Of a DNA stretch of 64,000 nucleotides, positions 1 to 64,000 are shown piece after piece. Below the pieces are notes generated by a model. That model saw nothing but the letters and a program-made list of their open reading frames with translations. It ran no database searches and was not told the origin of the DNA. Made by a program: the position numbers and the translations under genes. The first letter of the stretch is position 1. Every line of letters begins with the position of its first letter. This DNA is from Sabellastarte sp. h YS-2021 (taxonomy: Eukaryota > Annelida > Polychaeta > Sabellida > Sabellidae), in the NCBI GenBank assembly GCA_964017235.1, contig OZ024940.1, positions 30,746,573-30,810,572 on the forward strand. Direction: 5' to 3'.

Positions 1-320
1 GGGAGATCGCTACTATTTTACCTGTCGATGTTCGGATCGGAAAAATGTGAACAAAGATCGATGATTGCCGATCATGGAATCAAAAGTGTAAACCAGACCA
101 AAAAAAAAAAATCAAATATGAAATAAAATAAAGAAATGGACATAAGTCTCCACAAATATAACCAAAGTATAACGTAAAAGCTTTTGACAAACGTCTCCCT
201 CGCTCCATATCAGGCTTTATGTATCCTCACTAGTGATTGGCTAATTTTATGATCACCTTGACAACGGTGGGAAATCCCCAAAGGTGTTTTTCATATACTT
301 TTATAATTTTGCATTTACCA
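1..320. other. AT-rich non-coding flank or intron
   Basis: No exon with flanking splice signals is visible. The first 80 bases hold degenerate GATCG-rich sequence resembling the end of the hAT-like MITE family seen at 836-1254, too decayed to delimit. Confidence 0.4.
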
Positions 321-638
321 CTGTGGCCTAGCGGGTAACACACTTGTCTAGGAACTCAGAGGACATGAGTTCAATCCCAGGTACAGGCAGATACATAGTG
401 GCTCGGATGACCACTTAAAATGGCGGTCCTCTGTCATTGGGTCCTTTCCCCAGTGGCAGGCTAACGAACCTCAAGGACGTTGATAAATGGTCATCCTTGA
501 GCCTCTATCTTCCAGTTAGGGGAATGTCAGTTACTTGTGAGTTGGGGCTGTACCTGTACAGTCGGATTGGTTAAATTGCGCTTTGAGTCCTGTAGTATAT
601 GGAGATATTGCGCTGAGTATAAATGCATAATAATAATT
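321..638 (+). repeat. tRNA-headed SINE, second family
   Basis: The head shows an A-box-like TGGCCTAGCGGGT and, about 35 bases on, a B-box-like GAGTTCAATCCC, the internal RNA polymerase III promoter layout of tRNA-derived SINEs. The body continues to a TAATAATAATTT tail. Its body differs from the more common SINE family at 5.7-12.2 kb. No clean target-site duplication was found, so the ends are approximate. Confidence 0.6.
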
Positions 639-835
639 TACGGCTAATTTTGTGATTTTAACTGGTGAATGTACAAAATTATCACAAAATATGATTTTAT
701 TGTGTCAAAATGGCGACAAAGAAATAAGTTTAGCAACTATCGGTTGTGATTAAATTTTACCAACCATTGTTCGGCAATGAGCCAGCGAGCGATAATACCG
801 AAGTTTGTAAACATCGTCTCAGCACTAGTCATTAT

Positions 836-1254
836 TAGTGGGTGGACGATTAGACGAACGTTCGATCAATCGTCGGTGTCATGGTACAATCGCGTTCGGT
901 CACTGACAACTTCTAGAAATCGATTAAATCTTACCCTTCGTTATGTGTCTCAATATCCACGTATTTTTTATATTTTAAGCAGTTTTATAAACTTTCCTTT
1001 GATAAATTAATAGATTTCTCACGAATTTTGTGTTTGTTTATGACTACCGCCATATTTACCGGAAGTGGGTGCTTTTGGAAGATTCTAAATGTCGGAAACA
1101 CCGTTATTCTTACTGGAATGAAATATAATTCATCCCGAAAAGTGTTCATGATATACTGGCCAACAGTGGAGTAAAAAAGTCGATTATGGGTCGATCATCG
1201 GTCGGAAAAATGGACGAATAATCGACCTGAAAATTGAGGCGATTCCACTCACTA
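836..1254. mobile_element. hAT-like MITE, TAGTGGGTGG family
   Basis: A 419-bp non-coding element begins TAGTGGGTGGACGATTAG and ends with the inverted match CCACTCACTA. Flanking 8-bp direct repeats are GTCATTAT (828-835) and GTTATTAT (1255-1262), 7 of 8 identical, as expected for the 8-bp duplication of hAT transposases. It has no coding capacity and would depend on a transposase elsewhere. Relatives lie at 3117-3515, 14096-14455 and, in the opposite orientation, 40649-41071. Confidence 0.8.
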
Positions 1255-1598
1255 GTTATTATAAGTATAAAATTCTAAAAGCCCCAAAGTAGTGTGTTGT
1301 AACTTGAACCTAGACCAAGCTTTCAACAAGAGACACAGACACGTGATGTTGGGATTAACCATTAATTGTTCTTCTTTAAAAAATCTTTCAAAAAATGTTG
1401 TACAGAAATCCTGTATTGTTTAATGCTGGGGTTTTTTTTTAGCTATCATTGTTAATTTAGTATATACGTTTCTGCACAGTCATGTACATTTATATTTAAA
1501 AATTATCAATAAAAAAAAAAAAAAAAGACGAAATATTTAATTACATACTCTTAATTGTGAACAGCTTCTATTAATAAAAAAATAATAATAATAATAAC

Positions 1599-1968
1599 TA
1601 GGGGTGCGACGGTACCAGATTTTCTAGTCCGGGATTCCGTCAATGCAAAACCGTCCCGATTCCGGGATACCGAAAACGTTTGAGTTTCAGCATTTCCCCA
1701 ACCGAATAAACCTACAAACGGGAAGTGATTTTCCGTAATCCAAAACATGGCAGTTTTTCTCAAAGAAATCACTATAAATGTATTAAAATCTTACGAAATA
1801 TGAGGTAATAGTTCATAATTTCTTCAGATTCAGGTTTGGCATTTAATATTTTACCTTTCTCAATAATTATGCAAGCTGACATTCGAGATTCCGGTTGTTA
1901 AAAGTGGTCACGGTATTTCAGTAAACATGTCTTGATACCGGTATACCGCCACTACCGACTCACCCCTA
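1599..1968. mobile_element. hAT-like MITE, TAGGGGTG family
   Basis: A 370-bp element has termini TAGGGGTGCGACGG and, inverted, TTAGGGGTGAGTCGG. It is flanked by a perfect 8-bp duplication ATAATAAC (1591-1598 and 1969-1976). A relative in opposite orientation is at 15646-16411. Short open frames inside are chance. Confidence 0.85.
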
Positions 1969-2177
1969 ATAATAACTGTTTTATTAAGATGTTACCAAAT
2001 TTGCAACATCTTTTTTGTAGATGCAAACAATAGCAGCCACTATTGAAAATTGTCATTATAAAAGTGTTTGGGGGTGGGAGACTGGAGTGGGGGGGTAGGG
2101 CTGGTTATAAGTAGGGGGGGGGGGGGGGGCAGTTATGTTATTTCCCTACAATTGTCCTTTTATTTTTACTTTTTCAG

Positions 2178-2393
2178 AAAGCCTGGACGATTACGAGCTG
2201 ATCAGTTATGCCAGTGACACAGATCCTAATTCCATGCGAGGAAATTCCGGAGAGTTCCTGCTTAGCGAGCCAGCCCAGATTATCCACGACCGGATCTCCC
2301 TGACCGGATCTTTTGAGAAAATGGCCGCTAAGTTGGACATCCTCAAGATTTTGGATGTTCTAGACCTGGACAGAAACGAGCCAATGAAAGGGG
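2178..2393 (+). CDS. Host gene exon 1 (first visible), acidic region
   Basis: This 216-bp internal exon is preceded by TTTTTCAG and followed by donor GGG|GTATGG. It enters and leaves in phase 1. It encodes an acidic, partly helical segment beginning SLDDYELISYASDTDPNS and containing KMAAKLDILKILDVLDLD. Its last G plus AC from the next exon forms an Asp codon. I did not recognise a domain. It is the most 5' exon I could support; the start of the gene is not in view. The 96-residue open frame around it starts inside the intron, so that ATG is not a real start. Confidence 0.7.
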
Positions 2394-2673
2394 GTATGGA
2401 ATCTAATCTAATACAACACTTATAGTGCCTAATCTTGGGGCAAATATTTCCAAAGGCCCAAGAGACCAGTTTCATTTCTGCTATTGTGGTTTACAATAGA
2501 AATACAATGGTAATAAATAATAAAATTTGTAATGCACGATACAGTGATATAGTTTACAATAGGTTTAGGTTTTTAGTTCTTTATGGAACTTTGAACTTAT
2601 GTATTGTTGAAGCAAAGCAGTAATATCATCTGAATATATTGTAGTGTACTGACCATTACTCCTCTGTTGGCAG
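2394..2673 (+). other. Intron between host exons 1 and 2
   Basis: AT-rich sequence running from the GTATGG donor to the CTCTGTTGGCAG acceptor; no other feature seen. Confidence 0.6.
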
Positions 2674-2781
2674 ACAAACCACTGGATGATGTGACAGATG
2701 CAGACCAAGGTGCTCAAGAAGGTGCAGAAGTCAAACAGCTCATTGAGCCAGTGAAGGCTGAACCTACCCCAAAAACCCAGT
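2674..2781 (+). CDS. Host gene exon 2, member of a duplicated exon pair
   Basis: A 108-bp phase 1-1 exon lies between CTGTTGGCAG and donor GTGAGTG. It encodes DKPLDDVTDADQGAQEG followed by EVKQLIEPVKAEPTPKTQ, an acidic linker-like peptide. It is clearly related to the exon at 3800-3913 (shared pattern DADQG, VKQ-IEP and PKTQ), and the acceptor flank CTGTTGGCAG is also shared. As both are symmetric phase 1 exons, either can be skipped without breaking the frame. Confidence 0.7.
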
Positions 2782-3116
2782 GTGAGTGTTTATTTATTTT
2801 TTTTTTAAATTTTTTAAATTTTTTTTTTGCTAATTTTCAATCTATTGCCCAGTTTGATTGATTCCCAGTCATTCGTCGATCATCTGATGATTTGGGAGTG
2901 TTATCAACCATTCATCTTGCATTATTGTTTTGTTGGTCACTATAACCCAACAGACTGTCTGGTGCAATGGGCCAAAATGCATCCATCCAACCCCCCCACC
3001 CGCACCCCCGCCTCAAAAAAAAGGGGGGGGGGGGGGGGGCGTGGAACCGTCAGGGTTAATGTAGACTAGCCCAAACGAAGCCCAGGGGTAAAATGGGCTA
3101 TTCTGGGCTAGCCCTC

Positions 3117-3515
3117 TTGGTGATGGGAATCGCCTCCCAAGTTGCATGGTCGATTAATCGTTCATTTTTCCGAGCGATGGTCGAGCCATGATCGATTCCA
3201 TTGTTGGTTATATCATTAAACATATTTCGAGATGAAGTGTATGTTGATGCGGTAGAAATAACGGTGTTCCTATGTTTCGAATCTACGAAAATAGACCCAC
3301 TTCCTGTAAATAAGGCGGTAGATATAAACAAACCCAAAATTTGTAACAAATCTGTCAATTTGTTAAGGAAACTAGCTAAAATATCTAAAAATACATGTGG
3401 ATATTTAGGTACATATTAAAGAAAGGTAACTAAATATTACAAAATTTTTAGTGATAATGATGAATCTATGGGCACTACTTCCGGATCGATTATCGCTAAT
3501 ACAGTGAATTTCGAC
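3117..3515. mobile_element. Decayed hAT-like MITE of the 836-1254 family
   Basis: Sequence from GGGAATCGCCTC through CATTTTTCCGAGCGATGG follows the order of the copy at 40649-41071, but is heavily diverged and lacks clean ends. Upstream, 2990-3040 is a C-rich then G-rich low-complexity tract. The open frames here are not genes. Confidence 0.5.
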
Positions 3516-3799
3516 CGACCATTTGATGTCTGTAGGCAATCGTTCTACCACTAAGCCCTTCTGGCTAACCCATATACTAGCCTGGATTTAATCTGGGTTG
3601 GGGAAATATGGGCAACTACACCATAAAAAAAAATGGCTGCAGTCGGCAGACATAAACGCAAGATAATGTATTGACAATTCTCTTTCACTAAATAAAAAAA
3701 GTTTGGTAAAAAAGTGTTTGAATATTCAGTTATTGAATAGGCTTTGAGAAACTTCTGCTCAGTACAGTACTCTAAGTGACCATGCTGTTCTGTTGGCAG

Positions 3800-3913
3800 G
3801 CATACCACTGGTGAATGAGGCAGATGCAGACCAGGGTTTTGAACAAGGTGCAGACACAGCAGTGAAACAGATCATTGAGCCAATGATGTCACAGTCTGCC
3901 CCAAAAACCCAGG
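3800..3913 (+). CDS. Host gene exon 3, duplicate of exon 2
   Basis: A 114-bp phase 1-1 exon follows CTGTTGGCAG and ends AGG|GTGAGTC. It encodes IPLVNEADADQGFEQGAD followed by TAVKQIIEPMMSQSAPKTQ. The resemblance to exon 2 in peptide, length, phase and acceptor flank points to tandem exon duplication. Exons 2 and 3 may be used together or alternatively; the sequence alone cannot say. Confidence 0.7.
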
Positions 3914-4202
3914 GTGAGTCTGAAGTGTTGTTTTTTTTTTCATATTTGTGGGTCATGGCGTGCGTTTTGTGTGGCAAAGGTTCACAGTTCAGATTTCAAG
4001 AGAACTACCAAATAATACATCAGTTTTCCGCACATGCAATATGGCCGAAATCTAAGATCTTTTTCTCCTCAAAAAAAGACTGTCCCAGCTTAGCTCATAA
4101 ACTACCCCATGTTTCCGTGGTTATCAACTATGTCTGTGGAAAAATGGTTATTGAATTGGTTTATGATGTTGTACCTTGGACTCTGTCTTAGGCAGGGACT
4201 AG
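3914..4202 (+). other. Intron start, no feature seen
   Basis: A poly-T stretch and unique-looking sequence fill the space between the exon 3 donor and a MITE. Open frames on both strands have no splice or family support. Confidence 0.4.
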
Positions 4203-4581
4203 GTGGTGTTACGATCGAAAGTAAATATGGAAACCGGGTCCCGAAAACAAAAATTCGGCGGAAACTGGATTCGTTCGAATTAGTATACACCAAACTGCAG
4301 TCACACTTGAAAATCTTCTGCACGCGTACATGAACAATTACTTCAACTAAAATGCGGTTTATTTTTTGATAAAATCTGACATTTTGGATATTATTTCACT
4401 GTATATTGGCAAAATATTACACAAGTAAATCTTTTTAAGCGTTTTTGTGCAATATTTTATACGTTTGAGGTGTTAATATGTGACATTTCGGGAACCGGTT
4501 CTTGGACTTTGTGACCAGATTTCGTTTACGTTTATATGAATCGAATAGAAACCAACTATCCGGTTTGCCGTCTTTACCACT
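4203..4581. mobile_element. Probable hAT-like MITE
   Basis: Flanking 8-mers GGGACTAG (4195-4202) and AGGACTAG (4582-4589) match at 7 of 8 positions. The inner ends GTGGTGTTACG and, inverted, AGTGGTAAAG form a weak terminal inverted repeat. Non-coding. Confidence 0.5.
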
Positions 4582-4855
4582 AGGACTAGGTGCTATAAAA
4601 GTATAAAATAGTGTCAGCTATGCAGTGAGATTTGTGACAAACGGCCATTTTTTGAGCACTGACCGATTTTTTTGCGTGAATCTACAAAGTGCCGAAGACT
4701 TAAAAGGTCATGTACTTTAAATATGATTCATTTGTTGAAATTCTTCATGTAGAAGTGTTCATCTCATTTTATTGAAAACTAAAATGGCATTCGTAGAGCC
4801 CCAGACCTCTGCCAGGGGCTAATTCCAAAAATTTGAGATTTGTCTTTGTGTCCAG

Positions 4856-5387
4856 TAGGGCTGCAAGCGAGCCCGAAAATGCGCCTCGATTCCTCGTTTT
4901 AGAAGAATCGATTCGGACTCGGTTAATCGCTTGATTATCGCCCACGAAATAAACTGCTTCATATTTTGACATATCACGCCTTATAAAATGGTTACAAACC
5001 ACACAACAGGAAGGAATTTTGATAATTTATTGAATTTTGGGGAAAAGACGCTTTTATAATGCAAAATATTAGAAACTGTAACCATCCTTATATTGCGAGA
5101 TTTGAGGCGTCTTCGAAATACGTTATAATAAAATGCCATCTTATAAAACGTTGTTACACAAAGAATTAAAGCTTGCAAATACTTAAAATATATAAATATT
5201 GAAATGGAAATGCCTTATATTAGTAAAATATATAAAAATATTCATATATTTGAAGAAAAAATAGAATTTTGTGGTAGATTTTACATCTATGTTTAGTTGT
5301 TTTCGAAGATCCGGTTCACTTTTCTTGCCTCGAGTATTTAACTGAATCGTTTCGCTTCCGAGTAACCGAAGAATCGTTGCAGCCTTA
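4856..5387. mobile_element. hAT-like MITE, TAGGGCTGCAA family
   Basis: A 532-bp element runs from TAGGGCTGCAAGCG to GTTGCAGCCTTA (inverted match) and is bounded by a perfect 8-bp duplication GTGTCCAG (4848-4855 and 5388-5395). It carries no transposase. Confidence 0.88.
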
Positions 5388-5395
5388 GTGTCCAG

Positions 5396-5688
5396 AATTA
5401 TGGATGGGTTGGTTGGCTGGCCTGCTGTCTTGGTATTGAGAGCATTTTACTGAAATACTGTGATGTAAGTTTACAACCGCCACTTCGCTTGCCAACACTT
5501 TATAATGGAAGGAAGAGTTCAAATATTAGAAACATAACCAAAATCTGAAGACGTTATAACCTTTTGTCCCATATTTTCATGTATTTGCGGGCTTTTATAG
5601 CGATTATGTTGAGCAGAACTGCCATGTTTTGGTTGCAACACCTTATAACCTCAATCTCGCTTGTCAGCTCATATAATTGAAGGAAAAC
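5396..5688. repeat. Fragment of a repeat shared with 10350-10760 and 18155-18355
   Basis: The order GGTATTGAGAGCATTTTACTGAA, then AATGGAAGGAAGAGTT, recurs in the other two places with divergence. It is probably a decayed MITE; the ends are not defined. Confidence 0.4.
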
Positions 5689-5703
5689 TGAAAATATTGG
5701 GGG

Positions 5704-5939
5704 GGGGCCACGGTGGCAGAGTGGTAACACTCTCGCCTCCCACCTCTGAGGTCGGGGGTTCGATCCCCATGACGGCCTTAAGTGGGAAAGCTGGTAGTTG
5801 CTTGCCATTGGTCGGCAGTTTACAGTACACAACCCTAGCGAACTCTATGTACTGGTTTCCTCTGCCCTTCCAACTACCCGTCGTGATATGACCTGTACAG
5901 TGTTGAAAGCGACGTAAAACCCCCAAATAAATAAATAAA
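5704..5939 (+). repeat. Full-length tRNA-headed SINE with 13-bp target duplication
   Basis: The head GGCCACGGTGGCAGAGTGG with A-box and the GGGTTCGATCCCC B-box are those of a tRNA gene. The body ends GTTGAAAGCGACGTAAAACC followed by an (AAAT)n tail. A 13-bp direct repeat TGAAAATATTGGG flanks it (5689-5701 and 5940-5952), the signature of LINE-mediated insertion. Six copies or fragments of this family lie between 5.7 and 12.2 kb. Confidence 0.9.
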
Positions 5940-6146
5940 TGAAAATATTGGGAACAAACAAGAAATCTGAAAAAATGGCAAATTTTTATCCCTTATTTTG
6001 TGCATTTGGAGGACTTTTACTGCGATTTCAGCTAAAAATCAGAAAGTTTAAAGGTCATTTAAAAAAATATATATTTCTTTAGCTGTGTTCACCAGATTCC
6101 TGTGAATATATTTTTTCCATCTTTGAGGAGCTATCACATTGCAGTG

Positions 6147-6296
6147 TTTATAACCTTATTCTATAATGTCCTCAATTGTAACAAATCTATACTGGTGCAT
6201 TGTAGACCTGTGTTTGCATTTACTGAATCATCACATGCACAGTTTAACATAATGCTGAATATTAATGGAATGACATTGGGTGGGTGGGGGGGGGGG
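6147..6296 (+). repeat. Segment duplicated at 7804-7955
   Basis: About 150 bases from GTGTTTATAACCTTATTC to AATGGAATGACATTGGGTG recur at 7804-7955 with small differences, and both copies lead directly into a SINE. The SINE was therefore probably carried with the segment. Confidence 0.8.
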
Positions 6297-6515
6297 GGGG
6301 CACGGCGGCAGAGTGGTAACACCCTCGCCTCCCACCTCTGAGATTGGGGTTCCTGGCCTGTGACCTCAAGTGGGAAAGCTGGTAGTTGCTTGCCGTTGGG
6401 GTTTACAGTACAGAACATTGACCAACTGTATGTACTGGTTTCCTCTGCCCACAAAACTACCCGTCCTGATATCACCTATATATTGTTGAAAGCAACGTAA
6501 AACCCCAATAAACAA
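6297..6515 (+). repeat. tRNA-headed SINE copy
   Basis: Same family as 5704-5939: CACGGCGGCAGAGTGGTAAC head and GTTGAAAGCAACGTAAAACC tail, with a somewhat eroded B-box and a short internal deletion around 6390. Confidence 0.8.
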
Positions 6516-6942
6516 ATTTGAAAGATCACATACATGATGTATACTGCGTCAAAGGAAACATTACTTCAGTGGAAACTAGGGAAATCATCATTTACTAGCA
6601 TTTTATTACAGATCTCAGGGATTTCAATAATATTACTGGAAGAGTATATTTCAATATATGGTAGCTAAGTTGAGGCAATCTTTTTTTTTTTTTTTTTTTC
6701 AAAATATTGCCAATTTCCTAAAATGGAAATTTAGCCTGAATTATTTAGGGAATATAAAAACCACTTTTACAGAAGATATAGATATAGGGATGCAAGCGAT
6801 TAAATGTCAAGAAGTTGCTAACCATTTTTCCAATGAGAGCTGTTCCTTGGGATTTCTTGATAAAAAGATTGAGCTCTATCAAAAGTCTTCTCAAAAGTCT
6901 GATTATAAATAAGATGTTTTTTTGTTTTTTTTTCTCCAACAG

Positions 6943-7164
6943 AGAAAACTTGGGCTGAGGCCGTCAAACAAGATGGCCGCCATTCTGATAAACAGACCTT
7001 CTTATCTACAAAAGTTGATGAAGTAGTTTCAAAACCGGATCAAGACGTCAGTAACTCTCTCAAAGAAACTTCAACAGCCAAGGATGGGGGTTGTTGCTTT
7101 GAAAATGAAGAGAGAAGACCAAAGGTTATTGGAACAGAAAAGGAGCTTGGGAAGGTTATTGAAG
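6943..7164 (+). CDS. Host gene exon 4
   Basis: A 222-bp exon follows TTTCTCCAACAG and ends GAAG|GTACCT, again phase 1-1. It encodes a polar, lysine- and glutamate-rich segment beginning EKTWAEAVKQDGRHSDKQ and ending VIGTEKELGKVIE. A CC pair (GGCCFENEE) lies in the middle. No domain was recognised. The symmetric phase matches exons 1-3, so this 5' part of the gene looks built from interchangeable phase 1 exons encoding a disordered acidic region. Confidence 0.7.
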
Positions 7165-7279
7165 GTACCTATAAGATATTATTGATTGATTGATTGATTG
7201 AATCGATTGATTGAGTTGGTGTCCAAATTCTGTACTGAAAAAAAAAGGCGTGACAAGTTTGCAGACAGGTGTGGTAGGC

Positions 7280-7678
7280 TAGTACTGGGACGAGTTGACG
7301 GAAACTCGAGTTGCAACTCGATGGGCGATAATTAGGAGTCACATCGATCTGCGCTAGTGAAGCTCGAGTTTTTGAAAACATCAATACTTTCACCATCTAA
7401 GGCTGACACTTCACCAAAACAATAGAAATATCTGAAATTTTCAAAAATATATTGCATTTTTACTTTATTCTGGCTTAAATCAATGAAGATTTAACTTAAA
7501 TTATATCGCGAAAGCCCATTTCCAGTTCCAAGTTTTGCCTCATGTACGGTCATGTAAAATATTTTCGCCATATTAAGGCCTAACAAACGAAATACTTTAT
7601 CCCGAAAATTACTGGAGTTCAACCCGCTTCTAACAAGTGATGCTCGATCTGCCATTTAAGCTGCCGATCCCACCACTA
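7280..7678. mobile_element. hAT-like MITE, TAGTACTGGGA family
   Basis: The ends TAGTACTGGGACGAG and, inverted, TAGTGGTGGGATCGG bound 399 bases. The flanks GTGGTAGGC (left) and GTGGTAGC (right) are alike except for one extra base. Non-coding. Confidence 0.65.
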
Positions 7679-7726
7679 GTGGTAGCCCCCTTTAAATTAG
7701 AGCATTTTTTCAAATATGTTGAGATA

Positions 7727-7806
7727 GGGGCCACGGTGGCAGAGTGATAACACTCTCACCTCCCACCTCTGAGGCCGGGGTTCGATTCCCGGCACGGCCG
7801 CAAGTG
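7727..7806 (+). repeat. SINE head, broken at the AAGTG motif
   Basis: A tRNA-like head with an excellent B-box (GGTTCGATTCCCGG) stops at CAAGTG, where the duplicated segment 7804-7955 starts with GTGTTTATAACC. The join lies inside the SINE body, so the segment arrived by recombination or insertion at this point. Confidence 0.75.
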
Positions 7807-7955
7807 TTTATAACCTTATTCAATTCTATAATGTCCTCAATTGTAACAAATCTATACTGGTGCATTGTAGACCTGTGTTTGTATTTACTGAATCATCACA
7901 TGTACTATTTGACATAATATTGAATATTAATGGAATGACATTGGGTGGGGGGGGT
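7804..7955 (+). repeat. Second copy of the 6147-6296 segment
   Basis: Near-copy of 6147-6296, differing by a five-base insertion (CAATT) and scattered substitutions; it leads into the SINE at 7956. Confidence 0.8.
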
Positions 7956-8251
7956 GACGAGCATGGTGGCAGAGTGGTAACACTCTCCCCTCCCACCTCT
8001 GAGATTGGGGTTCCTGGCACGACGAGCATGGTGGCAGAGTGGTAACACTCTCCCCTCCCACCTCTGAGATTGGGGTTCCTGGCACGACTTCAAGTGGGAA
8101 AGCTGGTAGTTGCTTACCGTTGGTCGGCAGTTTACAGTACAGAACCCTAGCGAACTGTATGTACTGGTTTCCTCTGCCCTTCCAACTACCCGTCGTGATA
8201 TGACCTGTACAGTGTTGAAAGCGACGTTAAACCCCAAATAAATTAATAAAA
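7956..8251 (+). repeat. SINE with a perfectly duplicated 65-bp tRNA head
   Basis: The head from GACGAGCATGGTGGC to GGGGTTCCTGGCAC occurs twice in tandem without a mismatch (7956-8020 and 8021-8085), then the usual body and tail follow (GTTGAAAGCGACGTTAAACC). Perfect identity means the head doubling is recent relative to the SINE. Confidence 0.88.
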
Positions 8252-8603
8252 ATCAAATATGTTTAGAAGGTTTCTCTACTTGGATTTCTTGGCCATTTCT
8301 GCAAAGCTTTTAATGCAAAAAAAAAATAAATAAATAAATGAAAACGTCTGTGAAAAAGCTCTGTAAAAATAATTTTCTATGAATATATATATCTTGTGTG
8401 TAGGTTACATAGTTGAAGAAGTATTAACAACAATTCCTCACTTGTTGATGAATTTAAAATGCCAATTATGCACATAGTAATAGGTGCTAAATGCAACAAA
8501 ATGTGTCCTGATCTGTACACGCATGCACACACACATACACCCCATTTAGTCCAAATACAGTGTTTTGGGTAATAGAAATATGTGTACCCTATTATTCTCC
8601 CAG

Positions 8604-8731
8604 GAAACAGGAAGCCATCTGACTTTAAGGACATGAACAACAACGTGGAAAGGTCGCTGGTCCCTTACCGCGGGTCGGGAAGTCTGGCACCAGTCTACAA
8701 CGCATTCTGGCAGTCACACGTCATTCATGAG
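8604..8731 (+). CDS. Host gene exon 5
   Basis: A 128-bp exon follows ATTCTCCCAG and ends CATGAG|GTAAAG. It enters in phase 1 and leaves in phase 0, where the run of symmetric phase 1 exons ends. It encodes RKPSDFKDMNNNVERSLVP, then YRGSGSLAPVYNAFWQSHV and IHE. Codons here are GC-richer than the surrounding intron. No domain recognised. Confidence 0.72.
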
Positions 8732-8820
8732 GTAAAGAATAAATAAAATGTGCAATGCAAACTGCTTCGGAGTTTATGTCGTTTCAAACTCACAGTTAAT
8801 ATTCTTTATATAAATTCATG

Positions 8821-9050
8821 GGGGCCACGGTGTCGAGTGGTAACACTCTCGCCTCCCACCTCTTGAGATCAGTGTTCAAATCCTGCCCTGACCTCAAGTT
8901 GGAAAGCTGGTAGTTGCTTGCCATTGGTCGGCAGTTTACAGTACAGAAACCTTGACACCAACTGTATGTAGTGGTTTCCTCTGCCCAGAGAACTACCCCT
9001 CGTGATATGACCTGTACAGTGTTGAAAGTGACGTAAAACCCCAAATAAAA
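8821..9050 (+). repeat. tRNA-headed SINE copy
   Basis: Same family as 5704-5939. The head GGGGCCACGGTGTCGAGTGG and tail GTTGAAAGTGACGTAAAACC are present; the B-box is degraded (GTGTTCAAATCC). Confidence 0.8.
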
Positions 9051-9368
9051 TATCATACATATTCAGTTATTAGATAACATGTTTGCAGGATTACAAGTTC
9101 TCGCCAGTTCTGCTATTCGCTCTCGTGAGCACCTCCTGGCCCATGTAACCAAATATTTGCATAATTTCGAGATGGACATTTATGACAAAAATTCCGCAAA
9201 AGTCAATCTGGGTTCTGAAGTTCTAGTCCACATGAACTGGAAATAAATTGTGATTAATGAAAACAAATGTTTCCACAATAAAATGCGAAATAACTGCTAA
9301 AATGGATATGCCGGATATAAAATAATGTTTACCTCAAAGCAATTTACTAGCACTTCATTAGCAATATC

Positions 9369-9442
<74 letters not shown>

Positions 9443-9573
9443 AGGCTTATGAAGCCATGGGCGATACAGAGGTCGCCACCTGTAGTTCGCAGCTTACAAG
9501 CCTTCGAAACACATTGGAACAGTGATTAATTTCTATATATTCTCTTATTAGATTTACCTTTTTTTTTCACCAG
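9051..9573 (+). other. Intron with long T-run followed by G-run
   Basis: Mostly AT-rich intron. At about 9375-9443 some 35 T are followed by about 33 G-rich bases. No gene is seen. Confidence 0.6.
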
Positions 9574-9762
9574 CGTCTCAAATCCCTACCGGTTCCATTT
9601 GTGGTTCCAACCGCCCGCGGCGGCCTCAAGATGCGCTGCCAGTCCTGCCACCGCAGGAAACAGGAAGTCAGGCAACTGCAGGAGAAAGCGGGCACCAGCG
9701 CCTGCAAGTACGGGCAACTGAGACGAGAGTTCAATGGCTTGCAGCTTGCACTGGACACAAAG
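9574..9762 (+). CDS. Host gene exon 6, start of the coiled-coil part
   Basis: A 189-bp phase 0-0 exon lies between TTTTTTTCACCAG and AAAG|GTAAAG and encodes 63 residues. It opens RLKSLPVPFVVPTARGG, carries a CxxC pair in KMRCQSCHRRK, then shifts to heptad-like helix (EVRQLQEKAGTSACKYGQL, then REFNGLQLALDTK). The CxxCH pair is too isolated to call a zinc finger. Exons 6-11 read through as one continuous helical stretch. Confidence 0.78.
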
Positions 9763-9908
9763 GTAAAGTTTATTTTGCAGAAATCTATTGTTTCAATGTT
9801 TTTTAGAAAATATTTTATGTCTAGAAGAGTACTCGGAGAGCACAGATCTCCTCCAAGCAGCTAGTCTAGTAGACGGACCAGTTCTAAAAATCCAATGCGG
9901 CTTCTGGG

Positions 9909-10300
9909 TAGGGGTGTTGCGGTAGTACCGGTATCGTCGGTACGGTAAATAAATCACTACAAACCGTCATAAATTCAGCTACCGGTTTTCCGCTTAAAGG
10001 TCAATGTAAAGTAATTTTACTAACCTCACACACAAAATAAATGTCATAATCCACTTTTCGTTGCTTTTTACTGTAAAACAACAACCATAATGAGCGATAA
10101 TTCAAAGCAAAACCACAGTTTGTCGATTAGCCAATCAGAATCGAGGACACATCTGTGTCATGTTAGCAGAATTTCCTGATTAAAGTATGGAAACTATTTG
10201 GTTCTCATGTTTTGTCGAATAAGAGACGGTTAACCGGTAACCGACCGGGAAGTGCCAGACGTGAAACCGGAAGGGAAAAATCGCTACCGCAACACCCCTA
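9909..10300. mobile_element. hAT-like MITE with perfect 16-bp inverted ends
   Basis: Both ends are TAGGGGTGTTGCGGTA in inverted orientation, with a perfect 8-bp duplication CTTCTGGG (9901-9908 and 10301-10308). The 392-bp body is non-coding. A close relative lies at 13634-14023. Confidence 0.92.
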
Positions 10301-10349
10301 CTTCTGGGGCTTTGAAACTGAACAAACTCCGTGTAAATTTCATATACTT

Positions 10350-10760
10350 CCTATGGTTGGGTCGATATGCCCGGTATCGAGAGCATTTTACTGAAAAACC
10401 TGAATCTAAAATATTAGAAACATACCCAAAATTTCAAGAAATTTTAAGCTTTTATCCCCCTATTTTTGTCCATTTGTAGACTTTTATACCGATAAATTGA
10501 GTAACACTTTATAACGTAAATATGACTAGACAACACATATAATGGAAGGAAAACTTAAAATATCGGAAAGACACCAGAAATATGACGATATTACACGCTT
10601 TTATCCCATATTTTGTGCATTTAGGGCCCTTTATTGTAATGTCATTAACAGGAAATGTCCATGTTTTTTTTTTCAGGTGTACTAAAGCACAGAGTCCCGA
10701 AATCGGTACGGTTTTGCATTGGCGACCTCCCGATGTACATATTTTTCATACCCACCTGTC
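10350..10760. repeat. Probable decayed MITE
   Basis: It starts GGTTGGGTCGATATGCCCGG and ends TTTTTCATACCCACC, which inverted gives GGTGGGTATGAAA; the two ends partly match. The right part, containing GGTTTTGCATTGGCGACC, is found inverted at 38945-39030. No clean duplication. Confidence 0.45.
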
Positions 10761-10881
10761 CCTTATACTTACAATTGGTATGGCGAAAATATATTTAAAC
10801 TCAAACAATTTTTTTTGGATCTGTTAGTCTAAATCATTTATCTAGTTTTATCAAATCAAAATATCTATATATTCATTCCAG

Positions 10882-11154
10882 TCCTCCCTGCTACAGAAAC
10901 TGGCCGACCAAGTGAAGTATCTCACCCAGGAAAACACATCACTGAACATCTCCAACCACCGGCTAACCGACTCCAGTTCCAAGATGGCCGCCATGGGGCG
11001 CCAAAACCAGCGCCTGGCCTTTGAGATGAAACTGTGCGAGTGTAAGAGTGAGAGGCTGGAGGCAGAAAACAGGGCGCTGCACCTGCGGAAAGACACTCTA
11101 CTGGGAGAGCTGGAGACACAGGAACGAACCAGTGAGGGACTGAGCAAAGAAAAG
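10882..11154 (+). CDS. Host gene exon 7, coiled coil
   Basis: A 273-bp phase 0-0 exon (91 codons) follows ATTCATTCCAG and ends GAAAAG|GTGAGA. The protein is strongly helical with leucines at heptad spacing: SSLLQKLADQVKYLTQEN, then RLAFEMKLCECKSERLEAEN and LHLRKDTLLGELETQE. This continues the helix of exon 6. The family resembles centrosomal or cytoskeletal coiled-coil proteins in general composition, but I cannot name it. Confidence 0.8.
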
Positions 11155-11164
11155 GTGAGAAAAT

Positions 11165-11560
11165 CACGTTCTATTCAAAGTGGCACCGGATTCAAGTTGA
11201 CCCATGGCTCAAATTGACAACCGGTTCAAGTTGACCCATGGTTCAAACTGATACCTGGTCCAAGGTGGTCCAAGGTTCAGATTACTGTCACGTTCAAGTT
11301 GACTGATGGTTCAGATTGCTGTCTGGTTCAAGTGGACCGATGGTTCAGATTGCTGTCTGGTTCAAAGTTGACCGATGGTTCAGATTGCTGTCTGGTTCAG
11401 GTTGATCTATGGTTGAAACTGATGCCTGGTTCAAGGTTGTTACTGATTCAGATTGACCCATGGTTCAGATAAAATGAATGTTTGAGATCGACACATGGCT
11501 CAAATTGATGCCTGGTTCAAGTTGGTACATGGTTCTATGAATGGTTCAATATTCAAATTG
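11165..11560 (+). repeat. Degenerate minisatellite of GGTTCAA units
   Basis: Roughly 35-45 base units built on TGGTTCAAGTTGACCCATGG and GGTTCAGATTGCTGTC repeat about ten times just after the exon 7 donor. Non-coding. Confidence 0.75.
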
Positions 11561-11940
11561 CCACCTGTCCACTCTGTTCGGTGGCATATGAGTCTCTACT
11601 GGTATCCCACCATTTTACCATCCAATTCCCTTTCCAGTTAACTGGATATCAAAGAAAGAATCTGTTCTAGCATTGTCCCAACTAAAGAGAGCCAGAAACC
11701 ACAAGCGGAGGCAGTGGAAATAAACCATGCTGATTTACAATTGCAACTGGAAAGCTAGGTCTCTGAAACAAGAAGGTGAGGTTGTCGGTTTTTGGGGAGT
11801 GTTGATTTGCAATGTAATAATGTGACCTTAATTTGACCTTGTGCAAGTCACCATGACTTTTTAACATCTTGTCGGGGCTGTATCTTCGAAAGCTTAAGGT
11901 GCAGGAAGTTGATACTTCGCAGGGCCATTGTTTGGGGGTG
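11561..11940 (+). other. Intron, repeat of the region 12200-12340
   Basis: The segment 11820-11935, ending AAGGTGCAGGAAGTTGATAC, is related to 12200-12310, which ends AAGGTGTAGGAAGTTGATAC. Nothing else was recognised. Confidence 0.45.
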
Positions 11941-11955
11941 TAAGTGTGCAGTGTC

Positions 11956-12182
11956 TTTTATTTATTTGGGGTTTCATGTCACTTGCAACACTGTACAGGT
12001 CATATAACAACGGGTAGTTGGAAGGGCAGAGGAAACCAGTACATACAGTTTGTCAGGGATGTATATTGTAAACTGCCGACCAATGGCAACCTATGGCTTT
12101 CCCACTTGAAGTCGTGCCAGGAACCGAACCCTGGCCTCAGAGGTGGGAGGCGAGAGTGTTAGCACTCTACCACCGTGGCCCC
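11956..12182 (-). repeat. Full-length tRNA-headed SINE with 15-bp target duplication
   Basis: Minus-strand copy of the 5704-5939 family, running from the A-rich tail (TTTATTTATTT on plus) to GGGGCCACGGTGG at the right. A perfect 15-bp duplication TAAGTGTGCAGTGTC flanks it (11941-11955 and 12183-12197), so this copy is young or well preserved. Confidence 0.92.
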
Positions 12183-12465
12183 TAAGTGTGCAGTGTCATG
12201 GTCTGACTTTGATATTTGACCTTACCGTAGTGACCTTGAGCTTTAAAATCTTGTCCAAGCTATATTCCAGAAACTGTAAGGTGTAGGAAGTTGATACTTA
12301 GTGTACATACGTTGGTTGAAGGCTGTAGGTATGCTACATCATTGTGTGACATTCCTTTGATCTTGGCTCTGCCAAAATGTTGTCTACTATCACATTTGAA
12401 ACATATTTCTCACATCACAAAGCTGTATGGATTGCTATAACTGATTATATATCTACTTTTACCAT

Positions 12466-12977
12466 ATACCCAGATAGTATGGTTTTGGTCGCATGGTCGG
12501 CAGATTTTGCCAATGTTGGGCCAACGTTGGCTATGGGTTGCATCATCAGTAGATTTTTGCCAACATTGGCCCAACAGTGATTTGCCAACCACTACTCAGG
12601 TTAGATGTCTCTATATTTTGCCGACGTTGGGCCAACGGCGGATTTTTATTCAAGATGGCAGTGAGCAATAATAGGGGATTTTGGGAAACTTAGAAAGAAA
12701 ATTTTTATTATGGTATGTCTAAAAATCATATTTCAGTGAGCCCACAAATTTTAACTAACAATTTTACACATAAAAATAATATTCTCATCATAAATTCACA
12801 CTAAAAAAGTTGTTGGTGAACATTATCTGATTGGCTGATGCTATACATAGAATATAATTTTTACCGGTGGCTTACGTTGGGCCAATGGTCAAAAAGCTGT
12901 TGGGCCAACGTCGGACCGACGGATGTGCCGACATTGGGCCAATGTTGGCCCAACGTCGGAATGTAATCTGGGTAGTG
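12466..12977. mobile_element. Probable inverted-repeat DNA element rich in GTTGGGCCAACG
   Basis: Outer sequences TACCCAGATAGTA (left) and, inverted, CTACCCAGATTACATTCC (right) match. Inside each end are several GTTGGGCCAAC-type palindromic motifs: left at 12513-12585, with further copies at 12626-12640, right at 12880-12960. The length is about 510 bases and there is no coding frame. Target duplication unclear. Confidence 0.6.
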
Positions 12978-13189
12978 GTTTCTTCCTTGAGAGAGCTATA
13001 CAATTAAAAAATAGATAAATTCACAAATTTTGCAGCCTCTTATGGTTAACTGTTTAATGCTGCCATTTAGCTGTTGAAATGTCTTGTTTTGATATTTTTT
13101 GCCTGGGCATAAATTTTCTCTCTTTTACAATAAGGGATATTTCTCCAACACCTTCACATAATTTACAATGTCTGTTCTGAAAGTGTCCA

Positions 13190-13299
13190 GGGGCCGTATT
13201 CATGAAAGGTCTTAGCCAGGTTTTTGGCTTAACTTTTGTATAAAAATACAGCCAACTTAAGCCTAAGACTTGGCTAAGACCTTTCGTGAATACGGCCCC
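13190..13299. mobile_element. Short palindromic MITE
   Basis: Near-perfect inverted repeats of about 40 bases, GGGGCCGTATTCATGAAAGG at the left and its inverted counterpart ending ACGGCCCC, flank a short AT-rich loop; total about 110 bases. RNA from it would fold into a long hairpin. Confidence 0.85.
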
Positions 13300-13633
13300 A
13301 GATCTTTGTACTGCTTCACTTTTTCTCTAACTTATGGTGTCGAACACTATTTCTCCAGGCTGTTGGGTGCAGGCATCTCTGATGTTATTTAATTTTTTAT
13401 TTTGTTTTATGTGTTTAGATTGTGTGTTTACATACCTTTCACTGTTCTCAAAGACTGCTTATCTTTGTATTTTGTCTCCTGTTCTATATGTATCACTGCT
13501 GTTTGCTATTTCCCCAGGCTGTGGGGTAGAGGCATCTCTTATACTACTTTTTTAAGTGCGAACTCAAGCGAGGCTTGCACTTCTAGAGATCACTTTTTTT
13601 TTGTCTCCAGACTTTCATAAAGTGTGGCGTGGC
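13300..13633 (+). other. Intron, no feature recognised
   Basis: Contains two related T-rich stretches around CCAGGCTGTTGGGTGCAGGC and CCAGGCTGTGGGGTAGAGGC, so a faint internal duplication. No splice-supported exon. Confidence 0.4.
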
Positions 13634-14023
13634 TAGGGGTGTTGCGGTAGTACCGGTATCATCGGTATGGTAAATTAATTATTGCAAACCGTCATAATTT
13701 CAGCTACCGGTTTTCCGCTTATACTTCAATGTAAAGAAACTTTACTAAACTTACATACAAAATAAGTGTCATAATCCACTTTTATTTGCTTTTTACTGTA
13801 ATACCATAGCCATAATGAGCGATAATTTGCAGAAACCATATATTCCGTTGCTTAGCCAATCAGAATCGAAAACACATCAGTGTCATGTTAGAATTCTTGT
13901 TTTACAGTATGGAAAGTATTTGGTTCTCACATTTTGTTAAATAAGAGACGGTTGACCGGTAACCGACCGGGAAGTGAAAGACGGGGAAACCGGAAGGAAA
14001 AAATTGCTACCGCAACACCCCTA
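13634..14023. mobile_element. hAT-like MITE, copy of the 9909-10300 family
   Basis: It has the same TAGGGGTGTTGCGGTA ends and almost the same 390-bp length and internal order as 9909-10300. The flanking 8-mers no longer match, which suggests an older insertion or later rearrangement. Confidence 0.88.
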
Positions 14024-14095
14024 GTTGTAACAAGGACACATTGACTGGTTTTTTTTTACAGAAGTTAAGCAGCAATGGGCCAGCTACGTTAGTAC

Positions 14096-14455
14096 TAGTG
14101 TTGGGACGATTAGATGAATGCTCGATTATTCGTCGGTGACAGTGTTCAAAGATGGTCGGTCATTACCGTTTTCTAGTAATCAAATTTTCAGCTTAAATCT
14201 TACTGTGCCTCAGTATCCACGTACTTTTTAAAAAATATTTTAGGCATTATTGCTTAATAAATGGACAGATTTGTCATGAAATTCGACATCGTTTAAATCT
14301 ACCTCCAAATTTACAGAAAGTGGGTACTTTTGGTAGATTCTAAATGTTGGAACACTGTTATTCTTACCAGATTGACCTATACTTTATCCTGGAAAGTGTT
14401 TCTTAATTAATGACCAACAATCGAGTAAAATAATCAATTGGGGGTCGATGCTCGT
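14096..14455. mobile_element. hAT-like MITE fragment of the 836-1254 family
   Basis: Left end TAGTGTTGGGACGATTAGAT is intact and the body follows 836-1254 in order, but the right end is lost near 14455, just upstream of host exon 8. Confidence 0.65.
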
Positions 14456-14511
14456 GCTGGTAGACCCATGACCCCTTTCGGCCTTGTTAAATTTTAATTT
14501 ATTGGTTGCAG

Positions 14512-14632
14512 GAGAGTTTGCAGAAGGATTTGATGTCCTTACGTCAACAGTACATGGAGCTAGAGCGCCACCTAGATGATGTGATGTACTCCCTGTCATT
14601 GCAAGGGTACACCAGCATGATTGACACAGTGG
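14512..14632 (+). CDS. Host gene exon 8, coiled coil
   Basis: A 121-bp exon follows TTATTGGTTGCAG, enters in phase 0 and leaves in phase 1 at GTGG|GTAAGT. It encodes ESLQKDLMSLRQQYMELERH, then LDDVMYSLSLQGYTSMIDTV, extending the helix of exon 7. Its 3' half with the donor and intron start is repeated several times downstream (14573-15370). Confidence 0.78.
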
Positions 14633-15370
14633 GTAAGTGTGAAAAGAGTGTGAAACTAGTGTGAAAAAGGTGTGAAACAAATGCCAATACAACCTGACTG
14701 ATGTGATGTTCTCGCTGTCACTGCAAGGTTACACCAGCATGATTGACACAGTGGGTAGGTGTGAAAAAGAGTGTGAAACTAATGTGAAACTAGTGTGAAA
14801 AAGTGTGAAATAAGTGCCAATATAACCTGTCTGACTTGATACGCACTCAGTCACGGCATGGGTACACCAGTATGTTTGATACAGAAGGTAAATGTGTGAA
14901 AAGAGGGTGAAACTTGTGTGAAATAGTGTGAAAAAGGTGTGAACCAAGACTTAGTTCCAATACAGCCTGGCTGACTTGATGCACACTCAGTTACCGCAAG
15001 AGTATACCAGTATGTTAGATACGGAAGGTAAGTGTGAAAAGAGTGTGAAACTTGTGTGAAACTAGTGCCAATACAACTTGGCTGACTGGATATACACTCA
15101 GTCATTGCAAGGGTGCATCAGTACGTTTAATACAAAAGGTAAGCGTGAAAAGAATGTGAAATTGTATGAAAAAGTGCCAGTACAGCCCTTGCTGACTTTG
15201 ATATACACTCAGTCATTGCAAGGGTGTACTAGTTTGTTTGATACAGAAGGTAAGTGTGAAAAGAATGTGAAACTAGTGTGACATAGTGTGAAAAGGGGTG
15301 AACGGCTGCAAATACAAACTGGCTGACTTGAGATACACTCGGTCAGGACAGTTAGCTCTAAGTGTGATTG
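14573..15370 (+). repeat. Tandem array made of exon 8 3' end, donor and intron start
   Basis: About seven units of 105-130 bases each contain a version of CTGACTTGATRCACTCAGT, then GCAAGGGTACACCAG, then GATACAGAAGGTAAGTGTGA. The first unit is the genuine exon 8 end; the second (14693-14816) still resembles exon and donor closely; later units decay in the exon part but keep GGTAAGTGTGAAAA. Without an acceptor the extra copies should not be spliced as exons, but they present several competing donors. Confidence 0.85.
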
Positions 15371-15645
15371 GCACAGCACCTAAAAATGTTCTAGTATATT
15401 CCCCAACCACTAACCTAGCAGTTCTAATCAAGAACACACAAGAAAATAGAAAAGAAACAAAAAATAAAAGTGTACAGTTACTGCAGATTTTAGGGCTAAT
15501 TTCAAATACATGCGTTTGCAGTCAAAGTTTATAGTTATATGTTAAATCGTGATATTTCTATATGTCTTTGCACATTGATATTGGCAACCCCCTCCCAAAT
15601 CGATCAATATCGTCAGTATGTATAAACGATTTACCTCCTACTGAC

Positions 15646-16411
15646 TAGGGGTGAGTCGGTAGTGGCGTCATACCGGTATCGAGACATATTTACTAGTTCT
15701 GTAAGTCGTGAAGAAATACTAGAGTCGACGCATCGGAACTAATAGACGACGGTGAACCGACGAAAGTTGTACTGGTGTTGATAAAGGACTTCAGAAGAAA
15801 TATACTTTATTAATTAGCCGGTTTTTAATAAAAAAACGAATTTCTGTAGTTTGATCTTTGACCCTAGGCAATAAAGTACTGAATCTCGTGAGAATTTATA
15901 TTTGCGGTTAAAAAAATGAGGGAACCAGCCATTGTTGTTTCCACTTGAAAGCAGGTGACAACTTAAAAATGTTATTGCTTTCTTTAAAAATGCAAATTAT
16001 CATAAGATTTTATAAGGTAGGTAATATTTTGGTGAAAAATCGATCTTTATAATATATGAACCGACGCGTCGTAATTTCAACACTCACGACCGACTATGAC
16101 CAAGTCGAGCCGCATCGTTACTGCACTAATATTTACTGAAATACCGTAACCACTTTTAACAACCGGAATCTCAAAGGTCAGGTTGTATAATTGATGGGAA
16201 ACGTAAATGCCAGACTTGAATCTGAAGAAATTATAGCGATTTATGTGAGAAAACTGCCATGCTTTGGATTACAGAAAAGTCAATTCCTGTTTGTGTAGGT
16301 CTATTCGATTGGGGAAATGCTGAAACTCAAACTTTTTCTGTATCCCAGAATCGGGACGGTTTTGCACTGTCGGAATCCCGGACTAGAAAATCTGGTACAG
16401 TCGCACCCCTA
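15646..16411. mobile_element. hAT-like MITE interrupted by another MITE
   Basis: Termini TAGGGGTGAGTCGG and, inverted, TAGGGGTGCGACTG make this an inverted relative of 1599-1968. The flanks CTACTGAC and CTACTGGT match at 6 of 8 positions. The element is split by the insertion at 15694-16128. Confidence 0.8.
15694..16128. mobile_element. Nested hAT-like MITE with perfect 8-bp duplication
   Basis: 435 bases with partial inverted ends TAGTTCTGTAAG and TAGTGCAGTAAC are flanked by a perfect ATATTTAC duplication (15686-15693 and 16129-16136). Removing it restores continuity with the 1599-1968 relative. Confidence 0.85.
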
Positions 16412-16431
16412 CTACTGGTCAACTATATGTG

Positions 16432-16831
16432 TAAGGCTGTGACGGGTGGTTAAAATCCATCCCGGTACCCGAGCTACGGAAATTCGTCTCGCAGTTCGGT
16501 ATTCGCGTGTCTTAGTATGTACGTTTTTTCCTCTCCATAAACAAAACGGTGGTTTCCGGAAATGATGTCTTAGCATTAAAATAGTGGTGAAAGGTAATCA
16601 AAACTTATTATATTGTTATAAAATGAGGAGTATTATGTAAAATTTCCCAATATACAAAGAATTCTGCCATTTTGCAGTGTTGTGATTCTTTGTCGTCCTA
16701 AAAAACGTGATAAAGTGGGCGACAATATAATATATTATAGTAGTTAACGACGATCGGGTGGACCAGAAAGCACTCGAGATCTTCCCAAATTGACTCCACT
16801 CGCGAATACCGACCACCTGGTCGCAGCCTTA
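16432..16831. mobile_element. hAT-like MITE, TAAGGCTGYGAC family
   Basis: The ends TAAGGCTGTGACGGGTGG and, inverted, TAAGGCTGCGACCAGGTGG span 400 bases. The flanks TATATGTG and ATATGATG are only loosely alike. Confidence 0.75.
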
Positions 16832-16928
16832 ATATGATGTGAAATAATCATTTAAGAAAAATGGGGTTAGTCCCAGCACAAACTATCAGCCAGGCATTTT
16901 ATTATTTTATTTTTTTTTATTATTACAG

Positions 16929-17009
16929 GTACGGCCATAGATCTGACCAAGGTATCTGGGAACCTGGTGGATTTGGAGGGGTGGAACATTACGGCCAGCA
17001 AGAAAACGG
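16929..17009 (+). CDS. Host gene exon 9
   Basis: An 81-bp phase 1-1 exon follows TATTACAG and ends ACGG|GTACAA. It encodes TAIDLTKVSGNLVDLEGWN, then ITASKKT, a short non-heptad hinge between two coiled-coil stretches. Because it is symmetric it could be skipped. Confidence 0.7.
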
Positions 17010-17255
17010 GTACAAATTTTTGTAAAACTTTTCTTGTTACTCTTGTCAGCAAGAATTAAAAAAAACCCTGTATTTCTGAAAAGTGTGTTTACGAAAATCT
17101 TCTTGTTAATTTTTTTTTTACAACAAAATATTTAAAAACTTTTTAAAAGATTTTTTTTTTCTTTAGTGCAAGAATTTTTGAAAAAACTCTTTTTTTTATA
17201 TATATTCATTTTGTACAACAAAATGTTTTTAAAAACTCTTCTTGTTAATTCACAG

Positions 17256-17299
17256 AGAATAATCTGCAGAGGGTGCAGGTTCATGAGTTGGAAAAGTAA
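17256..17299 (+). pseudogene. Dead partial copy of host exon 10
   Basis: After an intact CACAG acceptor the sequence AGAATAATCTGCAGAGGGTG matches the start of exon 10 (AGAAATGTCTGCAGAGGCTG) and stays open for 13 codons before TAA at 17297-17299. The preceding intron sequence (CTTGTTAATT) is also similar to that before exon 10. It is a decayed tandem exon duplicate; inclusion would truncate the protein. Confidence 0.72.
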
Positions 17300-17562
17300 C
17301 GGCTACCAGAAATGTTTTTAAAACATTTATTTATTATTTTTACTTATTTTGTTGTTGCAATTTTACATAAAAATACCTTAAAAATTGTTCTTTTTCATTA
17401 TGACAGACCACTTTTTAAAAAAAAAAATAATTTCACATAAAAATGTCTTTTATAAAGCCTTTCTGAATTTTGACGGGCAAGTGTTTTTTTAAGATCTTCT
17501 CATGTTAAGTTTTTGACATTAAAATGTCTTTTTAAAAGACCCTTCTTGTTAACCTCTGACAG

Positions 17563-17711
17563 AGAAATGTCTGCAGAGGCTGAAAGCGCAGGAAACCCAA
17601 AAAAGGCAACTCCAGGAAACCGTGGAGAAGTTGGTCGAGGAAAATGGCGGCCTGATACGAGACTTACAGGACAGAGATGCCACCATTAATGAACTCGGTC
17701 AAAGAATTGAG
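17563..17711 (+). CDS. Host gene exon 10, coiled coil
   Basis: A 149-bp exon between AACCTCTGACAG and GAG|GTAAAC enters in phase 1 and ends in phase 0. It encodes EKCLQRLKAQETQKRQLQET, then VEKLVEENGGLIRDLQDRDA and TINELGQRIE, a strong heptad pattern. Confidence 0.8.
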
Positions 17712-19236
17712 GTAAACAGACCCGTTTGTTTCCGCGTCCGTCTGCGCGGCTCGCGGGTGAAGCTAGTGGACCTGACGCATGATAATAATTATGCACATCG
17801 ATATCAAACCATATTTTTGCCTTGCGTATCGATCGATATTGAAATATCGGGGTATTAGATGCTTTCCTGGGAGAGACCTTCCAAACTCTTTCGCGAGGTT
17901 TAGTATTTCCCGAAAAGTAAACAAATATGGCATTTCCGCTTTAGCGGTAAGTGAAAGATGACAAAAATAGTAGGAAAACCAATATATTCTTCAAATGTTG
18001 TCCTTTATTTGGATGAAAAACATGATATTTGTACCTGTTAACTGGTATGTTTCGATATTGATATTATACTCTACATTATTGATATCGGCAAATGTAGCGT
18101 GAATCGATAAATATTTCAATATCGATAAACAATACCAGCACTAGACTGGACTGTAGGGATGAGGTCGGTAGGCCCGGTATCGAGAGCATTTAAATGAAAT
18201 ACCGTGATGAGATTTTAAAACCGCTACTTCGCTTGTCGGCACATATAATGGAAGGAAGGAAGAGTTAAAATATTTGAAATACACCCAAATATCTGAAGAA
18301 ATTGTAAGCTTTCATCCCATATTTTTGTGCATTTTTTGAGGCTTTTACTGTATACTTAGTAGGGCTGGGACGGGTGCTGAAAAATGGCATAGAGTACTCA
18401 CCCTCTCACACCCGGCCCGAATTCGAGTAACAACGAGATTTAGTACCTACCATTAGAAGTCTTGTGTAAACAATAGTCAGTTCCAGAAACGAGACTTTTG
18501 AAGAAAAAGGTCTTCTATTTGACCAGATATTATAAAATATGGAGTAAATTGTATGTTTTCAAGCGAAAATACCAACTGTAATTGATATTATGTGACGGAA
18601 ATGCTGAAATCTAGCATATTTTACATAAGCGTTTTATTACGTGGGCGATAATACAATACCTTGCGAGTAACCGAGTATTTAAAATGGACTCGAGTATTAG
18701 CAAAGATCGTCTCGTCTATCGAGGCTCAAGTACTTGTTCGAATCTTAAGTACCCAGCAATAATTTTATTTTAATGACTTTAAGGTGAACACACCTTAAGG
18801 AATTGATTCTGAAAATCATTGGATGGGACAATTTCACGATGGGTTCATTGGTGTAGCTAGTTTCTTGGAAGCCACCCAGTTTAAGGTGACCTTAAAGTTC
18901 TAACAATTAAGGTTGCCACTTGAAAGATCAACATTCAGAAATCAGGTATTGGATTTATTTCATAATTGGTAAGTTGGTGTCCCTAGTTTCTTGGAAGCCA
19001 CCCAGTTTAAGGTGACCTTAAATTCCTAAGATAAATGAAATATTACTAATATTTAGAAATCACATGATATACCGGTATGTTACAAGTTGGCGCACATAGC
19101 ATTTTAGAAAATAAAAAAAAATGAAAGTTTAAGGTTACCTTAAACTTCCAGTAACAATTTATTGTGACTTTAAGGTCACATTAGTGAGCCAGTAGCTTCA
19201 GAATTTCACGGTAGATTTAATTAATTTTTTTTCCAG
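17712..19236 (+). other. Long intron with decayed repeats
   Basis: Holds an ATCGATAT-rich palindromic MITE-like stretch (about 17780-18145), a fragment related to 5396-5688 (18155-18355), a possible MITE starting TAGGGCTGGGACGGGTG (18360-18765), and two similar blocks around CTTGGAAGCCACCCAGTTTA (18868 and 18989) rich in TTAAGGTGACCTTAA. No exon seen. Confidence 0.45.
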
Positions 19237-19389
19237 GGTTTGACCGATATGACGTCTACTCTGAGGTCAGAGATGAGCTGGTTGGAGAGCAAACTGAAGG
19301 TTGCCGAACAGCAAACCCAGGACAGTACCGAGGAACTACTTCGGGAAAAGAAAAATACATCCGTCCTACTGAGAAAACATCAAGAAAAG
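19237..19389 (+). CDS. Host gene exon 11 (last visible), coiled coil
   Basis: A 153-bp phase 0-0 exon (51 codons) follows TTTTTTTTCCAG and ends GAAAAG|GTAAAA. It encodes GLTDMTSTLRSEMSWLESKL, then KVAEQQTQDSTEELLREKKN and TSVLLRKHQEK. Joined, the eleven exons give 1,754 bases that keep one frame, supporting a single gene. No further exon was found before the retrotransposon block, so any 3' exons lie beyond it or outside the window. Confidence 0.8.
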
Positions 19390-19710
19390 GTAAAACATCT
19401 AGTGGTAAAAATTGGGCCTTCTTTTCCGGGACGATAAATTGCCACAAACTGGGTAAATTGTTTATCGATTATCGGCGATATCTATTTTGGGACAGGTTTG
19501 CCGATATCGATGCGTAAACATGTATGTCAATATCGCCATTATAAGCAAAAACCATAAATTTGCACTGCAAATATTTGAAATCAAGTGTAAATCTGAGGAA
19601 ATTGTACACGTTTATCTTGCATTTTTCATAGTTTTAACTGCATTTTTGATTAAAAACTGCCGTGTTTTGTTTCGCTAAATGTCACCGAACAAAAACATTT
19701 TCAGTATCCA

Positions 19711-20069
19711 ATAGAGCTGAAAGAGAAGACAAAAATCGTGGTCGAATATCCGCATCCCGGAATTCGGAAATTTTCGAATATTCGTTTGGTGTGTTTTAGC
19801 ACTGTCCATTTATTTTGCTGAAATACCCAAATGCGGTTGTTGGTACAACCGCATGAAAGTTGTCATAAAAACTTAAGTAAACGAGGTATACTTTCCTTAA
19901 TTTTAATGATTTCTTATGTTATTGGACAAAAATCATACTTAATTGTGCTATTGCACGTTTTGATGCCCAATTATTATACATACACCGAATATTTGTTTGC
20001 TCATGATGAAAGTCGAATACGGAAAATGCAGAGCGCAGAACGAATAATGCGAATATCCCTTTGAGCTCT
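19711..20069. mobile_element. hAT-like MITE, AGAGCT family
   Basis: 359 bases with ends ATAGAGCTGAAAGAG and, inverted, AGAGCTCAAAGGG are flanked by a perfect 8-bp duplication AGTATCCA (19703-19710 and 20070-20077). Confidence 0.82.
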
Positions 20070-20157
20070 AGTATCCAAGAATTTGGATTGTTTACTGAAC
20101 AATAGAAACCACCCCCCCACCAGCCAATATTGAAATATTTTTACATTCAATATCGAT

Positions 20158-20400
20158 ATCCATTGGACAATTGCTAGACCCGGTCAGCGTGACTGGGTCC
20201 CCCAAACCACAGAAAAAGCTTTCTTCCAGCAGGACTGGTCACGGAGTGTGCATTCGCTATGTGGCGCATCATTCTTGCTTCCTGTCTAGACAGTCTGACG
20301 TCCTTGCGTCTTTTTCATTTGGCGTGTGGAGTGTGCAGACGTGTTTTGTATTAGCTCTACTAGAGTGAAGATTTTGGAAGATATTTACATACTTTGAATT
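20158..20400 (+). repeat. Left ITR of element A/E
   Basis: Inverted counterpart of 39290-39540. It contains the palindrome TGTCTAGACA (20283-20292) followed by TGACGTCC, matching the TGTCTAGACA and TGACGTCA pair in G1 and G2. Confidence 0.75.
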
Positions 20401-20431
20401 TAAAGTTAATTTATTTGTGTTCTGGAGTATC

Positions 20432-22861
20432 ATGGCCTCCCTTGATCAGAAAAGAGGAACTTGTGGCCACGTTATGGCACTTTTTGACCCGCATGCTAAA
20501 TGCGCCAGGTGCCACGAGAAAGGTTTTGGCACAGATCCATGTGTTGAATCCTGTGAAATCTGTGACAGTTTCACAAGTGAGCAATAGAAACAACTGGCCA
20601 CTCCTACTTACAGGGCAGAAAAGAACACTAAAAGAAAGAAAGCTCCCCTCCCCCCTCCCCTTGTAGACCCATCTGATGTAACTGTGTTGGGGCAGGTACA
20701 GAGTAAGGGTGACAGTAGTGATCGAGGCAAAACCCCATCCAAGTAGAAAAAGTCTTCATAACTCCACTGACCCTCAAAAGCTGGCAAAACTACTTCAAGA
20801 ACAACCTGAAATTGTCAAAACGGTTTGCCCGCCAGAAGCCATGTTCCTGGCCAGGAGCTTCTCATTACCAGTCGAGCTGGTCTAGAAAGGTGATGTGGTG
20901 TTAACTGACAGACCCTTCATCCTACCACTAAAGGCCACCAGTGCAGCAGACTACCGGTCAGATGCTGGTGAAGCCACCCAGCCTGTTGAGATTCCTGGTG
21001 CAGCTGAAGCCACCCTGCAAGTTTAGGCTCCCAGTGCAGCTGAAGCCACCCAGCCTGTTTAGGCTCCTGATGCAGCTGAAGCCACCCCGCCTATCGAGGC
21101 TCCCAGTGCAGCTGAAGGCACCCAGCCTATCGAGGCTCCCGGTGCAGCTGAAGCCACCCAACCTGTTGAGGCTCCCGGTGCAGCTGAAGGCACCCAGCCT
21201 ATCGAGGCTCCCGGTGCAGCTGAAGCCACCCAGCCTGTTGAGGCTCCTAGTGCAGCTGAAGCCACCCAGCCTGTTAAGGCTCCTGGTGCAGTTGAAGCCA
21301 CCTAGCCTGTTGAGGCTCCCAGTGCAGCCGAAGCCATCCAGCCTGTTGAAGCTCCTGGTGCAGTTGAAGCCACCCAGCCTATTGGGGCTCCCAGTGCAGC
21401 TGAAGCCACCCAGCCTTTTGAGGCTCCCGGTACATCTGCAGAGATGCAGCCTACCGGCCAGGATACTACCTACAGTGTTGCTGTGGAGAGACCCAATGTT
21501 CAGTCCCCAGGTCCAGCTAGCCAGACCCTCCCCGGTGTCAGTGGTCGATCAGAGGTCCAGCCCCCAGATCCCACTGGCCAGGCAGTTCCTGCTTTGAAGA
21601 AACAGGCCATTTTTTTCATCAGCACTACTGCTCCGTCAGAGGAACTGGTTTCTGATGATGAACAGTTGAACACTAAAGTGACAAGCTCACTCCAGCCACG
21701 TTGATGAAGAGGGTGAGATCTCTGACCTGGAGTTTGCCGGTCCGGATCGGGAAGAATTGTTAGAAGTGGACCAAGAACTTAGTGCTGAGTGGACATACAG
21801 AGAGACCATACATGGTGTGAGGTCCTTTATGGGATGGAGCCAGGTCCCAGAGTTCGACTCTGCCTCATCTTCTCAAGACCTCAACCCTATTGCCAGTGCT
21901 AGAACCCAACAGACCAGCAAGTTGTCAGTGAAAGTCCCGGTAGATGATTGGTTGTGTAGAAAGTGTGAGAAGCTTAATGTGACTATACAGGAGGGTTACC
22001 CTTCTTGTTCTTCAGAGACTGCCAGCTTGAACAGGGACCAGTTCGTCAAACCACCAAAGACTCTGAGATGGTGCAACATGTTCAGTGACAAGAAGGACCT
22101 TTCACATTCTAAAGTGCACACCTGGACTAATAAGCCGGCAAGACTGAACACTAGCTTCCCAAGGATTGCTAACCGATCTCTTCCTACATCACGTTCCTCC
22201 GTGCCAGTATCACAGGACACTTTAAGGAGGTGGGAGTGGGCTGCACGTGAACAGAGTTATATGTTCAGTCAGGCTACGGGTCTGAGCAGGTGCCTCACCA
22301 AAGTTCACAACTCCATGGTGATACAACCATGCTTCTGTCATCCAAGTTGACAGAAGCAAGGTCAAGTCCTCAAGCAAAGTACACCTAGAAGCTGACAAGT
22401 TGGATTACCTGGTCACTTTCAACCAGAGCATCAAACAAGCAATGGCCCAGACTATACAGGGCTTATCAGAGGGCGCCTTCATAAACATTGCCAACCTCAC
22501 TTTGGCTCGTAGGGTCAGTTATTTAGAGTTCATCAAGGCTGGTATCTAGCTGGATATGCTCGCGTCTCTCAGAATTGCACCCCTCCATATGAGTGCCTTA
22601 TTCTTGGACCATTGGTGTGATCTCCAAGGCAAAGGAGAAGATACGCCATCATGAGGACAAGCGTACTCCAGGTCCGGGACACAGGAAGACTCTTAACGTT
22701 ACCACCCTTACAGCCAGGGTAGCAGACAACAGCAAGACTCTGACCGGAAGTCTGGTCCACCTGTATGGAAGCAGATCAAGAGGCATGGGCAGAGATCTCA
22801 CAGGGGCAAGGCCTCTTCTCACTCACAACGACCGGCCAAGGGGCAGAAGAATTTTAAATGA
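20432..22861 (+). pseudogene. ORF1 (Gag-like) of DIRS element A, broken
   Basis: From ATG 20432 the protein starts MASLDQKRGTCGHVMALFD and shows the Cys/His motif shared by all ORF1s here: CGH, then FDPHAKCARC, DPC and CEIC. A TAG stops it at 20585. After frame changes comes an imperfect 12-residue repeat region (about 20964-21431), then the conserved block with YRETIHGVRSFMGW near 21790-21834. It closes with GQKNFK and TGA at 22859-22861. ORF1 of DIRS elements is a Gag-like protein presumed to package the RNA. The middle block recalls the DIRS-derived part of vertebrate LAP2-alpha, but that needs an alignment. Confidence 0.75.
20964..21431 (+). repeat. 36-bp coding minisatellite in ORF1 of A
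   Basis: About 13 units of 36 bases encode variants of AAEATQPVEAPG. One unit has TAG in place of CAG (CACCTAGCC near 21300). Other ORF1 copies in the window lack the array, so it expanded in this lineage. Confidence 0.88.
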
Positions 22862-23190
22862 CAATTACTGTGTAGATTGTGTGGCCGGCAAAACAGTTTG
22901 TGTACATGTGACCAGCAAAGTGAGTTACACTGTAAATTGTGTGGCCGGAAAAAAAGACTGTGCCCATGTAACCGGACAACAGAACAGTGTAGTTCCAGAG
23001 AGGGACGGAAAGAAGGACTGTTTGTTTGTAGCGGGCAAGAAAGAGACAGTAACTGTTTTACCTGTAAATTCTTGTCATGTTGCAACTCATGTTCCTTTTG
23101 CAAACGGGTATCCGCAAAAGAAAAGTGTAAATCCAGAGAGTGGTCATTGTCAAGAAATAAAATATGTCAATGATGTGTTTCCTGTGTAGA
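22862..23190 (+). pseudogene. Cys-rich readthrough segment of A
   Basis: Directly after TGA (22859-22861) the ORF1 frame reads CAATTACTG and stays open about 104 codons to 23173, with 18 cysteines in pairs such as LCRLCG, LCTC, LCPC, CFTC and SCCNSCSFCK. The ORF2 frame (+1) is also open here but poorly conserved. See G2 (50322-50610) for the best copy. Treated as the remains of a readthrough-encoded domain. Confidence 0.6.
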
Positions 23191-23246
23191 TCACTTGAGT
23201 TCAGTAATATGTGTCACAAATTTGGAAATTTTATTTTAAATGTAGC

Positions 23247-23460
23247 TTTTTATTGCGTTAATACATCTTACCTAGTGGACAGATATACATTTGTCTGGCG
23301 CCTTGCTGGTCTCGCCAAACGTTAGAAAAAAAACGTCCTGAGCTGGGCTCTGGCCGGGACCGGTTGTGTCCTGTTCATTCGCCAGGTGGCTGTGTAGCCA
23401 ACCTGCCGGTGTACCGCGCATGCGCTCTTCCTCTTTTTGTTTGGCGCGTCCATTTTTGTA
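23247..23460 (+). repeat. Left ITR of B
   Basis: Inverted match to 28966-29234, including ACCTAGTGGACAG, CGCCAAACGTTAG and CCAACCTGCCGGTGTAC. Confidence 0.88.
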
Positions 23461-23553
23461 AACGCTTGAAGTTTAAGAGAAACTTTTTAAAATTTTACTA
23501 CTGTTATACTGGATTAATTGTCAAAGTGTGTTAGTAGTGTTACTCTTCTAATA

Positions 23554-25579
23554 TCATGGATTCACCAGGAGAAAAGAAAGGACAAAGGCGGGGGTCATGT
23601 GGCCACCTTTGATTTGCATAAGAAATGCGCGCGCTGTCGCGATAAAGGCATTGGGGATGACCCTTGTGTGAAGGACAAACAGTGTAGTGTGTGTGATTCA
23701 TTTTCGGATGAACAGAGGGAGTTGATATCTACCCCATCTTATAGGATCAGAAAAGAGCGAAAGGCAGGTGTTTTAGTTTTGCTCAAAGAAGTGGAGGTTA
23801 TTGCTTCTATTGATTCATCTTGTTCTACTGAACCAACCTTCTCTGCTCCTCCTTCAGGGCCTTCTCAAGCTTCTACATCTAACTTTGTTACTGCAGAACA
23901 ATTCTCTTTAATGAATGATAAATGGGCTGAACAATTTGCCCGGTTTGAGGCTTTGTTAAGCAGAGGGAATGTCTTTTCCACCCCCAAGACTGCGGTGAAT
24001 CCTGGTAGTACCAAAGTTGTTGTGTCTGATTCCCCCTTTATTGCTCCGGCTACCCGGTCCGGTGGAGACCCCGGCAGTGCAGGAAGCTGTTGCTAAATCT
24101 GGGGATGCTAAGCCTAAGAAATCTAAAGACAAAAAACAGAAGAAACCGGCCAAGTCTGATAAACCGGTTCATGTTGATCGACCGGTCCCTGCTTTGAGCA
24201 CCTCCGGTCCGGAGGTTGTGACTCGGGTACCGGCCCGCAAGAAAACCATACCACCGGCTTCCTCAGCCTCCATCCCACTGGAGGATCTTCAAGCTGGTCC
24301 TATTGATAGTACCTTTGCAAGCCATCCTCTTGCCAAGCATTCAATCTTTCACCGGAACCGGATGAAATAGACTTTGATGAACCTCTTCCCGGTTCGGATG
24401 TCTCAACTGACCAATCTGATTATGATGAGGGTGAAATTTCTTCAGATACGTTGGAGCGTCCAGATCAAACAGAAGAAATGAACTATAGGGAAACTGTGAG
24501 ATCCATCCGTTCCTTCATGGGTTGGACGCACATACCTGATTTCGAGAGCGATTTAAATGAACCAGACAAGTCCAATAACCCTTGGAAGGGTAAAAACCCC
24601 AAAAGACCAGCTCGTATTTCTGTAGACATGTCACCAGATGACTGGCTTTGCCAGAAATTGGAGAGACTCAACACGGTAGTTGCTGAAGGGTATCCTTCCA
24701 GAGCACAAGATTCAGCGGGTTTGAAAAGAGATCAGTTTATTAAAGTCCCGAAGTCACAGGATCAGTGGTATCAAATATATACAATCAAACAGGATGGTCC
24801 GCATCGCCCCGAGAAACAGCTTTTCAGTTGGCATAACACCGAAGCAAAGTTAAATTCTCAGTTCCCAAGGATTACCAAGGCTTCGGCCTACCGTGCTGCT
24901 GGACCACCGTCTAGACCAATTTCACAGGAGTATCTTAGAAGGTGGAAAAGTGTGCCAGGGAAAACTCTTACATCATCAACAGTGCAGCTGGCTTCAACAG
25001 GTGCACTAGTGAATTGCAAGAGAAAATGTCTGGAAATGTAGCCATGTTGTACTCACGCCTCAATAAGGGCAAAGCCCCTAAGGAAGTGACCGGTGCCCTG
25101 AACGATTTGAAGGACTTGATGGCCTTTCATCAAAATGTCTCTGTTGCTATGGGGACTGCCTTGCAAACTTAGCGGACAGTTTATTTGTACAGTTATCAAA
25201 CCTAGTTTTGATCCGCCGTGATGCTTATCTCGAACATGTAAAACCAGGCATCAAACAGGATACATGGCTCCACCTCAGGAACGCTCCTATGTTTGGCTAT
25301 GGCCTCTTCCCTGATGCGGTCATTGCTGCAGCTGAGCAGGACATCATTAAGCATGAGGCTGACGGTACTGCTCTGAGACCCGGTCCGGGTGCTTCACAGC
25401 AGTCCAGTTGGAGAACAGCCAACAGATATCGCCCCTATGACAGGAAAGACAACAGGTCTGCCGGTACAGAACAGGAACAACAGCCCTGGCGTCAATTTAG
25501 TAGGGCTAGAGGCAGTGGACGGGGTAGAGGGTTCAACCCTCGTTTCTCTTGTTCAAAGGGATACAAATCATACAAATGA
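23554..25579 (+). pseudogene. ORF1 (Gag-like) of DIRS element B, broken
   Basis: ATG 23554 (MDSPGEKKGQRRGSCGH) fits the other ORF1 starts, but a small deletion after CGH moves the HKKCARCRDKGIGDDPC part to another frame. Further frame changes occur near 24080, 24400, 24950 and 25170. The order of motifs is as in G2: Cys/His region, a Ser/Pro-rich middle, YRETVRSIRSFMGW (24484-24525), DDWLCQKLERL, and a basic RGRG-containing tail. It ends KGYKSYK and TGA 25577-25579. Confidence 0.8.
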
Positions 25580-25930
25580 CAATTATTGCATAAACCCTCC
25601 AATACCTTGTCAAGTGTTAGTGGAGAGAAAGTTACACCAAACTGTACAACATTTAGCTCAAGACAGTTTAAGTTGTCAAAATATAGTCAAGTTCCCAGTT
25701 TTAAACACAGATCAGAAACATTCAAACCAGATTGTGTCTTGTCATGTTGTAGGTCATGTTCAATCTGCAATTTTAGAAGGGCTTCCGCAAAAGAAAGGTA
25801 GAAGACCCGTTGTGACAAAGAAAGAAATAAAGCATGTGAAAGGTGTTTCTTTTGTAAATCCATGTCTTTCTGCCCAAATTGTTCCAAATGTCCCCAATGT
25901 TGTCAAAGAGCTGGGTGTAGGGGGCATACT
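25580..25930 (+). pseudogene. Cys-rich readthrough segment of B
   Basis: The ORF1 frame continues past TGA with CAATTA and keeps cysteine clusters DCVLSCCRSCSICN (about 25731-25772) and ACERCFFCKSMSFCPNCS, then KCPQCCQRAGCRG (to about 25924). One TAG at 25799-25801 interrupts it. Both clusters align with those of G2 and F. Confidence 0.62.
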
Positions 25931-27942
25931 TCAGAAGTTCTGGTCGAAGTGGGCAACACAGGGAGTGAGCACAAGGGTGGTCTCCATTTTGCGGGAAGGC
26001 TATACCCTCCCATTCAAAATGAGGCCCCCCCGACCAGATTTTCTCTCATCAAAAGTGGTTATGCCAATCCGGCCAGAAGTCGAGCCCTTTCAGAAGCTCT
26101 AGGTGCCTTAATAGAAAAGTTGGTAGTCAAAAAGGTGGTCAAGCGGACTTCTCTGTCCTTTTACAACCGCCTGTTCCTGGTCTCAAAGCCCAACAAGTGG
26201 AGACCAATCTTGGACCTCAGTCAACTAAATGTGTTTCTCCAGACAAGTACGTTCAAGATGGAAACTCCGGAGACCATCAGGGTCTCCTTACACCAAGGGG
26301 AGTGGGTCACCTCACTGGATTTCAGCGACGCTTACTTTCATATCCCCATCCATCCCAGGTCCAGAAAATACCTCAGGTTCTTTTTGAACAGCAAGGCATA
26401 TCAGTTCACAGCCCTTCCCTTCGGACTGGCCACGGCTCCGTTGGAATTTACCAAGGTGGTCAAAGAGGTGAAATTGATGGCTCAGTCAAGGGGTATAAGA
26501 ATCGACCAGTACCTAGACGACTGGTTGCTCAGAGCCCCGTGCCTGGAAATCTGCCAACGACATACCCAGATCCTCTTGGCCCTGTGCCGCGAACTAGGGT
26601 GGGTAGTCAACATGAAGAAGTCTGAACTGGCGCCTCAACAAATTTTCAATTTCGTAGGTTACCGGTTCGATCTCCTAACTGGACGGGTGCTGCCTACTGT
26701 GGAGCGTTGGGAGACATTAAGGACCAAACTCCTCTTTATCAAGAACAAGGAGTTTTGCACTGTCCAGCAGTTCATGTCACTCATAGGTCTCTTAACAGCC
26801 ACAGAGAAGCAAGTGTGGTTAGGTCGCCTCCACATGAGGCCAATTCAATGGCACCTCAAGAAGCATTGGCATGTGCCGGAGGTCCTAGACAAGGTGATCC
26901 TGGTTCCCCCTGCTCTCCATCTTCACCTGGATTGGTGGTTGGACGAAAAGAATGTACTTCGAGGCCAACCCTTGCGCCCTTTGCGTCACGCTCTACAAGT
27001 TTTCACAGACACATCAAACGAAGGTTGGGGTGCTCACGTAGGGGAAGCCACAGCAAGAGGCGTTGGTCGGAACCAGAAAGTCACCTCCACATAAATTTTT
27101 TGGAGCTAAAAGCAGTGTTTCTGGCCCTCAAGAGTTTCGAGCATCTCTGCAGGGATCAGACTGTCCTAGTAGCCACGGACAACACAACTGTGGTCTCCTA
27201 CATCAACAAGGAAGGAGGTATGAGATCAGGCTCTCTTTGTGCCCTCCTATGGAGACTTCTGTCGTGGTGCCACCCCAGGGGAATAGTCCTGAGAGCCAGG
27301 CACATTCCGGGTTGCCTGAATGTGCTAGCGGACAAACTATCCAGGCACAATCAAGTGATCCAGACGGAATGGTCCCTGTCTCAACAAGTGTTCAGTCTCT
27401 TGTTTTCCAGCTGAAACCTTCCACAACTCGACCTCTTTGCAACCCGGTTCAATCATAAACTTCCCAGATTTGTGTCGCCGGTTCCGGATCCGACGGCGTG
27501 GGCTGTAGACGCTCTCAGCATACCATGGGAGAATCTGGATGTTTACGCCTTTCCCCTGGTCTCGTTGCTCAATCAAGAGGTGTCGAAGGTAATGGATCAG
27601 GGTTGCCGCAGAATGGTTCTGATCGCACCAGGTTGGCCCAACATGCCTTGGTTTTGGGATCTGGTCAATCTGTCCGTGCAAATCCCGTTCCAGCTCCCGC
27701 TCCACAAGGATCTGGTGAGTCAGCCTGTCAATGGCCTCCTTCAGAGGAACCTCACCAACTTAAATCTACATGCGTGGCTCCTAGAGCCTCGGCCATTCAG
27801 GAGCAGGGATTCGCTGATGAAGTGGCAGCAAGAATTGAGGCTCCTCGGAGAAGTTCAACCAGAGCCGTTTATAAATCGAAGTGGGCCATTTTTGTCAAAT
27901 GGTGTGACTCACGTAAGGTGGACTTCCGGTCGCCCTCTGTGA
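25925..27942 (+). pseudogene. ORF2 (RT, RNase H, methyltransferase-like) of B, frameshifted
   Basis: Starts in the +1 frame relative to ORF1 with LQKFWSKWATQG and ILREGYTLPF, shifts near 26095, then runs through RT: NKWRPILDLSQLN, SLDFSDAYFHIPI (motif A), LPFGLATAP, and YLDDW at 26510-26524 (catalytic YxDD). RNase H begins at FTDTSNEGWGAH; a frameshift near 27040-27060 precedes LELKAVFLALK and ATDNTTVVSYINKEGG. The downstream region (AWAVDALSIPWENLDVYAFP, then IAPGWPNMPWFWDL) sits where DIRS elements have a DAM-methyltransferase-like domain. The RNA-to-DNA copying function is dead in this copy. Confidence 0.85.
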
Positions 27943-28760
27943 ACCAGATTGCGGATTTTCTTCTCTATCTCTTCAAGGAAAGAAAACTCCAGCCTACCAC
28001 CATTGACGGCTATAGAACAGCTATTGCGGACATGGTGGGAAACCATGAGGTGATCATCAGCAAAGATGAGAATTTAACCCGTCTGTTAGACAGCTTTCAT
28101 AGAGATAAGCCCAAAGGCAGACAGGGAGTTCCCTCTTGGAACCTTTCCCTGGTGCTTCACCAGCTGACTAAGGCCCCTTTTGAACCTATGAGAAAGGCCT
28201 CTCTTAAGCATCTGACCTTTAAGACAGTGTTTCTTTTAGCTCTAGGTTCAGGCAAGCGAAGAAGTGAGATTCATGCTTGGTTGTTCAAGAATATACGACA
28301 CCAAGAAAACTGGAGTCAGGTGTCCCGCTATCCGTCTCCCATGTTCATTTCCAAGAATCAGTTGGCTAGGGAGGGTCCGGCTTCTGTGGCTCCGGTAGTG
28401 ATCCCGGCCTTGGACAGAGATCTTAAGGAAGATAGGTCACTGTGTTCAGTCAGAGCCTTGCGTTACTATCTAGATAGAACCAAGGACCTGCGCAAAGGGA
28501 AGGATCTGGTGTTTGTATCCTTTCGAAAGAGTTTTCAGAAAGACATTGTCCCTGCCACTATCTCTTCGTGGATTAAACAAACAGTGCTCCTATGTTACCA
28601 ACTTTCGGATGAGGATACCCAAAGTTACTTCAAGTCAAGGCCCATGATGTCAGGGCTTTTGCGGGCTTCCAAGGCTTTTCAAGGAGGGGTGTCCTTGGAA
28701 CAAATTCTCTCAGCCTGTCATTGGAAGGCCCACAATTCCTGGGGAGGGCTAGGGTGTTTT
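27760..28760 (+). pseudogene. Tyrosine recombinase of B, lacks the catalytic Tyr end
   Basis: Its frame overlaps the end of ORF2. It reads CVAPRASAIQEQGFADEVAA, STRAVYKSKWAIFVKWC and the core helix block FLLALGSGKRRSEIHAW, which holds catalytic Arg I. The H-x-x-R stretch near 28640 is locally frame-shifted (AAGGCCCATGATGTCAGG is present in DNA but off frame). After ACHWKAHN the sequence departs from the family, so the segment carrying the nucleophilic Tyr (FYLKD in other copies) is lost. It would have integrated circular element DNA. Confidence 0.82.
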
Positions 28761-28876
28761 TCCTATGGACTGGTTTATTTAACCATTACTGGAATCACTG
28801 TATGTTATCTAGAGTTCTCAGGAATTCCCCCTATTCCTGGGCTACCCTCCTTCCACTGGGTATTGATTCTGCATCT

Positions 28877-28966
28877 GTCCACTAGGTAAGATGTATTAAC
28901 GCAATAAAATGGAAAATTTAATAGTAAATTAAATTTTTATAAGTTAATACCTTACCTAGTGGACAA
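28877..28966 (+). repeat. ICR of element B
   Basis: TGTCCACTAGGTAAGATG through AACGCAATAAAA is the complement of the left tip. AAAATTTAATAGTAAATT to ACCTAGTGGACA is the complement of the right tip. The three bases TGG lie between, giving CCA at the circle junction. In DIRS models the ICR templates the joining of element ends into a circle. Confidence 0.9.
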
Positions 28967-29234
28967 GGGGATTCCCACCCTGCCTTCCCCGCTATTCTAG
29001 ACCAAAAAAGGGGGCTTCTAAGGTAGGCAACAAAAAGAGGAAAGCAGTACACCGGCAGGTTGGCTACACAGCCACCTGGCAAATGAACAGGACACTACCG
29101 GTCCCGGCCAGAGCCCAGCTCAGGACGGTTTTTTTACTAACGTTTGGCGAGACCGGCAAGGCGCCGGACAAATGCATCTGTCCACTAGGTAAGGTATTAA
29201 CTTATAAAAATTTAATTTACTATTAAATTTTCCA
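28966..29234 (+). repeat. Right ITR of B
   Basis: Inverted copy of 23247-23460, ending GTATTAACTTATAAAAATTT and ATTAAATTTTCCA. Confidence 0.88.
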
Positions 29235-29520
29235 TTTATAAGCTACAATACCTACCTATTGTAACCATATGCTTTACCAGTGGTTGACCACGGGAAGCTT
29301 CCAACCGGAGTAAAGTTGAAAACTATTACCCGTGAAATTCAGATAGACGGGGCTATCCGGAGTACTGGTCACGGGGAATGCCGGTGATATAGTACCGGTG
29401 CGGGTAAACACGCACCTGCTGGCTTGGCCACGTGACCTAGGGAACCTATCAGATTGCTCCCATGAGCACTCCCTCCTTTTTGTTGGAACCAAACCCCTTG
29501 CCCAGTGTAGTCTGGAACAA
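29235..29520 (-). repeat. Right ITR of D
   Basis: Nearly identical inverted copy of 36130-36410; both contain the run GAAAACTATTACCCGTGAAA (inverted at the other end) and the CACGTGACC-containing block. Confidence 0.9.
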
Positions 29521-29549
29521 GCGGGGAGGACCAGGGAGGGCCTGTACTA

Positions 29550-29650
29550 TGGTTACAATAGGTAGGTATTGTAGCTTATAAAAGCTACATTCAAAATAAA
29601 ATTTCCAATTTTATTACGCTACAATAGTCCTACCTATTGTAACCATATGC
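29550..29650 (-). repeat. ICR of D
   Basis: GCATATGGTTACAATAGG-type arms lie on both sides of a centre that fuses the complements of the two tips: GTAGCTTATAAAAGC with TTTCCAATTTTATTACGC. It records the intact tip sequence that B later split. Confidence 0.88.
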
Positions 29651-30180
29651 TGAATCCCAGCATTTTGGATGGCTGGGAAGACTATACACCTGCCTACACA
29701 GTTATATCTGGCAAAGGCAGCAACCATCACAGGCGAGCATCCGGAGACCAGGGTGAAGGAGGAAGCCCCCAATGTGGTCGTACGGAAGTACACATCAGGA
29801 ACTGAGGGGAATTCTCCAGCTCGTCTGAGGTTTAGGTGTGTCACCAAGGGGAAGAAAGGCACCATCTTGGTTCTCACCGCCAGCGCAGGCACTCCAAGCA
29901 GAAAAAATATCTAAAAAACAAAGTACGATGAAATGTGATGTCAAGGAACATTTGATACGACATAAGAAAATTCTTAAGAAAGTAAGGTTAAGTAAACAGA
30001 AAAAGTTAAACTTAAATTACATCCTCAAGAAAAATGGAAGGAAAAAACTCCTGGTAACTACATGAGACGCAGGTATTTCTGTGAAAACAGCAGGTAAATA
30101 AGTGAATAAGAGTAAAAATCAAAATTCAAGTTACCTTAAAGGGGTGAAGACCCCGCTCTATGGTGTCAGAGGGTTCTGAC
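29651..30180 (-). other. 3' untranslated region of D
   Basis: Between the YR stop and the ICR; no recognisable domain. Short open frames on either strand are unsupported. Confidence 0.5.
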
Positions 30181-30186
30181 ACTCCC

Positions 30187-31300
30187 CGTCTAGGTGGTTC
30201 CCGGCGTCGTGCCCCCCTCTTTTTTCTTCCCTGGTACTTGGTCGGAAGGAGGCATCACCTGCTGTGCTGCGATGAAGGCGCCTAAGTGGAAGGAGCCCTC
30301 TGATTGGTCTTGTCCGGCAAGATCTCTGAGGTAGAATCTGGTGAATGTGTTGTGTGATTTCCAATGGCAGGCTTGCATGATTTGATCCATGGAAATTCCC
30401 CCATAAAAGGCCCTGGAGGCCGCAAAAGCTCTGACGTCATGGGCCTTTACACCTACAAGGTCCATGTCTGCATTGTCTGCCTTGGTGTAGGAAAATTTTA
30501 TATTGTTTTTGATCCAAGACGATATAGTGGAACACTGAATATCCTTAGAATGGCCCAATTTATAGGAGATAAACAATAACTGTCTACCCCTTCTGGAATC
30601 CTTAGTTCGGTCCAGATAACACTGAAGGGCCCTGACAGGGCAGAGTAGGACATCTGTGTTCGGAGAGTCTTGACTACACTTCAAGGCTGGAAGGACCACT
30701 GTTGAGATAGATTGCGGTCCTTCCTTTGCTAATTGATTCTTGGCAATGAAGGAGGGAGAGGGGGACAGTTGGATCTGATCCCAGTCGCCCAGGCATAAAA
30801 GTCCATCTAGTGTCCAGGCATGAATCTCAGTTCACCTTTTCCCGGAGGCTAAGGCAAGTAAGAACACTGTCTTCCATGTTAAGAATTTTAGAGCTGCTTC
30901 CTCTTGTGGTTCAAAAGGAGGCTGGTTGAGTCTCTGTAAAGCAAGGGACAGATTCCACTTAGCAATGGACCTGGAACTCTTGGGTTTATCCCTGTGAAAA
31001 CTGGCTATCAGTCTGGCAATCTCAGGGTTAGTACTAATGTTTTGCTTAGTATTCCCAAGGGTATCTGCGATGGCTGTTCTGTAGCCTTCAATGGTAGAAG
31101 GGCATCTATTTAAGTCATTGAACAGATACCAGAAGAAGTTGCAGATGTCTCCTATAGAGGGACTCCTGAAGTCCACCTGTTTTTCTGTGCACCAACGTTG
31201 GAAAACGGTCCACTTGGATGTGTAGATGGATCTTGTTGAGAGTCTCTGAGGAGCAGCAATTCTTTCTGCCACTTCTGCAGTGAAACCATGTTCGTGGAGT
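30187..31300 (-). pseudogene. Tyrosine recombinase of D, one in-frame stop
   Basis: Minus-strand frame from about 31290 (AERIAAPQRLSTRSIYTSKW) to 30190. A TGA follows FLLALASGKR near 30832, exactly after the conserved Arg of the GKRRSEIH motif; the same frame then continues to the end. The second half keeps KAHDVRAFAAS (H-x-x-R) and ACHWKSHNTFTRFYLRD, with the candidate nucleophile Tyr. A single substitution separates this YR from an open frame, which is unusual among the copies here. Confidence 0.85.
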
Positions 31301-33290
31301 GCTGAACTCTAGATACCAGGCATGGAGGTTCAGGGATGTTGGGTTGGCATGGTAATGGTTGTTCAGTGGTTGTTTTAGCAGAGTGCATGTGGGTGGTAGC
31401 TGTCTTGGAATATCCAGAGACATCTCCACCAGGTCCCAAAACCATGGTTTTGTCCGCCAGTCTGGGGCTATCAGAATTATCCTGCATGTTTGTGATTGAA
31501 GTTTTTGTACAACCTTGGGTAGCAGGGCGGTGGGAGGGAATGCGTAAGCAACCAGGTTTTCCCATGGAATGTTGAGGTCATCTACTGCCCATGCCTGAGG
31601 ATCCGGAATCGGAGAGACATATGTAGGAAGCTTTTTGTTCAGGCTGGTTGCGAACAGGTCCACTTGGGGACTCTCCCAAAGTTTGGAAATTTGTTTGAAA
31701 ACCTGTGGAGAAAGGGACCACTCTGTTGATTGGATCTGGTTCCTCCTTGAGAGGCCGTCCGCGATCACATTGAGTGAGCCCGGTACATGTCTTGCTCTGA
31801 GTGTAACATTGTTTAGGCGACACCAAGTGAGAATTCTCCACATTAGGGCACAGAGTTCTGCTAATTTTGTGCCGCCCAGTTTGTTGATATAGGCCACCAC
31901 TGAGGTGTTGTCTGAGGACTTGATTGTTCCTGTTCCTTGAAGAATTGCAGAGCCAGAAGAACCGCCTTCATTTCTAATAGGTTGATGTGAAGGTGCTTTT
32001 CTGAGAGAGACCAGAGCCCTCCTGTAGAGTTTTGACCTGAGTGAGCGCCCCAACCTGCGTTTGAGGCATCTGTAAATATTAGTTTTTCGTGTTCCTTGGG
32101 GTGGAGATGTTCTCCTTGTAGCACATTTTGAGGGTCTAACCACCATTCCCCGTGTCGTATCATCTGATGATTCCAGGGGATCAGTGTGTCCAGAGGCATC
32201 GGATATTTCCAATGAGTTTTGAGATGCCACTGAAAAGGTCTCATATGCATCCTGCCCAATTTTACAGTCTTCTCCGTTGATGCAAGCAATCCAATGGTGG
32301 ACATAAGAGTCCTTGCACTGATAACAGACTTCAAGGAGAGGCGATGGAACATCTCCTGAAGTTTGGTCCACCTGTCTTGCGTGGGCTTCACAAGAGCCAA
32401 ATCTAGTAAAAAGTGGTAACCCAGGAAGTCGAACCTCTGAGATGGTTTGAGTTCTGACTTCTTGAGGTTTACTATAAAGCCCAAATCCTTCACCAGCTTT
32501 AGTACTTTTTGTGTTTGGACCGTGCATTGTTGTTCTGAGGGGGCACGGATCAACCAGTCGTCCAGGTATTGGTGGAGTCCGATTCCTGATTGCAAAGCCA
32601 TCAGTTTTACCTCTTTGACTATACTGGTGAAAATGAGGGGGGCTGTTGCTAGCCCGAAGGGGAGGCTGGTGAACTGGTAAGTGACGCCTTTGAAATGAAA
32701 CCTGAGGTATTTTTGAGACTGGGTGTGAATTGGCACGTGTAAGTAAGCGTCTGTGAGATCTATGGATGTGACCCATTCCCCTTTCCTGAGGGAGGCACAT
32801 ATGGACTCGGGGGGTCTCCATCTTGAACTTTGGGATGGCCAGGAATTTGTTTAGTGAACTCAAGTCTATAACTGGCCTCCAGCGGTTGCCTGGTTTTGGA
32901 ACCAGGAAGAGAAGGCTGTAAAATCCCAGACTTTCTGGGGTATGAACGACTTCAACTGCGCCTTTCTGCAGCAGGTCTTGAATAGAGGTCCATAAGGCAC
33001 TTTGTTTGTCGAAGCCTGCGTAACTGCTGATTATGCAGGGTACCCTGGATAGGTTTGGGCGTTATCCGTCTCTTATGAGCCCTGTGATCAACTGGTGGGA
33101 CCCATGTTTTTCCCACTCTGGAAGGAACTGCCTTAGTCTGCCCCCCACTGGCAGATCTTTTTCTGGAATAAATACACTTTTGAACTGAACTAGCTTGGAT
33201 GTATCCCGAGACCGTACAACCAGAGTCTTCCCCCCCCCCCTTGGGGACTGTACACACGGAGTCTTTTCCCTCTCCGGTAGGGAAAACACA
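31115..33290 (-). pseudogene. ORF2 (RT, RNase H, methyltransferase-like) of D, frameshifted
   Basis: It begins with DLPVGGRLRQFLPEW near 33150, soon meets a stop, then shows RWRPVIDLSSLNKFLA (about 32880-32830) and, after a frame change, IHTQSQKYLRFHFKG, LPFGLATAPLIF and YLDDW (YLDD at 32569-32558). RNase H is FTDASNAGWGAH, and NTSVVAYINKLGG follows in a third frame. The C-terminal region reads DLFATSLNKKLPTYVSPIPD, then AYAFPPTALLPKV and IILIAPDWRTKPWFWDLVE. The end overlaps the YR frame. Confidence 0.85.
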
Positions 33291-33363
33291 GTGTAAGGGA
33301 TCTCCTAAAAGCATTGTCAGTTCTAATCCAGGGTTTTGTAAAGGTAGCACTTGGTATTGAGTG

Positions 33364-36028
33364 TCATTGAGGAGGTTGCTGCTGCTTGTTACCACCTGTG
33401 CGGCCTCTGCGACCACCACGTCCTCCTCTGCGACCACCTTGGGGTGGATGTTGAAAGAAGGGTTGCTGCACCATATATTGTGGAGCCGGCATGGGTTGGT
33501 AGTAAACCCCTTGTCAGCCTGTTTACCTAAGAGAACTAATCCACCCCTACACTTCCTTTAGAAATACTAGACGAAGTACCCCTAAACTCAAGTTCCTTCA
33601 TACCCCCACTTTTGACCGTAGAGTTCATAAATCAATTAAACACTTCTCAAATTCTTTTAGTCACTATGCCCCAGTTTTTTGGAACTCTCTCCCCTTCCAA
33701 ATAAGAAACAGTCCCTCTGTCGCATCTTTCAGGAAACACCTCAAAACGCACCTTTTCAACTCTAGCTTCCCAACTTAGTCTCCTTCCCTCTCGGTTCCAC
33801 CCACAAACCCGGTACACTGACCTTGAACGCCCCTCGACTCTTCTTATAAGAAATGATTTTTGTTACTAGCGCACTGAGTTCCCCTCAGTGGGGAAGATAT
33901 TGCGCCTGCAAAGCAGTAGATTAGATTAGACGTCCACCCCTACTCCTCTTGCTTTTCTTGTATGGGTGGAAACGTTGCTCCTTCTTGGATCCAGGTTTCA
34001 CTCCTAGTCCTATCAAGTGTTGCTCATACTCCTGCATGAGACTCCTCTCAAACAGGTCTCCACCTGAGACTGGGGCGGCGCGAAGATTGCGTACCCTAAA
34101 AGCATCCAGGTTGGGGTGAGCATGGCGTAGATAGGCATCACGCCTGAGAAGCACCAGGTTCGTGAGAGTGGATAAAAAGTTGGATACCAAGTCTGTGTAG
34201 GCCTTGGACATACTCCTACTTATATCCAGCATAAACTGCATCTGGGCAGATTCCTGTTGGGTCATGGAGAACAACTGCAACATGATCTGCTCTCTGGTGG
34301 GCCCGTCCGTGGTTGCACGGAACTGTTCAAACAATCTCTCCCTTTGGTCCCTTGAGAGACGAAGATTGTTGAGACACGACTCGCTGGCCATCCCGAAGGT
34401 GGAGAGGAAATTAGCAATGCTGATGATCTCTCGAGTCATGTATTCCAGCTTGACTAGATCCTTCTGTTGGACTGTCCACTCCTGTAGCCAGGCTTTGCAA
34501 TATTAGAAAAAGCCTGGGGAACCACTGTGCAAACTTATTGTCCACTACACTATAAGAGCTTCCCTTGTGTGGTGGAATGCCTGGGAATTTTCCTATCTCC
34601 AGAGTATTTGACGTGCTCGGTTTGACTGAGTCGTCCTGGGCAGTCTGAAGGCGAGATAGGTCGGCAACCATTGGGAGTTTGATAGATGGGGGTCTATCCA
34701 ACTTTTCCTGCTGCAGGAGAAGGGGATCACGTCCCAGTGCTGAGCCCAGCTTGTAGTCCTCTTCTGCTGCTGGGTCAGGAATGGACAAGAACTCACTAAC
34801 CTTTGGACCAGTTCCCTGAAAGGGAGGTTAGGGGGTGCCGCCTGTTCTCCAAATTCCGTAGGGTCTTCCGGCTTTGAAGGGGAAAAGGAGGAAGCTGAAG
34901 CATCAGTACCGTATTCCTCTTGTTCCAAAGCTTGAAGAGGAGATGCGAGCCTTGGAGCAGAAGCAGCCATCGGCAAAAAGGATGGCTGTGTAGAGGGGGT
35001 GGTCGTTGGTACCTTCACTTGAGAGACCACCGCTTGGATGGACTGTTGAGCGATAGCTGAGGAGCCCTTAACCTTTGCAAAACCCTTCTTTACCTCAGGA
35101 GGGGCAGGTTGAGATGGAGCCGACTCCATTGGTTCCTCTGCTTTGGCAGGCGGTATGGCAGACACCGGTGTGATAGACACAATATGAGGTGGCGGTGCTG
35201 TAGATGTAGCTGCTGGAGGTTGAGTTTGTGCCGGGGCCAAACGCGTGAACATCTGCTCCATGGACTGTTGAAGGAATGCCTGCAGTCCTGTTTGCAACTG
35301 AGCAGAGAGATCCTTGATTTGTTGCTGGTTTTTCTGCTGCAGAGAGTTCATCATCTCAAAATTCTGCTGCTCCAGCTGGCTCCTGATGAGTTGAGTCCTA
35401 GGAGTCTGTGGGATCTCTGTTGTTGAGACAGCCCTCTGAGGTTGTGGGAATGACAAAGCTGCCATTCTTTCCGCAACTGATTGCCTGCCAGGAGTTGTGT
35501 GTGGTAGGTATCCTGACGGCGGAATGTCCTGTGTGACAGGGGGTGCGGCGCCCTGAAAAGGGCTGAAGAATCAGTCGTAGACTGTTGTACCGGACCCATA
35601 GTAAAAGAAGTCGCCGGGACAGCCTGTGCGGGTAATGAAGCCGGTAGGCTAGTGAGAGGGCTGATGCCGGTGAGAGGTGCACCTGTACCGGAGTCTTCCG
35701 GTTCAAGATCCAGAAGAGTGTCGTCCACTTGCGAGAAATCTTCACCGGTCGGGGCTGGTTCTTCTGTCTCCAGCTCCTCAAATGAGTCACCCTGTGAGCT
35801 GGTTTTATGCCTGTAAGCAGACCTCTTGGCAAAATTTTCTCTGAGATGGGACCACTGCTCTTCTGTCAGTGAAGCACACGCTGAACACTGCGTGGTGTCA
35901 GCTCCTTGTGCACAGGGATCCAGTCCCTTGCACTTGGCTCTACAGCCAAAGCAGGAGCCATGAGAATCAAACTGGGGCATAAAATGTCCACACTTGCCCC
36001 GTTTCTGGTAAGGAGGTGTCTTAACCAT
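33364..36028 (-). pseudogene. ORF1 (Gag-like) of D, broken and split by a LINE fragment
   Basis: ATG at 36028 gives MVKTPPYQKRGKCGHFMPQF, followed by DSHGSCFGCRAKCKGLDPC and CSACASLTEEQ, the same Cys/His spacing as family 1. Frames change near 35700, 35450, 34800 and 34450. The middle is Gln/Pro/Ser-rich; the conserved C-terminal block includes LVLLRRDAYLRHAHPNLDAF. A LINE piece (33521-33930) splits the tail, which ends in an RGG-rich run (GGRRGGRGGRRGRTGG) and TGA at 33366-33364. The bases after this stop are CACTCA and the downstream frame is not Cys-rich, unlike family 1. Confidence 0.8.
33521..33930 (+). mobile_element. LINE 3' fragment inside ORF1 of D
   Basis: From GTTTACCTAAGAG to the (GATTA)n tail it matches the end of the LINE at 44789-45713, including GCGCACTGAGTTCCC and AAAGCAGTAGATTAGATTAG. 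It is 5'-truncated, as usual for LINE insertions. No clean target duplication was seen. Confidence 0.85.
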
Positions 36029-36129
36029 ATTACCAAAATGTTCTATAAACTGTTATGAAACAATTTAATCACAATTTAACTGTCTACCCACAGTTATATA
36101 GCTGTAACAATTCACTAAAAGTGAGAGTC

Positions 36130-36410
36130 ACTAGCAAGCTAACTTGACAAGATGGCTTCCAACAAAAAGAAGGAAGTGCTCATGGGAGCAATCTGATAGG
36201 TACCCTAGGTCACGTGGCCAAGCCAGCAGGTGTGTGTTTACCCGCACCGGTACTATATCACCGGCATTCCCCGTGACCAGTACTCCGGATAGCCCCGTCT
36301 ATCTGAATTTCACGGGTAATAGTTTTCAACTTTACTCCAGTTGGAAGCTTCCCGTGGTCAACCACCGGTAAAGCATATGGTTACAAGAGGTAGGACTATT
36401 GTAGCGTAAT
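36130..36410 (-). repeat. Left ITR of D
   Basis: Inverted copy of 29235-29520. The outer tip GTAGCGTAAT (plus strand) stops short by a few bases compared with the ICR, and element E follows immediately. Confidence 0.88.
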
Positions 36411-38064
36411 ACACTGGTAGCTCTTTGTCAGGAATTAGGTCGGTTGCTCAACAGGGAGAAGTCAGAACCTCACCCCAAACAAGTCTTCGACTTCATAGGT
36501 TACCAGTTAGATTTGAAAGAGGCCTGGCAGACCCTTTAGAAAAAAATAAGAGATCTGATGACCACTCTGGTATGCCCAATCCAGAAGCTAATGTCCCTGA
36601 TAGGCTTACTGACAGCCAGAGAGGTACATCTAGGCCGGCTACACATGAGACCAATACAGTGGCATTTGAAAAACAACTGGAGGGTACTGGATTCCCATCC
36701 TCAAGTCACTCCACTCAAATGTTTGCCATCAGGTTCAACAACAAGCTTCAAAAATTTGTCTCACCGCTCCCAGACCTCCAAGCATGGGCAGTGGATGCAC
36801 TCAACACAGGTAGCCATCTTGGGAAAGTGGTGGAGAAATTGCAGGTCTACCCTTGCAGCAGAATCATTCTGATTGCACCAGGGTGGCCCAATATGCCTTG
36901 GATTTGGGATCTGGTGACCATGTCCAGTCAGATCCCATTGTGCCTACCCAACCTGTCCAGTCTGTTGACTCAGCTGTTCAACCAGATTCTGCACAGGAAT
37001 GTATCAAACTTGAATCTTTATGCTTGGCTCCTAGAGCCTCAGCTATCAAAGAGCAGGGCTTCTCTGAGGCAGTGGCAGCATGAATTGAGGCTCCTCAAAG
37101 AGGATCAACCAGATCAGTTTATGAGGCAAAGTGGACAATTTTGTGGTGCCACAGTAATCAGATGGACTGCAGAGCACGACCGATAAAGTCCATAGCCGAC
37201 TTTCTGCTGTACCTGTTCCAGGACAGGAAGTTGCGGCCAAGCACCATTGATGGCTACAGGTCAGCCATTCTAGACAAACTGGATAATCCGATAATGTCAA
37301 CAAGAATGAGAATCTCACTCGTCTCTTGGACAACTTTCATAGAGTCATACCCAAGGGTCAGAGGGGCATCTCCTCTTGGAACCTTTCCCTGGTGTTGATC
37401 CAGCTGACAAAGGCTCCTTTTGAACCACTTGGGTAAGGAGGCCTCTTTGAGGCACTTGACCTTGTCTTCCTCCTAGATTAGGGTTCAGGCAAACGCAGGA
37501 ATGAGATCCATGCTTGGCAACATCAGACATCAGTCAGACTGGTCCAAGGTGTCTCTTTACCCCTCACCCAACTTTCTTTCCAAGAACCAGCTAGCAAAGG
37601 AGGGTCTAGACAGTGTGGCCCCAGTGGAATCCTAGCCCTGGGCCCCACTCTGGATACGTCACTTCAGGGTGACAGGTCCCTATGTCCAGTCAGAGCCCTG
37701 CATTATTACTTGGACAGGACCTCAGAACTTAGGCGGAACAAGGAGTTAGTCTTTGTCTCCTTCAAGAAAGGTTTCAACAAAGATATCTCACCTGCCACTA
37801 TCTCCTCATGGATCAAGCAGACTGTGGTCCTATGTTATGAGCTCTCTGATCAGCAGGCCCTCACCTCACATCAGGTTAAAGCCCATAATGTCAGGGCCTT
37901 TGCTGCCTCCAAGGCCTTCCAGTCAGGAATTTCGTTGGAGCAGATATTATCAGCCTGCCATTGGAAGTCACACAACTCGGTTTTATCTGAAGGATGTGGC
38001 TTGGGCTGATTTAGAGCTTTTCCATTTGGACCCAGTAGTTGCTGCTCAGCAGATCCACCAGTAA
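36411..38064 (+). pseudogene. 3' half of ORF2 and YR of element A/E
   Basis: It resumes at LCQELGRLLNREKSEPHPKQ, near the end of RT, passes LMSLIGLLTAREVHLGRLHM, loses most of RNase H by an internal deletion near 36710-36730, then reads the methyltransferase-like region (AWAVDALNT and IILIAPGWPNMPWIWDLV). YR pieces follow: KSIADFLLYLFQDRKL, then after frame changes ELVFVSFKKGFNKDISPATI and KAHNVRAFAASKAF. A frameshift follows ACHWKSHN, so FYLKD lies off frame. Non-functional. Confidence 0.8.
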
Positions 38065-39219
38065 CCCTAGGAATGAGGAGATCTGTATACAGTCAAACCT
38101 GTACATGTGACCACTCTCAAATAGAGACCACTTGCTAGTTAAGACCGCTTTTATTCCCCCCAACGAAATTTAGATATGAGACATATCCGAATAGAGACCA
38201 CTCCTTAGTTGTGACCAGAGACCGCTAAAATCATTCCCAAGGACACAAAAAAACCTCTATACAAGAGACCACACAATGCAGACTACTGGCTAACATGGAC
38301 ACTGATGATCAATGGATGGGCCATATATCTATTGTGAATTGTCCCCCATTGTCCATTTCCACATACATGTTCAATTAAGACCCTAACAATAAACACAGGT
38401 TTAAAATGCCTGCCTCTTTTCTTTGTCATTAAAACAAGGGATTTCTATAAAGTGTGACGTATGCATAGTTTGAAGCAAAAAGGGTGTGTGTTGATCAGTA
38501 CACTTTGGATTAATGGAAAGCTGAACTGGCTAGGCTTGTAAGGGACTATTTACCATATGGTCTGTGTTAAATAAGAAAAGCAAACAAACCAGCTTCAAAT
38601 GGTAGTACAAATGGGGGAGAGATTTAAACAGAATTAGTGATGGCCATTTTTTAATCCAAAATTTCTGCCAACTGTTACATGTACTTTTGTACAGTTTGTA
38701 TTTTGTTAAATAATCATTTTACACCAATTGACCTGATTCTACAAAGACAGTAACCTTGACTACTATTCTTTTAATTGCTACATTGGGATTGATCTCTAAC
38801 ATGCTAATGTCAAACAGATTGTGGATTGTAATGCTCACTAAATGGAGAGAGAAACCTAGTGACAGGAAAGGAATTCATACAATGGTTTCATATAAAGACC
38901 GACCCCTATGAAAGACCGTTTTTAGCATTTCCCTTGGGCAGTCTTTATTAGGGATGGGTCGGTATGAAAAATATGTACATCGGGAGGTCGCCAATGCAAA
39001 ACCGTACCGATTCCGGGATTTCGCGTTTTAATAAACCCCAAATAAAGGGGGGGGGAATGGCAACTTTCAGTATATTGCTGGGTACTGGTAACCAGCCATA
39101 GGACTATAGATTTCCTGACTCTAAGTCAATCTTGGCCTGAAAAATTTTGTTGATTGTTTACAAGTTCTCTTAAGTCCCAAGTAATTGACCCGCCTACCAA
39201 ATGGTAGTTATTTAGCAAT
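38065..39219 (+). other. 3' region of E interrupted by unrelated repeats
   Basis: After the YR end the DNA matches G2 briefly (GAGGAGATCTGTA), then about 850 bases of repeat intervene, starting TACAGTCAAACCTGTACA with repeated AGAGACCACT motifs; the right part (38945-39030) is an inverted piece of the 10350-10760 repeat. Family 1 3' sequence returns near 39050 (for example ACCCGCCTACCAAATGG). No gene. Confidence 0.6.
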
Positions 39220-39291
39220 TGTCCATTGGATATGATGTATTAACGCAATAAAATTGCAAATTTATGAAGTAAATACCCTATCCAATGGACA
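39220..39291 (+). repeat. Shortened ICR of element A/E
   Basis: The left arm TGTCCATTGGATATGATG to ACGCAATAAAATTGCAAATT is whole; the right arm lost about 20 bases between AAGTAAAT and ACCCTATCCA compared with G2. Confidence 0.8.
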
Positions 39292-39562
39292 GGCAAGGCC
39301 CTCCCAACCTGCCCTGCTATCAGCTTACTAGGGGTCTTAATAGGTTTAGACAACGAAAAAGACATGACATCAGCCTGTCTAGACAGGAAGGAAGTACAAC
39401 GCGCCACCTAGCAAATGTACACTCCGTGACCGGTCCTGCTGGTGGAAACACATCATGGTTTTTTTTTTTTGGTGTTTAGCAGGACCGGTCGTGCTGACCG
39501 GAAAAGCAATTGTCTATTGGATTGGGTATTAACTTATAAAATTTAATTTACTCATTAATTTT
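39283..39562 (+). repeat. Right ITR of element A/E
   Basis: Inverted partner of the ITR at 20158, with TGTCTAGACA at 39397-39406. Its terminal ATTTT (39558-39562) is shared with the first bases of element F. Confidence 0.82.
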
Positions 39563-39873
39563 ATTGCCTTAATACATCTTACCTAACAGACTACAGCATA
39601 TGCCCGGCAACAGCCGGTCCTGCCAAACGCCAGAAAAAGGCGTTTTGAGTATCACTCCAGGTCGGAACCGGTATCATCTTCTATGCACTACGTGGCTAAT
39701 GCCTCCCCCACTCGCCAGGTGGCCCACGTGTGACGTCCTCTTGTTGTTTGGCGCAAATTCATCAAGACAAATTTTATTTCGCAGTGTACAAATATTGTGT
39801 TTTCTCAGGATATTTGATCAATTGGATTATTATTATTTTGTGCTAAAGTGTGAAGTTAAGCTTATAGATCATC

Positions 39874-41953
39874 ATGACGCTTACTTCCGGGCAGAAGAGG
39901 GGAATTTGTGTCCAAATATTGGCATCTTTTAATCCACACAATTGGTGTGCAAGATGTCGAGAGAAGGTGGTGGGGTCGTACCCCTGTGTTCTTGGTGAAG
40001 AACCATGTAAGTTCTGTGTCATTTTAACCCCGGAACAGACACACAAGCTGGCCATTCAAAAATATAAAATTAGAAAGGAAAAGAAGGGGGAAAGTTGTTA
40101 AAGATACCGAACTAGTGGACCCTCAGGATGTTTTCATCCTTAAAGCTGTCTCACCTTTGAAGAATTGTCCCTCTTCTACCCCGGTGAGTGCTTCTGTTAA
40201 TTCTGCTATGGTTTCCCCTCCTCCAAGTGAGCTGGACAAATGTTTAGATTCTTTACAAGATGAATGGTCTGCTCGCTTCGCCAGGATTGAAGCTTTGCTC
40301 ACCATGAAACCCAAAACAGATCCCGTCTTTTCTCCAGTTAAAACACCGATAACCAAGGCTAGATCTCCGGCTGCTTCAACTGTTTCTAAGACATTCTTTT
40401 TTGTTTTGTCTGTTTTCTGACTGGTCCTGTCACGGACTTTAAAATGAAATCTGCCCTTCAGGATTTGTATGGGGAATCTGCCTTGCAACAAGAACTGGTG
40501 TTGTCATCCCCTTCTGATGCAGCCGGACCGAAGGTAGATGACAAAGAAGATATCAGTGATGGGGAATTTGTTACCGGTTTCAACACAGGAACAGATTCAA
40601 ACTGAGGACCAGTCTCACAGACAGTTCGGTGTTAGATCTTATATGGGGTAGTGAGTGGAATCGCCTCAATTTTGATGGTCGATTATTCGTCCATTTTTCC
40701 GACCAATGATCGACCCATAATCGACTTTTTTACTCCACTGTTGGCCAATATATCCTGAAACACATTCCGGGATGAAGTATATGTCAATCCGGTAAGAATA
40801 ACGGTGTTTCCGACATTTGGTACCCACCAAAAGCACTCACTTCCGGTAAATATGGCGGTAGTTATAAACAAACTCAAAATTCGTGACAAATCTCTTGATT
40901 TATTAAAAGAAAGTTTAGGAAACTGCCTAAAATATAAAAAATATATGTGGATATTGAGACACATAAAGAAGGGTAAGATTTAATCGATTTCCAGAAGTTA
41001 TCAGTGACCGAACGCGATTGTACCATGACACCGACAATTAATCGAACGTTCGTCTAATCGTCCACCCACTAATATGGGGTGGAACTTTATTCCGGACCTA
41101 GAGTCTTCTGCTACAAGTTCTTCTGACAACCCCTGTGCTGGAAGTCGCCCTCAACCAATTAGCACGGTTTCAGTTGCTTTCCCTGCTGAAGAGTGGTTCT
41201 GTAAAAAGTTTGAGGAACTAAATCGCACCACTTTGTCTGGATACCACTCCAGATCCATGGAGGCTGGAGGTTTTCAAGCTGACCAGTTCTTAAACCCCCC
41301 CTGAGAGCCAACTCCACTGGTATGACATCCACAACTTCCCAGACTCAGCTACTGCCAGACTTATACGTTCTGTTCACTACTGGTCAAGTGATGCATCCAA
41401 GTTAAACGGCCTGTATAGTCGGGTGGCCAAGGCTTCGGGAACCGATTTGGTTCATCCACCTTAATTGTAGACCTCTCCCTCAAGAGACTGTCAGAAAATG
41501 GGAAAAATCTGCCCGAGATACCTCCTATATCTGCAATCAGGCAGCAGGGTTCAACCCTTGTGTCACCAAATTGCAGGAGCAGATACAGGAGAATGTCAGG
41601 ATCCTACAGAAGGAGTTGTCCAAAGGAAAAGGCTCCTAGGCACCTAAGAAGGCCGTGGATGACCTGAGAGGTCTGTGTGCTTTTTACCAGAACATTTCCA
41701 TTTGTTTGGGCAAATCTATGCAGCACATGACTGACTCCTTGTTTATCACCCTCATGCGCAGGACCACCTGACACCAGGTTTCAAGCAAGACAATTGGTGT
41801 GCATTGTGAAATGCTCCCCTTCAATCATATGGTCTTTTCCCGGATGATGCTTGAAGGTCTTTTGGCTGTAATACAGAACCTACTAGATCAGCTAAGGGCA
41901 GGGGTGGCTTCCGAGGCTCAAAGCCTTCCCGTGGTCAAAATAAATTTAAATGA
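39874..41953 (+). pseudogene. ORF1 (Gag-like) of F, broken by mutations and a MITE
   Basis: ATG 39874 gives MTLTSGQKRGICVQILASF, then NPHNWCARCREKVVGSYPC and CKFCVILTPEQ; the H of CGH is changed. Stops and shifts follow from 40099. The conserved YMGW block is split by the hAT MITE at 40649-41071; its second half reads MGWNFIPDLESS and EEWFCKKFEELN. The end is GQNKFK and TGA at 41951-41953. Confidence 0.78.
40649..41071. mobile_element. hAT-like MITE inserted in ORF1 of F
   Basis: 423 bases, inverted relative of 836-1254, with ends TAGTGAGTGGA and, inverted, TAGTGGGTGGA and a perfect 8-bp duplication ATATGGGG (40641-40648 and 41072-41079). Removing the element and one duplicate rejoins the Y-M-G-W codons of ORF1. 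Confidence 0.95.
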
Positions 41954-42510
41954 CAATTACTGTTTAGGTGTTCCTGCTGCTCCGAATTCAGGAAAGGAGT
42001 TAAGTGTGAACAATGTTTACAGCCAGGACTTTGTACTTGCTGCTCCAAATGTAAATTTTGTTGCAAACAATTCGTTGAGGCCTCCACAAAAGACAGGAGT
42101 AAGTCCTCCTGTAAACCTGAGAAATAAAAGATGTAAATCTTGTTCACAGTCTCAGCTATTCAGTGTTTGTAACTCATACTTCTGTTATGACAAATGTTGT
42201 ACCAAGGCCAATTGCTCAGAAACCTTGGTCCCTACGTTGTCAAAAGCAGGGTTCAAATCTATCATCAAGTCAAGTGCTGCACATGGGTCAGGGTAGAAAT
42301 CCGAACAGACACACAGATTCAGTCCTCTAAAGGTGCTTGGATCCTCAAGTCATCTTGCAACTCCTGTACCTTTTGCTCCTACAGGAGGCAAGCCTATCAA
42401 GGAAGTGTCAAATGTAGGAGATGTTTCTTCTGCAAGCCCATCCGCTTCTGTGACAAGTGTAAGCAATGCACCGGCTGCTGTACCCGCTCTTCCTGTAGGG
42501 TGTAGGCTGC
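41954..42510 (+). pseudogene. Cys-rich readthrough segment of F
   Basis: Continuing the ORF1 frame after TGA: CAATTACTG, then RCSCCSEFRKGVKCEQC, LCTCCSKCKFCCKQF and SSCKPEK before TAA near 42126. Farther on, the same frame reads CNSCTFCSYRRQAYQG, KCRRCFFCKPIRFCDKC and QCTGCCTRSSCRV up to about 42505. It is the most cysteine-dense copy. Confidence 0.62.
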
Positions 42511-43872
42511 TGGAATTTTTGCAGACCTGGGCCTCTATGGGAGCAAGCCATAGGCTGGTGTCCATATTGAAGACTGGTTACACTCTCCTGTTTTAGACAA
42601 AACCCCAGCTCATCAGCCACCTGTTAATCCAGAGCGGATACGCAAACCTAGTCAGACAGGGCTGTATGCAGAAGGCGGTTCAGTCACTCTTAGCAGAACA
42701 GGAAGTGGGACAGGTTCGCAACCTGTCCTCCCTAGGTTTTTACAACCGCTTCTTTTGGGTTCCAAAACCAAACAACAGGTGGCATCTCATTTTGGATCTC
42801 AGTGTCCTGAATCGTTTTCTGCAGGTGAAAACATTCAGCAAAGTGGAAACTCCAGAGTCCATAAGGTTGTCTCTTCAACAAGGGGAGTGGGTCACTTCGT
42901 TAGGCTTCAGCGATGCGTACCTCCACATCCCTGTAATTCAAACTTCCAGAAAGTATCTGCATTTCCATCTGCAAGGTCAAACCCTTCAGTTTTGGCCATT
43001 CGGCCTTTCCACCACTCCTATGGAGTTTACATTGTGGTATAAGAGGTAAAACTCGTGGCTCAGGCAAAGGAAATCAGGTTACACCAGTACCTGGACGATT
43101 GGCTGATCCGGAGTCGGACCAAGGAGTGATGCTCACTTCAGGCTCTCTGTCAGGACCTCGGTTGGGTCGTGAATCTGAACAAGTCTGAGCTGGAGCCGAA
43201 GCAAGACTTCGATTTTGTAGGGTACCAGTATGACCTAAATCAAAGCGTGGTCAGACTTACTCTTCAGAGATGCCAGAACCTGAACAACAAGATACGTCCG
43301 CTCCTTGGGCGCCGATGTTGTTTGGTAAGACATTTCATGTCCTTTATAGGTCTCCTGATGACAACAGAGAAACAGGTGCCGTTGGGACGGCTACACATGA
43401 GGCCCATTCAGTAGCATCTAAAACGGAATTGGCATATTCCAGGATCCCTGTAGAAATGCCTTCCGATTACAATCTCTGCATCCTTACCTAGCGTGGTGGC
43501 TACAGGAGGAAAATGTCCTCCTGGGACAGCCCTTACACCCTTTACAACACGCCCTTCAAATATTTACCAACGCCTCAAGAGAAGGCTAGGGGACTATACC
43601 GCAAGAGGTTTATGGTAGCTTCCTAAAAGCAAGCTACACATAAACATGTTAGAGCTAAAGTCCATTTTTTTGGTATGAGGTATGGACCCCTTTGTGCTCT
43701 TTTATGGAGGCTCCTGTAGTGCAACCGCAGGAACATCACTCTTCAGGCGCGACACATTCCGGGTCGTCTGAATGTGATTGCCGATAAACTTTCTCGGCAC
43801 AGTCAGGTGATCGAGACGGAATAGTCCCTTCAACAAGAGGTGTTCAACCTCCTTTGCCAGCAGATGCCCCTT
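42500..43872 (+). pseudogene. ORF2 (RT, RNase H) of F, broken
   Basis: Starts at LPVGCRLLEFLQTWASMG in the +1 frame, then LVSILKTGYTLLF. RT shows FYNRFFWVPKPN, SLGFSDAYLHIPV, where the motif A aspartate is Gly, and YLDD at 43088-43099. FDFVGYQYDLNQ and MSFIGLLMTTEKQVPLGRLH follow with frameshifts. RNase H is badly decayed. It ends after QQEVFNLLCQQMPL near 43872. Confidence 0.8.
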
Positions 43873-43930
43873 TGAGTCCATCAGTGATGGAGATTAAGCG
43901 CTATAAAAGTCTTCATTAGATTAGATTAGA
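43873..43930 (+). mobile_element. LINE 3' tail fragment
   Basis: A short piece GGAGATTAAGCGCTATAAAA ending in ATTAGATTAGATTAGA, typical of a 5'-truncated LINE with a (GATTA)n tail. It lies at the F-G1 boundary. Confidence 0.65.
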
Positions 43931-44200
43931 GTAGACAATTGTTAATCGGGGCAGACTAGCCCGCCAAACAACAGAAAAATTTTCCTGTATATAAAATACT
44001 GGCCGGCCGGTCCCACTGTGCATTTGCCATTGGGTGCATCATAATACCTTCCTGTCTAGACAGCATGACGTCATGGCATCTTTTTCATTTGTCACGTGTA
44101 CTGTGCAGACCGATTTTTGAGAAATATCTTCAAAATGTGGATTACTGTCTATTTTGCTACTTATTTGTTGTCTAACTTGCTACTAACTGTGTATAGACAT
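43931..44200 (+). repeat. Left ITR of G1 with promoter-like motifs
   Basis: Inverted partner of 62790-63010. It lacks the outermost tip. It contains TGTCTAGACA (44053-44062) and the CRE-like TGACGTCA (44066-44073). Confidence 0.8.
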
Positions 44201-44212
44201 GGATAGATCATT

Positions 44213-47200
44213 ATGGCTTCACCTGGGCAGAAACGGGGTCTTTGTGGACACTTCATGGCGGGGTTCGACTTCCATGCGTACTGTGCTCGCTGTAGAGATA
44301 AGGGCAAAGGCGACGACCCCTGTATTAAAAATGAGAAAGACTGCCAGTTTTGCAATTCTCTGTCCACGGATCAGAAGGCACGTTTAGCAACTCCATCATA
44401 TCAAGAAAAGAAGAAAAAACATGACCAAAAAGCTATAAAGGAGGAGTCGAGTAGCACCCTTGTTGATCCCTCTTCAGTTACTGTTATTGGGGTAGCGAAA
44501 GATGTTCAACAGGCCTGCAGTACTCCAGATCTAAACAGCAGGAAACGTCAGAATTCTGAAGAATCTAACAGGAGTACTAAAGAAAGGAAGGCTGGCTCGT
44601 CTGTTAGTAAGGGCTCTGAAAAAAATCACCAGCTGAACCTACCAAGCTCACAACAGACAATAAACTTGAACAACTCGACCAGAAATGGCCTGAAAGGTTT
44701 AGTAGATTGGAGGCAATGCTTCTTGCAAAGACTTTCACTCAACCAGAGCCAGTGTCTTCATCTGTGGTTGTATCTCCAGCTAAACCTCAAAATTTCATGT
44801 TCACAAATAAATTAAAACTTAACCCAGACAAAACCGAGTTCATTCTCATAGGCTCCCAAAAAAATTGTAACCAACTCCTCCCTCACTTCCCTATCAATAT
44901 TCTGGGAAATCAGGTCTCGCCAGCACAAAGTGTCCAGAACCTCGGAGTGGTGTTCGACTCTAATTTCACTTTCTCAAACCACGTGTCACAGGTCATTACA
45001 TACACTAGAGTACAAGCGAGACACCTCCACAGAATTCGTCCCCTTCTAGACCTGAATACATCACTGCTGTTAGCGAATGCTTTGATGAGCAGCAGGCTGG
45101 ACTACTGCAATTCACTCTTCTTATCGCTCACTGATTTTGAGTTAAGGAGATTGCAGCTAGTCCAAAACTCACTCTGCAGGGTTGTCACCTGTTCCTATGA
45201 ATTCTCTCACATTACCCCTCAGCTAAAAAAACTCCATTGGCTACCAGATACAGGGTACAATTTAAAATTGGTCTTATTACATACAAAATTCTCAACCAGG
45301 GTCAAACAGTTTACCTAAGAGGATTAATCCACCCCTACACCTCTTCCAGAAACACAAGGCGAAGTACCCCCAAACTTAAGTTCCTTCAAACCCCCACTTT
45401 GGATGGTAGTTAATCAATTAAACACTTTTCTAATTCCTTCAGTCACTATGCCCCTGCCCTTTGGAACTCTTTCCCTCTCCATGTAAGAAATAGCCCCTCT
45501 GTTGCATCTTTTAGGAAGCACCTCAAAACTCACCTCTTCAGCTCTAGCTTCCCAAGTTAGTCTTCCTTCCCTCCCGGTCACACCCACAATCCTGGATTAC
45601 CGACCTTGAACGCCCCTCGACTTACATACAATAATGATTTTATTTAATTAGCGCACTGAGTTCCCCATTGTGGGGAAGATATTGTGCTTGCAAAGCAGTA
45701 GATTAGATTAGATTAAACCTCCACCAGCTGGTGCTGTAGACAACATCCAGCCCTTCTTCAATCCTCAGACCGACCGACTGACCACCAATCAACAGGAACC
45801 AACCAACCATCCACTGTTCATCAGCAGTGTGCACACCGGCCTAAGACTGATAACCGGCCCAGATCTACCAACCACTTCTTCAACCGACCACTTTACCGGT
45901 CACTCACTCTCAGCAGCCTGCTCACCGGCCTAAGTCTAAGACAACCGGTCAACTACTGCCAGCACTCACCAGCCACCGACCGACCAACCAACCACTCACC
46001 ATCAGCAGCCATCTCACGGGCCTAACACTGATCACTCTGGATTTGAACCCTGCACTTCACCTGTACAGGTCCAGCAATCACCGATGATATGGGTAACTGC
46101 TCTGATTCAGATAAGGACTCTTGTTAGTCAAGAACTGTCTACTGATCAATATGAGGAAAGTGAAGTGTCGGGTCCGGAACAGGACTCCTCTGTAACCGAC
46201 ACAGACCAGGTTTCAACAGAGGAACAGAATTATAGAGAGACCATGTGTACGTTCTTCTATGGACTGGACCCACATTCCAGACATTGACACTCAAACATCA
46301 AGTGCTGAGGATAACCCCTTTGCTGTGCACCCAAACAACAGATGACTGGCTGTGCAGAAACATGGACAGTTTGACACTCACACAAGGATACCCTTCCAGA
46401 AGCTCTGAAATAGGGGATCTGCAGAGGGAACAGTTTGTCAAGCACAGTAAATCTCATGCCAAATGGTACAGGCTCCACCCCAACCAGGACAGACCAGCCA
46501 GTTCTGTTTCATTCTGGCACTGTGATTCTGCTAAGCTTAACAGTGCATACAGTCAGATAGCAAGGTCATCCAGACTTACTTCACCAGCTCCAACTTCACA
46601 TACCTTGTCTCAAGACACTCTCAGACATTGGGAGAAGGCATCAAGGGAGTCCACCTATGTTTGTAATCAAGCAGCCGGACTCAATAGGTGCCTTAGTAAG
46701 GTCCAGCAGGGTATGTAGATGCAGCTCAGAGTTCTACAGTCCGAACAAGCCAAAGGGAAGTCGGCTGGCAAGATAGCTGTTCCAGAAGAGCTTCAGTATT
46801 TAATGAACTTCAGCACCAGTATCACACCGTGTGTAGTCAAGGCCATGGAACATCTGTCAGATTTCACCTTTGTCTCCATGGCGAATGTGACACTCTGCAG
46901 AAGGGAGTCTTACTTGGCGCATGTGAAGTCCGCCCTGAAACAGGACACACTGGCAGCCTTACGGTCAAGCTCCTCTGGACTTGCCTACACTGTTTATGGA
47001 ATCTGTGTTTAAAGAGGGCTGAAGATGATATTGACAGATTTCAGGACAAGGGTCGATACCAAGGACAGGTTGGTGGCATGAGGGACATTAGATTTCACCC
47101 TTACAGATGGTCAGATAGACAAGCACAGGATCAGAGATCTGGCAGACCAGCATGGAAACAACTGGGTCGTTTAAACAGCAAGAAGAAAGGTGGTGGACAA

Positions 47201-47251
47201 TAAACAAGTTTTCTCTCACGTCCGGCCAGGGGTCAGGCATCATATAAATGA
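44213..47251 (+). pseudogene. ORF1 (Gag-like) of G1, broken, LINE inside
   Basis: ATG 44213 follows AGATCATT as in other copies. MASPGQKRGLCGHFMAGFDF, YCARCRDKGKGDDPC and CQFCNSLSTDQ form the Cys/His motif. A frameshift near 44620 precedes LLAKTFTQPEPV, then the LINE. After 45713 a Thr/Pro-rich region precedes the core block (NYRETM near 46226, DDWLCRNMDSLTLTQGYPSR, then FWHCDSAKLNSAYSQIA) with stops and shifts. It ends RPARGQASYK and TGA 47249-47251. Confidence 0.8.
44789..45713 (+). mobile_element. 5'-truncated LINE with 8-bp duplication
   Basis: It encodes the C-terminal part of a non-LTR reverse transcriptase (LKLNPDKTEFILIGSQKN, SSRLDYCNSLFLSLTDFELR, ITPQLKKLHWLP) resembling the CR1/L2/Rex group, then a 3' UTR and a (GATTA)n tail. 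A direct repeat TAAACCTC lies at 44781-44788 and 45714-45721. The 203-residue open frame 44707-45318 is an accidental fusion of ORF1 and LINE. Confidence 0.9.
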
Positions 47252-47540
47252 CAATTACTGTGCTCCAACGTGCAGGTGGCTGACCCCCGGGCAAAGAGAC
47301 TGTAAAAAGTGTAAATTTGTATCAGCCCCACCTCAGACCGGAACATACCGCACAAACAACCAAAGGACTGTATACTTGTGTCAGTGTCACCAGATCGGAC
47401 CAGTGTCCAGGGAAAGACAGTAAATTGTTGTCAGTCAGTACTAAATGTAAACTCAGTTGTTGTAAATCATGCACATATTGTTCAAGGGCAGCCACAAAGA
47501 GAGGCATTGCATCAGCGGACAAACAAAAATGCAGTAGAAT
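47252..47540 (+). pseudogene. Cys-rich segment of G1, frameshifted
   Basis: TGA is followed by CAATTACTG; that frame stops after 18 codons. A downstream frame still holds KCKLSCCKSCTYCSRAATK (about 47440-47505), matching the first cluster of G2. So the segment existed and has decayed. Confidence 0.5.
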
Positions 47541-47991
47541 TGGTCAAAATCAAATATCTCTGGGCTTTTACAACCAACTATTTTTTGGCCCCCAAACCAT
47601 ACAACAAGTGGAGACCTATAGTAGATCTGAGAAATCTCAACTAATTCCTCAAGGCAGAAAAATTCAAAATGGAGACACCAGAAACGATCCGGACCACCTT
47701 ACAGACAAGGAAGTGGGTGATGTCCAGAGACTTCAAGGATGCCTACTTCCATATACCGTTACAAAACCAATCAAGAAAATATCTGAGATTACATGTCCAA
47801 GGCAAAACATACCAGTTCAAAGCACTACCATTTGGCCTGTCCACAGCTCCCTTGGAGTTCACTGTAATGACTAAAGAGGTCAATCTGATGGCTTTGCAGA
47901 AAGGTATAGGAATCCACCATTACCTAGAGGACTGGTTGGTCCAGGCCAGATCCCACCAAACTTGTCTTCAGCATACACAAACACTAGTAGC

Positions 47992-48300
47992 ATTTTATTG
48001 CGTTAATACATCCTATCCAATGGACAATAGCTTATCCGGTCGGCGCAGACCGGCCCGCCAAACGTCAGAAAAAGACGTCCTGTGTTTCCACCGGCCAGGC
48101 CGGTCCAGTACTGTGCACTCGCAAGATGGCGTGTCGTACTTCCTTCCTGTCGAGACAGCGTGACGTCATAACATCTTTTCCGTTTGGCGCATATACTTGT
48201 GACACGGATTTTCTGAGTAGAATTTTATTTCAAGTTTTATGTGAGAGCTATTCCTTATTTTACTTTTATTATTGTATTAACGATTTCTAGAAGACTTATA
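47992..48300 (+). repeat. Left ITR and leader of G2
   Basis: Inverted copy of 53960-54235. It contains TGTCGAGACA (one change from the palindrome) and TGACGTCA at 48161-48168, followed by a T-rich leader up to ATG 48308. Confidence 0.88.
48161..48168 (+). promoter_or_regulatory. CRE-like palindrome next to TGTCKAGACA in ITR
   Basis: TGACGTCA is the consensus site of CREB/ATF bZIP proteins. It lies a few bases after a TGTCTAGACA-type palindrome in G1 and G2 and in altered form in A; inverted equivalents occur in right ITRs (54043-54065). As DIRS transcription is thought to start in the left ITR, this pair is a candidate promoter element. Confidence 0.45.
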
Positions 48301-48307
48301 GATCATT

Positions 48308-50321
48308 ATGTCTTCTCCCAGTCAACGACGGGGTAGTTGTGGCCATATGATGGCTGGTTATGACTCTCACAAAGTTTGTGCACGCTGTCGTGATAAGAAA
48401 AAAGGGAAGGACCCTTGTGTAGAGAAGGAAGGGGCGGATTGCCTTCACTGTAATGCCCTTACTCCAGAACAATTAGTTCATTTGTCTACCCCGTCTTACC
48501 AAATCAAGAAGGAGAAGAGGGAATCCAAGTCTTCTACACCAGCCAAGAAATCGTCTACAGGCTCCACTCTCAGTCCCACCCTTGTGGACCCGTCCTCAGT
48601 GACAGTAATGGGGGTTGTGGATGGCCAGAGCACCTCTAGGTCGCCTGGTTTGAGTGATCAGCCGGTAGAAAAGAAAAAGAAGGAGGACAAGAAGGCTTCC
48701 AGTGACAAGTCGGTTAAAGCTGACAAGTCGGTCAAATCTTCATCTCACCGACCCTCATCTTCCACTAGTACCGACCAGAAGTTAGAAGTGATGGAGCAGA
48801 AGTGGTTGGACCGGTTCAACCGGTTGGAGGCTCTCCTTCTTGCCAAATCTTTAGACCGACCTCAAGAACCTGTTTTTGCTGCTGTCAAGGTCGCACCGAC
48901 CCATGCTCCTCCTGCTAGTGTTGTCAGCACTGAACCTTTTCTGAAGCCTGCCGGCCAACCTCCTCACCGACCTCCCACTTCTACTCTACCGGCTACCGAC
49001 CCTGCTAGCTCAGCTACTGCTTCACAGGCCGGATCAGACGTATCTCCGCCTTTTCAGCAACCAGGAATTTCTAGTGTGTCCGACCAACCTACTGTTCAGA
49101 AGCATGTGTCCGGTACCTTGGATATGACTAGGAAGGACACTTCTTCAAGTGACTCGGATGTAGACCGTATAATTTCCGACCGACCTCCAGTAGATCTTTT
49201 CCCAGAAGAGGGTGAGCTCTCTGATGAACATGATGTTTCCTTCACCGACCCGGATCAATCCCTCTCAGAGGAACAATCTTACCGGGAAACAATGAGGGGC
49301 ATCCGGTCCTACATGGGGTGGGGCCACATCCCTGACATGGACTCGGGCACCAAATCATCAGACGATAACCCTTTTGCTGGGCCAAAAATGCAGACACCAG
49401 GGAAGATTTCTGTCGCTTTACCCACCGACGAGTGGTTGTGCAGCAAGCTGAGCAAACTTAATCTCACCTTAATACAAGGTTATCCCTCACGTACCACTGA
49501 GGCAGGCACTCTACAAAGGGACTAGTTTGTCCGGACGGCCAAGTCGCAGTCAAAATGGTATAATTTGCATGCTGAAGTAAAGAAGGACAGTTCTGACTCT
49601 CTTAAGTCCTGGAGTACGGGTTCTTCCCGACTGAATAGCACCTACCTGAGAATAGCCCGACAAGCTGGCATCGCCTCTAACCCACCCTTGTCTAGGCCCA
49701 TATCTCAAGAGAATCTCAGGAAGTGGGAAAGGTCGGCCAGAGTCCTCTGTAATATGCAACCAGGCTGCCGGATTTAATTGCTGCCTTCTCAAGGTCCAGC
49801 AAAATATGCAATCCCATCTCAAGACCATCCGGACAGAGTCTAAGGGCAAGTCGGCCAGTAAAGTTTCAACAGCCACTGATGAACTGCAGTTCCTCCTAGA
49901 TTTCAATTCTAGTGTGTGCCACGCAATGGCTAGGGCAATGGAACATTTGACCGACTTTGTTTTTGTAAATGTAGCAAACACCACCTTAAGGGACTCCTAC
50001 CTGTCTCATTTGAAAGCCGGGGTAAAAGCAGACACTTTAAATGCACTTAGGGCAGCCCCTCTGGATCTGGACACCCTCTTCCCTGATAAGATTGTCAAAC
50101 AGGCCAAAGAGGACATAGCAGCCTTCGACAGAAATCGTTCAGGTTCAGTGTACAAGAAGGGTAGATACCACCCTTATGAGAAACATGACAAAAAGCCGGA
50201 TAGTACAAGACAGGATAGGCCGGCTTGGAAGAATATCTTTTCTCATGGTCAACACCGTAGAGGGAAAGGAAAATACCAGTACTCCACCCGACCAGCCAAG
50301 GGCCAGCAGTCTTATAAATGA
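48308..50321 (+). pseudogene. ORF1 (Gag-like) of G2, one stop and one frameshift
   Basis: About 670 codons. Residues 1-75: MSSPSQRRGSCGHMMAGYD, SHKVCARCRDKKKGKDPC and CLHCNALTPEQ, a Cys/His-rich putative zinc site. Residues 75-300: Ser/Pro/Lys-rich, probably disordered. Then SYRETMRGIRSYMGWGHIPD and TDEWLCSKLSKLNLTLIQGY. TAG at 49523-49525 replaces the Gln codon seen in sister copies (RDQF). A frameshift near 49745 precedes AMEHLTDFVFVNVANTTL. The C-terminus is basic and Arg/Gly/Tyr-rich, ending AKGQQSYK and TGA 50319-50321. Confidence 0.9.
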
Positions 50322-50327
50322 CAGTCA
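50319..50327 (+). promoter_or_regulatory. Candidate stop-codon readthrough signal, TGA CAGTCA
   Basis: The ORF1 stop is followed by CAGTCA here and by CAATTA in A, B, F and G1. Both fit CARYYA, the six bases known to make the tobamovirus replicase stop leaky. The same frame then remains open into a Cys-rich region. Confidence 0.55.
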
Positions 50328-50610
50328 TTGTATAACACTTTTACAGGCAAGGCTGCTGGCCGGAAGCTCTGCACGGACAATAGACAATTCTTTAAATGTA
50401 AAACCTCTTGTTGTTACAAATGTTCATACTGCGCCCGGGCTTTCACAAAGGAAAGAAATAAGTCCCGGGGCAGCAGTCTGTTATCAGAAAGATTGTACAT
50501 TAAAATCTGTGAAAAATGCTTCTTGTGTCATTCCATTGTCTTGTGTTCAACCTGTAACAAGTGTCAAAAATATTGCCTCAAATCTACCTGTAGGGGCCAG
50601 ACTTCAAAAC
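50322..50610 (+). CDS. Cys-rich readthrough domain of G2
   Basis: In the ORF1 frame directly after TGA, about 95 codons without a stop carry 14 cysteines in two clusters: CKTSCCYKCSYCARAFTKE, and ICEKCFLCHSIVLCSTCN continuing KCQKYCLKSTCRG. Spacing is CCx2Cx2C and Cx2CFxCx5Cx2Cx2C, conserved in B and F, with the first cluster also in A and G1. This suggests zinc binding, perhaps nucleic-acid contact appended to Gag. There is no ATG suited to independent translation. The ORF2 frame (+1) is open across the same DNA but is conserved only from LPVGARL (about 50600). An internal overlap with no protein product remains possible. Confidence 0.6.
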
Positions 50611-52624
50611 TTTTGGCAAACTTGGCTGGATCTAGGGGCCGGTCCGAAAATAGTTCAAATCTTGAGAGAGGGTTACACCCTTCCCTTTCGGATCCAGCCA
50701 AATCTTACAAGGTCTCCGACTGTCGTAAGCCATTATGTCAATCCCCACAGGAACAGCTACCTGTTGGAGGCATTACATCAGCTTATGGACAAAAATGCAG
50801 TAGAACTGGTCTACAATCAAACATCTCTGGGGTTTTTCAATCCACTTTTTCTAGTCTCAAAACCCTACAACAAATGGAGGCCAATACTGGATCTAAGCAA
50901 ACTAAACCTTTTCCTCAAGGTGGAGAAATTCAAAATGGATACACCAGAAACCATCAGAACATCCCTCCAACAAGGGGAGTGGGTCACCTCAGTAGACTTC
51001 AAGGATGCCTACTTCCACATACCAATACAGGAACAATCCAGGAAATACCTAAGATTTCATGTCCAGGGCCGGACTTACCAATTCAAGGCATTGCCCTTTG
51101 GCCTGTCCACAGCGCCCATGGAGTTCACTGTGTTAGCAAAGGAGGTGAAACTGATGGCCATACGCAAGGGTATAAGAATCCACCAGTACCTAGACGACTG
51201 GTTGGTGAGAGCCAGATCCCAAGAAACTTGTCTCCAACACACCCAAATCCTAATCAAAATGTGCCAGGACCTAGGTTGGCTGGTGAATTTAGAGAAATCA
51301 GAGCTGGAACCCAAACAGGTCTTCGACTTTGTAGGTTACCAGTTCGATCTCAGGTCCGGCCGGGTCAGACCGACCCCGGACCGGTGGCAAAGCCTTCAGA
51401 ACAAGATACAAGTACTCCTGTTACTACTGGCATGTCCGGTCTGACAGTTCATGTCCCTGATAGGCCTGCTAACAGCCACAGAAAAACAGGTTCACCTCGG
51501 CCGACTGCACATGAGACCCATACAGTGGCATCTCAAAAACAATTGGAGGGTACCAGAATCGGAGGGTGGAAAAGATTATAACTCTACCAAGGTCCCTGCA
51601 CCCTCACTTACAATGGTGGCTAGAGGAAGACAATGTGCTTCAAGGTCAACCATTACACCCAGTAAGACATGCTCTGCAAATATTTACAGACGCATCAAAA
51701 GAAGGGTGGGGCGCTGACTTAAACGAGTTCACTGCAAGAGGGTCCTGGTTGGTGCCGGAAAGCAAGCTGCACATAAACTATCTGGAACTCAAAGCAGTGT
51801 TTCTAGCCCTCAAAGAGTTCCAAGACCTCTGTGTAGACAAAATAGTTCTAGTGGCAACCGACAATACTACAGTGGTAGCTTACATAAACAAGGAAGGAGG
51901 CATGAGGTCAGGCCCACTGTGTGCCCTACTGTGGAGAATCTTGACCTGGTGTTCCCAGCGACAAGTGACTCTAAAAGCCCGACACATCCCAGGCCATTTA
52001 AATGTGATAGCAGACAAACTATCCAGGCTGGGTCAGACCATCCAAACAGAGTGGTCCCTCCTTCCGGAAGTTTTTCAACAAATATGCAACCAATGGCACC
52101 TCTCTCAAATAGATCTGTTTGTCACGAGGTTCAACCACAAATTACCTCAGTTTGTCTCTCCAGTACCGGACTCCCTGGCTGTAGCAGTGGATGCACTTAC
52201 TCTGCCATGGGAGGACCTGGATGCATACGCCTTCCCACCGACCGCCATATTGGGCAAAGTGGTGGAGAAGCTACTGGACTCCCCGTGCAAGAGACTCATT
52301 CTGATTGCCCCGGGGTGGCCCAACATGCCTTGGTTTTGGGACTTGGTGAACATGTCCAGCCAGGTCCCCCTCAGCCTGCCCAACCTGCCCAGTCTGCTAA
52401 CACAGCCCTTCAATCAGATCCCTCACAGAAATCTGACAAATCTAAATCTCCATGCCTGGCTCCTAGAGCCACAAAAATCAAAGAACAGGGTTTCTCTGAG
52501 GCAGTGGCAGCAAGAATTGAGGCTCCTCAAAGAAGATCAACCAGATCAGTCTATGAGGCAAAGTGGACCATTTTTACAAAGTGGTGCGTCACTAATCAGG
52601 TGGACTTTAGGTCACCACCTATAA
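50600..52624 (+). pseudogene. ORF2 (RT, RNase H, methyltransferase-like) of G2
   Basis: In the +1 frame relative to ORF1. Conserved sequence begins LPVGARLQNFWQTWLDLG and ILREGYTLPFRI. RT: NKWRPILDLSKLNLFLK, SVDFKDAYFHIPI, LPFGLSTAPMEF, YLDD at 51187-51198, FDFVGYQFDLRSGRVRP. TGA at 51442-51444 and a frameshift near 51565 interrupt it. RNase H: FTDASKEGWGADL, LELKAVFLALKEF, ATDNTTVVAYINKEGG, RHIPGHLNVIADKLSR. Last comes the region usually assigned to a DAM-like methyltransferase: IDLFVTRFNHKLPQFVSPVP, AYAFPPTAILGKVVEKL, LILIAPGWPNMPWFWDLV. Its end is double-coded with YR. Confidence 0.9.
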
Positions 52625-53538
52625 AGTCGGTGGCTGACTTCCTAATCTACCTCTTTGAGGACAAGAAGTTACAGCCCAGCACCATTGATGGCTACAGGTC
52701 TGCCATTGCTGATAAACTAGGTGATACAACAGTCAATATCAGCAAAGATGATAATCTCACTCGTCTCTTGGAAAGTTTCCACAGAGATAGACCCACAGGG
52801 CGGAGGGGAATACCCTCCTGGAACCTTTCCCTGGTACTACACCAGCTGAGAAAGGCTCCTTTCGAACCTCTTAGGGAGGCATCTCTGAAGCATCTGACCT
52901 TCAAAACTGTCTTCCTTTTGGCCCTGGGCTCTGGCAAAAGAAGGAGTGAGATCCATGCATGGCAGCACAAGAACATCAGACACCAATCCGATTGGTCTAA
53001 GGTGTCCCTGTTTCCATCTCCCAGCTTTCTTTCCAAGAATCAGCTGGCCAAAGAGGGTCCAGAGAGTGTAGCCCCAGTGGTCATACCAGCCCTGGCTCCT
53101 ACTCCAGATAAATCCCTCAAGTCTGACAGATCCCTTTGTCCAGTCAGAGCACTGCGCTACTATTTGGACAGGACTTCAGACCTCAGGTAGCGCAAGGAGC
53201 TAGTCTTTGTCTCCTTCAAGAAAGGCTTCGACAAAGACATCTCCCCTGCCACTATCTCCTCATGGATCAAGCAAACTGTGATCCTATGCTATGAGCTCTC
53301 TGATCATCAAGCCCACACCCTGCATCAGGTCAAAGCCCATGATGTCAGGGCCTTTGCTGCCTCTAAGGCCTTCCAGTCAGGAGTTTCCTTAGAGCAGATT
53401 TTGTCAGCTTGTCACTGGAAATCCCATAATACCTTCACACAGTTCTATCTGAAGGACGTGGCCTGGGCTGATTCAGAGCTCTTCCATTTAGGTCCTGTAG
53501 TGGCTGCTCAGCAGATCCACCAACAAACTAGGACCTAG
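52440..53538 (+). pseudogene. Tyrosine recombinase of G2, single stop
   Basis: The frame is open from 51919, but conservation starts about 52460 (CLAPRATKIKEQGFSEAVAA). The SAM-like N-terminal part reads VDFRSPPIKSVADFLIYLF and QPSTIDGYRSAIADKL. The catalytic core has FLLALGSGKRRSEIHAW (Arg I), KAHDVRAFAASKAF (H-x-x-R, near 53334) and ACHWKSHNTFTQFYLKD (His/Trp and Tyr, near 53410-53460). TAG at 53188-53190 follows YYLDRTSDLR; the rest is intact to 53538. YRs of DIRS elements insert circular DNA without DDE chemistry. Confidence 0.92.
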
Positions 53539-53878
53539 AGGAGATTTGTAAATATGTAAATAGTGTACATACAGTTAAGAAAAAAAAAACAAAAAAAAAC
53601 AAACTCAGATGTGCTTCCTTCGGGAGGTTTATTTCTTCTCAGGGGACTGAACTCAGCCCTCTCTTCCCCTACCTCAGAGCAGGTCTGTCAAAAAGGGGGG
53701 GGGGGGGGGGGGGGGGAGTCGGTTGGACCGGTTAACCGGTATCTGTTGACCGACTATAGCCTTAAGGGTTTCCTGACCTCAGAGTCTACCCAGGCCTAAA
53801 GTTGTTAGTTTTATTTTATGAGTTCATCTAAGTCCCTAGTAACTTACCCGCCTACCAAGCGGTAGTTATTCAGCTATT
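53539..53878 (+). other. 3' untranslated region of G2
   Basis: Contains an A-rich run near 53580 and a G-run at 53695-53716; related to 39050-39215 of E. No gene. Confidence 0.6.
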
Positions 53879-53968
53879 CTCCATTGGATAGGATGTATTA
53901 ACGCAATAAAATTGCAAATTTAATAAGTAAATTAAATTTTTATAAGTTAATACCCTATCCAGTGGACA
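53879..53968 (+). repeat. ICR of G2
   Basis: TCCATTGGATAGGATG to AACGCAATAAAATT complements the left tip; AAATTTAATAAGTAAATT to ACCCTATCCAGTGGACA complements the right tip. TGC at the centre predicts a GCA circle junction, exactly what is seen at the right junction of G2. Confidence 0.93.
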
Positions 53969-54238
53969 CACAAGACCCTCCCACCGACCCCGCTATCAGT
54001 TTACTAGGGGTCTAATAGGTTTAGACAACGAAAAAGATGCTATGACGTCACACTGTCTAGACAGGAAGGAAGTACGACATGCCATCTGGCGAGTGCACAG
54101 TACTGGACCGGCCTGGCAGGTGGAAACATGACGTCTTTTTCTGACGTTTGGCGGGCCGGTCTGCGCCGACCAGATAAGCTATTGTCCATTGAATAGGGTA
54201 TTAACTTATAAAAATTTAATTTACTTATTAATTTTGCA
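53960..54238 (+). repeat. Right ITR of G2
   Basis: Inverted copy of 47992-48240, including GACGTTTGGCGGGCCGGTCT and the final TTAATTTTGCA. Confidence 0.92.
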
Positions 54239-55109
54239 ATTTTCTCAGGACCTGGGTTGGCTAGTAAACATGGAAAATCAAAACTGGACCTCAAGCAAGT
54301 TTTCGACTTTGTGGGTTATCAGTTCAACCTGAAAGAGGGCAAGGTCAGACCCACCCTAGATGGGTTGGCAGACACTGACAGCAAAAGTCAGAGAATTATT
54401 AACTGGACCGACCTGTCTGGTCCGGCAACCGATATCCCTCATAAGACTGTTGACAGCAACAGAAAAAAAGGTTCACCTAGGTCGACTCCATATGTGGCCC
54501 ATACAGTGGCACCTCAAAAACAACTGGAGGGTCCAAGAATCACTAGAAAAGGTGATACCAGTTCCCAGGTTGCTCCACCCTCATCTAAATTGGTGGCTGG
54601 AGGAAAGCAATGTGCTCCAGGGTAAACCATTACACCCACTAAAACATGTTCTGCAGTGGTTTACAGACACATCAAAAGAAGGTTGGGGTGCTAACTTAAA
54701 CGATCACACTGCAAGGGGAACTGGTCCCTTCTAGAAAGCAAGCTACACATAAATTACCTGGAACAAAAGGCGGTCTTTTTGGCCCTAAAAGAGTTCCAAG
54801 ACCTCTGCAAGAACAACATAGTTCTTATAGCCACAGACAACACAAAAGTGGTTGCCTATATAAACAAAGAAGGGGGGGATGAAGTCGGGCCCTCTGTGTG
54901 CCCTTCTGTGGAGAATCCTGACCTGGTGTGCCAGCAAACCGGTGACTCAAAGCCCGACACATTCCAAGCCTCCTGAATGTGGTAGTAGGCAAGCTATCCA
55001 GGCTAGGCTAGTGTTCTCTCATTCCAGATGTCTTCCAGGCAATATGCAACAGGTGGCACCGACCTCAAATAGACCTCTTTGCAAAGAGGTTCAGCAACAA
55101 GCTACCTCA

Positions 55110-55510
55110 TTTTATTACGCAACAATAGCTTACCATGTGGGACTTAATGCTTTACTGGTAGCCGTGAGGGAGAACGACCAACGTCTAAGAAAAAAAGACA
55201 TTTATACTTGGCTGTAGCCTCAGGTTGTCGTCACGTGATCTGGTCCTTTGTAAGCACTTTTCTCGTTGGTCGCTGCCATTTTACAGTCTTTGGGAAGTAT
55301 TTACTGCCGTTTTCTAGCTATATCTCAGTGCAGTTTTAATGTTATATGTCCCTTTTTATGTATTTCATTTATTAGTATATAAAGCACATTCTGGCCAATT
55401 TTCAGCACTTCCGCTTTTGTAATTTGTCCTTATTTTGAGTTTTGTGAGCTCGCCTCGACTGGTTTTCTTCTGCGAGTATTTTGGTTCGAGGATTTACTCG
55501 CGTTCTTTTT
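55110..55510 (+). repeat. Left ITR and leader of H
   Basis: The first ~180 bases are an inverted copy of 61205-61409, sharing ACATTTATACTTGGC, CTCAGGTTGTCGTCACGTGA and AAGCACTTTTCTCGTTG. The rest is leader to ATG 55524. Confidence 0.88.
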
Positions 55511-55523
55511 ATTGCATTAAAAC

Positions 55524-57681
55524 ATGTCTTCTCACCAGTATAACAAAGACAAACCTCGTGCAGCAAAATGTAACCATTTCTGCCACCCATTTGATCATCA
55601 CAACTACTGTCCTACCTGCAGAGAGGCAGGTAAAGGCGACGATCTGTGTGTCACTCTATTATCCCCCTGTTCTATTTGCTCGTCTTTTACTGATGAACAA
55701 CTAGCAAAAATCACCCACAGGAAACGCTACTCCAAGAAATCTGATAAAAATAAGGCAGAAGACATAGATTCTGAACTATTGGGGGACAACTCTTCAGAAT
55801 CTTATGGGGGGTCGCATGCTGAGTTAGAAGTGGCTGCGAATCGTCTCTTCACATCCCCGCCTCGCCCTCAACCTCTTTCATTCGAGGAATTATCTGTGCG
55901 AACTCCAGCTCGTACTGTCCCGCCTACACCAGGTACGGCCTTACAAGAAAAAGTGCAAGCTAACCTCGAAAGATCCTTGTCTTCTCGCCTTGACATACAA
56001 ATGGATCAGAAAATGGGGGCTTTTCAGGCTAGTATGTTGGAGGCGTTTAATAGTCTTCTTGAAGATTTTCAGAAATCTTTACAAAAACAAGGGGAGGTGG
56101 CTCAGACCTCTTCTGCTTCTAAAACGAATGCATCCTCCAAAGATATAGCCAAACCCTCGCAGTCCAGTAGTGTTCTCGAGTCCATGGAGTTCGAGTATGG
56201 TCCAGATCTTCCGCCTCGACTCGTATTCCAGTCGCCTCAAAGACGACTCGGCGCGGGTTCGTAGTTCTGGCAAGGAACCCTCGAAGGTTGCCTCGACCAA
56301 ACCAAAACAACCTACACAGTCTTCTAAATATCAGGTCGTGGATCCGAGCTCTGCCTCAGACCACTACTCAGACTACTCAGTTGACCCTCAGCCGGCCCCT
56401 AGGCCCAAAAAGCACTCTGATAAATCAAAACACAAGTCAAGGGCCAGATATTTACCATCATCTTCAGACGAGGATCTGTCCCCTGAACGTAGACATAGGT
56501 CTCCTAAGCCCTCTGGGAAGTCTTACACTGATCAGGACCACCCCCAACATGACCCTGACCCTCCTTACTACAGGGAAGTAGCTTTGTCTGACATCCCATC
56601 TCAATATGCTGAGGAGGTGGATACGTTTCGACGCATCCTTAAACTGCCGGATCCTAGGGAATCCCTCCCTAGATCTTCCACAGCGGTCATGGGCCTTGAT
56701 GACGAGAAAGGCAGGCAAGAACTTAGGCCAAGAGATCCTTCCTCCATGTTACCTCTCAATTCGGTCATCAAAGATGCCTTTAATAAATTCGATCAGGACT
56801 TCCAGGCAGCAAATTTACCTGAGGGCAAGTACATCAGACCTCCTCCCTCCACTGCCAAGTGGTACAAGGTAGGCCAGCCTTGTTATGAGGAGAAAATACA
56901 AGAGCTGAACACTGACTTTACCAAGATTTGTTTTTCTCTTAAACCATCTGGGGCTCCTATGGGCAAGGTCCCTATGCCAGTTCTTAAAGAACTTGAACAT
57001 CAGGCAAGACAGAATATTTCCACTCTTAACTTCGCCACCACTTTTGCCAAAACCTCCTCTTCCTGTAATGCCACTCTGGAGAGGTGTCAGCATAGCTTAA
57101 AAGCGACCTCCAAAAAGGTCAAGTCTCAAATCAGGAAAGGTGCCGACCCTGACAAAGCAGCAAAACGTGGATATGACGAATCCTGTGAGTATTTGGATTT
57201 GTGGAATAAAACCGTCCTAATCCAACACAGGGCCTTAACTTGCCTTAGTAAATCTTTGGCCCATATTCTCCAGAGAGAACTGTACTCTATGGGCAATTTG
57301 GTCTTACTTAGGCGCGAAGCTGAAATGACTCTATTACAACCCCACTTGGGAGAAACCAGGCGCCAAGAACTCAGGAATGCGTCCTTCTGGCCGCCATCCT
57401 TGTTTAAATCTCAGCTGGTAAAGGAAGGCGAGGACTTCCTCCTTAAAAAAGGCACCTCAAAAGATTCTCAGGGTTTCGGGGTCCCAACAAGAAAAGAAGC
57501 TCCTACAATAAACGCCCCTATGGGGGCAATTCCTCTCAAAGCAGTAACCAATCCTTTCCCTCTAACAGGGGAAAACAAAACTTCAGAGGCTCCACGGGTT
57601 GTTTTCGACCCCACAATAGGGGAAGAGGGCGTGGAAACCCCCCTTCCCAATGACTCCTCCAAAGCCTCAGTCCACCAGTAG
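55524..57681 (+). pseudogene. ORF1 (Gag-like) of H, one frameshift
   Basis: About 715 codons. It starts MSSHQYNKDKPRAAKCNHF, then FDHHNYCPTCREAGKGDDLC and CSICSSFTDEQ, a variant of the Cys/His motif. A Ser-rich middle has a helix (KMGAFQASMLEAFNSLLEDF). A single shift lies near 56240, after which the frame is open to TAG 57679-57681. The second half includes YYREVALSDIPSQYAEEVD and ELYSMGNLVLLRREAEMTLL, the block shared with D. It differs strongly from family 1 ORF1 outside these blocks. The stop TAG overlaps the first conserved codons of ORF2, and no Cys-rich extension exists. Confidence 0.88.
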
Positions 57682-59694
57682 GAGGTCGCCTCCATTTCAG
57701 CAGAGACTGGCAAACAAGCAATTGTTCATCCAACGTGTTAAACATTATCACCAATGGCTACATTCTGCCATTCCGCTCAAAACCAAACTTGATCAGATTT
57801 CCTCTGATAATATCAGAATACAAGGCCCTTCCAAAAGACCAAGCCTTAGCCGATTGTATCCAGTCTCTACTGTCAAAGAACGCCATTGAAAGGGTAGAAA
57901 ATGTAAAATCTCTCTGGTTTTACAGTCGCCTGTTTCTAGTACCCAAGCCTCACCAAAGGTGGAGGCCAGTTATAGACCTAAGCAGGTTCAATACTTTTCT
58001 ACACATAGAGAAGTTCAAGATGGAAACTCCAGAATCCATCAGGACCTCCCTGATTCCAGGGGAATGGGTAATGTCGATAGACCTGTCGGACGCTTACCTT
58101 CACTTCCCCGTCCATCCTCACTCAGTGAAATACCTAATATTTTGCCACAGGTCTCAGGTGTTCCAGTTCACCTCCCTACCTTTCGGTCTAGCCACAGCCT
58201 CCCAGGTCTTTACCATGATCGTAAAGGAGGTGAAGCTCATGGCCCTCTCCAAAGGTCTCAGACTCCACCAATACCTCGACGACTGGCTGATCAGGTCTCA
58301 ATCCCGGGAGGAAGCCCTAGTGAACACTCAGGCAGTGGTGGATCTAACCCAGTCCTTGGGATGGATCATCAATCAACAAAAATCAGAACTTAATCCCACT
58401 CGTGTTTTCGTTCGTGGGTTACGAGTACCACCTAGATTCAGCCCTTGTAAAACCCACTCAAGAGAGATGGCTCAAACTTCAGGATTTTATCCTGCAACTC
58501 AAGTCAAAACATGTTGTGACTGCAAGATGTTTGATGTCTCTAATTGGGTTGCTAGCCTCAACGGAAAAAATGGTCCCGGAGGGACGACTTCACATGAGGC
58601 CCTTTCAGTTTCACCTCAAGGAGCACTGGAAATTTCCTCAACCACTGGACAGACTCCTTCCTTGGACAGAAGCCATCTCTGCACACCTAGACTGGTGGCA
58701 GAACCCTGCAAACATGATGAAAGGCTCAGACCTTCATCCCAAAGACCACAGTATCCAACTCTTTACAGACGCCTCAAACGAAGGTTGGGGCGCTCACTTA
58801 GAACCAAGTTCTACACAAGGTCTGTGGTCTCCCCAGGAAAAAGGCCTTCAAATAAACGTCCTAGAATTGAAAGCTGTCTTTCTGGCCCTGAGACACTTCA
58901 AAGACCAGTGCCAGGACCAAACAGTGCTAGTTGCAACGGACAACTCAACTGTGGTTGCTTACATAAACAAACAAGGGGGGAACACACTCAGCGGAGATGT
59001 GTACACTCCTGTGGAGAATCATGACCTGGTGCCATCGTTTTCACATAATATTGAAAGCCAGGCACATTCCAGGGTGCCTGAATGTGATGGCCGACCTACT
59101 TTCCAGGTCAAATCAGGTACAGTGGACCGAATGGTCACTACATCCACAGGTGTTCAAACAGATCTCCCAAAAGTGGTTCACTCCCCACGTGGACCTATTT
59201 GCTTGAACCACAAGCTCCCTCTGTACGTGTCTCCTATCCCAGACCCAAAGGCCTGGGACAGAGATGCTCTAAACATAGACTGGACGGGTCTCACGGCCTA
59301 TGCTTACTGTCCAACTGCTCTCCTTCACAGGGTGATCCAAAAAATCAGACAATGCAATTGTCTGATCATACTAATAGCCCCAGGCTGGCCAGGGATGCCC
59401 TGGTTTTGGGACCTAGTGCAGCTCTCAACAGAGATCCCACTACAACTCCCGGTGTCGACAACACTCCTCAAGCAGTCCCACAATTACGTGTTCCACAGGA
59501 ACCCGCAGCACCTCAACCTCCACGCCTGGTGTCTAGGAGTGGACAACTCCAAGAACAAGGCTTCTCTGTGGAAGTGGCAGAGAGAATTGCTGCACCTCAG
59601 CAGTCATCAACAAGGACCATCTACAAATCAAAGTGGGCCCTATTTGAAAAATGGTGCAGAGAAAATTCGGTGGATTTCTCCACTCCATCTGTGA
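57678..59694 (+). pseudogene. ORF2 (RT, RNase H, methyltransferase-like) of H, frameshifted
   Basis: In the -1 frame relative to ORF1; conserved sequence begins VGGRLHFSRDWQTSN at 57678. RT: RWRPVIDLSRFNTFLHIEKF, SIDLSDAYLHFPV, LPFGLATASQVF, YLDD at 58272-58283. A 1-base frameshift near 58400 leads to FVGYEYHLDSALVKP, then RNase H FTDASNEGWGAHL, LELKAVFLALRHF and ATDNSTVVAYINKQGG. Shifts near 58985 and 59205 follow, then the methyltransferase-like region AYAYCPTALLHRV and IILIAPGWPGMPWFWDLVQ, and a conserved C-terminus NKASLWKWQRELLHL that overlaps YR. Confidence 0.88.
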
Positions 59695-60715
59695 AACAAA
59701 TCTCAGATTTCTTCATGTATCTGTACCAAGACCTAAACAGGCGCCCATCCTCCATTGATGGTTACAGGACTGCTATTGTTGACTCCTTGGGCCCATCGGG
59801 CCAACATATCGCTCATAATGAGGACCTTCATAGGTTGCTCTACAGTTTCCACAGGGATTGCCTTAAAAGTTCCAGAAATCTCCCCAAATGGAACCTTTCT
59901 GTTGTTCTCAATGAGCTCACAAAAGCACCCTTTGAGCCTATGAAAGACACAGACCTCAAACATCTGACTCTCAAAACTGCTTTCTTGCTAGCTTTGGCCT
60001 CCGGCAAACGCCGCAGCGAAATCCATGCCTGGGTCGCAAACAAAGTATCTAATCTAGGCCAATGGGAAACGGTCGCCTTGTTCCCTTCTTCTGACTTCAT
60101 AGCCAAAAACCAACTAGCAAGAGAAGGTTCTCAAAGTGTGTCTCCGGTGACTATTCCTGCTTTGACTACCATTGTGGATAGACAATTCAAAGAAGACAGG
60201 ACCCTCTGTCCGGTACGGGCCCTGAGGTACTACCTGGACCGAACCAAGGTTCCCGGTCCCTCCTTTTCATCTCCTTCAAGAAAGGACATACCTCAGACAT
60301 CAGACCCGCTACCCTCTCTTCTTGGTTGAAACAAACCATCCTACTTTGTTATAAACAAGCAGACCAACAAGCCTTGGATTTAGTCCAAGTCAAAGCACAT
60401 GACATTCGGGCCTTCGCAGCCTCTAAGGCGTTTTACGGTGGGGTATTGGTGGACCAGATCATGCAAGCCTGTCACTGGAAAGCTCACAACACTTTTACCA
60501 ATTTTTATCTAAAAGACCTTACTTGGTCGGACAATGACAACAATCTGTATCTGGGACCAGTAGTAGCGGCACAGCAGTTCCTAGACCCTTCTCCTCAGTC
60601 CAGTCATCCTCGGAAAGAAAAGAAGGGGGGGCACATCCGCTACAACCAAGTCTTCAGGAGTCTAAGCCCAGGGTCTAGATATACGTCTACCTCATCAGGG
60701 TGTATACGGTAAGGT
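59500..60715 (+). pseudogene. Tyrosine recombinase of H, one frameshift
   Basis: Conserved from RLVSRSGQLQEQGFSVEVAE (about 59525). The N-terminal domain has VDFSTPSVKQISDFFMYLYQ; the core has FLLALASGKRRSEIHAW. A frameshift occurs near 60250 after YYLDRTK. The second part keeps KAHDIRAFAASKAFYGG (H-x-x-R) and ACHWKAHNTFTNFYLKD with the candidate Tyr. All catalytic residues are present, split by one shift. Confidence 0.9.
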
Positions 60716-61085
60716 CTATCTAGTCTCTATTCATGTTAATTGTACAGTATTAAGAACCTGAAGGTTGTCATTTTCTCAGTTTCCGAGCCTTAAGCTCAGG
60801 TTCTTCCATGATCGTCCTTGGGACTGACCCCGCCTGTGTATCTAGGGTACACCCTTTCTTCTCGTCAAACACCCTGACAGTCTTTAAAACTGTCATTCAT
60901 TCATTCAGGTTTTTGGCTTCTACAGGCCCGATCTTCGGGATTGGGGCCCTGTAGACGGGACTCAGACTGGTACTTTCGATCCTTTCATTCTAACATTATT
61001 ATCAAAATTCTAAGAAAAAACAGACTTATCTGCCAGTCTCAGCTGTAATCCCTCCACCGGACGGTTGGATTCAGCATTCAGTCCC
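60716..61085 (+). other. 3' untranslated region of H
   Basis: No coding signal. It leads into the ICR. Confidence 0.55.
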
Positions 61086-61180
61086 ACATGGTAAGCTATT
61101 GTAGCGTAATAAAATTAAAAATTTTAATTACTTAAATGTAGCTTTTATAAGCTACAAGCTTACCATGTAGGACTGAGGAG
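61078..61180 (+). repeat. ICR of H
   Basis: Arms TCCCACATGGTAAGC and GCTTACCATGTAGGA flank GTAGCGTAATAAAATT (complement of left tip) fused to AAATTTTAATTACTTAAATG and GTAGCTTTTATAAGCTAC (complement of right tip). Confidence 0.9.
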
Positions 61181-61189
61181 AGTCCCACC

Positions 61190-61409
61190 CTGCCTCCCCG
61201 CTGTATTACAGCTGAGGGATATGGGCTTAAAATCTCAACGAGAAAAGTGCTTACAAAGGGGCAGATCACGTGACGACAACCTGAGGCTACGGCCAAGTAT
61301 AAATGTCTTTTTTTCTTAGTCGTTCTGCCTCGCGGCTACCAGTAAAGCATTCAGTCCCACATGGTAAGCTTGTAGCTTATAAAAGCTAGATTTAAGTAAT
61401 TAAAATTTT
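61190..61409 (+). repeat. Right ITR of H
   Basis: Inverted copy of the left ITR, ending GATTTAAGTAATTAAAATTT and TCA, where G1 resumes. Confidence 0.9.
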
Positions 61410-62756
61410 CAAGTTTGTGTCACTGGTTGCGGACCCCCAGGCCTGGGCAGTAGATGCACTCAGCCTGCCATGGGAGGACCTGGATCCATATGCCTTCCCA
61501 CCAGCCATTATGGGCAAATTGGTGAAGTTGCAGAACTACCCATGCAGGAGAATCATTCTGATTGCTCCGGGGTGGCCCAACATTCCCTGGTCCTGGGATC
61601 TAGTGACCATGTCCAGCCAAATCCCACTGAGTCTGCCCAACCTGCTCACTCAGTCATTCAATCAGACTCCCCACAGGAATCTGTCAAACCTAAATCTGCT
61701 TGCATGGCTCCTACAACCTCAGCAATCAAAGAGCAGGGCTTCTCTGAGGCAGTGGCAGCAAGAATTGAGACTCCTCAGGCTCAACCAGATCAGTCTATGA
61801 GGCAAAGTGGGCCAGTTTACAAAGTGTTGCCTCAGTAATCAGTTGGACTTCAGGGCACCCCCTATAAAGTCAGTAACTGACTTCCTTATGTACCTGTTTC
61901 AAGTCAAGAAGTTACAGCCCAGTACCATGGATGGATACAGGTCAGCCATTGATGATACACTGGGAAACTCGTGCTTTAATGTCAGCAAAGATGAAAATCT
62001 CACTCGTCTCCCAGATAGTTTCCACAGAGACAGACCCAAAGGACGGAGGGGAATCCCCTCCTGGAACCTCTCCCTGGTGTTGCACCAGCTGACAAAGGCT
62101 CCATTTGAACCAATTAAAGAGGAATCTTTGAAGTGTTTTACCTTCAAAACTGTTTTCCTCTTGGCCCTAGGGTCAGGCAAACACAGAAGTGAGATACATG
62201 CTTGGCAAAACAAGAACATCAGACACCAGTCAGACTGAGGTCCAAGGTGTCCCTGTACCCATCTCCCAGCTTTCTTTCCAAGAACCAGCTGGCTAGAGGG
62301 TTCAGACAGTGTGGCCCGAGTTTTTATACCAGCCCTGGCCCCAACTCTGGATAAGTCCCGGTGTCCGGTCAGAGCACTGCACTACTGTTTGGACAGGACC
62401 TCAGACCTCAGGCAGAACAAGGAGTTGGTCTTTGTCTCCCTTAAGAAAGGTTTCGACAAGGACATCTCGCCTGCCACTATCTCTCCAAGCAGACTGTGAT
62501 CCTATACTATAAGCTCTCTGACCAGCAGGCCCTCACCTTACATCAGGTTAAAGCTCATGATGTCAGGGCCTTTGCTGCTTCTGAGGCCTTCCAGTTGGGA
62601 GTCTCCTTAGATCAAATCCTATCAGACTGACATTGGAAATCTTACAACACCTTTCACACAATGCTATTTGAAGGATGTGGCTTGGGCTGATTCAGAGCTG
62701 TTCCACCTGTGACCAGTGGTGGCTGCTCAGCAAGTCCACCAGCAAGCCCAGAAATG
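61410..62756 (+). pseudogene. Methyltransferase-like end of ORF2 and YR of G1
   Basis: Resumes with FVSLVADPQAWAVDALSLPW and IILIAPGWPNIPWSWDLV, then YR pieces: DFRAPPIKSVTDFLMYLF, FLLALGSGKHRSEIHAW, where the conserved GKR Arg is His, ELVFVSLKKGFDKDISPAT and KAHDVRAFAASEAF. Several shifts and a TGA in place of a codon before HWKSYN; the FYLKD segment is frameshifted. Inactive. Confidence 0.82.
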
Positions 62757-62789
62757 AGGAGATGTGTACATATGCACGTAAAGTATATA

Positions 62790-63010
62790 CTAGACAACGA
62801 GAAAGATGCTATGATGCCACGCTGTTTGGACAGGAGGGAAGAACGATTTGCCACCTAGTGAATGCAGACTCCGTGACCGGTCCTGCTGGTAGTATATACA
62901 GGACGTCTTTTTCTGGCGTTTGGCGGGACTGGTCGCGCCGACCGGTAAAGCAATTGTCCGTTTCATAGGGCATTAACTTATGAAAATTTAATTTACTTAT
63001 TAAATTTGTA
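62790..63010 (+). repeat. Right ITR of G1
   Basis: Starts abruptly at AGACAACGAGAAAGATGC straight after the YR 3' region; the ICR and the inner part of the ITR are gone. It ends ATTTACTTATTAAATTTGTA. Confidence 0.85.
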
Positions 63011-63616
63011 GGTTTTGAGGTATTTGTTCATATAACTGTGTGAGATTACTCCCGAATTCTGGATTTAGTTTTTCTATGTGAGTATTCCCTGGCTAAAGGA
63101 AGAACTAATTAAAAATAATTTCATTTGAGGGGGGGAGAGGGAATCCTGAATTTAAAAGGTCAAATTTTCAATTTGTTTCCAAAGATTTTAGCCTTCCGGC
63201 AGATATTACTCCCAAAAGTAACAGGCAGAATTTCATGAAATGTTTTTATGTGGGTAGGGTGGCTCCAAAGGAAGATATTATTATATTTTGGGAGACAACG
63301 GGATTGTTAATAATTCTGGTTACAAAAAAAAATCCAGAATTTTTGGATACACACTCCTAGTGGAGGGATGCACTCTACGAGTGATTTCTGGGATGACAAT
63401 TATTGATAACTTCTTGAATTTAGGTAAAAAAAATTCTTTAATTTCATGTCATGTAAAAATATTGTTTAGAATTTGTGAAAAAACCATTTTCATGGAAGCT
63501 TTTTCCAATAATTATTTTGTTTACAGTTTGTAGTGTAGTAGGTGTATATGTAAGACCATTATATAATATTTGTACAATTATTTATAAGTCTAAATAGTTA
63601 TAATGGTAATAATAGT
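63011..63616. other. AT-rich flank to the right of the DIRS block
   Basis: No splice-supported exon, repeat or RNA gene recognised. The 81-residue frame at 63288-63533 has no supporting features. Confidence 0.45.
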
Positions 63617-63894
63617 TAGGGCTGTTAGGAGAGTACTCGAGTACTCATTAAAGATTAGATTACTAAATTATTTGGGAGTACAAAATTAACAAAAGAGTAC
63701 TCTTTTACACTAAAATAGTGGCCTTTTATAAACCATTCTTGATAAAAAGTGACATAAACTGGGTAAATTTCTGTTAATTTTCAGGGGAAAATGGCACATT
63801 TTGTTATATTTATCACTAAAAAGAGTACTCGTTTTAGAGTAGAGTAATGGTGAGAGAGTACTCGAGTACAAAATTGCTACTCGTGGCAGCCTTA
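63617..63894. mobile_element. hAT-like MITE with perfect 8-bp duplication
   Basis: 278 bases with ends TAGGGCTGTTAGG and, inverted, TAAGGCTGCCACG are flanked by ATAATAGT (63609-63616 and 63895-63902). GAGAGTACTCGAGTAC occurs inside both ends. Confidence 0.9.
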
Positions 63895-64000
63895 ATAATA
63901 GTGAATGTATGGATTAATTATTATTATTAATTAAAATTTTGTGTTAGAATACAAACTCTTTAAACAAGTAAAAATCTATTTCATTGTATATAATTTGTTG

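Follow-up and report, generated by a model that had tools for sequence, protein, structure and literature searches.

DIRS1-like retrotransposons carry three ORFs, for Gag, a tyrosine recombinase (YR) and a reverse transcriptase with RNase H (RT/RH). The YR ORF can overlap pol, with its catalytic part in the non-overlapping 3′ end, and the overlap is long in half of the 28 elements of Piednoel et al. 2011 (PMC3266345). The passages of that paper that deal with these ORFs do not describe how the YR is translated, nor do they mention a frame shared by Gag and YR, a leaky stop or a Cys-rich YR start. As far as the cited passages go, type I readthrough of the tobamovirus kind (UAG CARYYA) extends a replicase or coat protein, and natural CARYYA cases generally use UAG (PMC3542737, PMC4132726). 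A reporter built on the mammalian OPRL1 context showed about 15% readthrough for UGA followed by CARYYA, with each of the six bases contributing (PMC4132726). Gammaretroviruses (type III) read through the Gag stop, a UAG-G with a pseudoknot, to make a minor Gag-enzyme fusion (PMC3542737). Among retrotransposons, Tca2 of Candida albicans has a UGA between gag and the next ORF, although that ORF is pol and not YR, and in the experiments cited yeast showed no readthrough directed by the flanking sequence (PMC2194720).

Here we analysed a 64,000-nucleotide stretch of the Sabellastarte sp. h YS-2021 genome (contig OZ024940.1), hereafter the window, together with further copies from the same genome. 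The original prediction, made from the letters of the window, was that a leaky stop extends a DIRS Gag protein by a Cys-rich segment. Readthrough is supported by selection and by CARYYA, but a short Cys-rich Gag tail was rejected: the frame spans about 1070 codons and takes in a YR, and the product would be a recombinase fusion. We put the probability that type I UGA readthrough makes a minor Gag-Cys-YR fusion in this DIRS1-like group at roughly 0.8, and it appears to be a well-supported new form of stop-codon readthrough. As the original prediction supposed, we found no described readthrough Gag of DIRS elements in the open-access literature; an earlier mention is possible, most subscription journals being outside the scope of the search. 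The relevant passages of PMC3266345, PMC9210276, PMC5633606, PMC4157794 and PMC8226300 do not describe readthrough in DIRS, and the words DIRS and tyrosine recombinase are absent from the accessible part of PMC5009743. A scan of viral contigs confirmed no relative.

Stop context at the end of Gag

Five copies in the window, A, B, F, G1 and G2, end Gag with AAA-TGA-CARYYA (coordinates are those of the window, on the plus strand unless stated otherwise). The five stops of the original prediction were all found again, at 22859 (A), 25577 (B), 41951 (F), 47249 (G1) and 50319 (G2), behind Gag C-termini that follow the pattern it gave (GQKNFK, GYKSYK, GQNKFK, GQASYK and GQQSYK, respectively). The next hexamer fits CARYYA in every copy, being CAATTA in four and CAGTCA in G2, whose substitutions stay within the consensus as claimed. 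In G2, the C-terminal part of Gag occupies 49806–50318 in the frame that ends at the putative leaky stop, gag being broken upstream; the TGA (50319–50321, AAA before it) and CAGTCA (50322–50327) follow. The younger copy L009 has the Gag frame open for at least 497 codons before the TGA, up to the edge of the sequence piece. As a string, TGACARYYA is not enriched in the window (8 matches on both strands vs 6.05 ± 2.5 in shuffles), and the motif as a rare string was rejected; its position, not its count, is the signal.

The 1.79-Gb genome gave 15,275 first-look candidates for a post-TGA frame, of which 150 were scored and about 67 (hand count) have an open frame of at least 1000 codons. We sampled 100 loci from the same genome, L001 being G2 and L031 being F. 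L001–L028 and eight further loci were found by the post-TGA frame, whereas L031–L060 and 32 further loci were found by RT alone and then chosen to vary in identity and in the length of the frame, irrespective of the stop; the remaining two, L029 and L030, are downstream pieces. For an unbiased count, the 12-base core was masked and junctions were placed by their flanks alone. The flank alignment spans the core in 91 of the 100 loci, ungapped in 86; the core is gapped in five loci (L003, L039, L042, L053 and L082), and nine, L029 and L030 among them, have no spanning alignment. Conservation of TGA-CARYYA in more copies, which the original prediction had put forward as a check, holds in nearly all ungapped loci: the hexamer directly follows the stop position in 86/86, as in type I sites, with TGA in 85/86 and AAA as the preceding codon in 84/86. 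The use of TGA fits the OPRL1-context reporter, in which UGA was similar to UAG and UAA far lower (PMC4132726). The sole ungapped locus without TGA is L037. Single copies have lost the stop or carry a sense codon in its place, namely L003 (deletion), L037 (TGG) and two public proteins that run from Gag into the Cys-rich segment, P0057 (Arg) and P0070 (Trp).

The core is also kept at 22 divergent junctions (<85% flank identity), where positions were chosen by motif score or exact motif. TGA with CARYYA occurs in 22/22 and AAA in 21/22, positions −3 to +8 hold 1.4–2.0 bits and most flanking columns far less, and the hexamer variants (CAATTA, CAGTCA, CAATCA, CAACTA and CAGTTA) all lie inside CARYYA. 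Only 26% of Leu and Ser codons elsewhere in the same frames have the YYA form, so the invariant final A of the hexamer is not due to amino acids alone.

Two features of these junctions bear on a route in which ribosomes terminate at the UGA and reinitiate at codon three behind it, an [ACU]UG in many families, to make a separate Cys-YR protein. The third codon is CTG or TTG in 16/22, and +11 is G in 20/22 (1.47 bits, conserved like the weakest core column), a conservation for which readthrough gives no explanation; in L076, L077 and L079 the third codon is ATG. However, the start codon that a restart needs at or just after the stop is lacking at the 22 junctions: the 16 are near-cognate, and the other six, several B-clade loci among them, have TCG, CAG, ATT or TTA with the hexamer kept. 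L008 has TTA as well, and a restart gives no reason for an invariant CAR YYA. We consider this route highly improbable.

Compared with tobamovirus sites, the hexamer is the same, here mostly as the exact CAATTA, but the stop is UGA and the predicted product a retrotransposon Gag-recombinase fusion. Folding without pseudoknots found no stable 3′ RNA structure in 10 sequences (z-scores −0.74 to 1.38), as expected for type I sites. The gammaretroviral combination of UAG-G and a stable 3′ structure is not seen, the context being UGA-C. Of the bases and residues before the stop, two adenines have been tied to readthrough in yeast, a link that is disputed, and the same source passage reports better termination after positively charged residues (PMC9841425); the Lys before this Gag stop is positively charged and therefore counts against readthrough.

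The reading frame behind the stop

In G2, a Cys-rich segment follows the stop in the Gag frame (f0) at 50322–50591 and ends where RT begins in f1, the +1 frame of Gag. The RT part of pol occupies 50590–51444 in f1, antiphase to the YR ORF, and the remaining open f0 (50322–51578) is the 5′ part of that ORF, with a TAA at 51579 in this decayed copy. The young copy L009, completed by L029, has f0 open for 1070 codons after the TGA, to the end of the YR, in the order Cys-rich segment, long stretch antiphase to pol, YR. Public translations of 1063–1072 aa have the same post-TGA layout ending in a recombinase. Phage_integrase was matched in 4/4 public post-TGA ORFs with E-values of 1.8e-5 to 0.0059, all below the Pfam cut-off (best 25.0 vs 27.1 bits); PF00589 is precomputed on P0066 and P0111, and the R, HxxR and Y residues were located by eye in f0 of L029. 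The elements have a tyrosine recombinase ORF and, in pol, RT and RNase H domains (L009: RVT_1 84 bits, cut-off 29.6; RVT_3 28.2 bits, cut-off 21.6), as DIRS1-like elements do. What is new, as read from the sequence, is that the YR frame is that of Gag and appears to begin directly at the stop of Gag, its first part being a conserved Cys-rich segment.

The 104 codons after the TGA hold 18 cysteines in A, 13 in B, 13 in F, 5 in G1 and 14 in G2. A Cys-rich segment in the Gag frame with up to 18 cysteines, as predicted, is thus present, but it is not an end in itself, given that the frame continues into the YR ORF. TGA CAATTA and the Cys-rich f0 segment lie at 22859–23197 in A, with no RT found behind, and at 25577–25919 in B, with one TAG inside and RT from 25917. 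In F the f0 region is longer and has stops inside (41951–42496, up to RT at 42495). In G1 (47249–47499) the Cys piece lies in another frame at 47443–47499, which bears out the frameshift noted earlier for this copy.

Coding-frame analyses used 18 representatives picked from copies without f0 stops in the Cys-rich segment. Differences by f0 codon position were 0.295, 0.254 and 0.376 in the Cys core, highest at position 3, and 0.500, 0.236 and 0.249 in RT, where f0 position 1 is f1 position 3. The substitution peak moves from the third position of f0 to that of f1, and the coding frame therefore switches at the RT start. Summed within-clade pairs, which are not independent, gave dN/dS of 0.49 (f0), 0.92 (f1) and 0.93 (f2) in the Cys-rich segment, and of 1.54 (f0), 0.12 (f1) and 2.39 (f2) in the first 39 RT codons. 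The original prediction had proposed dN/dS of the frame after the TGA as a check, with a neutral Cys-rich frame beside a constrained +1 frame as the outcome that would speak against it; before RT, purifying selection is seen in f0 and not in the +1 frame. Coding selection behind the stop is thus present, as in type I readthrough, although its phase signature is absent in alignment columns 1–10 just after the TGA and the B clade is weak (f0 0.66 vs f1 0.78 in the Cys-rich segment).

By openness, f0 and f1 cannot be told apart in the Cys-rich segment: the 68 junction loci together have 13 stops in f0, 16 in f1 and 603 in f2, with f0 stop-free in 61/68. Frameshifting is common in retroelements, and the Gag and pol frames overlap here in many copies, as an entry into f0 by a shift near the junction, leaving the UGA undecoded, would have it. 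A shift would be superfluous, however, Gag itself being in f0; f2 is closed, with 6–15 stops in the Cys-rich segment of 18/18 representatives, and f1 has two stops there in each of four L51-clade representatives. We regard such an entry as very improbable.

The Cys-rich segment of G2 has no Pfam or PDB match, and its AlphaFold model (pLDDT 49.6) is unusable. The segment is probably metal-binding and might bind nucleic acid. Pat1-like YR retrotransposons with a zinc-finger Gag likewise tie a Cys-bearing segment to Gag, but there, according to the passage on these elements, it lies within Gag (PMC4157794), whereas here it lies behind the stop and is without a Pfam match. In L060, a natural indel in the segment has fused the frames of the Cys part and of RT, which form a single open frame behind the TGA. 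In P0003, P0007 and other public proteins with PF00078, the Cys frame is joined to RT inside RT, perhaps through natural indels or gene-model artefacts.

Further downstream, f0 is open across pol. We counted stops wherever the pol stretch has a length of ≥100 codons, which holds for 58 of the 87 loci in which an RT start was found; the 29 shorter stretches were left out, 20 of them short pieces among the loci found by RT. Over pol, f0 holds 133 stops vs 969 expected from synonymous shuffles. Zero f0 stops were found in 38/58 loci, and 48/58 lie below the smallest of 200 shuffles. In the same loci f2 is not depleted (1662 vs 1375 expected). Eight copies picked for open f0 agree with this count (shuffle means 11.8–26.1 stops, never <5). 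At least six f0 stops occur in 8/58 loci (L005, L035, L061, L062, L064, L065, L067 and L073), perhaps through compensating indels or older decay. Shuffle controls in the window were kept to real pol frames, those of G3 and of G2 from 50590; C, 51919 and 27498 are other frames and were left out. In the contrast element G3, which has no junction, f0 has 19 stops vs 24.7 expected (P 0.07).

These counts weigh on a reading of the stop context and the open frame as unselected relics of inheritance or chance. All DNA is from one genome, so the clades share ancestry, and TGACARYYA is common by chance. Against this, the flanks diverge and the core stays, and f0 has a deficit of stops over pol; we take this reading to be extremely improbable.

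Candidate routes into the recombinase frame

The clades do not share any one f0 AUG position. Counted from the RT start, the first f0 ATG is at codon 11, 95, 105, 115 or 212–213 in different copies, and f0 ATGs within the Cys-rich segment are scattered, in 5/18 representatives. The 14 loci surveyed for ATGs were picked for open f0, and 5/14 of their stretches are short (11–55 codons; L040 P 0.09). Surveyed stretches end at the first ATG and are hence stop-free by construction, so that only the expected counts inform: L045, L057 and L059 are without an f0 ATG for 212–213 codons after the RT start, with 7.7–9.0 stops expected. All in all, the point at which ribosomes get into f0 seems to lie upstream of pol, where the Gag stop is the sole open path in this frame.

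A separate short mRNA, made by an internal promoter or splicing, could instead supply the YR from a downstream AUG, the TGA just ending Gag. An f0 ATG at codon 95 after the RT start recurs in several clades (L009, L019, L080, L040 and L042), TATAAA overlaps the stop in many YK* families, and promoter activity has been reported at the gag-UGA-pol junction of Tca2 in the cited passage (PMC2194720). The NKK* and NFK* families are without TATAAA, however, and a TATA box over the stop was rejected as a general feature. Many copies, moreover, have their first f0 ATG only downstream of the parts that show the depletion of f0 stops and the selection on the Cys-rich segment, and we judge this route, too, to be highly improbable.

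We favour readthrough because the stop and hexamer are near-invariant, Gag and YR share a frame, the Cys-rich segment is under selection, f0 is open over pol and there is no common start codon. On this reading, Gag would end at a leaky UGA in a tobamovirus-type context, AAA UGA CAR YYA, at which most ribosomes would stop and release Gag. A minority, at a rate that we infer to be low, would insert an amino acid at the UGA and translate, still in the same frame, the Cys-rich segment, several hundred codons that lie antiphase to pol and finally the tyrosine recombinase, so that a low amount of Gag-Cys-YR fusion results. The fusion would carry the YR into the Gag particle. The likeness to gammaretroviral Gag-Pol is in the logic of a minor Gag-enzyme fusion; here the context is UGA-CARYYA, the enzyme would be a tyrosine recombinase and pol lies in another frame.

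If true, a leaky Gag stop would account for the frame of the YR and its lack of a start codon, for the extent to which it overlaps pol and for a low YR:Gag ratio; it would further predict that the YR is delivered by Gag fusion, like retroviral Pol. Readthrough at UGA-CARYYA would thereby gain an abundant natural example, with a Cys-rich segment behind the stop and not inside Gag.

Access to pol and neighbouring elements

Constraint in f1 starts at the RT start. Between the TGA and RT, f1 is open in 14/18 representatives, an openness that falls short of significance overall (combined p 0.079 if one L51 representative is included, 0.041 if none is). Two f1 stops precede RT in each of the four L51-clade representatives, only one of which has an ATG in that part, and this bars a reading of pol in f1 from gag in these copies. 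Pol-frame stops between the Gag stop and RT were seen in L045, L051, L052 and L055, and also in L053 and L057. Pol may be reached from a start within gag or by a +1 shift, either at the stop or where the Cys-rich segment meets RT; no slippery site is obvious by eye at that boundary across clades. We hold it doubtful that one leaky stop feeds two enzymes, with in-frame readthrough giving Gag-Cys-YR and a +1 shift at the UGA or at the end of the Cys-rich segment giving a Gag-linked Pol. The points noted with this idea are the switch of constraint from f0 to f1 at the RT start, the lack of purifying selection in f1 before RT and the L51 f1 stops.

Other elements in the window differ. G3 (57678–59024, plus strand) has a DIRS pol with f0 against it full of stops, and over the 300 codons that precede RT it shows neither a Cys-rich segment nor TGA-CARYYA, so that not every DIRS element in the window has this architecture. 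The DIRS element C (31115–33148, minus strand) has a long ORF of 582 aa antiphase to its RT, but its YR frame would have to be entered in some other way, as a Gag-like C-terminus terminates in a different frame. Around this element, at 29251–29488 and 36157–36394, lie two inverted repeat arms, each 238 nt long and 97% complementary, that are perhaps its terminal repeats. Upstream of copy A, a tandem array at 20969–21438 consists of 13.1 copies of a 36-nt unit with 85% matches and encodes a 12-residue Leu/Pro-rich repeat in one frame (ORF 20941–21597).
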